IMG/VR virus record: IMGVR_UViG_3300029309_000091
Span: 1-42,278 of that record
DNA from: a virus
Strand: one strand, 5' to 3'
DNA: 42,278 bases
The first letter of the stretch is position 1; each line of letters opens with the position of its first letter. Below the pieces are notes generated by a model that worked only from the letters and a program-made list of their open reading frames with translations, did no database searches and was not told the origin of the DNA. This document shows, one piece after another, positions 1 to 42,278 of this stretch. The translations under genes were made by a program, and so were the position numbers.

Positions 1-242
1 TTCTTGAAGTCAGGTTGTGCTTCATCTTTCTTTAGTTCCCAATATACCCATACTGGTGGAAGTATACCACCCTGTAATGCACAAGCCATCCAGTTAGGGT
101 CAGGCACAAGTATCTTTGCACACCCGTCTATGCTATCTTCGTATACTACACGATAGTCTGATTGCACTCCATCTAAGTTTTCTTTAGCCCAACATAGTCT
201 GTCAAATAAATGTGTGCCTTGAAATTCTGGTGTTGTTATCAT
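1..242 (-). CDS. Hypothetical protein, 3' end cut by window edge
   Basis: An open frame starts with ATG at 242-240 and runs without a stop off the left edge, so only the first 80 residues are seen. It begins MITTPEFQGTHLFDRLCWAK and has a soluble, Trp/Pro/Asp-rich composition with no motif I recognise. It lies 3 nt downstream of the stop of the fibre-tip paralogue at 246-818 on the same strand. It is therefore probably the next gene of the tail operon. Function unknown. Confidence 0.6.
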   Translation of the reverse strand, partial: MITTPEFQGTHLFDRLCWAKENLDGVQSDYRVVYEDSIDGCAKILVPDPNWMACALQGGILPPVWVYWELKKDEAQPDFK

Positions 243-245
243 TGT

Positions 246-818
246 TTATCCTATTGCTGTTATTTGTAGTAAAGGAATACGAAACATAGTTAAACTAGAA
301 CTTCCATCATACCAAAAATTATTATGCAATGTGGCTTCTGTTGAACTGCTATGTTCTCTAGCTTCCATATGAATAGTTTTTGGAGTTGTCCAACTTGTAA
401 GAGAACCTACATTTGCATCAGCAGAACTAGCATTACAGTTGAACATCCATTTAAAATTAACTAATTGTGTATGGTCAGTAGCATTACCTGTAGTAAATCT
501 ACCCTGAACAATTTCATCACTGTCAATATAGGCTCTAAAGTTAGCTATAACATTAGTATCACCTCTTCCTACAACAAATGAAAATTCATATGCTACTGTT
601 TTAGTTCCTTCTGGAGGAGTGTAGGTTATACTGCTACCAGTTACATCTACAAAACTTGTAGTTAAATCTTGTTCGGTTGTCACAGTTTCAAGTTGATAAG
701 TTCCACTTAAAACGTCAAAAGATTGACCATTACAAACACCACCAAATGTTTCTAAAATTCTACCAGTGCCTTTGGTATTATCTTGCAACAGGAGATTATC
801 TACTTTTAAAGTACTCAT
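246..818 (-). CDS. Small fibre/tip virion protein paralogue (190 aa)
   Basis: The protein opens with MSTLKVDNLLLQDNTKGTGR. This MS-x-[LI]-KV-[DT] opening is shared with the two genes upstream (815-1231 and 1228-1599) and is typical of short tail-fibre or tip proteins of marine phages. The body is rich in Ser, Thr, Asn and aromatic residues and is predicted beta-rich, with no membrane segment. Unlike the next two genes it lacks the IIHGDLA C-terminus. Its start overlaps the preceding gene's stop by 4 nt, indicating translational coupling. A receptor-binding or tip role is inferred only from composition and position. Confidence 0.55.
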   Translation of the reverse strand: MSTLKVDNLLLQDNTKGTGRILETFGGVCNGQSFDVLSGTYQLETVTTEQDLTTSFVDVTGSSITYTPPEGTKTVAYEFSFVVGRGDTNVIANFRAYIDSDEIVQGRFTTGNATDHTQLVNFKWMFNCNASSADANVGSLTSWTTPKTIHMEAREHSSSTEATLHNNFWYDGSSSLTMFRIPLLQITAIG

Positions 819-1231
819 GCTAAGTCTCCGTGAATAATAACAGATATTTGTGTATAATCAAAAGGGTCGCCAGTCACAAATATAGTAAAAAATTCTAAAG
901 AACCTGTAGCGGCATCACTATCAGAATTTGAAGGAGCATTTATACCTGCACCAGCACGAACTCCCGGGCTTCGGTTTTGACCAGATATAGCATAATCATT
1001 ATTAGCCATATCATTAACAAAATCGAAAGAGTAGTTACCTGTTCCTTCATCAGTTAGTGATGTAGTATTAAATGTATCTCTTGATGCTATAGTGCCTGAA
1101 CCATCAAAATTAATCCATGCTTTTGCTAAACCTTGTTGCAAAGATGTCTGCGTACTACCATTCTCACCTGTTACAGTAACAGCATTAGCAGAAGTTTTGC
1201 CTGAGATTTTGTCTACTTTAATCTCACTCAT
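815..1231 (-). CDS. Small fibre/tip virion protein paralogue (138 aa)
   Basis: This is a 138-residue protein with N-terminus MSEIKVDKISGKTSANAVTV and C-terminus SVIIHGDLA. Both ends match those of its upstream neighbour at 1228-1599, and the middle segments (phenylalanine-thr-rich, then DFVNDMANNDYAISG against GLSSNMSNANFPASG) are alignable by eye, so the two genes look like a tandem duplication. The start overlaps the previous stop by 4 nt. The role is probably a fibre-tip or other exposed tail protein, inferred from the position at the end of the tail operon. Confidence 0.55.
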   Translation of the reverse strand: MSEIKVDKISGKTSANAVTVTGENGSTQTSLQQGLAKAWINFDGSGTIASRDTFNTTSLTDEGTGNYSFDFVNDMANNDYAISGQNRSPGVRAGAGINAPSNSDSDAATGSLEFFTIFVTGDPFDYTQISVIIHGDLA

Positions 1232-1599
1232 GCTAAATCTCCGTGTATAATACTAGACATTCTAAAACCTTGACTAGTTGTATGAGTAGCATTATTAGTA
1301 CATCTAAATCTTATAGTGCTTGCAGTAGAACCACTATGTGATATAATCCTACTAAAAAAAGAACTAAAATCACCACCTGCTTCACCGCTTGCAGGAAAAT
1401 TAGCATTACTCATATTAGAAGAAAGGCCATAACTAATATCACCATTACCATTATCTGTCGTTGAACTCGTATTAAAAGTTTCATCAAATGTTCCATCATC
1501 ATCTGAAAATTGAACATATGCTTTTGCAGGGTTTAATTTAGTCAACGTAACTGCACCACCAGCAGATGTTTGTACTGTTGTTACTTTTAATGTACTCAT
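1228..1599 (-). CDS. Small fibre/tip virion protein paralogue (123 aa)
   Basis: The protein starts MSTLKVTTVQTSAGGAVTL and ends SSIIHGDLA, the same plan as the gene at 815-1231. It is Ser/Asn/Thr-rich with no membrane segment or enzymatic motif. Overlaps of 4 nt at both ends tie it into a translation-coupled string (2042 down to 246). The paralogy with its neighbours suggests variable, surface-exposed adhesin tips or chaperone-like caps. Specific function unknown. Confidence 0.55.
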   Translation of the reverse strand: MSTLKVTTVQTSAGGAVTLTKLNPAKAYVQFSDDDGTFDETFNTSSTTDNGNGDISYGLSSNMSNANFPASGEAGGDFSSFFSRIISHSGSTASTIRFRCTNNATHTTSQGFRMSSIIHGDLA

Positions 1600-2042
1600 A
1601 TTATCACCAACGTACCGCCATCTTCTACTTGAAGAGTGACACTAGAGTTAACTGTAATAGGACCTGTAGCACTTGCATTTTCTGCACCACCTATTGTCAC
1701 ATCTGAACCAACTGTTTTATCATTCACACGAAACATACCACCACCTATAAAACTACTTCTGTTAGAAGTTGGTGGTGATACAGTAGCTATGCTAACACCA
1801 AGAAAGTTTACAAAGATATTGCCAGTACCAGTTGAAGGTGCTGTGCTAAAAGAAAGACTAGTGCCTGATACACTATACTTATTTGTGTCCTGAATAACAC
1901 CATCTACAGAAACAAGTATATCTTCATCTGCACCTACTGTGCGAGATAAAGTAAAAGACGTAGTAGAATTATTACCATTAAATCGTTCTACTGTAGGTAC
2001 ATCTACAAAGTTTGCTGTGGGTGTTCCACCAATGTAAGGCAT
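1596..2042 (-). CDS. Tail fibre-associated protein (148 aa)
   Basis: The N-terminus MPYIGGTPTANFVDVPTVER and the following pattern (FNGNNSTTSFTLSR, then VDGVIQDTNKYSVSG) match an N-terminal attachment-type module seen in many marine phage fibre proteins. In these, a beta-sandwich of the 'F-x-G-d-G-s-t-t-F-t-L' type is followed by 'v-x-v-d-G-v-x-q-x-x-x-x-y-x-v'. It is placed between the structural protein at 2054-2398 and the small tip paralogues. Function inferred from this resemblance. Confidence 0.55.
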   Translation of the reverse strand: MPYIGGTPTANFVDVPTVERFNGNNSTTSFTLSRTVGADEDILVSVDGVIQDTNKYSVSGTSLSFSTAPSTGTGNIFVNFLGVSIATVSPPTSNRSSFIGGGMFRVNDKTVGSDVTIGGAENASATGPITVNSSVTLQVEDGGTLVII

Positions 2043-2053
2043 ATTATATATCC

Positions 2054-2398
2054 TTATGTAATATCAAGATGACTAAGAACAACATCAGCAGATGAAGCTG
2101 TATCGGATGTTACTTTAATTGCATCACCCGGTTCAAGCACTACTTTTTGGTCGCCACCAATTACTACTAATGCACCACCTACAGGAACGGGTGCATCTTT
2201 TACAAGAAACACTTTATCCTCTGAACCACTAGTTCTACTTGAAGCATCTAGTTCAACATCCACAAGTATCTGTGATGTTACTCTATTTGCAACACTTAAA
2301 CCAATTATAGTAGATTCAGTAGATGAGCCACAAGTAAAAACGGTAGCTGTGCTAGTGCCTATTTCTTTATCTGTCTCTGATAAGAAAGCATTTGCCAT
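2054..2398 (-). CDS. Small virion-associated protein, beta-rich (114 aa)
   Basis: This is a 114-residue beta-rich protein beginning MANAFLSETDKEIGTSTATV. Its plan is a TAT-V-[FY]-TC start, alternating hydrophobic strands, a GD-x-[IL]-x-V turn and a short C-terminal strand. That plan resembles the protein at 21868-22221. The gene follows a near-consensus promoter with a leader of about 18 nt and a clear Shine-Dalgarno sequence (AGGAG). It is the first gene of the fibre-tip subset. I do not recognise a named family. Confidence 0.55.
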   Translation of the reverse strand: MANAFLSETDKEIGTSTATVFTCGSSTESTIIGLSVANRVTSQILVDVELDASSRTSGSEDKVFLVKDAPVPVGGALVVIGGDQKVVLEPGDAIKVTSDTASSADVVLSHLDIT

Positions 2399-2422
2399 TT
2401 TAATTACTCCTAACTGTGTATA

Positions 2423-2451
2423 ATTATATCATACTTTGAATGATTTGTCAA
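2423..2451 (-). promoter_or_regulatory. Sigma70-type promoter for the fibre-tip genes
   Basis: Read on the minus strand this is TTGACA (2451-2446), a 17-bp spacer, then TATAAT (2428-2423), with a TG dinucleotide one base before the -10 hexamer (extended -10). Both hexamers are full consensus. The spacer contains an inverted repeat ATCAT-N7-ATGAT that ends at the -10 element, a possible operator. Transcription would start near 2416 and first reach the gene at 2398. Confidence 0.8.
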
Positions 2452-2458
2452 GCGATAT

Positions 2459-3796
2459 TTAACCTAATGCTATAGCAAAAGCCAAAGCCGCAGGGTCTGA
2501 TTCAGTAACTGTGTATGTTACTCGTTTATTTGTAGCATCAAAAGCTACACTAGCTGAACCACCAGCGGCAAACTGTAACCCTGTAGAATTAGTTGATGTA
2601 AACTGTGTAGCATTACTAGAGTTTTCAATAGGCAGTGATGTTGATGAACTTGTAATAAAACCGCTATCGTTATTAAAGATACTAATAGGTATCTCACTAG
2701 CTTGTTTTCTTTTCTGAACACTACCATCTAAAACTACAAATTCATCTGAGTTAGTTATAGTTTGTGTCATGTCTGTTAGTTCAGACAAATCTACATTGAC
2801 AGTAAAAGTTCCAGAAGATGTTATTGTACTACCAGAGATGTCAATTAAATCACCAGCAGATAAAGCGACACTAGTTACTGTTCCTGATGTGGTTGTAAAA
2901 CCGCTATCGTTATTAAAGTTTGACAGTTTAATTTCACTAGCAGCTTTACGTGATTCAGTTGTACCATCTTGTAAGATAAATTCTGTGCTTCCAGAAATAT
3001 CTCCTGTCATATCAGTTAGTTCAGAAAAATCTAATGCTAGTGTAACACCGCCTGAAGAACCACCACCTGATAAACCTGTTCCTGCTGTAACACCTGTAAT
3101 GTCACCTGTATTAGTTGTAAAGCCACTATCGTTGTTAAAGATACTTAATGGTATTTCACTTGCGGCTTTTCTCTTTTGCGCTCCATCATCAAGAACAACA
3201 AACTCATCACCTGTTACAATTGTCTGAGTCATATCAGTCAACTCAGATAAATCTACATTAACTGTAAATGTACCTGAAGAAGTTATAGTACTTCCAGAGA
3301 CATCTATTAAATTACCAGCAGTTAGTGCTACGCTAGTAACTGTACCAGATGTAGTTGTAAAACCACTGTCGTTGTCAAAAATACTTAGTGGTATTTCGTT
3401 AGCCGCTTTGCGTCTGTCTGCTCCATTATCAAGGACAATAAACTCATCTGTTCCAACCATATCTTGTGTCATATCTGTAAGTTCAGATAAGTCTACAGAT
3501 AATGTATGGGCTATGGTTTCGCCAGACGTAGCACCAGTAGACGCTATACCTGTACCGCCAGTTATAGTTGCTACATAGTTACCTGTTGTTTTAGTTCCTA
3601 GTTCAACAGCATTATTTGCTATACCAGCTGCGGCAATAGGAGGTCCTTCACCTGATGAGCCATCGTGACTGTGACCTGAACTACCATTAAATGCGGCAAC
3701 AACGGCATCAAACTCTCCATCTAAATCAGATGCATTAATTACGTTACCATCTGCTATGTTATTGCCAGTATCATTACGAGTGTAACCTGTACCCAT
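2459..3796 (-). CDS. Tail fibre protein with internal tandem repeats
   Basis: This is a 445-residue protein starting MGTGYTRNDTGNNIADGNV. After a helical/Gly-rich N-terminal segment with a DGEFDAVVAAF motif, which is common in fibre attachment regions of marine podophages, come four repeat units of about 74-80 residues. Each has the order DLSELTDMT, EF(I/V)(V/L)(L/Q)D, RK(A/Q)A(S/N)EI, SGF. The linkers contain SGTVTSVAL-type beta-strand pairs, as in phage fibre shafts. It follows the large structural protein at 3799-5361 by 2 nt. It is likely a trimeric host-recognition fibre. The C-terminus has no visible peptidase or chaperone domain. Confidence 0.75.
   Translation of the reverse strand: MGTGYTRNDTGNNIADGNVINASDLDGEFDAVVAAFNGSSGHSHDGSSGEGPPIAAAGIANNAVELGTKTTGNYVATITGGTGIASTGATSGETIAHTLSVDLSELTDMTQDMVGTDEFIVLDNGADRRKAANEIPLSIFDNDSGFTTTSGTVTSVALTAGNLIDVSGSTITSSGTFTVNVDLSELTDMTQTIVTGDEFVVLDDGAQKRKAASEIPLSIFNNDSGFTTNTGDITGVTAGTGLSGGGSSGGVTLALDFSELTDMTGDISGSTEFILQDGTTESRKAASEIKLSNFNNDSGFTTTSGTVTSVALSAGDLIDISGSTITSSGTFTVNVDLSELTDMTQTITNSDEFVVLDGSVQKRKQASEIPISIFNNDSGFITSSSTSLPIENSSNATQFTSTNSTGLQFAAGGSASVAFDATNKRVTYTVTESDPAALAFAIALG
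2661..3390. repeat. In-frame tandem repeats in the tail fibre gene
   Basis: The DNA motif CC[GA]CT[AG]TCGTT starts at 2661, 2901, 3123 and 3363, giving periods of 240, 222 and 240 nt, all multiples of three. The flanking DNA is also strongly similar between copies. The repeats encode the FxNDSGF and EIxLSxF stretches of the fibre. The copies diverge mainly at third codon positions, so these are old duplications kept by protein selection. Confidence 0.8.
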
Positions 3797-3798
3797 AC

Positions 3799-5361
3799 TT
3801 ATCTCCTATCGTTTACTGCATACTCTAGCGTTGCTGAATCTATTGAGAACACTGCATCTGTTCCTGAACCTGTTGTTTCATAAAGCAATGATACAGTAAA
3901 TCCTGAACCTACTGTTTGAACTTCATATATTGCTTTTTGTTTATTACCAAACAAAGATGTTCCATATATACCTTCACCATACGTTACAGAAGCGGCAGAA
4001 TCTGTGGTTAAAGTAGAGTCAGGTTGAACACCATCTGGTTGGTCAAAGTCAAACTTTAAAGAATATTCTAAATCAAACGAACCATTAACATCTAAATATG
4101 TAGTTCCTTTATATATTGTTTTTCTTACCTCTGAGTCTTGTAACGGTATAAAAGGTGTGGCAAAAGTAGCATTAATATGTGCGCCATCTTGTGTATTACC
4201 TTGTTCCATTTGATATACAAAACCTGTTGCATTACCAAACAGAATTACTTCTGAAGCACCTGTTGCACCAAAATCATATTCACTAAATGCGACATGAGCA
4301 TTAAAACCTCTAAGGTCATTCCATTTAATACCGTCTTCTAGTTGTGTTCCTGCAATACCTTTTGCTGCATTATCTTGAGTTGATGTATTAAATCCAAATA
4401 TTCTATACTGACTTTTTTCTCTTATTACAATACTAGAAAAACCATTTGGACTAGAAGAAGTTAAATCTAACATTTCTGTTTGTATTGGTTTTGATATAAC
4501 AGCGAGTCCAAAGTCTCCAATTTTATCTGTAGCACTAAATAGTCTTAATCCATCAGGTCCTAAGAATATAATGTCTCCACCTATCTCTTGTATGGTATCT
4601 TCTGATACGCATCCTAAACTTCTTGAAACAGGTTGTAATACAAAATCTAGTGTACTAGTACCTTGAAGAACACTTATAGTGTTTCTAGTAAAAATAATTA
4701 ATTGCTCACGGAAAACAGTTAATCCTGTTATGGTATCCCCAATATTAAAAACACCACCACCATTTGCTACAGAAAAATCAGTTTCATCTTCAGGTGCAGA
4801 ATAAACAAGTTTAGTTCCGTTTGCTAAAAATATATGCCCCTTAAAATTTACAACGTGACTAGCACCAGATGTATCAGTAGGTAGTGAACTTAATTGTGCA
4901 AATGCACTTCCTGTGAATCTAAATGGCTTTCCTGTACCGTCTACTATAAATAGTTTTTCTGTTCCGTCAAAGTTATATTTTAAAAAACGTACCTTTCCTG
5001 AACCACCTATCGTAACTCCTGCACTGCTAAAAGATGCATTATCTGTTACAGATGTCCACGAACTTGTAGATGCTTGTCCATCACATAAAAATAAATCATT
5101 ACCTCTAAAAGCAAGAAAGTTAGTACCAAACTTTAATACACCTCTAATTAAACCAGAGTTAGGAACTACAGGTATATTTGTACTATCACCACCTAACTTT
5201 ACATATCCCTCTACTCTACGATAACCACCAAACACAGATGGTTCAAAGTTACGTAATATACGAGCAGACCCGGGTGCTTTAATGCCGTGTTGATAAGGTG
5301 ATAAATTTGTAATTAAACCACCCATATATTCTAATGAATAAGTTTGCCATCTGTCAGCCAT
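3799..5361 (-). CDS. Large podovirus tail/stabilisation-type structural protein
   Basis: This is a 520-residue protein with N-terminus MADRWQTYSLEYMGGLITNL and a following 'PGSARILRNFEPSVFGGYRR' segment. Those features are shared by a structural protein widely conserved in marine podophages of this kind. The body contains repeated beta-strand blocks with G-x-x-L-F-L-C-D-G and G-P-D-G-L-R-L-F turns, suggestive of a beta-propeller like the tail-needle/stabilisation or tubular B class. It lies between the tail adaptor (5382-6128) and the fibre, as expected for a tail tube or hub component. Exact role inferred. Confidence 0.6.
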   Translation of the reverse strand: MADRWQTYSLEYMGGLITNLSPYQHGIKAPGSARILRNFEPSVFGGYRRVEGYVKLGGDSTNIPVVPNSGLIRGVLKFGTNFLAFRGNDLFLCDGQASTSSWTSVTDNASFSSAGVTIGGSGKVRFLKYNFDGTEKLFIVDGTGKPFRFTGSAFAQLSSLPTDTSGASHVVNFKGHIFLANGTKLVYSAPEDETDFSVANGGGVFNIGDTITGLTVFREQLIIFTRNTISVLQGTSTLDFVLQPVSRSLGCVSEDTIQEIGGDIIFLGPDGLRLFSATDKIGDFGLAVISKPIQTEMLDLTSSSPNGFSSIVIREKSQYRIFGFNTSTQDNAAKGIAGTQLEDGIKWNDLRGFNAHVAFSEYDFGATGASEVILFGNATGFVYQMEQGNTQDGAHINATFATPFIPLQDSEVRKTIYKGTTYLDVNGSFDLEYSLKFDFDQPDGVQPDSTLTTDSAASVTYGEGIYGTSLFGNKQKAIYEVQTVGSGFTVSLLYETTGSGTDAVFSIDSATLEYAVNDRR

Positions 5362-5381
5362 TTATAATTTACCTATACTGA

Positions 5382-6128
5382 TTAGTAAAATGCCGCACCA
5401 GCAGTTGCTCTTGCATCTCCTAAAGATGTTGTTCCTGAAGAACGTACAATCATACCTGAACGTACATAGTGATAACGATTAATTAACATAGAACGCATAT
5501 TCTTAATACCTTCTTCAAATCGTTCTTTCATTACAACAGAGTCTTGAGTATTACCTCTAAATAAATATGCATAGTGCATAGCACCATCTACAATAATATG
5601 TTTAAATCTTTCTGGTATTACTGGCACATCATCATGTAAAGATAAATCTACAGGAATACGATAGTATTCATACACGACTGTATATGCTTTGTCAGGAGCA
5701 GGAGTAAGTATGTACTCTAAAGACGGTGCATGAATTACAGATAGAGGCACTCCACGTAGTGATGTATCAGATGTATATTCTTGTTCTACAAATTTATTTA
5801 AATATTCTTCATACGCAATTGTTCCTAATTTTTCTGTATCATTACCTAGTGTAGTATTTTCTTTTATTCTAAAACTACCAAAGTCCATTACTTTTGCATC
5901 ATGCGGAAACGCATACCGACTTACACCAACACTTAATGTATCTTCTTGTTCAACGTGATTGTAAGGCCAATTATATTCTGCTTGGTTCATATATCTAATA
6001 GAAGCATTAACTGCATCTTTAGCATGAGCATAAAAACCTTTAGCCGCTGCAAAATTACTTGTTGTTAATTCAACTTCGTTTAGTCTTCTATTGATTTCAT
6101 TCACAAGTTCTAAAAAATCATATGCCAT
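5382..6128 (-). CDS. Tail tubular protein A-like adaptor
   Basis: This is a 248-residue protein starting MAYDFLELVNEINRRLNEVE. It opens with a helical segment (residues 1-25) followed by NASIRYMNQAEYNWPYN and a conserved 'R-Y-x-F-P-x-D' strand. These features are typical of the head-tail adaptor/tubular A group of podophages. It overlaps the preceding Ig-like protein by one base and precedes the large tail protein. The order portal, capsid, adaptor, tail tube fits T7-like virion assembly. The assignment rests on pattern and position, so it is moderate. Confidence 0.55.
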   Translation of the reverse strand: MAYDFLELVNEINRRLNEVELTTSNFAAAKGFYAHAKDAVNASIRYMNQAEYNWPYNHVEQEDTLSVGVSRYAFPHDAKVMDFGSFRIKENTTLGNDTEKLGTIAYEEYLNKFVEQEYTSDTSLRGVPLSVIHAPSLEYILTPAPDKAYTVVYEYYRIPVDLSLHDDVPVIPERFKHIIVDGAMHYAYLFRGNTQDSVVMKERFEEGIKNMRSMLINRYHYVRSGMIVRSSGTTSLGDARATAGAAFY

Positions 6129-6472
6129 TATTTCTCTCTTATCACAAGTTTTATGGTACGTTCTGCTACACTAGATGTATTATCTGTAACCCGACAAGTA
6201 AAAGTATATTCTCTATTTAGTACACCACCTGCTATATTTATTGTAGCAACAGTATTAGTATTAGTTTGAGATACATTTTGTATGCTATCTGTTACTGCAC
6301 TGCTTGATGCTGTAGTTAAAGTTTGTCCTGCAGCTAAAGTTGTTTTAGTGCGTTCAGATGTTTCAACAGACCACACAACAGATGATATTGTATTTGTGCC
6401 TAAAAACCTAGACCAATCTACACTGTAATCTAATGTTTCATCTGGGTCTTTAACAGGCCAACGAAATGACAT
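6128..6472 (-). CDS. Ig-like small virion protein (114 aa)
   Basis: The protein begins MSFRWPVKDPDETLDYSVDW and ends with a REYTFTCRVTDNTSSVAERT-type strand pair. The pattern (KDPDE-x-LDY-x-[VI]DW, then alternating strands, then a Y-x-[FL]-x-C/N-x-V-x-[DT] strand) is that of small immunoglobulin-like virion proteins found next to tail genes of many tailed phages. The start overlaps the stop of the next gene by one base. It probably decorates the tail or connects tail and fibre. Function inferred. Confidence 0.55.
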   Translation of the reverse strand: MSFRWPVKDPDETLDYSVDWSRFLGTNTISSVVWSVETSERTKTTLAAGQTLTTASSSAVTDSIQNVSQTNTNTVATINIAGGVLNREYTFTCRVTDNTSSVAERTIKLVIREK

Positions 6473-6481
6473 CTATATCTC

Positions 6482-7810
6482 CTATGCGGCTTTTGAGACT
6501 CTTGCTCTTCTCTCTGCTGATGTAGAAAATCCTTCTACATAAATTTTTCTTAATTCTGTAGGAACATACACAGTTCTTTCTGAAGATGTTTGTGTAAATC
6601 CTTCTACATAAACTGTTCTAAATCTATCATATAATTCTTTGACAGCCTCAAAGTCAAACTGTACACCTGTTGCAGATGTTGTTCCTATGACTCCTGTTGC
6701 TGATACACTACCTGTTACTTCAGTTATATCAGGGGCTATGCTTGCAACAGTAAACGAACTTAGTATCGTAGTTAGTGTTGGCGAGTCAACTGCCACACCT
6801 ACTGAAGCTATTGCTCCTTGTGCTTCAACAGTATCTAGCCCTGCACTTGTTTTAACTTGTGTTAAAGTATTTATCGCACCTGATGCTGTAACTGCTTGCA
6901 GTTTTTCTGATACTTTAACTTGATTTAACGAAGCAACAACAATAGAAGCTGTAGCACTTTCTGTAGCTTCTGATGTTTGTGCTTCTACTGTTCCTATAGC
7001 ACCTGTCGCTGTAACAGCTTGCATAACTTCTGTTATGTTAAGTGTTAGCCCAGCGATAGCACCTGTTGCTGTAGCAGCACTGCTTATAGTAACTTCTGAA
7101 CCTATTCCAACAGAGTCTATTGTGCCTGTAGCTGTAACTGCTGTTAGTTCAGGAGAGTTTAAGTCTGTTCCAGCGGCAGTTATTGCAAAAGAACCTGTAG
7201 CACTAACTCCTGTTAAATCAACAACGGCACTTCCTGCAAATGCATTAGTAGCATCACTTATAACTGTCGATGCACTAACACCTGTTACAGTATTTGTAGA
7301 TACATCTACTTGCAGACTTGGTGTATTAGTAGAACCTGAAACACCAGACGTTGGAGCGTCTATATTACCTATACTTACAGAAGCAAGACTAAATGATGCA
7401 GATACACTGTCTACATCTTCTTGTATAGCTGTGTTCGTAGATGTTGATATAGCAGTAGAAGCAGATACACTACCTACGTCTTCTTGTATATTAATAGCCA
7501 CAGATGCGATAGCAAATGTAGCTGTAGCCCCACTTGAAGGGTCTTCCTGTATATCTACATTAGTCGTGGTAGCTATTGCAAAAGATGCAGTAACTGGTGT
7601 TGCAGATATTGTTGGTGCTACTGTAACATTTACACTTGCAATAGCTAAAGATGCAGTAACTGCTGTTGCTGAAACTTTTACTTGAGGTTCAACAGAAGCA
7701 ACCGTACCTGTAGCTGTAACACCCAGATTTATATCAACAATAAACTGACCATATTTTGCTGTACCGTATACACCAGTACCGAACTTGGCTTGGTTTAAGG
7801 TAACAGACAT
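6482..7810 (-). CDS. Ala/Thr/Val-rich repeat virion protein
   Basis: This is a 442-residue protein. After the N-terminal segment MSVTLNQAKFGTGVYGTAKY come roughly 20 imperfect repeats of 14-20 residues of the type 'VTATGTIASV', rich in Ala, Thr, Val and Ser with very few charged residues. The last 55 residues differ: they hold a doubled module (TVYVEGFTQTSSERTVYV, then RKIYVEGFSTSAERRA). The repeats could form a beta-solenoid or a stack of short hairpins. The location between tail and capsid genes points to a virion shaft or fibre component. I know no exact function. Confidence 0.55.
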   Translation of the reverse strand: MSVTLNQAKFGTGVYGTAKYGQFIVDINLGVTATGTVASVEPQVKVSATAVTASLAIASVNVTVAPTISATPVTASFAIATTTNVDIQEDPSSGATATFAIASVAINIQEDVGSVSASTAISTSTNTAIQEDVDSVSASFSLASVSIGNIDAPTSGVSGSTNTPSLQVDVSTNTVTGVSASTVISDATNAFAGSAVVDLTGVSATGSFAITAAGTDLNSPELTAVTATGTIDSVGIGSEVTISSAATATGAIAGLTLNITEVMQAVTATGAIGTVEAQTSEATESATASIVVASLNQVKVSEKLQAVTASGAINTLTQVKTSAGLDTVEAQGAIASVGVAVDSPTLTTILSSFTVASIAPDITEVTGSVSATGVIGTTSATGVQFDFEAVKELYDRFRTVYVEGFTQTSSERTVYVPTELRKIYVEGFSTSAERRARVSKAA

Positions 7811-7821
7811 GGTTATTTATC

Positions 7822-8262
7822 CTAAGATATTCTTATTATAGATGTGCTTTCACCAGCGGCAGGAAAGTCAATTGTTAAATCACCAGCAACAGCACTAACA
7901 GTACCACCAAAGCTAATGGTGCAAACTGCTTTATTAGATGCAGAAGAATTATATATCAACGCACCAATAGCAGAGCAAGTTACATTACTAAAAACTTCAT
8001 CTGTAAAACTTACGTGTGCAGTATCATTTGTCAAAGCAATAGTTGCTCCATCAAGGTTTTGACCACCTGCACTATAGTTTGTGCCAGATGCTTCATCGTT
8101 ACCGCCACCACCTGTCACGTCTGAATAGTTTGTAGTTGCTTTACCATAGCTATCGTTAGTTCCATTAATTAAAGCAATTTTTAAGGTGTGTGTATCCATG
8201 TCGTGAATACCACCTAACAGTTCCTGCTTAAAACTATTACACATCGCAGTAGTAACAGCCAT
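7822..8262 (-). CDS. Structural virion protein (146 aa)
   Basis: The protein starts MAVTTAMCNSFKQELLGGIH and continues with a DTLKIALIN-type strand, a glycine-rich loop and a C-terminal 'Gdl-tidfP' strand. This combination is familiar from small capsid/tail proteins located just after the coat genes in many tailed phages. The gene is the first one after the terminator at 8276-8310 and is preceded by a clear AGGAG ribosome binding site. Head-tail or head-surface role inferred. Confidence 0.6.
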   Translation of the reverse strand: MAVTTAMCNSFKQELLGGIHDMDTHTLKIALINGTNDSYGKATTNYSDVTGGGGNDEASGTNYSAGGQNLDGATIALTNDTAHVSFTDEVFSNVTCSAIGALIYNSSASNKAVCTISFGGTVSAVAGDLTIDFPAAGESTSIIRIS

Positions 8263-8275
8263 TTTAATCTCCTAT

Positions 8276-8310
8276 AAAAAAAGGGTTAAAGGGGCAAGTT
8301 TCCCTGCCCC
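8276..8310 (-). terminator. Rho-independent terminator after the decoration gene
   Basis: On the minus strand a 6-bp perfect GC-rich stem (GGGGCA / TGCCCC, 8310-8291) with an 8-nt loop is followed by TTTAACCC and a run of seven T (8282-8276). It begins 10 nt after the stop codon of the decoration protein at 8320. It would let capsid and decoration mRNA accumulate separately from the tail genes below, with some readthrough. Confidence 0.75.
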
Positions 8311-8319
8311 CTAATTAAG

Positions 8320-8814
8320 TTAAGCTAGAGTGTCTCTATCAACCTCTTGAGCAGTCATATCACTACCTTGGTCAGTACAATCCATCAACACTGCCCAGAC
8401 TCTGATTTTACCAGTAGTCAAAGCTGTGCTTGATTGTGTGGCTAATGTAACATCAATGTTATCATCTGCTACACACATAATGGGTTGATAAGCGGCAGGG
8501 TTCTGAGAAAGAGTACCTGCGGCTGTACCAGATGCGTTGTTATAACCGTCTACAAAACAGTCAGCGTCAACACCTGTACCAACATCGATTGTTGATGTTC
8601 CTGCTGAAGTAGCAGTAACAGTCTCAACACCTGCGTTCAAAATCATTGTGCCTTTTGTGACAGCAATAACTGGAATAACATCTGCCGCTGCAAGAGCAGT
8701 TCCTTTGTCTGATAGTGCAGTAGCAAAATCTAATTCCGTTTGAACCAAGTAAGGATTGCGACCACGTTGCGAGTTGCCACGTGCTGCTTGGAGAGTATTA
8801 TCGCCTAATGCCAT
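8320..8814 (-). CDS. Capsid decoration (cement) protein, probable
   Basis: This is a 164-residue protein directly downstream of the major capsid gene (13 nt gap) and directly upstream of a strong terminator, the usual place of head decoration proteins. It starts MALGDNTLQAARGNSQRGRN, has a short N-terminal arm and then a beta-rich Ala/Thr/Gly body with no enzymatic motif. The fold pattern (VIPVIAVTKGTMILNAGVET) resembles cement proteins that sit on HK97-type capsids. Position carries most of the evidence. Confidence 0.6.
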   Translation of the reverse strand: MALGDNTLQAARGNSQRGRNPYLVQTELDFATALSDKGTALAAADVIPVIAVTKGTMILNAGVETVTATSAGTSTIDVGTGVDADCFVDGYNNASGTAAGTLSQNPAAYQPIMCVADDNIDVTLATQSSTALTTGKIRVWAVLMDCTDQGSDMTAQEVDRDTLA

Positions 8815-8827
8815 TTTTCAATCCTCC

Positions 8828-9931
8828 TTACGCTAAGTTGTATGCGGCAGTTACGATTGCTTCTGGACGAAGTATCTTTCTACCGTATAGGTGCATACCA
8901 CGAACGATGTCAGCAAAGCTGTCAGGGTCACGGTAGGTTTCAGTCTTGTTAATCTGCTCTGCAGTTGCAATAGCAGAAGTATGACCAGCCACGATTATAC
9001 CCAAGTTAGAGGTATTAGGACCACCAGTCGTAGCAGAACCTGTACCTAGTGAAGGTAGGTTATTAGACTGATACACTTGGAAACCGTGAAGGTTATTAAC
9101 AACAAGACCATTCTGAAGTCCAGAACCACCAAAGTCTGAATTTAGAAGACGTGAATCTTCGTCTTTTAGAACTTCGATAAATACTGGGTCAAGAACGAGC
9201 CAACGTCCTTGAGTGTCTACATTTTGCTGGTCAAGTAGACGTGACATACGTGCAATAATTTGCAGTGGACTAGCAAGACCACCAGTTGATGCATGCATTG
9301 TCACAGTTGTTTGACCGGGCGCACGTGCCTTAATACCAATAGAGTTATTGGCAGAACCTGCACTTCCATCTTCAGCCGTAAAGTCTGAAGCATCCAAAGA
9401 CATGGAAGCTAAAAGTTCAGCACCAACTAAGTTTGCACCACCAGATGCAGACGTAACAGCCTTTGAACCATTAACACTTGTATTAACAGCGTTAGCCGCA
9501 CCATGAAGAGCAGACTGTTTAAAACCTGACAAGTAACCAAGAACTTCTTGGTCAAACTGGTCAGCCAAACGATATGCCGCACGGTCGGATGCGAGTTGTT
9601 GAAAATTCACATGCGAATGTGCTTCTTCGATATCATCGACTTTGAACGCAAAATAATTTGCTTTATCAATAACCAATGAAAAGTCTTCATCGTCAAGGTC
9701 TTGTGGTGTTATCGTTGTACCACGAGAGTATTCCTTAACGGAGATTTCGGGTTCTTTGATAATCTTAACGGAATCACCCATCTGTGCAATCTCTCCGAAG
9801 TAGTCGGAGTTAGTGATTGCTTCAGCAACGGCAGACTTGCGGAAAGCAAGTTGTACCTGTTTGCTGTAAATAATAGGGCTAAAATTGCCGTTAGGAAGAT
9901 TACCATAACCACCGACAGTAGAAAATGCCAT
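8828..9931 (-). CDS. Major capsid protein (HK97/P22-coat-like fold)
   Basis: This is a 367-residue coat protein starting MAFSTVGGYGNLPNGNFSPI. Early segments 'FSPIIYSKQVQLAFRKSAVAEAITNSDY' and 'GDSVKIIKEPEISVKEY' match the N-terminal arm and E-loop of coat proteins from this phage type. 'R-W-L-V-L-D-P-x-F' and the C-terminal 'GRKILRPEAIV' belong to the A- and P-domains. It sits between the scaffold gene and the decoration gene, behind its own strong promoter and a long leader, consistent with high expression. No fused protease is visible. Confidence 0.85.
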   Translation of the reverse strand: MAFSTVGGYGNLPNGNFSPIIYSKQVQLAFRKSAVAEAITNSDYFGEIAQMGDSVKIIKEPEISVKEYSRGTTITPQDLDDEDFSLVIDKANYFAFKVDDIEEAHSHVNFQQLASDRAAYRLADQFDQEVLGYLSGFKQSALHGAANAVNTSVNGSKAVTSASGGANLVGAELLASMSLDASDFTAEDGSAGSANNSIGIKARAPGQTTVTMHASTGGLASPLQIIARMSRLLDQQNVDTQGRWLVLDPVFIEVLKDEDSRLLNSDFGGSGLQNGLVVNNLHGFQVYQSNNLPSLGTGSATTGGPNTSNLGIIVAGHTSAIATAEQINKTETYRDPDSFADIVRGMHLYGRKILRPEAIVTAAYNLA

Positions 9932-10132
9932 GATTATTCTCCTATGTTATTAGCATTGTTACAGATACAAACTCACAAAACTATTAGAGGCTGATTGCGT
10001 TGGGTGTGTATTCAGTACAGATGCGCTTCTGTATTTTCAACAGGCCAAGTTCATCAGGTAATCCGAAGACTTTGTTCGTTTGCTGATTATTTGTGCAAGT
10101 AGTTAGCTAGACAACTTGCAGTATTGACTATA
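9932..10132 (-). other. Long 5' leader of the capsid mRNA
   Basis: About 195 non-coding nucleotides separate the promoter at 10133-10160 from the capsid start codon. The only clear structure near its 5' end is a stem GCAAGT/ACTTGC at 10095-10100 and 10114-10119 with a 13-nt loop. An AGGAG Shine-Dalgarno precedes the ATG. The leader may stabilise this abundant mRNA. I see no known riboswitch or short ORF of note. Confidence 0.5.
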
Positions 10133-10160
10133 GTTATACTTATAAATAACTATTTGTCAA
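10133..10160 (-). promoter_or_regulatory. Sigma70-type promoter for capsid genes
   Basis: On the minus strand: TTGACA (10160-10155), 16-bp spacer, TATAAC (10138-10133). A perfect 8-bp inverted repeat ATAGTTAT-N8-ATAACTAT covers the spacer and most of the -10 element (10130-10153), a likely operator. It lies 6 bp past the stop codon of the scaffold gene and drives the capsid and decoration genes. Confidence 0.75.
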
Positions 10161-10166
10161 CTATTT

Positions 10167-11030
10167 TTATCTGGCAGAACCAGATATATCGTATACAAAT
10201 TTGCCAGAACGGATTGCTTCCATTATTTCATCTGACTTTTTTTCGTATTCTTGTGGTGACATTTTTTGAACATCAGATTCTTTTAGATAAGAACTAGCCT
10301 CATTCTCTTGTGGCTTTGTCCTTGTATTCTTCGTATTAACCGCTTCAGCAGCACCTTTAGTAGTTTTGCTCTTTTTTTCTTTGCCGATATTTCTATCTGA
10401 TTTGTATAAATCAATTGCTCGTGCTGCTGACCTTGCGTCATTGTCATTCTCGTATAGTGCCTCTTGCACCCATTTAGGTTGTTCATCTGCCCACTCATGG
10501 AAATCATCACTATCTCTAATTTCCCCAAAGTCGGGATGTAATCTCATTAATTCAGCTTCTGCTTTTTCTTTTGTAGCAGAAGTTTGCATTTCATCAATTG
10601 CTTTAACTCTTGCTTCTAACTCTACAGATTGCTCTCTAGCTTTTTTCATAGCAATTGTTTCTACTATTGCCGCAACATCTGGATATTCTTCTGCCCACTT
10701 TTCAATGTCTTCATCAGACTTGGGTAGTTTTATTTCTTTTTTAGTTGCTTCAGATAGCTGACGTTTAAGATTTTCTAATTCTGTTTTAAATTCTTCAGCT
10801 TGTTTTTGTTGATGTCTACGTAAATCAGAATACCTTTTCTTAAAAGTTTTTTCTTCTGCGCTAGTAGGTTCAGCTTCTTCAGGTTTTTCTGCTTCACCTT
10901 TTTGTTCTTTTAGTAATTGCTCTAGCTCTTCTTCATCACGTTTTATTTTTTCTTCTTGTGAATAAGGTTTAGCTACAAATGCTTTTTTAGTTTGTGGCTT
11001 CATCTCTTCAGCCATGATTGCTTCTGACAT
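10167..11030 (-). CDS. Capsid scaffolding protein
   Basis: This is a 287-residue, highly charged, mostly helical protein starting MSEAIMAEEMKPQTKKAF. Long runs of Glu, Lys and Gln (about residues 25-110) are typical coiled coil. There are no hydrophobic core patterns for an enzyme. It lies between the large virion protein and the major capsid gene, where podophage scaffolds lie. It would direct procapsid assembly and leave the head before packaging. No maturation protease domain is visible. Confidence 0.75.
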   Translation of the reverse strand: MSEAIMAEEMKPQTKKAFVAKPYSQEEKIKRDEEELEQLLKEQKGEAEKPEEAEPTSAEEKTFKKRYSDLRRHQQKQAEEFKTELENLKRQLSEATKKEIKLPKSDEDIEKWAEEYPDVAAIVETIAMKKAREQSVELEARVKAIDEMQTSATKEKAEAELMRLHPDFGEIRDSDDFHEWADEQPKWVQEALYENDNDARSAARAIDLYKSDRNIGKEKKSKTTKGAAEAVNTKNTRTKPQENEASSYLKESDVQKMSPQEYEKKSDEIMEAIRSGKFVYDISGSAR

Positions 11031-11048
11031 ATTATGTCTCCTATCTGG

Positions 11049-11062
11049 GGCTAACCGTAGCC
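11049..11062 (-). promoter_or_regulatory. Small hairpin upstream of the scaffold gene
   Basis: The minus strand holds GGCTA-CGGT-TAGCC, a perfect 5-bp stem with a tetraloop, in the 73-nt gap between the large virion gene and the scaffold gene. It lies about 10 nt before the Shine-Dalgarno (AGGAG) of the scaffold gene and lacks a U-run. It is more likely an mRNA-processing or translation-control structure than a terminator. Confidence 0.4.
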
Positions 11063-11103
11063 ACGTTGGGGTGGGGAGTTAGGTAGCCAGTTATGTGGAT
11101 TAA

Positions 11104-14100
11104 TTATCTTGAGGCTAATCCACCTTGCCTCATCTGTTTAGGTTTAGGTTTTGATGCTAAACCGCCTGTCTTAAAATCAAATCCAGATGCATCTCTTTCT
11201 GATTTAGAAGAAGCATCTCTTCTATCGACTGTTGAAGGTTTGCCTCTAGTTCTATTTTGTAAGGTGTCCTTTGTTTTAGGTTTAGAAGCTGCTTTTTTAG
11301 TCTGTGTAAATGTTACTTTAGGTTTGCTTTTTTCTTTCTTTGGTTTTGTGCTTGCAGGTTTTGATACTGGTGTAGGTCTATCACTACCAAATGTTTTCTT
11401 AGTAGAACGATTAGCTTCAAAAGGATTTATAATTTTTCCAGAGGCATCTACATTACCTTTATCAACTTGTGTTTTTATTTCTTTAACAACATCATCTATA
11501 TAGTTTCTTTCATCATCATCTTTTGCATTATCACGTATTGTTTTATATTTAGTATCTATAGAATTAACTGCTATACGTTTTACTAAGTCTCTACCAAATT
11601 CTGTTTCTTGCGCTCTTGCTTTATCAATAATGCTTTGCTCTAATGTATCATAAGTAAATGCATCTTTTATAGTATTTATAAACCCTTTATTAATTATATT
11701 ACCAGTTTTAGGGTCAAATAAATTTCCTTCACCGTCTGATACATATCCTCTAACTGAGATTTCTCCTGATTTTAATCCACCAAAAATATCTGCAAAAGGT
11801 CTATCAACTGGTGTGTATCCTAAACTTTTTGCTAAATTTATACGTGCTTGGTCTTCTCTTATTTTACGTTGATTTTCAAATGGGTCAGTATCGTCATCAT
11901 CTCTACGTGTTTGCGCTTGACCAACGGTAGAAGCAACAGTTGTTTGAGTAGCTTGAGAAGGTGCGGTATAATCACTTGCTAACACAAAACCCTCTGGTAT
12001 TTCAGTTACACCGGGAATAAATGTTATTGTTCTTCTTTCGCCTGTAGTTGGATTAATAATATCTATAAGTTTTGGAGCAGCTTCTGGTGCTTGTAATACA
12101 CTAGAATATGTAACGTCCTTCATCTGTTCAGGTGTAAACGTAGGTACTTCTTGTTGTGTAGGTGGTGTATATGTTGGTGCAATAGGTACGGATGCTTGCG
12201 TAGGTTGTGTGACACTATATGTTATAGGTGTTGGTGTTGCTTGTACAAAAGAAGTAGCAGGTACTTGAGAAGGAACAGTGCCTACACCAGCAATACCACC
12301 CTGTTGCATTTCTACTGGGTCATCTTCCATATCAAGGTCTGATAATTGAAATGGTATGTCATCAGGTATTACAGCTTCATCTGCATTACCCATCTGCCCC
12401 ATCTTATCCATCATATCTAAACCCATCTTAGCTTCTTGTCGCATCTGCATAAGTTTTTCAAGACCTATGTATCGCACTACGTCAGCAGGAAATACAAACT
12501 CTCCTTCACTTAACTGTGCAGGTATGTCATCTCTTACTTCTTCTTGTGTAGAGCCGGGTGGAACATTATTACCTGATATAGGGTCTATTGTTCCACCTTC
12601 GTCCATAAGACCGCCATCATCAAACATGCTCATTTGTTCTTTCATTGATACTGCTCCACCTTCTGCAAATGTAATTACTTTATCATATACTGGATGTTCT
12701 ACACCACGTACACTAATAGTTCCTATAGGTTTTCCAAGTTTTAGTTGACCCTGCACCGTAGGACGTAGTTTTGGTTCATCCTTTTTATTAGGATATTTTT
12801 TTAAATTTACACCCTTAGAAAAATCTGTTTCTAAAGAATAATAATGTTTATTTTTATGTGTTACAGATATTACAGTTTCAACATTATCAAATCCATCAGG
12901 TGCTTTTGTCCATTGCCAATTCCCTTTAGCATCAGGCGACCTCACAGTACCCTCTTTGGGTTTTTGTGAAAATCTTTTAAATAAATTAGTTAGTATCTGA
13001 GTGTTTCCCTTGCCTGTTGTTCCAACACTAGCTACATCATCATCAGATACTTTAAAATTAGGTCTTCCATCGGGATTAATTTTTATATTAGCACTAGGAA
13101 CATTTTTACCTGTTAAATCTTCACCTGTAATAGGATTTAAATATTTTCCACCTTTAGGTCTTTCACCTTTTGGAAACATTCTTTCAGGTTTTGGAAACAC
13201 AGGAACAGTTTGTTTAGGCAAATTATCAGGAAAAATATTTCTAGGGTCTAATAAACCGCTTTGTTCTTCTGCACCACGAAGATACCTAATATTTGCTGTA
13301 ATAGTATCTCTACCAGATTCTAATGCTTCAGCTAAACGATGATTGCCTTCTACAATAAAAGGTTGTCCATCCTCTCTCACATGTATCATTATAGGGCTTT
13401 CTTTATACCCTTTTTCTTTTATGTCTTTTTTTAACCTTTGTAACTTTTCTCCAGAGAACCTAAATTTTTCTTCTCCCATAGAGCCGGGTATGTCTTTTAA
13501 TTCTTCTGGTTTAAATTTAACTTTATTAGCAAACCCTGTTACACCACCTTCATCTCCTATATTTGATGCATAGGTATCAGTTTCACCACGTTTTAAGGCT
13601 TTTTCTTTTGCTTCGTCCGCAGATTCTTGTTTAATCTCTGCATAAGTACGTTGATAAACTTCATCATATCCCGGATTATCAACTTTTAATTTTGCATCTT
13701 TACGTAAAGTTTTTGTTGTTGCTCGTAATGCTTTACCTGCCGCATCACCTATTATAGGAACTAAACCTAATGCACCAGCTGCAGTTTCTATGGCTGCACC
13801 AACATAATCTTTTTCATCTAAAGCATCCGATACACGTTTAACTGCCATAGCTTCCCCAACTCCGGGAATAAACTCTGCACCAAATTTTGCTACATCTTTT
13901 AGTTTTTCTACATTTGTTTCATCTTTAGCTTGTTTAACTGCTGGGTCTTGTAAAGTATCCATTTGTTCTGTTAATGATAAACCACCTGTATTAAATTTTT
14001 TATCTTTATACATCTGCCTAAGAACACTAAAATTTCTTGCTTCTGATAGTTCATCAGGAAGCTCTAATATTTCAGGCTCTTCTTTTCTTATTTCTTTTAA

Positions 14101-14931
14101 TCGCTTTTCTTCTTCTGTATCAGGACTAATTAAATCTTTTAGTCTATCTAATATACCAAGACTTTCTTTACCTTCTACTACAGGTTCTTGTTTAATTTCA
14201 GTAGGTGGTTCTTTAGCTATTAATTCGGCAGATTCAAAAGTTACAGGGTCTGGTACTTCTGCTTCTCTTCTTGGAACACTCATACCTGCTAATTTAAAAT
14301 CTTCTACTAGAGATTGAGATATAGGTTCATCACCAGCTGTACTCCTACTGTGCAAAGAAAAAAAGTCAAAAGGTTTTTCTATAAAATTTCCATCAGCTAG
14401 TGCATAAGTAAATTTAGCACTTTTATTTGGGTTATCTTGATTTATAGCATTTACATTTGTTATATTTGAAAGACCCATTTCTGGAGCTGCTATATTATAA
14501 AACATTGCTCTTCTTTTTGCAATACCTTTTACAGGTCTTTGTTTATTATCTACAGGGTCTGGAGCTTTTATAGCATCTAATGTTTCACTTAATGCACCTG
14601 CGTAGTTTCCTGATTTTAAATTATTTAAATAATTTTTTGCTTTGTTTGGCAAATTGCCTAAATTAAATTGCATATCTAATGAATTATATTTCATTGACAA
14701 AGGTAAATTATCCCAATCTACACCTATTCTTTTTAGTTCATCAATATTTTTTGCAGCTACTGCTTTTGCCAATCCTCTTGGATTACCTTCAAAATCATCA
14801 GGGTTAATACCTAATGTATCAACTATTCCATAAGCTGCCGTTGGAATGCCAGTAGTGGTATCTCCACCTTTAATACCTTCTACTACCTCAATGATATTAA
14901 GATAAGATTCTAAAAATTGATTGTCATCCAT
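11104..14931 (-). CDS. Large multidomain virion protein: lysozyme-like N-terminus, ParB-like middle
   Basis: This 1275-residue protein is the longest in the window. Residues 1-140 look like a T4/pesticin-type muramidase: E18 in VVEGIKGG is followed by IPTAAYGIVDTLG, where T31 and YG replace the usual TIGYG, and later by YNSLDMQFNLG. Around residues 480-550 a ParB/sulfiredoxin-like stretch contains PIMIHVREDGQPFIVEGNHR. Residues about 790-880 carry a segment conserved in marine phages (STQEEVRDDIPAQLSEGEF). The tail is low-complexity, Lys/Pro-rich and ends in GGLASR. It is probably an injected internal-core/ejection protein that cuts peptidoglycan at entry. It starts 8 nt inside the end of the preceding small ORF. 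Confidence 0.7.
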   Translation of the reverse strand: MDDNQFLESYLNIIEVVEGIKGGDTTTGIPTAAYGIVDTLGINPDDFEGNPRGLAKAVAAKNIDELKRIGVDWDNLPLSMKYNSLDMQFNLGNLPNKAKNYLNNLKSGNYAGALSETLDAIKAPDPVDNKQRPVKGIAKRRAMFYNIAAPEMGLSNITNVNAINQDNPNKSAKFTYALADGNFIEKPFDFFSLHSRSTAGDEPISQSLVEDFKLAGMSVPRREAEVPDPVTFESAELIAKEPPTEIKQEPVVEGKESLGILDRLKDLISPDTEEEKRLKEIRKEEPEILELPDELSEARNFSVLRQMYKDKKFNTGGLSLTEQMDTLQDPAVKQAKDETNVEKLKDVAKFGAEFIPGVGEAMAVKRVSDALDEKDYVGAAIETAAGALGLVPIIGDAAGKALRATTKTLRKDAKLKVDNPGYDEVYQRTYAEIKQESADEAKEKALKRGETDTYASNIGDEGGVTGFANKVKFKPEELKDIPGSMGEEKFRFSGEKLQRLKKDIKEKGYKESPIMIHVREDGQPFIVEGNHRLAEALESGRDTITANIRYLRGAEEQSGLLDPRNIFPDNLPKQTVPVFPKPERMFPKGERPKGGKYLNPITGEDLTGKNVPSANIKINPDGRPNFKVSDDDVASVGTTGKGNTQILTNLFKRFSQKPKEGTVRSPDAKGNWQWTKAPDGFDNVETVISVTHKNKHYYSLETDFSKGVNLKKYPNKKDEPKLRPTVQGQLKLGKPIGTISVRGVEHPVYDKVITFAEGGAVSMKEQMSMFDDGGLMDEGGTIDPISGNNVPPGSTQEEVRDDIPAQLSEGEFVFPADVVRYIGLEKLMQMRQEAKMGLDMMDKMGQMGNADEAVIPDDIPFQLSDLDMEDDPVEMQQGGIAGVGTVPSQVPATSFVQATPTPITYSVTQPTQASVPIAPTYTPPTQQEVPTFTPEQMKDVTYSSVLQAPEAAPKLIDIINPTTGERRTITFIPGVTEIPEGFVLASDYTAPSQATQTTVASTVGQAQTRRDDDDTDPFENQRKIREDQARINLAKSLGYTPVDRPFADIFGGLKSGEISVRGYVSDGEGNLFDPKTGNIINKGFINTIKDAFTYDTLEQSIIDKARAQETEFGRDLVKRIAVNSIDTKYKTIRDNAKDDDERNYIDDVVKEIKTQVDKGNVDASGKIINPFEANRSTKKTFGSDRPTPVSKPASTKPKKEKSKPKVTFTQTKKAASKPKTKDTLQNRTRGKPSTVDRRDASSKSERDASGFDFKTGGLASKPKPKQMRQGGLASR

Positions 14932-15133
14932 TCACTTCATCTCTTAACATTTTTAGTTTGCGTAATACTGCAATAGCACCCTGTTGTCTATGTAACAAAG
15001 TAGCATCACTTGTTTGTTCTAAAATTGCTTGATGCAATTCTATTGTTGAATCAATATAACTATTGAACGCTTCCCACTGGTTGTTGTTGTTCACCAATGG
15101 CTTGAGTTTGCTCAACGCTTGTCGCCTGTCCAT
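14924..15133 (-). CDS. Small conserved protein overlapping the portal gene
   Basis: From ATG at 15133 it encodes 69 helical residues (MDRRQALSKLKPLVNNNNQW...). A longer GTG start at 15154 is possible, but the ATG has a better placed AAGGA. It overlaps the last 74 nt of the portal gene in another frame and ends 8 nt inside the next gene. The RRQAL-x-x-LKPLVN and HRQQGAIAVLRKLK segments look constrained, so I believe the frame is real. It may be a small adaptor for the portal or a core protein. Function unknown. Confidence 0.6.
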   Translation of the reverse strand: MDRRQALSKLKPLVNNNNQWEAFNSYIDSTIELHQAILEQTSDATLLHRQQGAIAVLRKLKMLRDEVNG

Positions 15134-17189
15134 TTGCACTAAATCCTTGTTCACCCGGAACTGGTACTTGTCCTGTACCTATCGTACCGCCACCTGCACC
15201 AGTTGGGTCTAGCGGATTAGCTTGAGCCTCTGGTTGTTGTGGTTGTTCTTGTTGAAAGCCTTTCATCAGTTCTGCCTGAATAGCGGCTTCGTTCATATTA
15301 TTGGTTACTTTGTCAGGGTCTAGTTCCATAGATTTTGCAATCTCACGGATAATATATTGGAACTTAGCAAATGGTGCAAGAGATGGATTACTTGCAACTT
15401 GTAAGAACTGCATAAGTCTCTGACTGCGTACCTCGTTAGCCATAAGACTTTCTGTTCCTCTAGCACGTACTTCTAAGTCTCCTTTAATTTCTGCATCAAA
15501 ATCAAACTGCATATTAAATCTAAACAACCCCTCTCCCAAAGGTCGTAATAGATAATCGTCTACATTTTTAATTACAGTTTTTGTACCACCAGCCGCGGCA
15601 TTCATTAACATAGATATACCTGACGCAGTTCTACCTACGCCTTGTACGCCTGTTTGACCATGTGCAAATGATGGGAAGCCTGTGCTTTCATCTGCAAGTA
15701 CACGTGCTTTATCAAACAGCATCATGTTCTCGCTAGATACATTCGGGAACTTTGTACCAAATATCGCTTGACCGGGTGCGCCACCTTGTCTGCGGAACAC
15801 CTTGCCCGGATATAAAGATAAGTCTTGACCCGGCACTAGGTTAGTTTCATCTACTTCTACAATTAAATTACCAGACAATACAGCATTATCAACAGCCATA
15901 CGCATAAAGCCATTCATCAAAGTCTGTGTATCGTCCATGTTTTCAGCAATACCTACACCAAAGAAGGAGTATGGGTTTAATTCATAAGGTGCGGCATGAT
16001 ATGGTATAGTAGCAGGTTTAAATGGATTTAAAACCATTCTTAATAGTTTACCATTACATATCCACACGTTTGCCTGTAATTCATCAAATGTTTTTAATTC
16101 ATCTGGTATATTTACTTCTGCTTCTTCAAGCATATCTGTATCAACCATACCCCAATATTCTAAAACATCAAATCTTTCTATGCCATGTTCAGGTGCATAA
16201 TCAGCTAAATCGTCTTCCCAATATTCTTTAGTATAATTTTCTCCTAATTGAATAACCTCATCAATTACACTTGCTCTGAACATCGGTCTTTTTTTGAGAT
16301 TCCGAAGTTGCGACCTTGACATCTTGTGTCGTTCAATGACATACTGTGCTTCATCCATATTATTGGCATCAGGGTCAGGGTAAAAATTCCAGACAGAAAC
16401 GTGTGAAACTTGTGGCATTGTTTTAAACTGTGGGTCATACTCACCATCTTCTCCCCAATTAGGATATTCTTTATCTACAGCAAAAGGTCCTTTCATTACA
16501 CCTGTGCCAAATAGAGCCATTTCAAATGCTGTGCTACGTAAGTGTTTACTCGCACTTGATTCTTCTAATTGGTCATGTATTTTCTTTTGCATTTTCTTTG
16601 CAGCTACCATAGCTGGACTAAAAGTAACTGCAGTTGGTGTACTACCTACTCCTTCTTTAAGACCCTCTATACCTTCTAATTTATTTGATAAAGGACCAAG
16701 CATTTCTTGCAAAGATTTTTCGGTAGCACCTGCAGGTAAATCTCTACCATCTCCTGAAAAACCATATGGGCTACTTAGGGCAGTATCACCACGCAACTGT
16801 TCTGGCTCTTGGGGGTCAAAGTGTACGTCTGCGACAACTCCTTCTGGTAACTCAGTAGGTTCAACAGAAAGAGGAAACTTATTATTAGCAAAAAGTACAT
16901 CAACGATTTGACCATAAGCTGCCAAAGTTTTTGTTTTTGTAACTTTGATAAATACACGAGACTTCTCCGATTCAGTAAACTGCACATCGGGTCCGTATAA
17001 TCCACGATAATTCCGATATGCTTTTAGCCATCTTTGTTCATCTTGGTATCGATAATCTTCTGCTCTTTTATATCTGTCTTGAATAAAAGGTATAATGGAT
17101 GTAACATCTACATCATCTACAATGCTATCTTCCGTATCTTCTAATGAGATAGCATCTGCTTCAATCATTACATTTTCATCTTCAGCCAT
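15060..17189 (-). CDS. Portal protein
   Basis: This is a 709-residue protein, the size of podovirus portals. It starts after an acidic N-terminal segment (residues 1-30). Residues 35-110 contain 'RYKRAEDYRYQDEQRWLKAYRNY...' and the 'VTKTKTLAAYGQIVDVLF' helix that typify portal proteins of this group. Further on come the 'YPGKVFRRQGG' loop, a clip/stem region and a Gln/Pro-rich C-terminal tail. The portal forms the dodecameric ring for packaging and ejection. It follows the large terminase by 10 nt, as in most tailed phages. Confidence 0.85.
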   Translation of the reverse strand: MAEDENVMIEADAISLEDTEDSIVDDVDVTSIIPFIQDRYKRAEDYRYQDEQRWLKAYRNYRGLYGPDVQFTESEKSRVFIKVTKTKTLAAYGQIVDVLFANNKFPLSVEPTELPEGVVADVHFDPQEPEQLRGDTALSSPYGFSGDGRDLPAGATEKSLQEMLGPLSNKLEGIEGLKEGVGSTPTAVTFSPAMVAAKKMQKKIHDQLEESSASKHLRSTAFEMALFGTGVMKGPFAVDKEYPNWGEDGEYDPQFKTMPQVSHVSVWNFYPDPDANNMDEAQYVIERHKMSRSQLRNLKKRPMFRASVIDEVIQLGENYTKEYWEDDLADYAPEHGIERFDVLEYWGMVDTDMLEEAEVNIPDELKTFDELQANVWICNGKLLRMVLNPFKPATIPYHAAPYELNPYSFFGVGIAENMDDTQTLMNGFMRMAVDNAVLSGNLIVEVDETNLVPGQDLSLYPGKVFRRQGGAPGQAIFGTKFPNVSSENMMLFDKARVLADESTGFPSFAHGQTGVQGVGRTASGISMLMNAAAGGTKTVIKNVDDYLLRPLGEGLFRFNMQFDFDAEIKGDLEVRARGTESLMANEVRSQRLMQFLQVASNPSLAPFAKFQYIIREIAKSMELDPDKVTNNMNEAAIQAELMKGFQQEQPQQPEAQANPLDPTGAGGGTIGTGQVPVPGEQGFSANGQATSVEQTQAIGEQQQPVGSVQ

Positions 17190-17199
17190 ATTTTAATCC

Positions 17200-18756
17200 T
17201 TAATATCCAAATGTTGAATCTGCTACTGGCATACTTTCACTAGGTCTACCCATTGGGTCATAATCAAATACACTAAATCTTGGTCTTGACATTATACCAT
17301 ATCTCATTGCATCGTACAAGTGGTCTTCTGCTTTTGTATCAATATCCTCTGGATTTTTTTTATCCAGTGGCAATGATGGCAACTGAGAGATAATGTTCGT
17401 GCAACTATTAAAGAAAACAAGTCTAGGTTCTTCCGTAAATTCGTCTATTTGTAATCGTCTATGTACTTCGTTTTTACCTGCAACACGACTGCCTTTGCTT
17501 CTATCTGATGGTCGCCATCTACAACCCTTTTGTATCATTTGCTCTGCAAGGCTAGGACCAGTATCGCCACGCTTATGCCAAAGAGAACTATCAAGCACAC
17601 CATACTTAATATTGCCATCTTCAGCCTCTAACTCTAATACCATATCAGCTAAGTCAGTAGCTAAGACTTTTGACACGTACAGTTCCCTGTACACAATAAG
17701 TTGTTCAGACGGACTGACAGCAAACCATACAACAGCACTGTAAGACCCGTACCCATAGTCACATGCTCTAAACTTAACCCAATTGCTAGGAATATTAAAA
17801 GGTTCAACAACATGAACATCACGATTAAACTCAGTAAACGCAGCCCCTTCTTTGATATCCCAATCCCCATCCAAGAGTTGCTTTCGTTGTTGTTCTGGGA
17901 GTGACAAGAGCATTGCTTCGTAGTCACCAGCATCCGAGAGATAGGGGTTATCAGATAACCTTGCAGGTATAAACCGCCTTTTAAACAAAGGTCGCCCAGC
18001 TTTGCTATGCCCTGCTGGATACTTGAGAGTTTCACCTGTTTCAATATCTGTCGCATCAAATGCCTTTCCATACGGTGCTGGGTCTATAAACATTTTCTTA
18101 ACCCAAGCATGACCCCTTCCACCCGGGTTGGTTGTTGCCCTCATAAAGATAGGCAAATCAGGTGCAGTAGACCTAAGACGAGAGCGCATATAATTCCATG
18201 CATATGGAGATTGCCATTGTGTTAACTCGTCAAAGCCAATCCAGCTAAATGCTAGACCCTGATAGCGCAGGACATCTTCATCTCTGTCAAGGTATGACAT
18301 CCACAATCTCGCTCCAGATGGTGCTGTCCACTGCATTTTTCGTTCAGACCATTTTATGCCTGACCATATTTGTGGGTACAACTCTTGTGATTTAAAGATA
18401 AGTTCACGAAGTTCTTCTGTTGTATGTCGTAACAGCAATCCACTAAATGCTGGATGCCCCATGTATCGTAGTGGGTCAGCTAACATAGCATAGGATTTAC
18501 CACCCCCTGCCGAACCACCATATAATACTTCACGCTCACTAGCCGCTAGAAAATCTGTTTGAGGACCTTCGTTAGGCTTAAATAACACATTAGCGTGTTC
18601 TTCTTGAAATTCTGTTTCATATGAAACGTCTTCAATTATTGTAGGCTTTTGCACCTGTTCTTTCTTCTTCAAGGGCTTTCGCTTTGGCGATTGCCGTTTC
18701 CGCATATTCTGCCCACTTGCGGATGCTTGCAACTTGGTTCTTACGCTGTCGCTCAT
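17200..18756 (-). CDS. terL: Terminase large subunit
   Basis: This 518-residue protein is the DNA packaging ATPase-nuclease. Walker A is GGSAGGGKSYAM (about residues 79-90) and Walker B is WIGFDELTQW. The coupling region is ATTNPGGRGHAWVKK. In the nuclease half, the acidic sites D(YGYG), D(SSLWH) and the DHLYDAMRY motif are present. The N-terminal 35 residues are basic and unusual, and they overlap the upstream ORF by 125 nt. The only other in-frame ATG in that stretch is at residue 18. The protein docks on the portal encoded next. Confidence 0.92.
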   Translation of the reverse strand: MSDSVRTKLQASASGQNMRKRQSPKRKPLKKKEQVQKPTIIEDVSYETEFQEEHANVLFKPNEGPQTDFLAASEREVLYGGSAGGGKSYAMLADPLRYMGHPAFSGLLLRHTTEELRELIFKSQELYPQIWSGIKWSERKMQWTAPSGARLWMSYLDRDEDVLRYQGLAFSWIGFDELTQWQSPYAWNYMRSRLRSTAPDLPIFMRATTNPGGRGHAWVKKMFIDPAPYGKAFDATDIETGETLKYPAGHSKAGRPLFKRRFIPARLSDNPYLSDAGDYEAMLLSLPEQQRKQLLDGDWDIKEGAAFTEFNRDVHVVEPFNIPSNWVKFRACDYGYGSYSAVVWFAVSPSEQLIVYRELYVSKVLATDLADMVLELEAEDGNIKYGVLDSSLWHKRGDTGPSLAEQMIQKGCRWRPSDRSKGSRVAGKNEVHRRLQIDEFTEEPRLVFFNSCTNIISQLPSLPLDKKNPEDIDTKAEDHLYDAMRYGIMSRPRFSVFDYDPMGRPSESMPVADSTFGY

Positions 18757-19036
18757 TCTGTAACCGTTTCCTTAATCCTACGTGTGATATGTATCTATTG
18801 CTATTTGTACTCAACCAGTTGGCTACCTCACGATAGCTATACTGATTTACGTGTTGTCTAGCTTTTTCTAACAAATCTAACTCTGTCGGTATGGGGTCAA
18901 GAATGTCAGGGTCTTCTTCGTTTTGTTTATATCCGAAAGGTACGGTACGTGCTATGCGTGGTATCTGTACCCATTCGTTCTGTTCTTTTATATCTGTTGG
19001 TTGTGGAAGTTTCCACTTACCTATACTACGTGTCAT
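18632..19036 (-). CDS. HTH-like protein overlapping terL (134 aa)
   Basis: This is a 134-residue protein starting MTRSIGKWKLPQPTDIKEQN. The central 'YSYREVANWLSTNSNRYIS' followed by a basic helix 'GLRKRLQNERQRKN' looks like a helix-turn-helix with a recognition helix. It overlaps the first 125 nt of terL in another frame. It sits between the small and large terminase genes, so it may help recognise packaging DNA or be a second small-terminase-like component. Family not identified. Confidence 0.55.
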   Translation of the reverse strand: MTRSIGKWKLPQPTDIKEQNEWVQIPRIARTVPFGYKQNEEDPDILDPIPTELDLLEKARQHVNQYSYREVANWLSTNSNRYISHVGLRKRLQNERQRKNQVASIRKWAEYAETAIAKAKALEEERTGAKAYNN

Positions 19037-19425
19037 TTGTTTTTACGGTTGTCTACTGTAGAAATTACCATGCCACCTTTGCGAAAATCTTGTGCGCCTT
19101 TATTTGACTTAGTAACTGAACCGTTTTTATTATTTTTTTTGGTTGGACGATACTTTTCTGGGTCTAATCCTGCTTTCATTATCAATTCTAAACTAGCATT
19201 TTCTGCGTCAGACTTACCATAAAAACTAGAAATTTCCTTATAGTCTGTAAAAGACAAAGGTTTTGACATATGTTTTGAAGAAAAATTTTCTTTATAAGAG
19301 TTGTAGTCTTCTTTAGTTACAGTTTCGCCATGTTTTTTTCTATAGGCTTCTGCTTTTTTTCTTGTTGCTTCTTCTACTGATTTATCTTGTGGAAGTTTTG
19401 TTTTTCTTTTATCTAAATCTGTCAT
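19033..19425 (-). CDS. Lys-rich hypothetical protein (130 aa)
   Basis: This is a 130-residue protein rich in Lys, Asn and Ser, predicted largely disordered with short helices. The C-terminus carries 'DFRKGGMVISTVDN', one of several proteins here with a K/R-x-GG-M/L motif near the end. Overlaps of 4 and 1 nt link it to both neighbours (the HTH-like gene and the small terminase). No enzymatic motif. Possible DNA-packaging or virion accessory role by position only. Confidence 0.5.
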   Translation of the reverse strand: MTDLDKRKTKLPQDKSVEEATRKKAEAYRKKHGETVTKEDYNSYKENFSSKHMSKPLSFTDYKEISSFYGKSDAENASLELIMKAGLDPEKYRPTKKNNKNGSVTKSNKGAQDFRKGGMVISTVDNRKNK

Positions 19426-19796
19426 TAGTCATCCTCACTCTTTACTTTAGGTGGCATAAGCATAACACCACCGCTTGCTTCCACTTGCATTTTCTCTGTC
19501 TTTACTAAACCTGTACGGTCTAACAATTCTTTTGCCGCAACCATCTTATCACGTATACCAAGTTCTGTTGGGTCATATAATGCACCTGTCATAGCCATAG
19601 CCGCTTTTGGTGCGTTACGTGCCATGTACATAGATGTAGCTTCTAGTATCTCATCTTTTAATCCTTTGACAATAGAAGTTGTTGGTGTGTTATCTGCGTA
19701 TCCAGCAATCTTCTTTGCCTGTACAACATCTCCACCTGCCTCTTCAAACAACACATTAAGAAACTTCTGTTGTCTTTCATTTAACTGTCGTGTCAT
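19425..19796 (-). CDS. terS: Terminase small subunit, probable
   Basis: This is a 123-residue protein beginning MTRQLNERQQKFLNVLFEEA. 'NERQQKFLNVLFEEAGGD' followed by 'QAKKIAGYAD' is the N-terminal helix-turn-helix seen in many small terminases. The central region 'GIRDKMVAAKELLDRTGLVK' is the usual oligomerisation helix, and the C-terminus is a short acidic tail. It lies upstream of terL, with two small ORFs between. It would recognise the viral DNA and regulate the packaging ATPase. Confidence 0.75.
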   Translation of the reverse strand: MTRQLNERQQKFLNVLFEEAGGDVVQAKKIAGYADNTPTTSIVKGLKDEILEATSMYMARNAPKAAMAMTGALYDPTELGIRDKMVAAKELLDRTGLVKTEKMQVEASGGVMLMPPKVKSEDD

Positions 19797-20281
19797 GCCA
19801 TCTCTCCAGTAGCCATAGCGTGAGCCAAACGTGTACTACGTCCTTTTACCTGCCTTGCCCATCTGCTATCTAACATCTCTTTTGCTGCGGTAGGAAAGTC
19901 ATTATCGTATATAGCCGCCCACATTTTTTTGAACTTTTTTAATCTTGGTACACCCATATTAAATGCCATGTCCATTAATACTAGCTGACGTACAGCGTCT
20001 AGGCTATCCACGCAAGAGTGCGCTTGACATAGTTCTCTCTCGACTATCTGCACGTCATTCGTTGCTAAATAGACCGCATCTTTTTCTGTTATACCATGTT
20101 CGTATATCGCATCCATATTTGGGATGTCCATATGGTCAAGTTCCTCTTTACTTATACCACGGTCTTTTAGGTTTCTTCCTATTCCAATTGTGTCAATGCC
20201 TAGTGTATCTTGATAAACAGTTAAAACTAGACCCTCTCCTTGGATTAGTTTATCTATAAATTGTTGACGTTCATATTTCAT
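19793..20281 (-). CDS. T4-type lysozyme endolysin (GH24)
   Basis: This is a 162-residue muramidase. The catalytic triad spacing of T4 lysozyme is kept: E16, D25 and T31 in the segment GEGLVLTVYQDTLGIDTIG. The later 'AFNMGVPRLKKFKKMW' and 'SRWARQVKGRSTRLAH' segments match the C-terminal lobe (R-W-x-x-Q...R-x). There is no signal peptide, so it needs a holin, and a holin-like gene lies just upstream with a 4-nt overlap. It cleaves host peptidoglycan at the end of infection. Confidence 0.9.
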   Translation of the reverse strand: MKYERQQFIDKLIQGEGLVLTVYQDTLGIDTIGIGRNLKDRGISKEELDHMDIPNMDAIYEHGITEKDAVYLATNDVQIVERELCQAHSCVDSLDAVRQLVLMDMAFNMGVPRLKKFKKMWAAIYDNDFPTAAKEMLDSRWARQVKGRSTRLAHAMATGEMA

Positions 20282-20478
20282 TTTTTAGTCTCCGACCCTA
20301 ACCACACTGCAAATGCCCCTGTCATCGCACCTGATACTACGCTTATCATCGCACTCTGTTGTGTACTCAAGTCGTCTAAGGACATCCCCCACTCTATAAC
20401 TCTTATATACATTACTGTCATAACAAGCATCATTAAGCGTGGTACTATCTTGTACTTTAATATTGTTTCTGCCGCCAT
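20278..20478 (-). CDS. Putative holin (66 aa, two membrane segments)
   Basis: This is a 66-residue protein with two hydrophobic helices (about residues 12-32 and 43-60) separated by a short polar loop (EWGMSLDDLSTQQ). It ends in a charged tail (GSETKK), the layout of a class II holin. Its stop overlaps the endolysin start by 4 nt, as in a lysis cassette. It would form inner-membrane pores that release the lysozyme. Confidence 0.65.
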   Translation of the reverse strand: MAAETILKYKIVPRLMMLVMTVMYIRVIEWGMSLDDLSTQQSAMISVVSGAMTGAFAVWLGSETKK

Positions 20479-20861
20479 TATTTTCTCCCGAACAATCTTG
20501 TAGCAGAACGCACACCGAAACTAGCGGCAACAATAATCCCAAGACTATACTGATACCATTGTGGCATTGATTCCAACTGGGCAAACCCATTCGCTACTAC
20601 CTCTTCCATTCCCGGTATAAATGCTAGAATAAGTGGAATACTAAATAGTATCGTAAGCCATTCATCTTTCCATGAAGACTGACTACCTTTAGCCATCTCC
20701 AAATCCCAATCAATCTCACCTGTAGCTTTCTTTTGCATTACTACGGCTTCAGCTTGCGCTTTAGCAACCTTGGTAGCTGACTGCGCTTTCTTCTCTTCAA
20801 CTTTACCTTTTAACCATGTACCAGCTAAATCTGCTATAGGTCCTATCAACATATTAACCAC
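20478..20861 (-). CDS. Holin-like membrane protein (3-TM family-like)
   Basis: About 127 residues, with a helical N-terminal part containing GTWLKGKVEEKKAQ. A linker 'GEIDWDLEMAKGSQSSWKDE' is followed by two strong membrane segments (TILFSIPLILAFIPGM and YSLGIIVAASFGVR). This matches the 3-transmembrane holin-like family often found near the endolysin of marine phages. I place the start at the GTG at 20861, which has GAGG at a good distance. ATG at 20852 is also possible, and a longer frame (TTG, 20888) has no ribosome binding site. It may be the holin or a pinholin/antiholin partner of the gene at 20278-20478. Confidence 0.6.
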   Translation of the reverse strand: MVNMLIGPIADLAGTWLKGKVEEKKAQSATKVAKAQAEAVVMQKKATGEIDWDLEMAKGSQSSWKDEWLTILFSIPLILAFIPGMEEVVANGFAQLESMPQWYQYSLGIIVAASFGVRSATRLFGRK

Positions 20862-21099
20862 GTCTAAACCTCGCAGTTTTCTTCGCAATATTCTTCGGTT
20901 GTTTCACGAACTGTTTGCCCTTTCTTTTTCCTTCCCTCTTCGCTCGTGATGTTGCCGCATACTCCGCAGATGTAAGGCTCTGTATCGCTGAAGTAGGAAG
21001 GTAACGCTCTCCAGTTTCGCTTGATTTTTTCCCAGACTTTGTTCGCCATTTTTGTTTCGTCCACGATTTTAAACTTTGTTGTGATTTTGCTAATGCCAT
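20854..21099 (-). CDS. Small basic conserved protein (81 aa)
   Basis: This is an 81-residue strongly basic protein. Its core 'WTKQKWRTKSGKKS', followed by 'TGERYLPTSAIQSL', 'EYAATSRAKREGKRKGKQF' and a 'PKNIAKKTARFR' tail, is a motif found in small proteins of marine phages and some bacteria. The role has never been clear to me. It is probably a DNA- or RNA-binding protein or a virion basic peptide, by charge. It overlaps the holin-like gene by a few bases. Confidence 0.6.
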   Translation of the reverse strand: MALAKSQQSLKSWTKQKWRTKSGKKSSETGERYLPTSAIQSLTSAEYAATSRAKREGKRKGKQFVKQPKNIAKKTARFRRG

Positions 21100-21100
21100 A

Positions 21101-21550
21101 TTACATACCTTGTAAAAACATAATCCACCATATTATACCACCAATACCACCTACAGCTACTAAAATTAGTACGCCTATTAAAATAGCATCTATTAATTCT
21201 CTTTTCTGTCTTTCAGCTAGTGCTATTTTACGTTGTCTTTCTTTCCTAGCTTTTGCTTGAAATGTTTGCCAGTCTTGCCACAATCCCGGACGACCAGCCC
21301 ATATCATGTATTCTTTAATCCACTCTTCTTCTTCACGAATCTTTTCAAGTGCCATAAACTCTTCTAGTTCTGACCCACCTTTATCACCCCAAAAGCTATT
21401 CTTTTTCTTTTCACCTCTATGGCGTAAATCTTCTTTAGCTTCCACAAACTTAAAGATACTGTCTCCTGCATCAACAATATCTTTTCCGTTCTGTAAAGTT
21501 TGTTTTATAACGGCAAACGCCGCATTTGCTGCGGCTAACTCTGCTAACAT
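21101..21550 (-). CDS. Membrane-anchored virion/lysis-region protein (149 aa)
   Basis: This is a 149-residue protein starting MLAELAAANAAFAVIKQTLQ. An Ala-rich N-terminal helix is followed by a charged coiled-coil-like middle (about residues 40-115, including SFWGDKGGSELEEFMALEK) and one C-terminal membrane segment (AILIGVLILVAVGGIGGIIW). Comparable proteins sit beside the lysis genes of marine podophages. An internal-virion or spanin-like role is possible, but neither is shown. Confidence 0.5.
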   Translation of the reverse strand: MLAELAAANAAFAVIKQTLQNGKDIVDAGDSIFKFVEAKEDLRHRGEKKKNSFWGDKGGSELEEFMALEKIREEEEWIKEYMIWAGRPGLWQDWQTFQAKARKERQRKIALAERQKRELIDAILIGVLILVAVGGIGGIIWWIMFLQGM

Positions 21551-21576
21551 GTGTCTCTCCTTTCACGTGTAGCATT

Positions 21577-21861
21577 TTATTTGTAACCACCACCAGCTTT
21601 CTTATATGCTTGTGCAAGCATCTGTGCTTTACGAGCAGACCATTGACCTGCACCACCACCTTTTGTTCCAGCTTTGATACGTTGGAACTGCCGTTTACGC
21701 ATTGCAGGTTTTGTATAATTACCTGCTTTATTTACTGTACTACCACCTTTGTTTAATTTAAGGCTAGATAAAGTCTTAGCTTGTTTAGCATGTAAGTTAG
21801 ATGCTTTTTTTAAACCTGCTACAACTTTTTTAACTTTCTTTTTATTTGTTGTCTTTGCCAT
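21577..21861 (-). CDS. Basic protein with GQWSARKAQ motif (94 aa)
   Basis: This is a 94-residue protein with pI clearly above 10 by composition. The C-terminal half carries 'NYTKPAMRKRQFQRIKAGTK' and then 'GQWSARKAQMLAQAYKKAGG', which I recall as a widely distributed small-protein family (possibly DUF5872). The N-terminal half is a Lys-rich helix with 'KKVKKVVAGLKKASN'. It is part of a run of basic proteins (20854-24957) and may bind nucleic acid. Family number uncertain. Confidence 0.6.
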   Translation of the reverse strand: MAKTTNKKKVKKVVAGLKKASNLHAKQAKTLSSLKLNKGGSTVNKAGNYTKPAMRKRQFQRIKAGTKGGGAGQWSARKAQMLAQAYKKAGGGYK

Positions 21862-21867
21862 AATAAC

Positions 21868-22221
21868 CTACCTGCTTGGGTCATAATATTCTTCTACGGA
21901 TGCTAATGCAATAACTTGACTTGCTGATGAACCTACACCTGATAATACATCTCCTGCGTTCATAAAAAAAGGTTTGCCGTCATCAAATACATACACAATA
22001 TTAGTAGCCACTGCTATACTAAATGCATCTAATATTTGTTGTGCCGCACCACCTGACGGTGTATAGGATAAATCAAATGTTCTATCAGATGTATCTTTAT
22101 TTGAAAAAGCAAGTAATTGTACAACAGCCGTAAAATTAGTTGGGCATGTATATATAGTTGTTGCACCTGTTCCTAGTGGAATAACTGCATTTGTATATTT
22201 TACTTTATCTAGTTGTGGCAT
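21868..22221 (-). CDS. Small beta-rich virion protein (117 aa)
   Basis: This 117-residue protein starts MPQLDKVKYTNAVIPLGTGA and contains 'TTIYTCPTNFTAVVQLLAFS', 'DGKPFFMNAGDVLSGVGSS' and a 'VIALASVEEY' end. The plan (TCP strand, hydrophobic strands, GD-x-L turn, SSAS, V-x-x-S-V-E-E) is that of small phage virion proteins, and a looser version is at 2054-2398. It is the only acidic to neutral product inside this basic-protein run apart from the SET protein and the 181-residue protein. Confidence 0.55.
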   Translation of the reverse strand: MPQLDKVKYTNAVIPLGTGATTIYTCPTNFTAVVQLLAFSNKDTSDRTFDLSYTPSGGAAQQILDAFSIAVATNIVYVFDDGKPFFMNAGDVLSGVGSSASQVIALASVEEYYDPSR

Positions 22222-22578
22222 TTACTCTGGTCTACTTTCCCAATACTGCTCACCATAATCATGCAGTATTTCTTCACCCTTTTTTATTTTTTTAACAGCA
22301 AAGAATTTAATAAATCTTTCATCTTCATCTGCAATATCCCATTCAGCATTTGGAGTTTCACTATGATTATATATCATAGCAAATCCAAGTGGTACAAAAT
22401 AATCTTCATCATCTTCATAAGGAGAGTAAAAAATATAATCATGTAAAATGCAGGTATCTGCAAAATCATTTTTATCTGCTATAAGATAAGGACATAACTC
22501 AATTGTATCTCCTTGAGCATAGTCCTTATCTGCAAAAATACCCAGTCCATGTAAAGACGAGTTTGATATATAGGGCAT
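22222..22578 (-). CDS. SET-domain protein (putative protein lysine methyltransferase)
   Basis: This 118-residue protein is nearly a minimal SET core. It shows 'HGLGIFADKDYAQGD' (residues 10-24, SAM-binding GxG), 'FVPLGFAMIYNHSETPNAEW' (residues 61-80, the N-H-S pseudoknot) and 'IKKGEEILHDYGEQYW' (98-113, with Y108 in the position of the catalytic tyrosine). There are no pre-SET or post-SET cysteines. It lies among Lys-rich proteins (21577-21861, 22578-22727, 23225-24957), which are natural candidates for substrates. SET proteins occur in some marine phages, but no role is established. Its start shares one base with the stop of the Met/Gly/Lys repeat gene. Confidence 0.8.
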   Translation of the reverse strand: MPYISNSSLHGLGIFADKDYAQGDTIELCPYLIADKNDFADTCILHDYIFYSPYEDDEDYFVPLGFAMIYNHSETPNAEWDIADEDERFIKFFAVKKIKKGEEILHDYGEQYWESRPE

Positions 22579-22727
22579 TACTTCTTTTTCTTACTCATAC
22601 CACCACGCATCATTTTCTTTTTCTTAGCCATTTTAGCCATGCCGCCACCCATCATTCTAGGTTTTGTCATACCGCCACCGCGCATCATTTTTTTCTTCTT
22701 AGCCATTTTTGCTTTGCCCATTGCCAT
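22578..22727 (-). CDS. Met/Gly/Lys repeat micro-protein (49 aa)
   Basis: From ATG at 22727 the frame encodes 49 residues built from repeats of MAKKKKMMRGGGM and related units (MAKMAKKKKMMRGGM, MMGGGMAKM), ending SKKKK. The charge is roughly +19 with no acidic residue. Its first 29 nt overlap the 3' end of the 181-residue gene in another frame, and its stop shares a base with the SET gene start. A GG-M motif like the one here recurs in other virion-region proteins. It is probably a nucleic acid- or membrane-binding peptide, or a SET substrate. Function unknown. Confidence 0.6.
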   Translation of the reverse strand: MAMGKAKMAKKKKMMRGGGMTKPRMMGGGMAKMAKKKKMMRGGMSKKKK

Positions 22728-23244
22728 TTCTTAGTTTCCTTCTTTCTAATACTAAAGATTGATATACTTCTTCAGGGAAATGTTTATAGTACCCTGACTT
22801 CTCTAAACTTAGTGCCGCACTATCCAACACTGATAATAATTGTATGAAAACCATACAATATTCTAACTCGTCACTAGTAATGCCGTTATCATCTAAAAAT
22901 TCTAAACCAGCTTCACCAGCATCGTAGTCAGGGTGAAACACCATCAAATGCATATCTATACCTGCAATTGAAAATGCTTCATTCATACCATCACAAAGCC
23001 CATCAAGATATTCTATGTGCGGTAATTCTTCAGATGCCCATACTACTATATCGTAGTTATGTTCATTAAACTTTTCTACTTCTTCACGTAAACCTTCAAA
23101 TCCTGTATTGATACTAAACTTTACTTGATTATCTACCCATGCTTTTCTAGCATAAGGACAAGGTGGTAAGCCATTTAACTTATCATTAGGAACTTCAAGA
23201 AAGTCATGTGACCATTTACGTATATCAGCTTCTACTGGATGCAC
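22699..23244 (-). CDS. Hypothetical phage protein (181 aa)
   Basis: This 181-residue acidic protein contains 'LNGLPPCPYARKAWVDNQ' near its start and 'FHPDYDAGEAGLEFLDDNG' in the middle. These have the look of a conserved soluble enzyme or adaptor, and similar proteins are common in marine phages. The start is a GTG at 23244 without a clear Shine-Dalgarno. It overlaps the preceding gene by 20 nt, implying coupling. The C-terminus is basic (LERRKLRNGNGQSKNG). No known catalytic motif. Confidence 0.5.
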   Translation of the reverse strand: MHPVEADIRKWSHDFLEVPNDKLNGLPPCPYARKAWVDNQVKFSINTGFEGLREEVEKFNEHNYDIVVWASEELPHIEYLDGLCDGMNEAFSIAGIDMHLMVFHPDYDAGEAGLEFLDDNGITSDELEYCMVFIQLLSVLDSAALSLEKSGYYKHFPEEVYQSLVLERRKLRNGNGQSKNG

Positions 23245-23527
23245 GTGTTTTTGTTTTCTTTTTCTGTTGCTCTATAAATCTTCTAAACACATTTGCCGCG
23301 GCAACTTTACCTGCAGCCCTTGCTCTTTGTTCCATCGCAATAGCCGCTTGTGTTTTATGGTTGTGACTTCTATCTGATGCTTTTATCTTACGCACAGATG
23401 CTTCTGCATCTTTTACTGTAGCAAACTTTAAACCCTTGATTGTACCCTTTGGGTCTTCATCAGTATAGAGGTCACTATGTTTTTTACTTTTAGCTGGTTG
23501 ACCTTTTTTTCTTGGTATTCTACGCAT
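23225..23527 (-). CDS. Basic phage protein (100 aa)
   Basis: This is a 100-residue protein with a basic N-terminus (MRRIPRKKGQPAKSKKHSDL) and a conserved core 'TIKGLKFATVKDAEASVRKI', then 'HNHKTQAAIAMEQRARAAGK' and 'AANVFRRFIEQQKKK'. The core is a small helical motif that recurs in proteins of many marine phages and resembles nucleic acid-binding helices. It overlaps both neighbours by a few bases. Function unknown; a DNA-associated role is plausible. Confidence 0.6.
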   Translation of the reverse strand: MRRIPRKKGQPAKSKKHSDLYTDEDPKGTIKGLKFATVKDAEASVRKIKASDRSHNHKTQAAIAMEQRARAAGKVAAANVFRRFIEQQKKKTKTRASSRS

Positions 23528-23879
23528 TTTTTGTTATTTTATTAAATGCTTCAGGGCTTGCTTTCTTTAATGCTCTAAGACCCGGGTTCATCTTAACGTC
23601 ACCACCACCTACATACATATGTGGTTTTCCATATGCCATACCACCATTAGCCATTTTTGCTTTAGCCATTTTTTTAGCATCGCTCTTTTTCATAGACCCA
23701 ATCCCTATTGATACAACCATTACTTTATCATTTTTCTTTTTAGCTAGTGTTCCTTTGTTAGCCTGAATTGTTTCTTCAGGATTAGCTACTTTTCTTTTTG
23801 CATTCTTTACTTCTTGCGCTGTATATTCTTTAGGTGATTCAAGAATTGTTCTAGCTTTTGCTAAACTCATAACTGCCAT
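23520..23879 (-). CDS. Basic protein with GGM motif (119 aa)
   Basis: This 119-residue protein has an N-terminal helix containing 'SLAKARTILESPKEYTAQEV'. The middle is basic (KKSDAKKMAKAKMANGGM) with the GGM signature, and the C-terminus holds 'NPGLRALKKASPEAFNKI'. The middle is close in style to the Met/Gly/Lys peptide at 22578-22727. It sits in the basic-protein run and is a probable virion-associated or nucleic acid-binding protein. No enzymatic motif. Confidence 0.55.
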   Translation of the reverse strand: MAVMSLAKARTILESPKEYTAQEVKNAKRKVANPEETIQANKGTLAKKKNDKVMVVSIGIGSMKKSDAKKMAKAKMANGGMAYGKPHMYVGGGDVKMNPGLRALKKASPEAFNKITKNA

Positions 23880-23880
23880 T

Positions 23881-24669
23881 TTAATCTCTCTTTTTCTTTT
23901 TTCTTTTAAATGGATTTGAATCAGGGCGACCAGTATAGACTGTACCTATTATACCTTTATGAGTAACGCCTACAACTATACCGTCTTTATATACAGGTTT
24001 ACCACCCTCTTTTAGTTTCTTTTCAATTCTACCAAGCATAGCCTTACTTAAAGGATTGACTGCTTTTTCATTACGCTTTCTAATAGCTTCAATTGCTTTT
24101 TGGCTAGTAGTTTTCTTTGGTGCTTTAGTATCATACGCAGGACCTCTTGCTGGTCTTGCATCCTTAATACTAGTATCTCTTACAGATTTATTGCTTAACT
24201 TACCTGCACGTCTTTGCTTATCTCTTGCAGACTTAAATGCTGCATTAGGATTCTTAGCCTCTTTCTTTTTAGGTGTCAGTTTAGAATCGCCTCTTCCCGG
24301 TCTATATAATTCTATACCTGATGTTCTTTGTTTAGATTTTCTGTCACTCATTCCAGTAGGTTTAGCTTTTGCTTTGGGTGCAGAAGGTTTAGGTTTAGGT
24401 GTTTTTGTGTTTCTAACTGTACTAGTTTTAGGTTTAGAAGGTGGAGATTTTTTTAGCGGTGTTGGTTTTTTAACTGTACCACTAGGCTTCTCAGTCATAA
24501 AACCCATAGGTTCTGAACCAGACATCTGATATTTTTCACGTATTTTTTTACGTAATTTTGGGTCTTTAACCTGACCGCCAGTAGGTCTGCCATCAGCACC
24601 TATCTTGCGTATGCCACCTAAATTACCTATTTGGTATTTTTGTCCATCAATTGTTACAATTTTAGCCAT
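23881..24669 (-). CDS. Lys/Pro-rich virion-region protein (262 aa)
   Basis: This 262-residue protein is low complexity over most of its length: runs such as 'KKPTPLKKSPPSKPKTSTVR' and 'PKPKPSAPKAKAKPTGMSDR' give a very high positive charge. Short ordered pieces remain at the start (MAKIVTIDGQKYQIGNLGGI) and at the end (KAMLGRIEKKLKEGGKPVYK and GVTHKGIIGTVYTGR). It is histone-H1-like in composition and may condense DNA in the virion or during late infection. The assignment is compositional only. Confidence 0.55.
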   Translation of the reverse strand: MAKIVTIDGQKYQIGNLGGIRKIGADGRPTGGQVKDPKLRKKIREKYQMSGSEPMGFMTEKPSGTVKKPTPLKKSPPSKPKTSTVRNTKTPKPKPSAPKAKAKPTGMSDRKSKQRTSGIELYRPGRGDSKLTPKKKEAKNPNAAFKSARDKQRRAGKLSNKSVRDTSIKDARPARGPAYDTKAPKKTTSQKAIEAIRKRNEKAVNPLSKAMLGRIEKKLKEGGKPVYKDGIVVGVTHKGIIGTVYTGRPDSNPFKRKKKKRD

Positions 24670-24681
24670 TAGTATTTTCCT

Positions 24682-24957
24682 TTAACATTTCCAGCGTCTA
24701 CGTGCTTGACGTAAACGACTGTTTGGGTCATTAGCCGCTTTAGGAAATTGTTTCATCTGTCCAGCAGACCTAGCACAGAAAGACTTGCGTCTTTTTGCAT
24801 CCTTACTGCCTTTCTTTACCTTGCCTGTAACAGCTGTTTTTAATTTACTACCCGGATTTTTTCTTCTGTACGCAGCGACACCTGCAGCAGTCATACCAGC
24901 ACCAGCTTTAGTGGGGCGAAAGTTTCTCTTATTTCGCTTTGGCATGTTATCTGCCAT
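24682..24957 (-). CDS. Basic small protein (91 aa)
   Basis: From the ATG at 24957 it encodes 91 residues. A longer start at 24984 exists, but AAGGTG lies about 8 nt before this one. The body 'RKNPGSKLKTAVTGKVKKGS' followed by 'AKRRKSFCARSAGQMKQF' and ending 'SRLRQARRRWKC' is a motif shared by small phage proteins (possibly the DUF6321 type). It has two Cys and is very Lys/Arg-rich, so nucleic acid binding is likely. It follows the secreted-protein gene at 24960-25151 within a few bases. Confidence 0.6.
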   Translation of the reverse strand: MADNMPKRNKRNFRPTKAGAGMTAAGVAAYRRKNPGSKLKTAVTGKVKKGSKDAKRRKSFCARSAGQMKQFPKAANDPNSRLRQARRRWKC

Positions 24958-24959
24958 GA

Positions 24960-25151
24960 CTATACACCTTTTTCTTCCTGACATTTAAAAGAATATGTAT
25001 GTGGAGTACCTAATATTTCTGATATAGACTCAACCATATGTGAAGCACGTTGTTCGCATTGTACTTCTGTATAATACGGACCCCAATCATCTACGGCAAT
25101 AATACATTGACCCGTTAATAAAGAACAGGCCATCACAAATGTTGTAAACAT
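24960..25151 (-). CDS. Small putative secreted/cysteine protein (63 aa)
   Basis: This 63-residue protein has a hydrophobic N-terminus (MFTTFVMACSLLTGQCIIAV) that could be a signal or membrane segment, and four Cys in total. Its outline (hydrophobic start, EVQCEQRASHM centre, F-x-C end) resembles the small protein at 30402-30599. Its start lies 12 nt after the stop of the first gene of the left arm. Function unknown. Confidence 0.5.
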   Translation of the reverse strand: MFTTFVMACSLLTGQCIIAVDDWGPYYTEVQCEQRASHMVESISEILGTPHTYSFKCQEEKGV

Positions 25152-25163
25152 TACACAAATTTC

Positions 25164-25385
25164 CTAATTATCATCAGTATCCCTCCAGCCTTCTGCTTTC
25201 ATAGCGTCTTCTACATGCTTTAAGGAAAACTTTTTACCATAGTATGCTTCTACAGCTGCTCTTACATAGAATACATCACTATGAGGTATGTGTAAATTAC
25301 TCAATGTGTTAGTTTTAATACCTTCATAAAATGCTTCAAGCACATTATCTGTGTATAGTTTTACAGATTTCTTTCTTTTTGTCAA
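25164..25385 (-). CDS. First gene of the left arm, hypothetical (73 aa)
   Basis: This 73-residue helical protein begins (TTG start at 25385) MTKRKKSVKLYTDNVLEAFY and continues 'VYVRAAVEAYYGKKF'-like helices. The TTG is supported by an AGGAA placed 7-8 nt before it, and no ATG is available. It lies about 100 nt downstream of the leftward promoter at 25497-25526. No domain recognised. Confidence 0.55.
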   Translation of the reverse strand: MTKRKKSVKLYTDNVLEAFYEGIKTNTLSNLHIPHSDVFYVRAAVEAYYGKKFSLKHVEDAMKAEGWRDTDDN

Positions 25386-25427
25386 GTTTTTATTCCTAAA
25401 TACATGTAAATTTATTATTTTTACTAT

Positions 25428-25479
25428 ATTTAATGTTTACATTTAATGTATTTAACATCTTTTTTAAAACATTTAATGT
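25428..25479. repeat. Three ATTTAATGT direct repeats
   Basis: The 9-mer ATTTAATGT starts at 25428, 25441 and 25471. The last two copies extend to ACATTTAATGTATT and are 30 bp apart. They lie just downstream of the leftward start site, in the untranslated leader. Iteron-like repeats or repressor sites are both possible, but AT-rich DNA gives such repeats more easily by chance. Confidence 0.5.
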
Positions 25480-25496
25480 ATTCATCTTATATTATA

Positions 25497-25526
25497 GTTA
25501 TACCACATTTTATAGGATGCTGTCAA
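25497..25526 (-). promoter_or_regulatory. Strong leftward sigma70-type promoter
   Basis: On the minus strand: TTGACA (25526-25521), 18-bp spacer, TATAAC (25502-25497) with TG one base upstream of the -10 (extended -10). It would start transcripts near 25490 into the 25385-20000 genes. It is the main promoter for the left arm that I can see. Confidence 0.75.
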
Positions 25527-25558
25527 CCCCTAAAATGCATTAGTTGTACATTTTGTGT

Positions 25559-25572
25559 GTCAGAAATTTGAC
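25559..25572. promoter_or_regulatory. GTCA-N6-TGAC operator-like site 1
   Basis: GTCA (25559-25562), six bases, TGAC (25569-25572). The same architecture recurs at 25686-25699. The right half overlaps a possible rightward -35 (TTGACC, 25568-25573, followed 16 bp later by TATCAT). A dimeric regulator binding here could shut off rightward transcription. Confidence 0.45.
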
Positions 25573-25625
25573 CTACCACATATATATATTATCATTTACT
25601 TTTGTGGTTAACACTTAAATTTCCT

Positions 25626-25639
25626 AATCTGTGTATTTC
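25626..25639. repeat. Palindrome TACGTA-CA-TACGTA
   Basis: Two TACGTA palindromes separated by CA form a perfect inverted repeat. Just before it, CTGTGTAT occurs twice, at 25609 and 25619, one helical turn apart. The core GTACATAC (25629-25636) is repeated in the palindrome at 25905-25920. A run of seven G follows at 25640. Probable protein-binding site. Confidence 0.5.
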
Positions 25640-25685
25640 TGTGTATACGTACATACGTAGGGGGGGTGGTGGTCTGGCGACCCCT

Positions 25686-25699
25686 GTCAAAAAAATGAC
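25686..25699. promoter_or_regulatory. GTCA-N6-TGAC operator-like site 2
   Basis: GTCA-AAAAAA-TGAC, extended by one base on each side to TGTCA and TGACA. It has the same half-sites and spacing as the site at 25559-25572, 127 bp away. As RNA it would be only a weak 5-bp hairpin with no U-tract on its 3' side, so a DNA-binding site is more likely than a terminator. Confidence 0.45.
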
Positions 25700-25904
25700 A
25701 ATAGATGAGTCAATCCATAAAAAACTAATTAAATCAATAGCTTAGTAATAGCAATCAATTCATAAGCTATCAGTTGACTCTATAGTTTGCTTTTAAAATT
25801 TTCAAAAATTGAAAAACTAGTGAAGTTTTTTAAAGTAGGTGCATATAATTAGTTCTAAAAAATATATATCGTATATACTATAAAATATATATATCCCTAA
25901 AAAT

Positions 25905-25920
25905 GTTAGTACATACTAAC
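25905..25920. repeat. Palindrome GTTAGTA-CA-TACTAAC
   Basis: A perfect 7-bp inverted repeat with a CA centre. It contains the GTACATAC core also found at 25629-25636. A TATAAT lies at 25929-25934, so the palindrome would sit between the -35 and -10 of a weak rightward promoter. Likely operator. Confidence 0.5.
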
Positions 25921-26039
25921 TTTATATATATAATTATAGTATCAATAAACATTTTAAATAAATATCATAACCAAATAAAAAAAGATTCGTTTAAATTCAA
26001 TAACTTAATAACAAAATACAAAAAAACTTAAAAAAATAC

Positions 26040-26069
26040 TTGATTATCTTTTTTATTTGATGCTATTCT
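26040..26069 (+). promoter_or_regulatory. Possible rightward early promoter
   Basis: TTGATT (26040-26045), 18-bp spacer, TATTCT (26064-26069) with TG one base before the -10. It lies about 125 nt before the first rightward gene. The match is moderate and the surrounding DNA is AT-rich, so this could be chance. Other weak candidates lie at 25568-25595 and 25906-25934. Confidence 0.35.
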
Positions 26070-26193
26070 TAGTTATGACTAACAGAAACATTTAACGAAT
26101 ATCTGATAATCGCTACGGCAACATTCAATATTCAACAGTTTAAATAAAGTAATTAGTTTATAGAATACGACTAAAAAAAAAGAGATTGACAAA

Positions 26194-26397
26194 ATGAGAC
26201 AAAGAGCAGATAAAAGAGATAGAGAAAAATATAAACAAAAAGTTTTGCTTGAAAGTAATAAATCGTTAAGGTGTATTATTGGATATGTAGAATCAAAAGG
26301 AAAACGTGCAAGAGTTTTTCAAAATATGAAAGGAAGTATAGAAAAATATAAACCTAGTGACTGTATTTTTGATGCGTGTATGCGTGCAAAAGGATAA
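26194..26397 (+). CDS. First rightward gene, small basic protein (67 aa)
   Basis: This 67-residue Lys/Arg-rich protein starts MRQRADKRDREKYKQKVLLE, with two Cys and no recognised domain. It is the first gene of the right arm, after the control region, a position where phages place early host-takeover proteins. The Shine-Dalgarno is weak (AGAG). The composition suits a nucleic acid- or RNA polymerase-binding protein. Unknown. Confidence 0.5.
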   Translation: MRQRADKRDREKYKQKVLLESNKSLRCIIGYVESKGKRARVFQNMKGSIEKYKPSDCIFDACMRAKG

Positions 26398-26562
26398 GTC
26401 CGACTAACATAAGCTACTATAGCTACAGGTGTACGTTGTCACTATGTGACGTAATCCGAGCCTAGTAATGGATACCATTGCTCAGAAGTTCTTTACCTAG
26501 TGTATTGCAGCTTAAAGGTGAAGTGTGTCTAAAGCTAGGCAATAATTAAAAAGGTGATAAAA
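26398..26562 (+). ncRNA. Candidate structured RNA or leader
   Basis: This 165-nt gap holds no ORF but three perfect 5-bp stems with 3-nt loops: AGCTA-CTA-TAGCT (26412-26424), GTCAC-TAT-GTGAC (26437-26449, extendable to 8 bp with a bulge) and AATGG-ATA-CCATT (26467-26479). A long-range pair GCCTAG (26460-26465) / CTAGGC (26535-26540) encloses the last one. The G+C content is higher than in the flanks. It lacks tRNA signatures. It could be a regulatory RNA or the structured leader of the gene at 26563. Confidence 0.45.
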
Positions 26563-26781
26563 ATGCGAGTAACTAGAAAAGAATTACGAGATTCATTAAA
26601 AACAGTTAATCAATGGATACCAGCATGGTGTGACAAGTACGATTTAAATTATTCATCATGTTATGGTGGTTGGCAATTGACAACACAAAAAGGAAGTCAT
26701 ATAATCCAATATAGGATTTCTGCAAAAGAGATGAAATCATACCTTGATGGTATGAAAGAAGTAATTAGAGCAGTAACTTAA
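26563..26781 (+). CDS. Small hypothetical protein (72 aa)
   Basis: From ATG at 26563, with AAGGTGAT about 6-8 nt upstream (a longer GTG start at 26554 is less likely), it encodes a 72-residue mixed alpha/beta protein. Its pattern is 'TRKELRDSLKTVNQWIPAWC', then 'YGGWQLTTQKGSHIIQYRIS' and a helix. This resembles a small protein common in phages and plasmids with a Y-G-G-[YW]-x-L core. Function unknown. Confidence 0.55.
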   Translation: MRVTRKELRDSLKTVNQWIPAWCDKYDLNYSSCYGGWQLTTQKGSHIIQYRISAKEMKSYLDGMKEVIRAVT

Positions 26782-26793
26782 AAGGTTTAAACA

Positions 26794-27018
26794 ATGAAAC
26801 TTATAAATGGAATAGAATGGAATTACTTACAAGGCGAAGATTGTCCTCATTGTGATACAGAATCTGAATATCAATGTGGAGAATGTGAAAAAGACGAGAT
26901 GCACTTGATGGAACATTATTTAAATTTAATGGGTTTAAAAGATAACTTTCATGCTTGGGCAGTCTGTAACAAAGACAATGAATTAAATGTGTTTGATGTA
27001 TTGGAGGAGTGTCAATAA
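26794..27018 (+). CDS. Small zinc-ribbon-like protein (74 aa)
   Basis: This 74-residue acidic protein contains two Cys pairs, 'DCPHCDTESEYQCGECEKDE', the layout of a small zinc-binding ribbon. The rest is helical and acidic. It starts 12 nt after the previous stop and ends one base into the ATG of the DNA glycosylase-like gene, so the three genes are probably co-translated. Zinc binding is inferred, function unknown. Confidence 0.5.
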   Translation: MKLINGIEWNYLQGEDCPHCDTESEYQCGECEKDEMHLMEHYLNLMGLKDNFHAWAVCNKDNELNVFDVLEECQ

Positions 27019-27614
27019 TGTATAGAAGAGATTGTAAAAAGATAGCAAAGTTTGCACTCAAAAATCCTGATAATCTGGTGCGAGTGGCTACCTTTGTATT
27101 AACTACAATACAAGCTGGGTTAGCTACTACACATAATCAGATGTTAGATATTGATAAGCATGGTGCAGATAGCAAGTATCTTTGGAATAAAAAACGTGAT
27201 GGTTATTTGTATTTGCAAGAACATAAACACGTACTATTTGACGCTATCAAGTCGGCAGTAAAACACAACGATATTGTCGGTGCTGTTGACGTGCTAACAA
27301 ACGTACCATGTTTAGGAATAGTTAAGGCAAGTTTTGTAGCGCAAATGGTAGGACTAGATGTAGCATGTATTGATAGCCATAATTGCGATAGATTAGGACT
27401 AGCAAGAACAGCGTTACGTTTTGATAAGAAAGTTAAACCAGAAGTAAAACGTAAAAAGATTGCAGATTATATCACCTTTACACAAGATACAGGTGGTGCA
27501 GAATATTGGTGGAATACTTGGTGCGAATATGTATCAGGGAATCGTGCCAACAAATCGCTTGACACTAGCGCAAAAGTGTCGTATTACCATGTTACAGCAG
27601 TAACACAATTATAA
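27018..27614 (+). CDS. HhH-GPD DNA glycosylase-like protein
   Basis: From ATG at 27018 (Shine-Dalgarno GGAGGAG, the longer GTG start at 27009 is unlikely) it encodes 198 residues. The core 'VPCLGIVKASFVAQMVGLDV' is a helix-hairpin-helix, and the following 'CIDSHNCDRLG' corresponds to the conserved V-D-T-H-x-x-R-L-G of HhH-GPD base-excision enzymes, with the Asp as the catalytic candidate. There is no iron-sulphur loop at the C-terminus. It may remove modified or mismatched bases. Similar proteins occur in other marine phages. Confidence 0.6.
   Translation: MYRRDCKKIAKFALKNPDNLVRVATFVLTTIQAGLATTHNQMLDIDKHGADSKYLWNKKRDGYLYLQEHKHVLFDAIKSAVKHNDIVGAVDVLTNVPCLGIVKASFVAQMVGLDVACIDSHNCDRLGLARTALRFDKKVKPEVKRKKIADYITFTQDTGGAEYWWNTWCEYVSGNRANKSLDTSAKVSYYHVTAVTQL
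27559..27587 (+). promoter_or_regulatory. Internal promoter with inverted repeat
   Basis: TTGACA (27559-27564), 17-bp spacer, TATTAC (27582-27587). The spacer holds GACACT-N8-AGTGTC, a 6-bp inverted repeat overlapping the -35. It lies at the end of the glycosylase-like gene and could drive the small genes from 27638. The layout is close to that of 37097-37125 (TTGACAC-N10-GTGT-N2-TATWAC). The -10 is weak. Confidence 0.5.
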
Positions 27615-27637
27615 CATTTAGAAAAGGAGTTTATAAA

Positions 27638-27820
27638 ATGTTAAAAATGAAAGTAAATGTAAAAAATATTATTCGCAATCCTATCGGAGTTGACAACCTA
27701 CAATTTCGTAGAACTACTAGTCGATACAAAAAGAAAGGTACATTTTCTAGCAACAAAGGTTACTTGCAAGTATCACGTAATGCTATAACAGGACAATTTG
27801 TATCTCGACAAAGTGCGTAG
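27638..27820 (+). CDS. Small basic protein (60 aa)
   Basis: This 60-residue basic protein starts MLKMKVNVKNIIRNPIGVDN. The second half (RYKKKGTFSSNKGYLQVSRN) is Lys/Ser-rich and likely flexible. It is preceded by AAGGAG about 10 nt upstream. No domain recognised. It lies between the glycosylase-like gene and the stem-loop at 27832-27879. Confidence 0.5.
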   Translation: MLKMKVNVKNIIRNPIGVDNLQFRRTTSRYKKKGTFSSNKGYLQVSRNAITGQFVSRQSA

Positions 27821-27831
27821 GATAAATCCAA

Positions 27832-27879
27832 TAGCTAGGGTACTACTACAGACTAGACGTAGGCAAAGTACCCTAGTTA
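27832..27879 (+). other. Long stem-loop in intergenic DNA
   Basis: TAGCTAGGGTAC (27832-27843) pairs with GTACCCTAGTTA (27868-27879), 12 bp with one G-U pair, closing a 24-nt loop. There is no U-tract after it, so it is not a typical terminator. It could be an RNA processing site, an mRNA stabiliser or a small RNA end. Confidence 0.55.
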
Positions 27880-27906
27880 AACAGAACAGAAAAGGAAAAG
27901 GCAGTT

Positions 27907-28047
27907 ATGCAAGGCAACACAATAAAAAACTTTCAAAAGATTTCAGTCAAGAAGGTGACTAATAAAAAACAACAATTTGATTGGAAAAGTGTGCGTAAAG
28001 CAGAACGTAAAGCAAAACAACAAATACAGGAAAGATTTTATGGATAG
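27907..28047 (+). CDS. Micro-protein, basic (46 aa)
   Basis: This 46-residue Lys/Gln-rich helix begins MQGNTIKNFQKISVKKVTNK and ends KQQIQERFYG. AAGG sits about 9-10 nt before the ATG. A 14-codon frame (28040-28084) overlaps its end and leads to the next gene, but is too short to trust. It may bind nucleic acid. Unknown. Confidence 0.45.
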   Translation: MQGNTIKNFQKISVKKVTNKKQQFDWKSVRKAERKAKQQIQERFYG

Positions 28048-28085
28048 GCAAAAAGCAAAAAAATTAAGAAAGGTAGAGGCATAAA

Positions 28086-28328
28086 ATGAAACACCCAATA
28101 TCACGTTACATGATGGCATCTTACGCATACTATGTAGAAGATGACCCGATAATAAGTGACGCAATGTTTGACCAATGCGCTAAGAGTATCTTGGAGCATT
28201 GGGATACACTTGACCATCCACACAAACATCTGTTATCAAAGGAGATGTTAGAGGCAGGAACTTATTTAGGTAAGTATCCTGAGATAGTTAAAAGTGCAGT
28301 AGCACATTATAGGGAGACACAGATATGA
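28086..28328 (+). CDS. LigA N-terminal-like small protein (80 aa)
   Basis: This 80-residue protein has 'ASYAYYVEDDPIISDAMFDQ', which closely follows the 'Y-Y-x-x-D-x-P-x-x-S-D-x-x-[YF]-D' motif of the Ia subdomain of NAD-dependent DNA ligases. The later 'HPHKHLL' is typical of a phage family carrying only this helical motif. The adenylation domain of a ligase is missing. It may bind NAD or nicotinamide-like ligands. Stop and start of the next gene overlap by 4 nt. Confidence 0.55.
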   Translation: MKHPISRYMMASYAYYVEDDPIISDAMFDQCAKSILEHWDTLDHPHKHLLSKEMLEAGTYLGKYPEIVKSAVAHYRETQI

Positions 28329-29434
28329 ATGTATTAAGTTTATTTGATGGATGTGGTATGTCTTATGTCGGACTTAAACGACTAGGAATACCTGTCACTA
28401 AGTATTATGCAAGTGAAGTAGACCCATACCCTATCAAGGTAGCTATGGCTAATCATCCTGACATCATACAACTTGGGGATGTAACCAACATCCTCAAACG
28501 TCACCATTTTCAATACGCATACGAACCTATCGATTTGCTTGTAGGTGGCTCACCATGTCAGGGGTTCAGCTTTGCAGGTAAGCAGTTAAACTTTGATGAC
28601 CCACGCAGTAAGTTATTCTGGGAGTATGTCAGGATATTACGCAAGCTCAAGCCCAAGTATTTCTTGCTTGAGAATGTACGCATGAAACAGGAGTATCAGG
28701 ATATTATATCTGATGCACTAGGTGTCAAGCCTATCGCTATCAACAGTAGGCTATTGTCTGCACAGAATAGATACAGATTGTATTGGACTAACATACCTAA
28801 TGTTACCCAACCAGAGGACAAAGGTATTATTCTACAAGATATACTAGAGCATGGGTTTGCTGACAGAGACAAGTCACATTGCCTTGATGCCAACTACTTC
28901 AAAGGTGGCAATCTCAAGACATACTTCAAGAAGCATCGCAGACAGTTAGTGTTCAGCAAAGATGGGCTATGTCATGTTGGAGATGCTGACATCAATGGCA
29001 ACGACACTATCAAGCGAGTGTATCACCCATCAGGTAAAGCACCTACGCTCACTACTATGGGTGGTGGACACAGAGAACCCAAGGTATTGTGTGGTGCATG
29101 GCGAGGTAGATACACAGTCGATGGTGTACGTCAAGACCACAAGCATAGTGTCAGAGGTATGACAGAGCAACGATTGGAAGTACGCACAGATGGCAAAACC
29201 AACAGTCTGACCACAGTACAGAAGGACAATGTAGCAGTTCACTTTGACCATGACTGGAATGATACGAGTGTGTTTGACTTAGAGTGGCGCAAGCTGACAC
29301 CACTTGAATGTGAGAGATTACAGACATTGCCAGACAACTACACCAACCATGTGTCCAACACGCAACGATACAAGATGCTAGGCAATGGCTTTACAGTTGA
29401 CGTGATAGCACATATATTGAAAGGAGTTAAATAA
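28325..29434 (+). CDS. DNA (cytosine-5) methyltransferase
   Basis: This 369-residue protein has all main C5-methylase motifs in order. Motif I is SLFDGCGMSYVGLKRLG (residues 5-21) and motif IV is GSPCQGFSFAG with catalytic C78. Motif VI is ENVRM (E116), motif VIII is QNRYRLYW and motif X is GNGFTVDVIAH near the end. It would methylate cytosine at a specific site, probably to evade host restriction, and no cognate nuclease gene is adjacent. The base composition is visibly richer in G and C than its neighbours, suggesting recent transfer. The target sequence is unknown. Confidence 0.92.
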   Translation: MNVLSLFDGCGMSYVGLKRLGIPVTKYYASEVDPYPIKVAMANHPDIIQLGDVTNILKRHHFQYAYEPIDLLVGGSPCQGFSFAGKQLNFDDPRSKLFWEYVRILRKLKPKYFLLENVRMKQEYQDIISDALGVKPIAINSRLLSAQNRYRLYWTNIPNVTQPEDKGIILQDILEHGFADRDKSHCLDANYFKGGNLKTYFKKHRRQLVFSKDGLCHVGDADINGNDTIKRVYHPSGKAPTLTTMGGGHREPKVLCGAWRGRYTVDGVRQDHKHSVRGMTEQRLEVRTDGKTNSLTTVQKDNVAVHFDHDWNDTSVFDLEWRKLTPLECERLQTLPDNYTNHVSNTQRYKMLGNGFTVDVIAHILKGVK

Positions 29435-29664
29435 TGGATATAGAAAAGCAATCAAATAATTTTTTCAATCTTCAAGACTTGATTAACACTTTAACAGTTA
29501 ACGATTCTTTATATTTGAATAGAGTGCATGGTGGTACGGCTAATGAAGATACTGTTTCTGACTTACTACATGATTTAGTTCAGGCTCTTTATGAGTTGGG
29601 TGGATTGGATAAGAATGATTTGAATAACTTGAGTGAACAGTTAGAGGAGTTAAACCATGACTAG
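29434..29664 (+). CDS. Small acidic hypothetical protein (76 aa)
   Basis: This 76-residue acidic protein starts MDIEKQSNNFFNLQDLINTL and has a helical C-terminus (SEQLEELNHD). Its start shares one base with the methyltransferase stop. It overlaps the next gene by 8 nt, so it is part of the coupled string. No motif recognised. Confidence 0.5.
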   Translation: MDIEKQSNNFFNLQDLINTLTVNDSLYLNRVHGGTANEDTVSDLLHDLVQALYELGGLDKNDLNNLSEQLEELNHD

Positions 29665-29902
29665 AAAATTAAATTTAAGTCGCTACCAGTTTGCGGAGAT
29701 TCCTAATGACGAAGAGGGTCTAGCATTTGTAAAGCAACTCAAAACATATCTTAACAAAGACCGATATAAAATAGTGGTCAAAGGTCAACACATGAATGAT
29801 GAAGCAAAAGCTAACTGGCGAAAGTATGTACGTGGGCAACCTATCTCCCTCTCTACTCATTTGAGGGTGTACATTAATGAAAAAAAAGGAGAGAGAAGAT
29901 GA
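29657..29902 (+). CDS. Hypothetical protein (81 aa)
   Basis: This is an 81-residue protein with a mixed hydrophobic start (MTRKLNLSRYQFAEIPNDEE) and a basic end. The central 'YKIVVKGQHMNDEAKANWRK' could be a short beta-alpha unit. It overlaps its neighbours by 8 and 4 nt. Family unknown. Confidence 0.5.
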   Translation: MTRKLNLSRYQFAEIPNDEEGLAFVKQLKTYLNKDRYKIVVKGQHMNDEAKANWRKYVRGQPISLSTHLRVYINEKKGERR

Positions 29903-30066
29903 ATGAAAGATTAAACGAACTAGATTTAAAAGCATTTAAAGATGGGGTGGCAGATGCTTGCTTGCATGGCAGAAGAGATGAGAAGCAAACATACTACTAC
30001 TACAAGCAGGGCTACGATTTTGGCATGACACTATACGCAGACATGATAGAAAGGACAATAGTATGA
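29899..30066 (+). CDS. Ribosome modulation factor-like small protein (55 aa)
   Basis: From ATG at 29899 it encodes 55 residues. 'FKDGVADACLHGRRDEKQTY', then 'YKQGYDFGM', follow the spacing of ribosome modulation factor (F-x-x-G-x-x-A-x-x-x-G-R..., Y..., G-Y-x-x-G). The key Cys-Pro-Tyr element of true Rmf is missing, so the resemblance is only partial. If real, it would silence host ribosomes. Overlaps of 4 nt on both sides. Confidence 0.4.
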   Translation: MNERLNELDLKAFKDGVADACLHGRRDEKQTYYYYKQGYDFGMTLYADMIERTIV

Positions 30067-30401
30067 CAATATTACAAGTTAATAAAAAAGAGTATGGATA
30101 CTTAGGCGATGTAGCAATCAAAGAAACGCTAGGCTTACTACCTATATGGGTTCTAAATTGGCAACTACAACCAGAAGGTAAGACATTGTTTGAATACTTA
30201 CGAGATACGTATGGACATGGGTTGTATAAGTTTAATGGTACAATAGAAGAAGATGACGTGTATCGTAGTCCACATGAAGAAGATGAGGACTTACAATATA
30301 TAGCCAAGATGAAAACAAGAGAGGGTGAAGTTATATTCTATCCATACGCCATTACAGCTATACCTACAAAGAATGGACACTATATAACAAGGATGGATTA
30401 A
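30063..30401 (+). CDS. Hypothetical protein (112 aa)
   Basis: This is a 112-residue soluble protein starting MTILQVNKKEYGYLGDVAIK. It has an aromatic-rich core (PIWVLNWQLQPEGKTLFEYL) and an acidic stretch (EEDDVYRSPHEEDEDLQY). Its start overlaps the previous stop by 4 nt and its stop directly precedes the next ATG. No family recognised. Confidence 0.5.
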   Translation: MTILQVNKKEYGYLGDVAIKETLGLLPIWVLNWQLQPEGKTLFEYLRDTYGHGLYKFNGTIEEDDVYRSPHEEDEDLQYIAKMKTREGEVIFYPYAITAIPTKNGHYITRMD

Positions 30402-30599
30402 ATGAATGAATTATTTGTATTAGTAATAACTATGTGGGGAAATGATGGCTCACAATGGTTGTACATAGGCAATCAAATAGTGTTGCAGCAACCAATGACA
30501 CAAGAAGCATGTGAGTATATGGCAAACATGTGGGAATCATTTTATGATAATGAGTATTATAAGATGGTTATAAAATGCCACTTAGCAGGAGATATCTAA
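30402..30599 (+). CDS. Small protein with hydrophobic N-terminus (65 aa)
   Basis: This 65-residue protein has 'MNELFVLVITMWGNDGSQWL' then 'MTQEACEYMANMWESFYDNE' and a 'VIKCHLAGDI' end. The N-terminus could be a signal or membrane segment. The plan is reminiscent of the protein at 24960-25151 (hydrophobic start, central Cys, Cys near the end), so the two may be distant paralogues. Unknown function. Confidence 0.5.
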   Translation: MNELFVLVITMWGNDGSQWLYIGNQIVLQQPMTQEACEYMANMWESFYDNEYYKMVIKCHLAGDI

Positions 30600-30766
30600 T
30601 GAACAGATTAGAAGAATGGATAAAAAAATTACTAACATTTTGGATGAATAAAGACGAGATGACAGACCCATCTATGGACAATGTACTTAGGTTTGTTATC
30701 ATGTCTGTATTTGCCATTGGATTTTACATGACTGTAGTAGCATTTTGGGAGAAGTTTTTATGGTAA
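30599..30766 (+). CDS. Small single-pass membrane protein (55 aa)
   Basis: From ATG at 30599, sharing a base with the previous stop, it encodes 55 residues. A charged N-terminal helix (MNRLEEWIKKLLTFWMNKDE) is followed by one membrane segment (VLRFVIMSVFAIGFYMTVVA) and ends WEKFLW. An upstream ATG at 30575 is unlikely because it overlaps the previous gene by 25 nt. Function unknown; possibly linked to the next membrane protein. Confidence 0.5.
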   Translation: MNRLEEWIKKLLTFWMNKDEMTDPSMDNVLRFVIMSVFAIGFYMTVVAFWEKFLW

Positions 30767-31041
30767 AAGTATATAATTTAATTATGGATAGTGCAAAGAA
30801 CCCACTATCTAACATACCTGATATAAATACTAGGCACATGATAATGCAAATATTAGCTTGGATGTGGTGTATTATATTCAGTATGTATCTAGGTTCTATT
30901 GTTGCCTTTGGTATTAGTGCAATCATACACACACTATTACTAGCAGGTATCTTTATAACTGTGGCTATGTTTGAAACTGCCAAGCGTAGACCACAATACT
31001 TTGGTGGACTTGGCAGAGGTAATGGAGGTGAGCATGAGTAG
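30760..31041 (+). CDS. Two-pass membrane protein (93 aa)
   Basis: From ATG at 30760 (GGAGAAG upstream; an earlier ATG at 30745 is possible) it encodes 93 residues. Two membrane segments (QILAWMWCIIFSMYLGSIVA and SAIIHTLLLAGIFITVAMF) are followed by 'ETAKRRPQYFGG', a tail seen in phage membrane proteins. It ends 'GGEHE', because the Shine-Dalgarno of the next gene is inside its own 3' end. Function unknown. Confidence 0.55.
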   Translation: MVKVYNLIMDSAKNPLSNIPDINTRHMIMQILAWMWCIIFSMYLGSIVAFGISAIIHTLLLAGIFITVAMFETAKRRPQYFGGLGRGNGGEHE

Positions 31042-31219
31042 ATATACAGATGACCAGATAGCTGAGACTTGCATGAAATGTGTGGATGATTGGGATATGG
31101 AAACACTATTGCGTTTTGCATATGATGAGATGTACCATCACTACACAGAGGTAGCAAAGGAAGATAGCCTTGATGCGTTTATGCAGGAGTTTTTAGATGC
31201 AGGAGGTGAGCATGAATGA
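31034..31219 (+). CDS. Acidic helical hypothetical protein (61 aa)
   Basis: From ATG at 31034 (Shine-Dalgarno GGAGGTG inside the previous gene) it encodes a 61-residue acidic protein starting MSRYTDDQIAETCMKCVDDW and ending GGEHE. A longer frame from 30971 has no ribosome binding site. It has two Cys in a C-x-x-C spacing (CMKC). No family recognised. Confidence 0.5.
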   Translation: MSRYTDDQIAETCMKCVDDWDMETLLRFAYDEMYHHYTEVAKEDSLDAFMQEFLDAGGEHE

Positions 31220-31355
31220 AGAACTATTAGATATTGTGGATTCACTTGAGCGATGTTATGAATCATGGCGAGAGCAAGTGGTAGGTATATTAGATGAAGA
31301 AGATACAGATATTGTAAAAGGAGATGTGAATGAGCAACCCATTAATAATAACTAG
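31212..31355 (+). CDS. Micro-protein, acidic (47 aa)
   Basis: This 47-residue frame is preceded by the same GGAGGTGAGC-ATG block as the previous gene. It begins MNEELLDIVDSLERCYESWR and is acidic and helical. It overlaps the next gene's start (31330) by 26 nt. No family recognised. Confidence 0.45.
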   Translation: MNEELLDIVDSLERCYESWREQVVGILDEEDTDIVKGDVNEQPINNN

Positions 31356-31515
31356 AATACAAACAGAATCTGAGGAAGAGATGGACACTAGAGTTAAGAT
31401 GTACTTTGACACATACCCAAAACAAGGTTACATGACTTATATTAAGAATACATATTATGACCCACGTGTTTGTATGCACGTTACTGAAGTAGCAAGACTA
31501 TCGAGTTGCGACTAA
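31330..31515 (+). CDS. Small hypothetical protein (61 aa)
   Basis: This 61-residue protein starts MSNPLIITRIQTESEEEMDT and contains 'VKMYFDTYPKQGYMTYIKNT'. It is mixed in composition, with two Cys near the end. It overlaps its upstream neighbour and shares a base with the start of a tiny hydrophobic frame. Unknown. Confidence 0.45.
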   Translation: MSNPLIITRIQTESEEEMDTRVKMYFDTYPKQGYMTYIKNTYYDPRVCMHVTEVARLSSCD

Positions 31516-31583
31516 TGTTAGAATTAGTTATACTCTATATTTGGATATGTATTTTTTATAGTTTATATAGGAGTAGGTTATGA
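31515..31583 (+). CDS. Tiny hydrophobic leader-like frame (22 aa)
   Basis: ATG at 31515 shares one base with the previous stop. The frame encodes a 22-residue hydrophobic peptide MLELVILYIWICIFYSLYRS and two more residues, and its stop overlaps the integrase start by 4 nt. The GGAG for the integrase lies inside it. It may be a coupling peptide or a spurious frame. Confidence 0.3.
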   Translation: MLELVILYIWICIFYSLYRSRL

Positions 31584-32452
31584 TGTTACAAGATTTTATA
31601 GAAGAGTATAAAAACTCTATTGAATACAAAGACTTACGAGACAAAACTAAACAACATTATAATTACATGTTGAGATGTGTTGTAAACTATTTTGAAGATT
31701 TAGATAGTGTCAATTTTTTGACAACTAAAAAATGTAAGTTAGCTTATGATGAATGGTGTGGTACAGGTGTACCAACTGCTAATCACATGATAGCAGTATG
31801 TAATGTTGTTATGAATTATGCAGTTAGGATGGAACACATACCTGTAAATCCTTTTGCAGCAGTTAAGAAAAGGTCTAGCAAAAGTAGAAAAGTTGTGTGG
31901 ACACCTGACCAAGTAACACACTTGTTAAGTTACGCATACAGTAATTATAAGTGGCGCAACATAGGATTAATAGCACAGATGGCATACGAATGGTGTCAAC
32001 GTGTGGGTGATATGAGACTACTTACATGGAGTAGCATAGATTTTGATAAGAAAAGATGTTCAATACAGCAAAGTAAGAGAAGAGCAGAAGTATTTTTACC
32101 TATTAGTGATGACTTACTTGAGATGTTGACTCAACAACATGATGATTTTGGTTTTCAGGAGTATGTAGTGCCTAGACCTAATCCTTATGGTGGTAAGTTT
32201 ATACCTTATAGTATTTTTAAACTGTCAAAATTCTCTAGGGAATTGATAAATGAAGCAGGTTTGCCATCTGAACTAAGGTTATCTGACTTACGTAGGACAG
32301 GAACAACAGAAATGGTTGAAGCAGGAGTCGGGATAGCACAAATTATGTCGGTTACAGGACATGCTAATCCACAATCTGTTAAACCTTACATAAAAAATAC
32401 GTACGACAGCGCAAATTATGCCTTGACAGCTAGGCGAAATCGTGATATATGA
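31580..32452 (+). CDS. Tyrosine recombinase (integrase)
   Basis: This 290-residue protein has an N-terminal SAM-like core-binding domain (about 1-105) and a catalytic domain with R141 in WCQRVGDM, K about 166 in SKRRAEV, R238 in SDLRRTG, H261 in TGHANPQ and tyrosine Y270. The histidine of the usual HxLR motif is replaced by S235. It could integrate the phage or resolve dimers. It sits in the replication arm, and no repressor or attachment site is obvious nearby. Phages of this type usually appear lytic, so its role is open. Confidence 0.85.
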   Translation: MMLQDFIEEYKNSIEYKDLRDKTKQHYNYMLRCVVNYFEDLDSVNFLTTKKCKLAYDEWCGTGVPTANHMIAVCNVVMNYAVRMEHIPVNPFAAVKKRSSKSRKVVWTPDQVTHLLSYAYSNYKWRNIGLIAQMAYEWCQRVGDMRLLTWSSIDFDKKRCSIQQSKRRAEVFLPISDDLLEMLTQQHDDFGFQEYVVPRPNPYGGKFIPYSIFKLSKFSRELINEAGLPSELRLSDLRRTGTTEMVEAGVGIAQIMSVTGHANPQSVKPYIKNTYDSANYALTARRNRDI

Positions 32453-32488
32453 ATATTAAATGCCGACAAGAAAGGAAATATATATAAT

Positions 32489-33229
32489 ATGTTAAATATA
32501 TTAAATGATATAGATGTTGGTATTGGTGAGACTATTAGAACTAATTGTCCTGTATGTAAAGGATATAATACTTTTACTGTAACCAATGACATGGGTAAGT
32601 TAATGTGGAATTGTTACAAAGCTAGTTGTGATGTGAAAGGAAATCAAAAAACTATTTTAACTGTTGACCAATATAGGAGAAGTAAAAAACAAGAAAAGAT
32701 TTTTGTTATGCCTGATTACATTGTTCCTCATAGAAATAGAGGACACGTATTAGATTTCTTACATAAGTGGGATATAACATACGCAATGAATGGATTATTG
32801 TATGATGTACGTGAGGATAGAATTGTATTCCCTGTAATGTATGATGGTGTTCCTGTCGATGCTACTGGTAGAGCGTTGGCAGCATGGCGACAACCTAAGT
32901 GGAAGCGATATGGTTTCTCTCCTTTCCCATATCGTTATGGCTCTGGTGATGTCGCAGTTGTGGTTGAGGACTGTGTTAGTGCTGTAGTGGCAGGTAATGT
33001 TGAAGGTTTTGTTGGGGTTGCATTGCTTGGAACTAGTTTGTTCGATACACATAAACAGATACTTTCACAGTTCTCAACTGTGCTAATAGCACTTGACCCA
33101 GATGCTTTAACAAAGTCTATTAAGATTAGTAAAGAGATAGAAAACTCTAAGGTGTTGAATTTAAAGAATGATTTAAAGTATAAAGTAAAGGATGACATAG
33201 ATATGATGATACAGTTAGGTGGTGTGTAA
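32489..33229 (+). CDS. DNA primase (T7 gp4-like primase domain)
   Basis: This is a 246-residue protein. The N-terminal zinc ribbon has C20 and C23 (NCPVC) and C42 and C47 (NCYKASC). It is followed by a TOPRIM-like part with 'VVVEDCVSAVVAG' (E), 'GVALLGTSLF' and 'LIALDPDALTKSI' (D). It would make RNA primers on the lagging strand. It is separate from the helicase, unlike T7, and is followed by it with a one-base overlap. Confidence 0.85.
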   Translation: MLNILNDIDVGIGETIRTNCPVCKGYNTFTVTNDMGKLMWNCYKASCDVKGNQKTILTVDQYRRSKKQEKIFVMPDYIVPHRNRGHVLDFLHKWDITYAMNGLLYDVREDRIVFPVMYDGVPVDATGRALAAWRQPKWKRYGFSPFPYRYGSGDVAVVVEDCVSAVVAGNVEGFVGVALLGTSLFDTHKQILSQFSTVLIALDPDALTKSIKISKEIENSKVLNLKNDLKYKVKDDIDMMIQLGGV

Positions 33230-34452
33230 TGGAAAATGTTTTATTACGTACCTTAATGAACAAAGATTTTTATGACAATCACAAAGGTGATAGATGTCCT
33301 GAAGCATTGTTCTCTGCTGATGGTAAAAAGATTAAAAGAACTATTGATTGCATGGTTGAAAGATATAGAAGAGATGTATTACCAGAGGAAGTACAGATGT
33401 ATTTTATATCTGAGAATCCATCTCTTACTACTGCACAGATGCATCAGTATGACGCACTCTTTCATTCCATAAAGAATGAACAACCTATGGGTACTGATGT
33501 AGCAAATGATGTGCTTTCTAAGCTGTTTCGTAAGCATGTAGGCGATGAACTAGTTAACTTGGCAGTAGACCTATCAAATGGTGACATCACCACTCTGCAA
33601 CCTTTAAATGACTTATTAAATAAATACAATGAAGATTTTACACCTACTGTAAAAGTAGAATGGAATGATACATCATACGATACAATTATGGATATGCTTG
33701 AGGAACACTCTCGTTGGAAATTTAATCTACCTACCATAGCACAAGTTGTAGCAGGTATTAATTCAGGTATGTTAATTGAGGTAGGTGCTAGACCTAATAC
33801 AGGCAAGACTTCTTTTCACGCTAGTATATTAGCAGGTCCGAAAGGTTTTCTTCAGCAAGGAGCAAAATGTTTGGTGCTTGTTAATGAAGAGAAGTATGAT
33901 AGGGTAGCCAGAAGATATGCATCTGTTGCCTCAAACTATTCAGAAGATGAACTAAAAGTGGATAGAGAATTAGGAAGGAAAGCATATGAAAGCATACCTA
34001 ATCTAACTATCCAAGATAGTACAGGTAGAAATATGAGTTGGGTTGAAAGTGTTTGTAAGGAATACAAACCTGACATCGTAGTTCTTGATATGGGTGATAA
34101 GTTTGCTACGATGCATGGTTATACCAGACAAGATGAAGCATTAAAAGCAAACGTAATACATGCACGACAGATAGGAAAGGAGTATAACTGTGCAATATTT
34201 TATATGTCACAACTGTCAGCAGATGCTGAAGGTAAGACAGTATTGAACCAAAGTATGATGGAAGGTTCTAAAACAGGTAAAGCTGCTGAAGCTGACTTGA
34301 TGTTATTGATTGCTGCAAATCCTGCAATCGGTAGCAACTCAGATAACAATGACCCACAAAGACACATTAACATTGTGAAGAACAAGTTGTCTGGTTGGCA
34401 TGGCAGATTAGTATGTAACATTGATAATATAACAGGAAGGTATAGAGTATGA
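33229..34452 (+). CDS. Replicative DNA helicase (DnaB/gp4-type)
   Basis: This is a 407-residue RecA-fold helicase. It has an N-terminal helical region (1-150), Walker A in GARPNTGKTSF (about residues 186-196), a 'CLVLVNEEKYDR' strand, Walker B-like 'PDIVVLDMGDKF', and 'NCAIFYMSQLSADAEG' as the H3/H4 loops. The C-terminal 'GSKTGKAAEADLMLLI' and 'KNKLSG' complete the motor. It works as a hexamer with the primase just upstream to unwind DNA at the fork. Confidence 0.88.
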   Translation: MENVLLRTLMNKDFYDNHKGDRCPEALFSADGKKIKRTIDCMVERYRRDVLPEEVQMYFISENPSLTTAQMHQYDALFHSIKNEQPMGTDVANDVLSKLFRKHVGDELVNLAVDLSNGDITTLQPLNDLLNKYNEDFTPTVKVEWNDTSYDTIMDMLEEHSRWKFNLPTIAQVVAGINSGMLIEVGARPNTGKTSFHASILAGPKGFLQQGAKCLVLVNEEKYDRVARRYASVASNYSEDELKVDRELGRKAYESIPNLTIQDSTGRNMSWVESVCKEYKPDIVVLDMGDKFATMHGYTRQDEALKANVIHARQIGKEYNCAIFYMSQLSADAEGKTVLNQSMMEGSKTGKAAEADLMLLIAANPAIGSNSDNNDPQRHINIVKNKLSGWHGRLVCNIDNITGRYRV

Positions 34453-34637
34453 TAACAATATTAGGAATAGTAGTAGTAGCGTTGTTTAGTAATGAGAGCG
34501 CAGTATTTATAGATAAACTAGAAGAAAATATGAACAATGGATATAAGTGGGAGTATGTAGGTAAACAGGATGTAGTTAATCCTGAGTATGCAATTCCTCT
34601 TGGAGACAAAGTATATTTTCAACATATAAAAAGATAA
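34449..34637 (+). CDS. Small protein with hydrophobic N-terminus (62 aa)
   Basis: This 62-residue protein has 'MITILGIVVVALFSNESAVF' as a possible signal segment, then 'KLEENMNNGYKWEYVGKQDV'. Its start overlaps the helicase stop by 4 nt. It sits between helicase and endonuclease VII. No family recognised. Confidence 0.5.
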   Translation: MITILGIVVVALFSNESAVFIDKLEENMNNGYKWEYVGKQDVVNPEYAIPLGDKVYFQHIKR

Positions 34638-34640
34638 CTT

Positions 34641-35093
34641 ATGGAAGAGTGTTACGTCTGTAATAACTGTGGCGTTGAACAACCTAAAGAAAATTTTAAT
34701 GCATTAAAATCTGGAGAGATAAAAAGAAAGTGTAAGTCTTGTAACAATGGACAAAAAAGAATACTAACTAAACTAAGAAAGCAATATCCTTATCCTTATT
34801 GTGGTGAAAATGTTTCTCTTCCAAATTGGTTTAGGTCTAGTGTCCATAGTTACACACACTCTCCAGATTATAAATGTCCTATTTGTGAAAAAACTATGCA
34901 AGAATTATATTTAAAAAAACAAATAAGATTAAAAGTGTGGGTGCTAGACCATTGCCATAAAACTAATACCTTTAAAGGTTGGTTGTGTCATAACTGTAAT
35001 ACTAAAATAGGAAATGAAAATAAACAATTTTTTAAAAATGCAATTAGTTATTTAGAAAAACACGAGGAAAGAATTAATGAAAGTAACACTTGA
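34641..35093 (+). CDS. Endonuclease VII-like (HNH) nuclease
   Basis: This 150-residue protein has the T4 endonuclease VII pattern 'LDHCHKTNTFKGWLCHNCNT' (about residues 98-117), with D-H as the metal site and paired Cys 'YKCPIC' and 'LCHNC' as the zinc site. An extra N-terminal CxxC pair (CNNC and CKSC) makes it longer than the core. It would cut branched DNA, Holliday junctions or mismatch loops during packaging. It overlaps the polymerase start by 17 nt. Confidence 0.85.
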   Translation: MEECYVCNNCGVEQPKENFNALKSGEIKRKCKSCNNGQKRILTKLRKQYPYPYCGENVSLPNWFRSSVHSYTHSPDYKCPICEKTMQELYLKKQIRLKVWVLDHCHKTNTFKGWLCHNCNTKIGNENKQFFKNAISYLEKHEERINESNT

Positions 35094-37119
35094 TATAGAA
35101 ACAAACACGTCAGAAAAAAATGGTAAACTACACCTTGATCCTTTTGAAGCAAACAATTGTTTAGTAATGGTTGGTCTTATGTCAGATACAGGTCAAAAAG
35201 AATGTTACGTATTTGACCATGATGTTTCTTCACCTACTCCGAAAGGTTTTGATTTTGTTCAAGAGTGGTTAGATAAAGCTACTGTATTAATATGTCACAA
35301 TGCATCATTTGAATTAGCTTGGTTATGGGAGTGTGGTTTTAAATACGATGGTCCTATATGGGATACCATGTTAGTAGAGTATGTATTACAACGTGGAGAT
35401 AAACAAGGAAGTTTAAGTTTATCAGCGTGTGCTGAAAGACACAACTTAACTCGTAAGTTAGATACTCTTAAACAATACTATGATAAAGGTTATAGAACAA
35501 GTGAGATACCAGTAGATGAATTAAAAGAATATTGTATGACTGATGTAAAAGCTACTCAAGAGTTGTCAGATTTACAGTGGAATAAGTTAAATACAAAAGA
35601 GTATTCATCGCTTATTAAGACAGTAGATTTAACTAACTCTTTGTGTAAAGTACTATCACATATGTATATCAATGGTATTAAAGTTGATTTAAATAAACTA
35701 CAAGAAGTTAGAAAGGAGTATGAACAAGAAAAAGAACAGTTAACAAAAGAACTATATAAAGAAACTCAAGATTTAATGGGAGACACTAAGATTAATTTAA
35801 GTAGTCCTGAACAATTATCTTGGGTAGTGTATTCAAGAAAACCACAAGACAAAAATGTGTGGGCTAATTCGTATGGTGAATACATGAGAGATAGAGAGTG
35901 GCGAGACTTAATCAGATTACAAACAGATGTAGTGTACAAAACACTGGCTGAAAAATGTAATATCTGTAATGGAAAAGGATATGTTCGTAAAACTAAAAAA
36001 GATGGCACACCATATGCAAAAGATAATAAGTGCATTGCTTGTAAAGCAGATGGTTTTATATACAACAGTACCAAACAAGTTGCAGGATTAAAGTTTATGC
36101 CACCCTCTTCTAAGTGGGCTAGTGCAAATGGATTTAGTACAGGTAAAGATAGCTTAAAACATTTAGAAAGGCAAGCTAAGTCAAGAGGTATGACAAAAGC
36201 AGAATCTTTTCTGTCAAAAGTTATTAGGTTAAATGCTGTTGAATCTTACATATCAACTTATGTAACTGGTATTGAAGCATTCACTAAGCCAGATGGTATG
36301 CTCCATGTTAGCTTAATGCAACATAGAACTGCCACTGGCAGGTTGTCAGGTTCTAATCCTAATATGCAGAACATGCCTAGAGGTGGTACGTTCCCTGTTA
36401 AGAGAGTGTTTGTATCACGATGGGAAGATGGTAAAATAATGGAAGCTGACTTTGCACAACTTGAGTTTCGTGTAGCAGCATTCCTTTCACAAGATGGAGT
36501 TGCAATTGAAGAAGTTAAAACAGGTTTTGATGTTCATAGTTACACTGCCAAAGTTATTAGTAACGCTGGTCAGAAGACGAGTCGCCAAGAAGCAAAAGCA
36601 CATACATTCGCGCCACTTTACGGAGCAACAGGATTTGGACGCACGTCTGCTGAAGCTGCATATTATGAACACTTCACAGAAAAATACGAGAAAATCGGGG
36701 TATGGCATTCCCGATTGGCTGAAGAGGCTTTAACTAACAGGTGTATCACAGTGCCATCTGGTAGACAATATTCTTTTCCAAAGGTACAACGCAGACCTAA
36801 TGGCAGTGTGACACACTTTACTAACATAAAAAACTATCCTGTACAAGGATTTGCTACAGCAGATATAGTTCCTTTAGCGATGATACATATACATACTTTG
36901 CTACAAAATTTTAAGTCATGTATTGTAAATACAGTACACGATAGTATAGTAATAGATGTTCATCCAGATGAAGAGAAAGGTGTAGTAGAGGTTATTAATA
37001 AAACAAATAGAGAATTAATAGATTTGATTAATTCAAAGTGGGAAATAGACTTTAATGTGCCTCTATTATTAGAAGCAAAAATAGGTAAAAATTGGCTTGA
37101 CACAAAAGACATTGTGTGA
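35077..37119 (+). CDS. Family A DNA polymerase with DnaJ-like zinc insert
   Basis: This is a 680-residue polymerase. The 3'-5' exonuclease has D6 and E8 (LDIETN), 'CHNASFELAW' and 'YCMTDVKATQE'. Between exonuclease and palm lies an insert with C294, C297 (CNICNGKG) and C319, C322 (CIACKADG), like the DnaJ central zinc domain. The polymerase has 'TGRLSGSNPNMQNMP', motif A with D458 (EADFAQLEFR), motif B 'RQEAKAHTFAPLYGATGFGR' and motif C 'VHDSIV' with D622. The residue after D622 is Ser instead of the usual Glu. It copies the phage genome. This insert is known from HMO-2011-type phages. Confidence 0.92.
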   Translation: MKVTLDIETNTSEKNGKLHLDPFEANNCLVMVGLMSDTGQKECYVFDHDVSSPTPKGFDFVQEWLDKATVLICHNASFELAWLWECGFKYDGPIWDTMLVEYVLQRGDKQGSLSLSACAERHNLTRKLDTLKQYYDKGYRTSEIPVDELKEYCMTDVKATQELSDLQWNKLNTKEYSSLIKTVDLTNSLCKVLSHMYINGIKVDLNKLQEVRKEYEQEKEQLTKELYKETQDLMGDTKINLSSPEQLSWVVYSRKPQDKNVWANSYGEYMRDREWRDLIRLQTDVVYKTLAEKCNICNGKGYVRKTKKDGTPYAKDNKCIACKADGFIYNSTKQVAGLKFMPPSSKWASANGFSTGKDSLKHLERQAKSRGMTKAESFLSKVIRLNAVESYISTYVTGIEAFTKPDGMLHVSLMQHRTATGRLSGSNPNMQNMPRGGTFPVKRVFVSRWEDGKIMEADFAQLEFRVAAFLSQDGVAIEEVKTGFDVHSYTAKVISNAGQKTSRQEAKAHTFAPLYGATGFGRTSAEAAYYEHFTEKYEKIGVWHSRLAEEALTNRCITVPSGRQYSFPKVQRRPNGSVTHFTNIKNYPVQGFATADIVPLAMIHIHTLLQNFKSCIVNTVHDSIVIDVHPDEEKGVVEVINKTNRELIDLINSKWEIDFNVPLLLEAKIGKNWLDTKDIV

Positions 37120-37125
37120 TATAAC
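37097..37125 (+). promoter_or_regulatory. Sigma70-type promoter for the SSB/nuclease genes
   Basis: TTGACA (37097-37102), 17-bp spacer, TATAAC (37120-37125) with TG one base before the -10. The spacer contains ACACAA-N6-TTGTGT (37100-37117), an inverted repeat overlapping the -35. It overlaps the polymerase stop codon and begins about 60 nt before the next gene. It separates replication genes from the recombination and nucleotide genes. Confidence 0.78.
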
Positions 37126-37157
37126 TACAAAACTTTTTAACGATAGGAGTAAAATAT

Positions 37158-38006
37158 ATGAATGGTAACTTAGCAGTAATAAATACTGATGACTATGCAG
37201 CAATGGCAAAAATGATGGGCATTGCGTATGATACAGATAGCGAATCTAAATCTTCTTTAGCTAGATTTAAAGTAAATAAAAAACCTTTACATGGTGAAAC
37301 TGAACTAAATGGTAAAATAGTAAAAGCAGAAATTTTATCTGGTGGTTTTGAATTACAAAATGGTACTACAGTTTATTCAGAGACTGCTGTTTTAAGACCT
37401 TTTATTCAGCGTTTCATGTATCAAAAGTATGACCCAAATAATAATAATTATATTAAAACTTTAATGGCAGATTCTTTTAATATAGATTTGAAAGATACCA
37501 ATGGTGGTTTTAATTGTGGCAAACCTTCTGGTTGGATAGAAGATTTTGATGCGTTGCCTCAAGAAACTAAAGACTTGTTACGTTCTATTAAACGTACACG
37601 TGTTGTATATGGTGTAGTAACTATGTCAGATGCTATAACTGAGAGTGGTGATTCACATCCTGTTAAAGACATACCTTGTATTTGGGATGTAGATACTAAA
37701 GAAGGTTTTAAAAATATGGGTAGTGTGTTTTCAAAACTAAATAGGATGAAGCGTTTACCTATGTTGCATAATATAAACTTAACCACTGCAAAAAGAGACT
37801 TACCAACAGGTAACTCTTACTTTGTTCCAGTGCCTGAGTTAGATATGAAATCCTCCATTGAGATTGGTGATGATGACCAACAGTTGTTTACTTCTTTTAT
37901 GGAGAACATTGAATCTCATAATGCATATGTTTTATCTGAGTGGAACAAACATAACAAACCTGACGTAGAAGGTTTTGTTGATGTATCAGATGTTGAGGAT
38001 GCTTAA
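37158..38006 (+). CDS. Putative single-stranded DNA-binding protein
   Basis: This 282-residue protein has an OB-like start (residues 1-120 with GETELNGKIVKAEIL and FELQNGTTVYSETAVLRPFI). It ends in an acidic tail (DVEGFVDVSDVEDA), the signature of SSB proteins such as T7 gp2.5. It follows the polymerase and precedes exonuclease and endonuclease I, as in T7-like replication modules. It has no catalytic motif. It would coat single strands and recruit partners by the tail. Confidence 0.6.
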   Translation: MNGNLAVINTDDYAAMAKMMGIAYDTDSESKSSLARFKVNKKPLHGETELNGKIVKAEILSGGFELQNGTTVYSETAVLRPFIQRFMYQKYDPNNNNYIKTLMADSFNIDLKDTNGGFNCGKPSGWIEDFDALPQETKDLLRSIKRTRVVYGVVTMSDAITESGDSHPVKDIPCIWDVDTKEGFKNMGSVFSKLNRMKRLPMLHNINLTTAKRDLPTGNSYFVPVPELDMKSSIEIGDDDQQLFTSFMENIESHNAYVLSEWNKHNKPDVEGFVDVSDVEDA

Positions 38007-38860
38007 TGAATCATAGAGCAGAGATTGCTTTACATCAATACTTAGAAAAAGTTGTAAATGGAAAGGGTGGTATATCAGATGTAACATCTTTTCAAATTTC
38101 AAAAGATGTATATGATGCAATAGTAAAACAGTTTGGGCATACTAAATCAAAAGATTTTAGATTACGTATGTCAAATGTTGGCAGACCTTATTGCCAGTTA
38201 TGGTTTGAAAAGAACAAACCTGAAACTGCCTTACCAAAACCAACTACATTTGTTATGAACATGTTGCTTGGTGATATTGTTGAAGCAGTATTTAAAGGCT
38301 TATTAAAAGAAGCAGGTGTTGAATACAAAGATTCAGATAGTGTTGCACTAGATTTAGAAGATGCATCAATTAAAGGAACATATGATATTGCAATAGATGG
38401 TTCAGTTGATGATATTAAATCAGCATCGGATTGGTCTTTTAAACATAAGTTTGAGTCCTTTGATACATTAAAAGATGGTGATGCATTTGGATACATAGGA
38501 CAGCTTGCAGGTTATGCCAAAGCATCTGGATTAAAAGCAGGTGGATGGTGGGTAATCAACAAAGCAAATGGTGACTTTAAATATGTACCAGCAAATACTA
38601 TAGATGTAGAAACTGAAGTTAATAAGATACAAAATATTTATAGCAAGTTAAAAATAAATAAGTTTGAAAGATGTTTTGAAGCAGAGGTTGAAACATTTAG
38701 AGGTAAACCTACAGGCAATAAAGTTTTAGGTACAACGTGTGGGTTTTGTGATTACAGATATGCATGTTGGCCTACCTTGCAGGAATTACCTGCAGTAAAA
38801 TCTCAGGCTAAACAACCTAAGATTATAAAATATGTAGAACTAGCGCAGGAGTATAGATGA
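38006..38860 (+). CDS. Cas4/RecB-like PD-(D/E)XK exonuclease
   Basis: This 284-residue nuclease has 'GTYDIAIDGSVDDIKSASDW' (about residues 124-143) with D127 and D136-x-K138, and a QLAGYAKA helix. Four Cys (C63, C245, C248, C254) match the Fe-S cluster of Cas4/AddB-type exonucleases (CGFCDYRYAC at the end). It would process 5' ends for recombination or degrade host DNA. Its start shares one base with the SSB stop. Confidence 0.82.
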   Translation: MNHRAEIALHQYLEKVVNGKGGISDVTSFQISKDVYDAIVKQFGHTKSKDFRLRMSNVGRPYCQLWFEKNKPETALPKPTTFVMNMLLGDIVEAVFKGLLKEAGVEYKDSDSVALDLEDASIKGTYDIAIDGSVDDIKSASDWSFKHKFESFDTLKDGDAFGYIGQLAGYAKASGLKAGGWWVINKANGDFKYVPANTIDVETEVNKIQNIYSKLKINKFERCFEAEVETFRGKPTGNKVLGTTCGFCDYRYACWPTLQELPAVKSQAKQPKIIKYVELAQEYR

Positions 38861-39075
38861 TGGAAGATTTAGAACAATTGTCAGAAGAAATAAAACTTAA
38901 AGAAGAAGAGTTAAAAGCATTACGTAAAGAGTATCAAGAAAAACGCATGTCAGGTTTACGTTCTGCTTTGCAAGCTAGGCAAGAAGCTGATAAGTTAATT
39001 CAAGAAGAACTACGTTCAATGGGTTACAAGCAGTTTAATCCAATACCTTTAGGACGATGGAATAATCTTGCCTAA
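38857..39075 (+). CDS. Coiled-coil small protein (72 aa)
   Basis: This 72-residue protein is a charged coiled coil (residues 1-55, KEEELKALRKEYQEKRMSG) with a short 'NPIPLGRWNNLA' end. It overlaps the exonuclease by 4 nt and the endonuclease I frame by 8 nt. It may act as a partner of one of them. Unknown. Confidence 0.5.
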   Translation: MMEDLEQLSEEIKLKEEELKALRKEYQEKRMSGLRSALQARQEADKLIQEELRSMGYKQFNPIPLGRWNNLA

Positions 39076-39526
39076 TCATAAACAATTTAGAGTAGCACGA
39101 AAGTATGGCTACAGAAGTGGGCTAGAACTTTCTAACTCAGAACGACTTACTAAACTTAATATAAAATTTGAGTATGAGAGTATTAAAATTGAGTGGGAAG
39201 ACCTAGCCTACAGAACTTATACACCTGATTTTATACTGGACAATGGTATAATAATTGAAACTAAAGGAATGTTTACTACGTTAGATAGACGTAAGCATCT
39301 TGCAATTAAGAAACAACATCCTAAATTAGATATAAGATTTGTCTTTGAAAACAGCAGACGAAAATTACGTAAGGGTGCTAAGTCTTCATATAGTCAATGG
39401 TGTGACAAATATGACTTTAAATATTACGATAGAATTATACCAGAGAGTTGGTTAGAGGAAAAGGGTAAGAACAAACATCCAAAGTTTATTGCTTTCCCAA
39501 AACGAAAAGTACAGAGGAGAAGATAA
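39068..39526 (+). CDS. T7-type endonuclease I (Holliday junction resolvase)
   Basis: This 152-residue protein has 'YRSGLELSNSERL' with E20, 'YTPDFILDNG' with D54, and 'IIIETKGMF' with E64 and K66. These are the same residues and nearly the same positions as E20, D55, E65 and K67 of T7 endonuclease I. The start is TTG at 39068, because no upstream or near ATG fits. It resolves branched DNA and recombination intermediates and helps degrade host DNA. The gene overlaps the coiled-coil gene by 8 nt. Confidence 0.9.
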   Translation: MPNHKQFRVARKYGYRSGLELSNSERLTKLNIKFEYESIKIEWEDLAYRTYTPDFILDNGIIIETKGMFTTLDRRKHLAIKKQHPKLDIRFVFENSRRKLRKGAKSSYSQWCDKYDFKYYDRIIPESWLEEKGKNKHPKFIAFPKRKVQRRR

Positions 39527-39888
39527 TGAACGATAATTACATAATGAAATACAGTATGTCTGATTTTGTAGTAAAAATATCACCCACATTTAGTAAAGAA
39601 AATAAATGGACAGGTGAAGTTAACATAGATGTATTAACACCTAATAAAAAGAATGTAGGTAAAGATGTATACATGGGTGTTGACAGATTTGTAAAAATGA
39701 TGTTGTGTTCTATTCCTGTTATGGAAACAGATTCAAAAGTTCAAAAAGCCATATTTGAATACACGTTTGAAAACTATCCTGAAATATTTGATGATGATTA
39801 TGAAGATGATGAAGATGTTATAATTGAACGTGGTGAAGATAATATAATTAATTTAACTTTTAAAAGTAAAACAGATGGGAGTGCATAA
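39526..39888 (+). CDS. Hypothetical acidic protein (120 aa)
   Basis: This 120-residue protein starts MNDNYIMKYSMSDFVVKISP and has a very acidic stretch (DDDYEDDEDVIIERGEDN) near the end, reminiscent of DNA mimics or SSB-like tails. Its start shares one base with the endonuclease I stop. No family recognised. Confidence 0.5.
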   Translation: MNDNYIMKYSMSDFVVKISPTFSKENKWTGEVNIDVLTPNKKNVGKDVYMGVDRFVKMMLCSIPVMETDSKVQKAIFEYTFENYPEIFDDDYEDDEDVIIERGEDNIINLTFKSKTDGSA

Positions 39889-40178
39889 TGCCAATTGATT
39901 TTCACAATTTAAGACATGAGGAGTATATGAAACAAGCTATGAAACAATCTGATGTTGCTACTGTTAATAATCCTAAACACTATGAGCGTTATGCTATAGA
40001 ACCTGTATCATTTATAATGAATAATGAATTACCTTTTTGGATGGGTAATGTAATTAAATATATAATGAGAGCAGGATACAAGTCAAATACAAGCGAGATA
40101 GAAGATTTAAATAAAGCAAAACGATATATTGACATGCGTATTAATCAGTTAGAAGGTCGAGAACCTAATGCGAGTTAG
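39888..40178 (+). CDS. DUF3310-type protein (96 aa)
   Basis: This 96-residue protein carries the DUF3310 motif 'VNNPKHYERYAIEPVSFIMN', 'GNVIKYIMRAGYKSN' and 'DLNKAKRYIDMRINQLEG'. Proteins of this family are often named phage nucleotide kinase-like or SaV-like, with no proven enzyme role. It sits next to the nucleotide reductase, in agreement with a nucleotide-metabolism link. Overlaps are 1 nt upstream and 11 nt downstream. Confidence 0.8.
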   Translation: MPIDFHNLRHEEYMKQAMKQSDVATVNNPKHYERYAIEPVSFIMNNELPFWMGNVIKYIMRAGYKSNTSEIEDLNKAKRYIDMRINQLEGREPNAS

Positions 40179-40329
40179 AATTAACGTAACAGTAGATGTA
40201 GACCCAGAAGAGTTTCCTGTACCTGCTGATGAAAATGTATCTGAAGAAATAGAAGACCTGTTCACAGATATGATATATGATTTAGATGGTCTGAAATTAA
40301 AATATATAAAAGCTAAAATGGAGAGATAA
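40168..40329 (+). CDS. Small acidic protein before RNR (53 aa)
   Basis: From ATG at 40168 it encodes 53 residues (MRVRINVTVDVDPEEFPVPA then an acidic helix and a basic end). It is directly adjacent to the reductase start. The strand-helix pattern is common in small phage proteins next to nucleotide genes. Unknown. Confidence 0.5.
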   Translation: MRVRINVTVDVDPEEFPVPADENVSEEIEDLFTDMIYDLDGLKLKYIKAKMER

Positions 40330-42278
40330 ATGAATAACTATTTACCAACAGACTATCAAAATTTTATTGCACTATCACGTTATGCAAGATGGAAAGAAGA
40401 TGAACAAAGACGTGAGACATGGGGTGAAACAGTAGCACGTTACTTTGATTATATGACAACACATTTAAAAAAGACATGTAACTATACACTTGAAGATTCG
40501 CTACGTGAAGAATTAGAAGAAGCAGTTCTTGAACAACGTGTTATGCCTAGCATGAGAGCTTTGATGACATCAGGACCTGCCTTAGATAGATGTCATGTGG
40601 GTGGTTACAATTGCTCTTACGTGCCTGTAGATAACCCTAGAGCGTTTGATGAAACTATGTACATTTTAATGTGTGGAACAGGTGTAGGTTTTTCTGTAGA
40701 GCGTGAAAACGTAGATAAATTACCTATAGTAAATGAACACTTTGAGAATAGTGATACAGTTATTAAAGTTGGTGATAGCAGACCCGGGTGGGCAAGAGCG
40801 TTGCGTGAGTTGATTGCCATGTTGTATGCAGGTCAAATACCTAAATGGGATGTATCAGAAGTACGTCCTGCAGGTGCAAGGCTAAAAACATTTGGTGGCA
40901 GAGCATCAGGACCACAGCCTTTAGTAGAGTTATTTAACTTTTGCGTTAATAAATTTAAGAGTGCATCTGGTCGTAGACTTTGGCCTATTGAAGCACACGA
41001 TATAATGTGTAAGATAGGAGAGGTTGTTGTTGTAGGTGGTGTCAGACGTAGTGCATTGATTTCATTATCTAATCTTGGAGATGACCAGATGCGTCACGCT
41101 AAGTCAGGTGTGTGGTGGGATGAACCAGAAAAAAATATTAAGCGTGAAGGTCAAAGGTCTATGGCTAATAATTCTGTAGCCTATAAAGGAAAACCAGAGA
41201 TGGGTACATTTATGCGTGAGTGGCTTGCATTGTATGAATCACATTCTGGTGAGCGTGGTATATTTAATCGTCAGTCAGCAAAAGTACAGGCATCAAAAAA
41301 TGGAAGACGTGATACTGACCACGCTTTTGGATGTAATCCATGTAGTGAAATAATACTACGTCCTTATCAATTTTGTAATCTATCTGAGGTAGTAGCACGT
41401 GCATCTGACAACAAAGAATCTCTTGCTTGGAAAGTAAAGATGGCTACAATACTTGGAACATTTCAATCCACCATGACAGACTTTAAATATTTACGTAAAG
41501 TTTGGCAAAAAAATACAGAGGAAGAAAGATTATTGGGTGTTTCTCTTACGGGTATTATGGATAATCAAATATTATCAGGTAAAAGCAGTACGTATGGTAT
41601 GAACATAAGTTCTTTATTAGAAGAACTTAGAGATGTAGCTGTAGATACAAACAAAATATTTGCAGAGCAGTTGGGTATAGCACAGTCTACTGCCATCACA
41701 TGTGTAAAACCTAGTGGTACAGTTAGTCAATTAGTTGACAGTGCCTCTGGTATTCACGCTAGACACAATCCTTATTATGTTCGCACTGTGCGTGGTGATA
41801 ACAAAGACCCACTGACACAGTTCTTAGTAGCACAAGGTATACCTGCAGAACCTGATGTAATGAAACCAAATAGCACCACAGTATTTAGTTTTCCAATGAA
41901 AGCACCATCTGGTGCAGTTACTCGCACAGAGATGAAAGCTATAGAACAGCTTGAATTATGGTTGTTATATCAACGTCACTGGTCAGAACATAAACCCTCT
42001 GTTACTATCTCTGTTAAAGAACATGAGTGGATGGATGTTGGTGCATGGGTGTATAAAAACTTTGACGAGGTGTCAGGCATTAGCTTCTTACCTTTTAGTG
42101 AGCATACATATCAACAAGCACCATATCAAGATATTGATGCAGAAAAGTATGAAGAACTTAATATGAGTATGCCAGATAATGTAAACTGGTCGTTGCTTCA
42201 AGAGTTTGAGAAAGAAGATAACACATCTGGTGGACGTGAGTTAGCTTGCTCTGCAGGTGTATGTGAAGTAGTAGATTT
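40330..42278 (+). CDS. nrdJ: Adenosylcobalamin-dependent (class II) ribonucleotide reductase, 3' end cut
   Basis: From ATG at 40330 the frame runs to the end of the window, giving 649 residues. It lacks only the last few residues, judging by the C-terminal redox pair C640-x4-C645 (CSAGVC), which normally lies at the very end. Radical-site motifs are CNPCSEIIL with C338 and FCNLSE with C349, and the N-terminal partner is C95 (NCSYVP). 'CGTGVGFSVE' and 'KPSGTVSQLVD' are further signatures. This is the monomeric Lactobacillus leichmannii-type triphosphate reductase. It makes dNTPs without oxygen-dependent radical generation but needs vitamin B12 from the host. Confidence 0.92.
   Translation, partial: MNNYLPTDYQNFIALSRYARWKEDEQRRETWGETVARYFDYMTTHLKKTCNYTLEDSLREELEEAVLEQRVMPSMRALMTSGPALDRCHVGGYNCSYVPVDNPRAFDETMYILMCGTGVGFSVERENVDKLPIVNEHFENSDTVIKVGDSRPGWARALRELIAMLYAGQIPKWDVSEVRPAGARLKTFGGRASGPQPLVELFNFCVNKFKSASGRRLWPIEAHDIMCKIGEVVVVGGVRRSALISLSNLGDDQMRHAKSGVWWDEPEKNIKREGQRSMANNSVAYKGKPEMGTFMREWLALYESHSGERGIFNRQSAKVQASKNGRRDTDHAFGCNPCSEIILRPYQFCNLSEVVARASDNKESLAWKVKMATILGTFQSTMTDFKYLRKVWQKNTEEERLLGVSLTGIMDNQILSGKSSTYGMNISSLLEELRDVAVDTNKIFAEQLGIAQSTAITCVKPSGTVSQLVDSASGIHARHNPYYVRTVRGDNKDPLTQFLVAQGIPAEPDVMKPNSTTVFSFPMKAPSGAVTRTEMKAIEQLELWLLYQRHWSEHKPSVTISVKEHEWMDVGAWVYKNFDEVSGISFLPFSEHTYQQAPYQDIDAEKYEELNMSMPDNVNWSLLQEFEKEDNTSGGRELACSAGVCEVVD

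Follow-up and report, generated by a model that had tools for sequence, protein, structure and literature searches.

An accessory SET-domain gene of HMO-2011-type marine podoviruses and its covarying lysine-rich neighbour: a candidate methyltransferase-substrate pair

The stretch of DNA analysed here (hereafter the window) comprises 42,278 bases and corresponds to a single virus record in IMG/VR. Its portal protein shares 80-82% identity with the portals of Roseobacter phages CRP-345 and CRP-1 and of Puniceispirillum phage HMO-2011, and this similarity places the window among the marine podoviruses of the HMO-2011 type, a group that ranks among the dominant marine phages (PMC9038755). The terminase is likewise 82-84% identical to those of HMO-2011-type phages and the late genes are collinear with theirs; the homologous portal, the homologous terminase and the late gene order that characterize the group are thus all found in the window. 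A SET-domain gene and a set of basic genes lie within a late, leftward-transcribed module that adjoins the terminase and lysozyme genes, and all of the features described below are encoded on the minus strand. The initial annotation had counted at least six lysine-rich proteins flanking the SET gene and this count holds, as seven very basic ORFs (pI 10.2-12.0, net charge +16 to +51) are present between positions 20854 and 24984.

SET methyltransferases are best known for writing chromatin marks in eukaryotes. The minimal SET domain that had been recognized at 22222-22578 is borne out by profile searches, in which this 118-aa ORF matches PF00856 across the whole profile (1-105 of 105; E=5.5e-14; 52.9 bits against a Pfam gathering cut-off of 22.4) and, by this measure, is a complete minimal SET domain and a putative lysine methyltransferase. 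The nearest solved relative is vSET of the chlorovirus PBCV-1 (1n3j; 2.2e-16), residues 8-114 of which align with SET residues 4-117, and the window protein has the size of a stand-alone, vSET-like domain (~119 aa). Tyr48 and Tyr108 of the window SET align with vSET Tyr50 and Tyr105, which we take to be catalytic residues of vSET, and the position of vSET Tyr16 is occupied by Leu12. The NHSxxPN and ELxxDYG-type motifs accompany these tyrosines, with YNHSETPNA and EILHDYG kept across the aligned homologues and NHG or NHN found in a few relatives. The protein is acidic (pI 4.3, net charge -17), as are its relatives (median net charge -20), of which an initial scan of IMG/VR recovered 36, nearly all 66-89% identical, and an alignment scan 177. 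Across 1841 pairs drawn from 81 non-redundant copies, dN/dS has a median of 0.17 and a maximum of 0.36, and the gene is therefore under purifying selection.

Immediately preceding the SET gene is b3 (22578-22727), which encodes a Lys/Gly/Met-rich repeat peptide of 49 aa that is 33% lysine and contains neither Asp nor Glu, and which, in composition only, resembles a nucleic-acid-binding or capsid-interior protein. The stop codon of b3 overlaps the SET start codon (TAATG). Such a TAATG overlap with the preceding stop is seen at 87 of 95 non-redundant SET loci and suggests that the two genes are translationally coupled. Close to the b3 N-terminus lies the segment GKAKMAKKK (22692-22718), a candidate methylation site that is diagnostic of SET-bearing phages, as detailed below.

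On the other side of the SET gene, directly after it, g21868 (21868-22221) encodes a hypervariable beta-sandwich protein whose predicted structure (pLDDT 92) finds its best PDB matches in entries for the capsid cement of two Helicobacter phages, KHP30 and KHP40 (E 1e-3 to 2e-3, TM 0.5-0.57). It is, with moderate confidence, probably a capsid cement or decoration protein, which places the SET slot within a region of exchangeable virion-surface genes; in HMO-2011 this slot carries a 419-aa structural protein. Upstream of b3, and overlapping it with its 3' end, is g22699 (22699-23244; phrog_28122, 3.9e-71), a conserved gene with weak resemblance to DUF6875 that occurs both with and without SET. 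A 2OG oxygenase adjoins the g22699 homologue in CRP-810; the idea that g22699 is itself a 2OG oxygenase or another enzyme acting on b3 was rejected, given that its fold model is weak (pLDDT 70) and matched no known fold.

The remaining basic genes are b1 (20854-21099, 81 aa; phrog_14910, 1.6e-39), b2 (21577-21861, 94 aa; phrog_17747, 7.8e-30), b4 (23225-23527, 100 aa), b5 (23520-23879, 119 aa), b6 (23881-24669, 262 aa) and b7 (24682-24984, 100 aa, net charge +28), the last of which is a DUF6321 protein (PF19846, 7.5e-14). Both the 49-residue and the 262-residue ORFs exist as originally annotated, although the description of the latter as histone-H1-like stands only for its composition, rich in Lys, Pro and Ala, since no match to histone H1 was found in Pfam, PHROGs or NCBIfam. 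The segment AKAKMANGG in b5 is related to the b3 motif and has no tie to SET.

The order of these basic genes is largely conserved in HMO-2011, CRP-345 and CRP-1, which differ from the window in lacking SET. Homologues of b1, b2, b3 and b5 are found in HMO-2011, of b1, b2 and b3 in CRP-345, and of b1 and b2 in CRP-1. Both b1 and b2 are independent of SET, the latter being a core gene of many marine podoviruses that was found in 17 phage records (from SAR11, Roseobacter, OM43, SAR116 and Synechococcus hosts), none of which carries SET. Conversely, no basic-protein cluster was seen beside the distant SET genes of large phages. A single enzyme serving the whole cluster is therefore not supported and, as a general claim, the proposal that the cluster constitutes the substrate set was rejected; the original suggestion of an enzyme accompanied by its substrates survives for b3 alone, on the evidence of a covarying motif and of scans blind to SET. 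Joint conservation of SET and the basic genes, similarly, is observed between SET and the b3 motif but does not extend to b1, b2, b3 and b5 as genes.

SET was found in none of the cultured HMO-type phages of the INPHARED collection, in which the sole match was a distant one in a 735-kb uncultured phage with two entries, and it is therefore an accessory gene within the HMO group. When contigs were picked via the neighbouring g22699 regardless of SET, giving 37 non-redundant SET-bearing and 72 SET-less contigs, about two thirds of the HMO-type contigs lacked the gene. Where present it was found in exactly one copy (6/6 records checked), and a search for copies concealed elsewhere in SET-less phages found none in 15 such records of 32-59 kb. 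A cellular origin was also rejected, as genome_contigs held no close relative of the gene; the GKAKMAKKK motif had no match there either. The nucleotide tree of g22699 contains nine changes of SET state, at least seven of them on well supported branches, indicating at least 7-9 gains or losses of SET.

The N-terminus of b3, listed from many contigs, follows this pattern of gain and loss. SET-bearing phages mostly have MAM(H)GKAKMAKKK, whereas their SET-less relatives have GKTKMASKK, GKTKVAKKK or GKKKMAKKM, the position of the first Ala being occupied by Thr or Lys; b3 of HMO-2011 (MKGKTKMASKK) and of CRP-345 (MAMKPRAMTKKK) thus both differ from the window. Two DNA scans of the whole IMG/VR collection for b3 motif variants were made without SET as a criterion. 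The GKAKMAKKK scan returned at least 113 loci, four of them incomplete, and among the matches listed SET lay 3' of the motif in all 109 others; of 80 loci examined from the GKTK-[MVI]-A scan, 71 were b3 genes, five of these were incomplete and SET was absent from all 66 others. The g22699-anchored sample comprised 32 contigs with both SET and motif, five with SET alone, 72 with neither and none with the motif alone. When all six-residue words in ORFs up to 2.5 kb away were compared in an open scan, KAKMAK came out on top, at 29 of 33 SET-bearing clusters against 0 of 55 SET-less ones.

At the nucleotide level, the association is concentrated at the first base of motif codon 3, which distinguishes Ala from Thr or Lys and which, across 146 non-redundant b3 genes, is G in 87/87 SET-bearing phages and A in 59/59 SET-less ones (V=1.00). 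Third positions across the motif stretch mostly give V=0.13-0.28, the exception among synonymous sites being that of codon 6. In SET-bearing phages the GKAKMAKKK peptide is written in 37 different nucleotide encodings, implying that the association of SET and motif is old. On the g22699 tree, the motif follows SET in six of seven independent pairs and never in the opposite direction (sign test p=0.03, with few independent pairs), and the b3 residue is class-specific across independent gains or losses of the gene. In one sub-lineage the motif is retained with SET 338-503 nt away, another gene or an extension lying in between.

Some observations point the other way: the five SET-bearing contigs lacking the motif have a b3 with a different, extended N-terminus, a similar segment, GKAKMA[NSD]GG, occurs in b5 of SET-less phages, and the independent pairs are, as stated, few.

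We consider it somewhat more probable than its negation that, in some HMO-2011-type phages, the accessory vSET-like SET protein methylates one or more lysines in the GKAKMAKKK tail of b3. We infer that SET is catalytically active and that b3 is its substrate; the two would probably be translated as a coupled unit, and the acidic enzyme would then bind the basic b3 tail. The lysine of A-K-M is a guess at the target and Ala, rather than Thr or Lys, next to it would act as the specificity residue. Methylation may tune the binding of b3 to nucleic acid or capsid, late in infection or in the virion, or it may shield the lysines. The broader proposition, that a bacterial virus encodes a dedicated, 'histone-code-like' lysine-methylation enzyme-substrate pair whose enzyme and b3 tail are gained, lost and mutated together, we regard as evenly balanced.

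The covariation could also arise if b3 and SET move as one recombining cassette, GKAKMA merely marking the b3 allele that sits beside SET while the enzyme acts on an unrelated target. Contigs L042 and L043 share 93-99% identity across most of the 1.2 kb upstream and then diverge at b3, SET and the decoration gene, one possessing SET and GKAKMAKKKK and the other neither; similarly, the window and L041 are 98-100% identical in both flanks, while the block of b3, SET and the decoration gene has diverged, with differences of 21-37% across most of the interval that opens at the end of b3 and takes in SET and the gene after it. Because b3 and SET are exchanged as a block, linkage alone is a serious rival, and it draws further support from the synonymous third position of codon 6, which also tracks SET (V=0.63), and from g22699 peptides that reach 21 of 33 SET-bearing against 0 of 55 SET-less clusters. 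Linkage accounts poorly, however, for an Ala/Thr site that is fixed amid mostly scrambled synonymous sites, for the many encodings of one peptide and for a motif kept where SET is no longer adjacent. The fixed codon 3, the 37 encodings and the behaviour of the motif on the tree argue for more than linkage, and we judge this explanation unlikely, if still one to be taken seriously. A shared host or ecological factor, by which SET-bearing and SET-less phages would infect different hosts and SET and the b3 tail would adapt independently, would agree with the clustering of SET-bearing phages on the g22699 tree and with the lack of an isolate among them; yet the very close L042 and L043 differ in both SET and motif, making this the most improbable of the explanations considered.

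A takeover of the host in the manner of vSET, in which a host protein (ribosomal, HU-like or a translation protein) would be the methylation target for which SET is made or injected, is suggested by the closest solved relative of the enzyme, as PBCV-1 vSET methylates histone H3K27 of its eukaryotic host (PMC7019647) and is a virion enzyme linked to host shut-off (PMC7019647, PMC3089700). This explanation leaves the residue switch in b3 unaccounted for, and the SET gene is located among late, structural genes. Bacteria, moreover, lack H3 and, as the known hosts of this phage group are bacterial, the window SET is called vSET-like in form only. We therefore hold host takeover to be quite improbable. 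Methylation of the b3 tail by SET remains our preferred reading, and it pins one peptide and one residue, the Ala/Thr at motif position 3. If this is correct, lysine methylation would be used inside a bacterial virus, in a dominant marine phage group, and there would be a first handle on the Lys/Gly/Met repeat proteins that marine phages encode and that are so far unexplained.

In agreement with the initial annotation, which knew of no described phage system of this kind, the literature searched, which included few subscription-journal papers, yielded no description of a SET protein from a phage, and a SET gene goes unmentioned in the paper on HMO-2011-type phages (PMC9038755). Phage SET domains are nevertheless encoded by large phages (LR756501, L430-L437); these are 130-137 aa long, that of LR756501 being ~33% identical to the window protein, but they differ in having no adjoining basic cluster and, in one case, a computed charge near neutral (+1). 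The only characterized viral SET found in the reviews consulted acts on host histones (PMC3089700, from 2010). PBCV-1 vSET (A612L) and the window SET are alike in being viral and minimal, without pre- or post-SET domains, and in sharing the aligned tyrosines and an NHSxxPNA motif; the window SET differs in belonging to a bacterial virus and in being tied to a phage-encoded basic peptide. Among cellular prokaryotes, cpnSET of Chlamydophila pneumoniae binds and methylates its own H1-like protein Hc1/Hc2, and Go1-SET of Methanosarcina mazei acts on its own DNA-binding protein MC1-alpha (PMC3980110). Like the b3-SET pair proposed here from sequence, cpnSET with Hc1/Hc2 combines a SET protein with a partner from the same organism, although cpnSET is cellular and its substrate belongs to a different family; in the Go1-SET/MC1-alpha pair, the partner is an archaeal chromosome protein and not a viral peptide. 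For cpnSET, we know of no covariation with a substrate motif. By analogy, the b3-SET pair would in concept resemble these prokaryotic SET proteins, each of which acts on a DNA-binding protein of its own.

The gene for the predicted lysine methyltransferase (SET; 22222-22578, minus strand) and the gene directly after it, which encodes a probable capsid decoration protein, share only 63-79% identity between the window and contig L041 (window 21868-22680), whereas the rest of both genomes is 98-100% identical. A divergent block within otherwise near-identical genomes points to a recombination hotspot for virion-surface genes. Among SET relatives, NHS of the catalytic motif is replaced by NHG or NHN in some (L260, L264, L268 and L270).

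The N-extended form of b3, the small basic peptide encoded before SET, carries TAAKGG in the SET-positive phages L002, L071 and L077; the SET-less relative L102 has VAARGG at this position, a difference that, from these few sequences, is possibly a second Lys/Arg switch at a putative methylation site. In the basic protein b5, the segment GKAKMA[NSD]GGMAYGK, which resembles the b3 motif, is a family feature (L050, L093, L389 and L420), SET-less phages included, and is present in the window protein (23520-23879) in an AKAKMANGG version.

The rightward-transcribed region contains a C5-cytosine DNA methylase (28325-29434; PF00145, 4.8e-47), whose presence means that this phage may encode DNA as well as protein methylation. 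The rightward half also harbours a phage integrase (31580-32452), a T7-type endonuclease I (39068-39526) and a B12-type ribonucleotide reductase gene (40330-42276), the last of which is incomplete as the window ends within it.

The neighbouring gene g22699 (22699-23244) encodes a strongly conserved protein bearing the motifs LNGLPPCPYA and FHPDYD, whose weak fold model matched no known structure. HMO-type contigs carry this gene whether or not they have SET, and in phage CRP-810 a 2OG-Fe(II) oxygenase gene adjoins the g22699 homologue (L352). An oxygenase gene, which in HMO-2011 is annotated as a methanesulfonate monooxygenase, lies near the SET/b3 locus in several relatives (L003, 1075-2154; L038, 6358-7440); no ORF of this type was seen at the corresponding place in the window.
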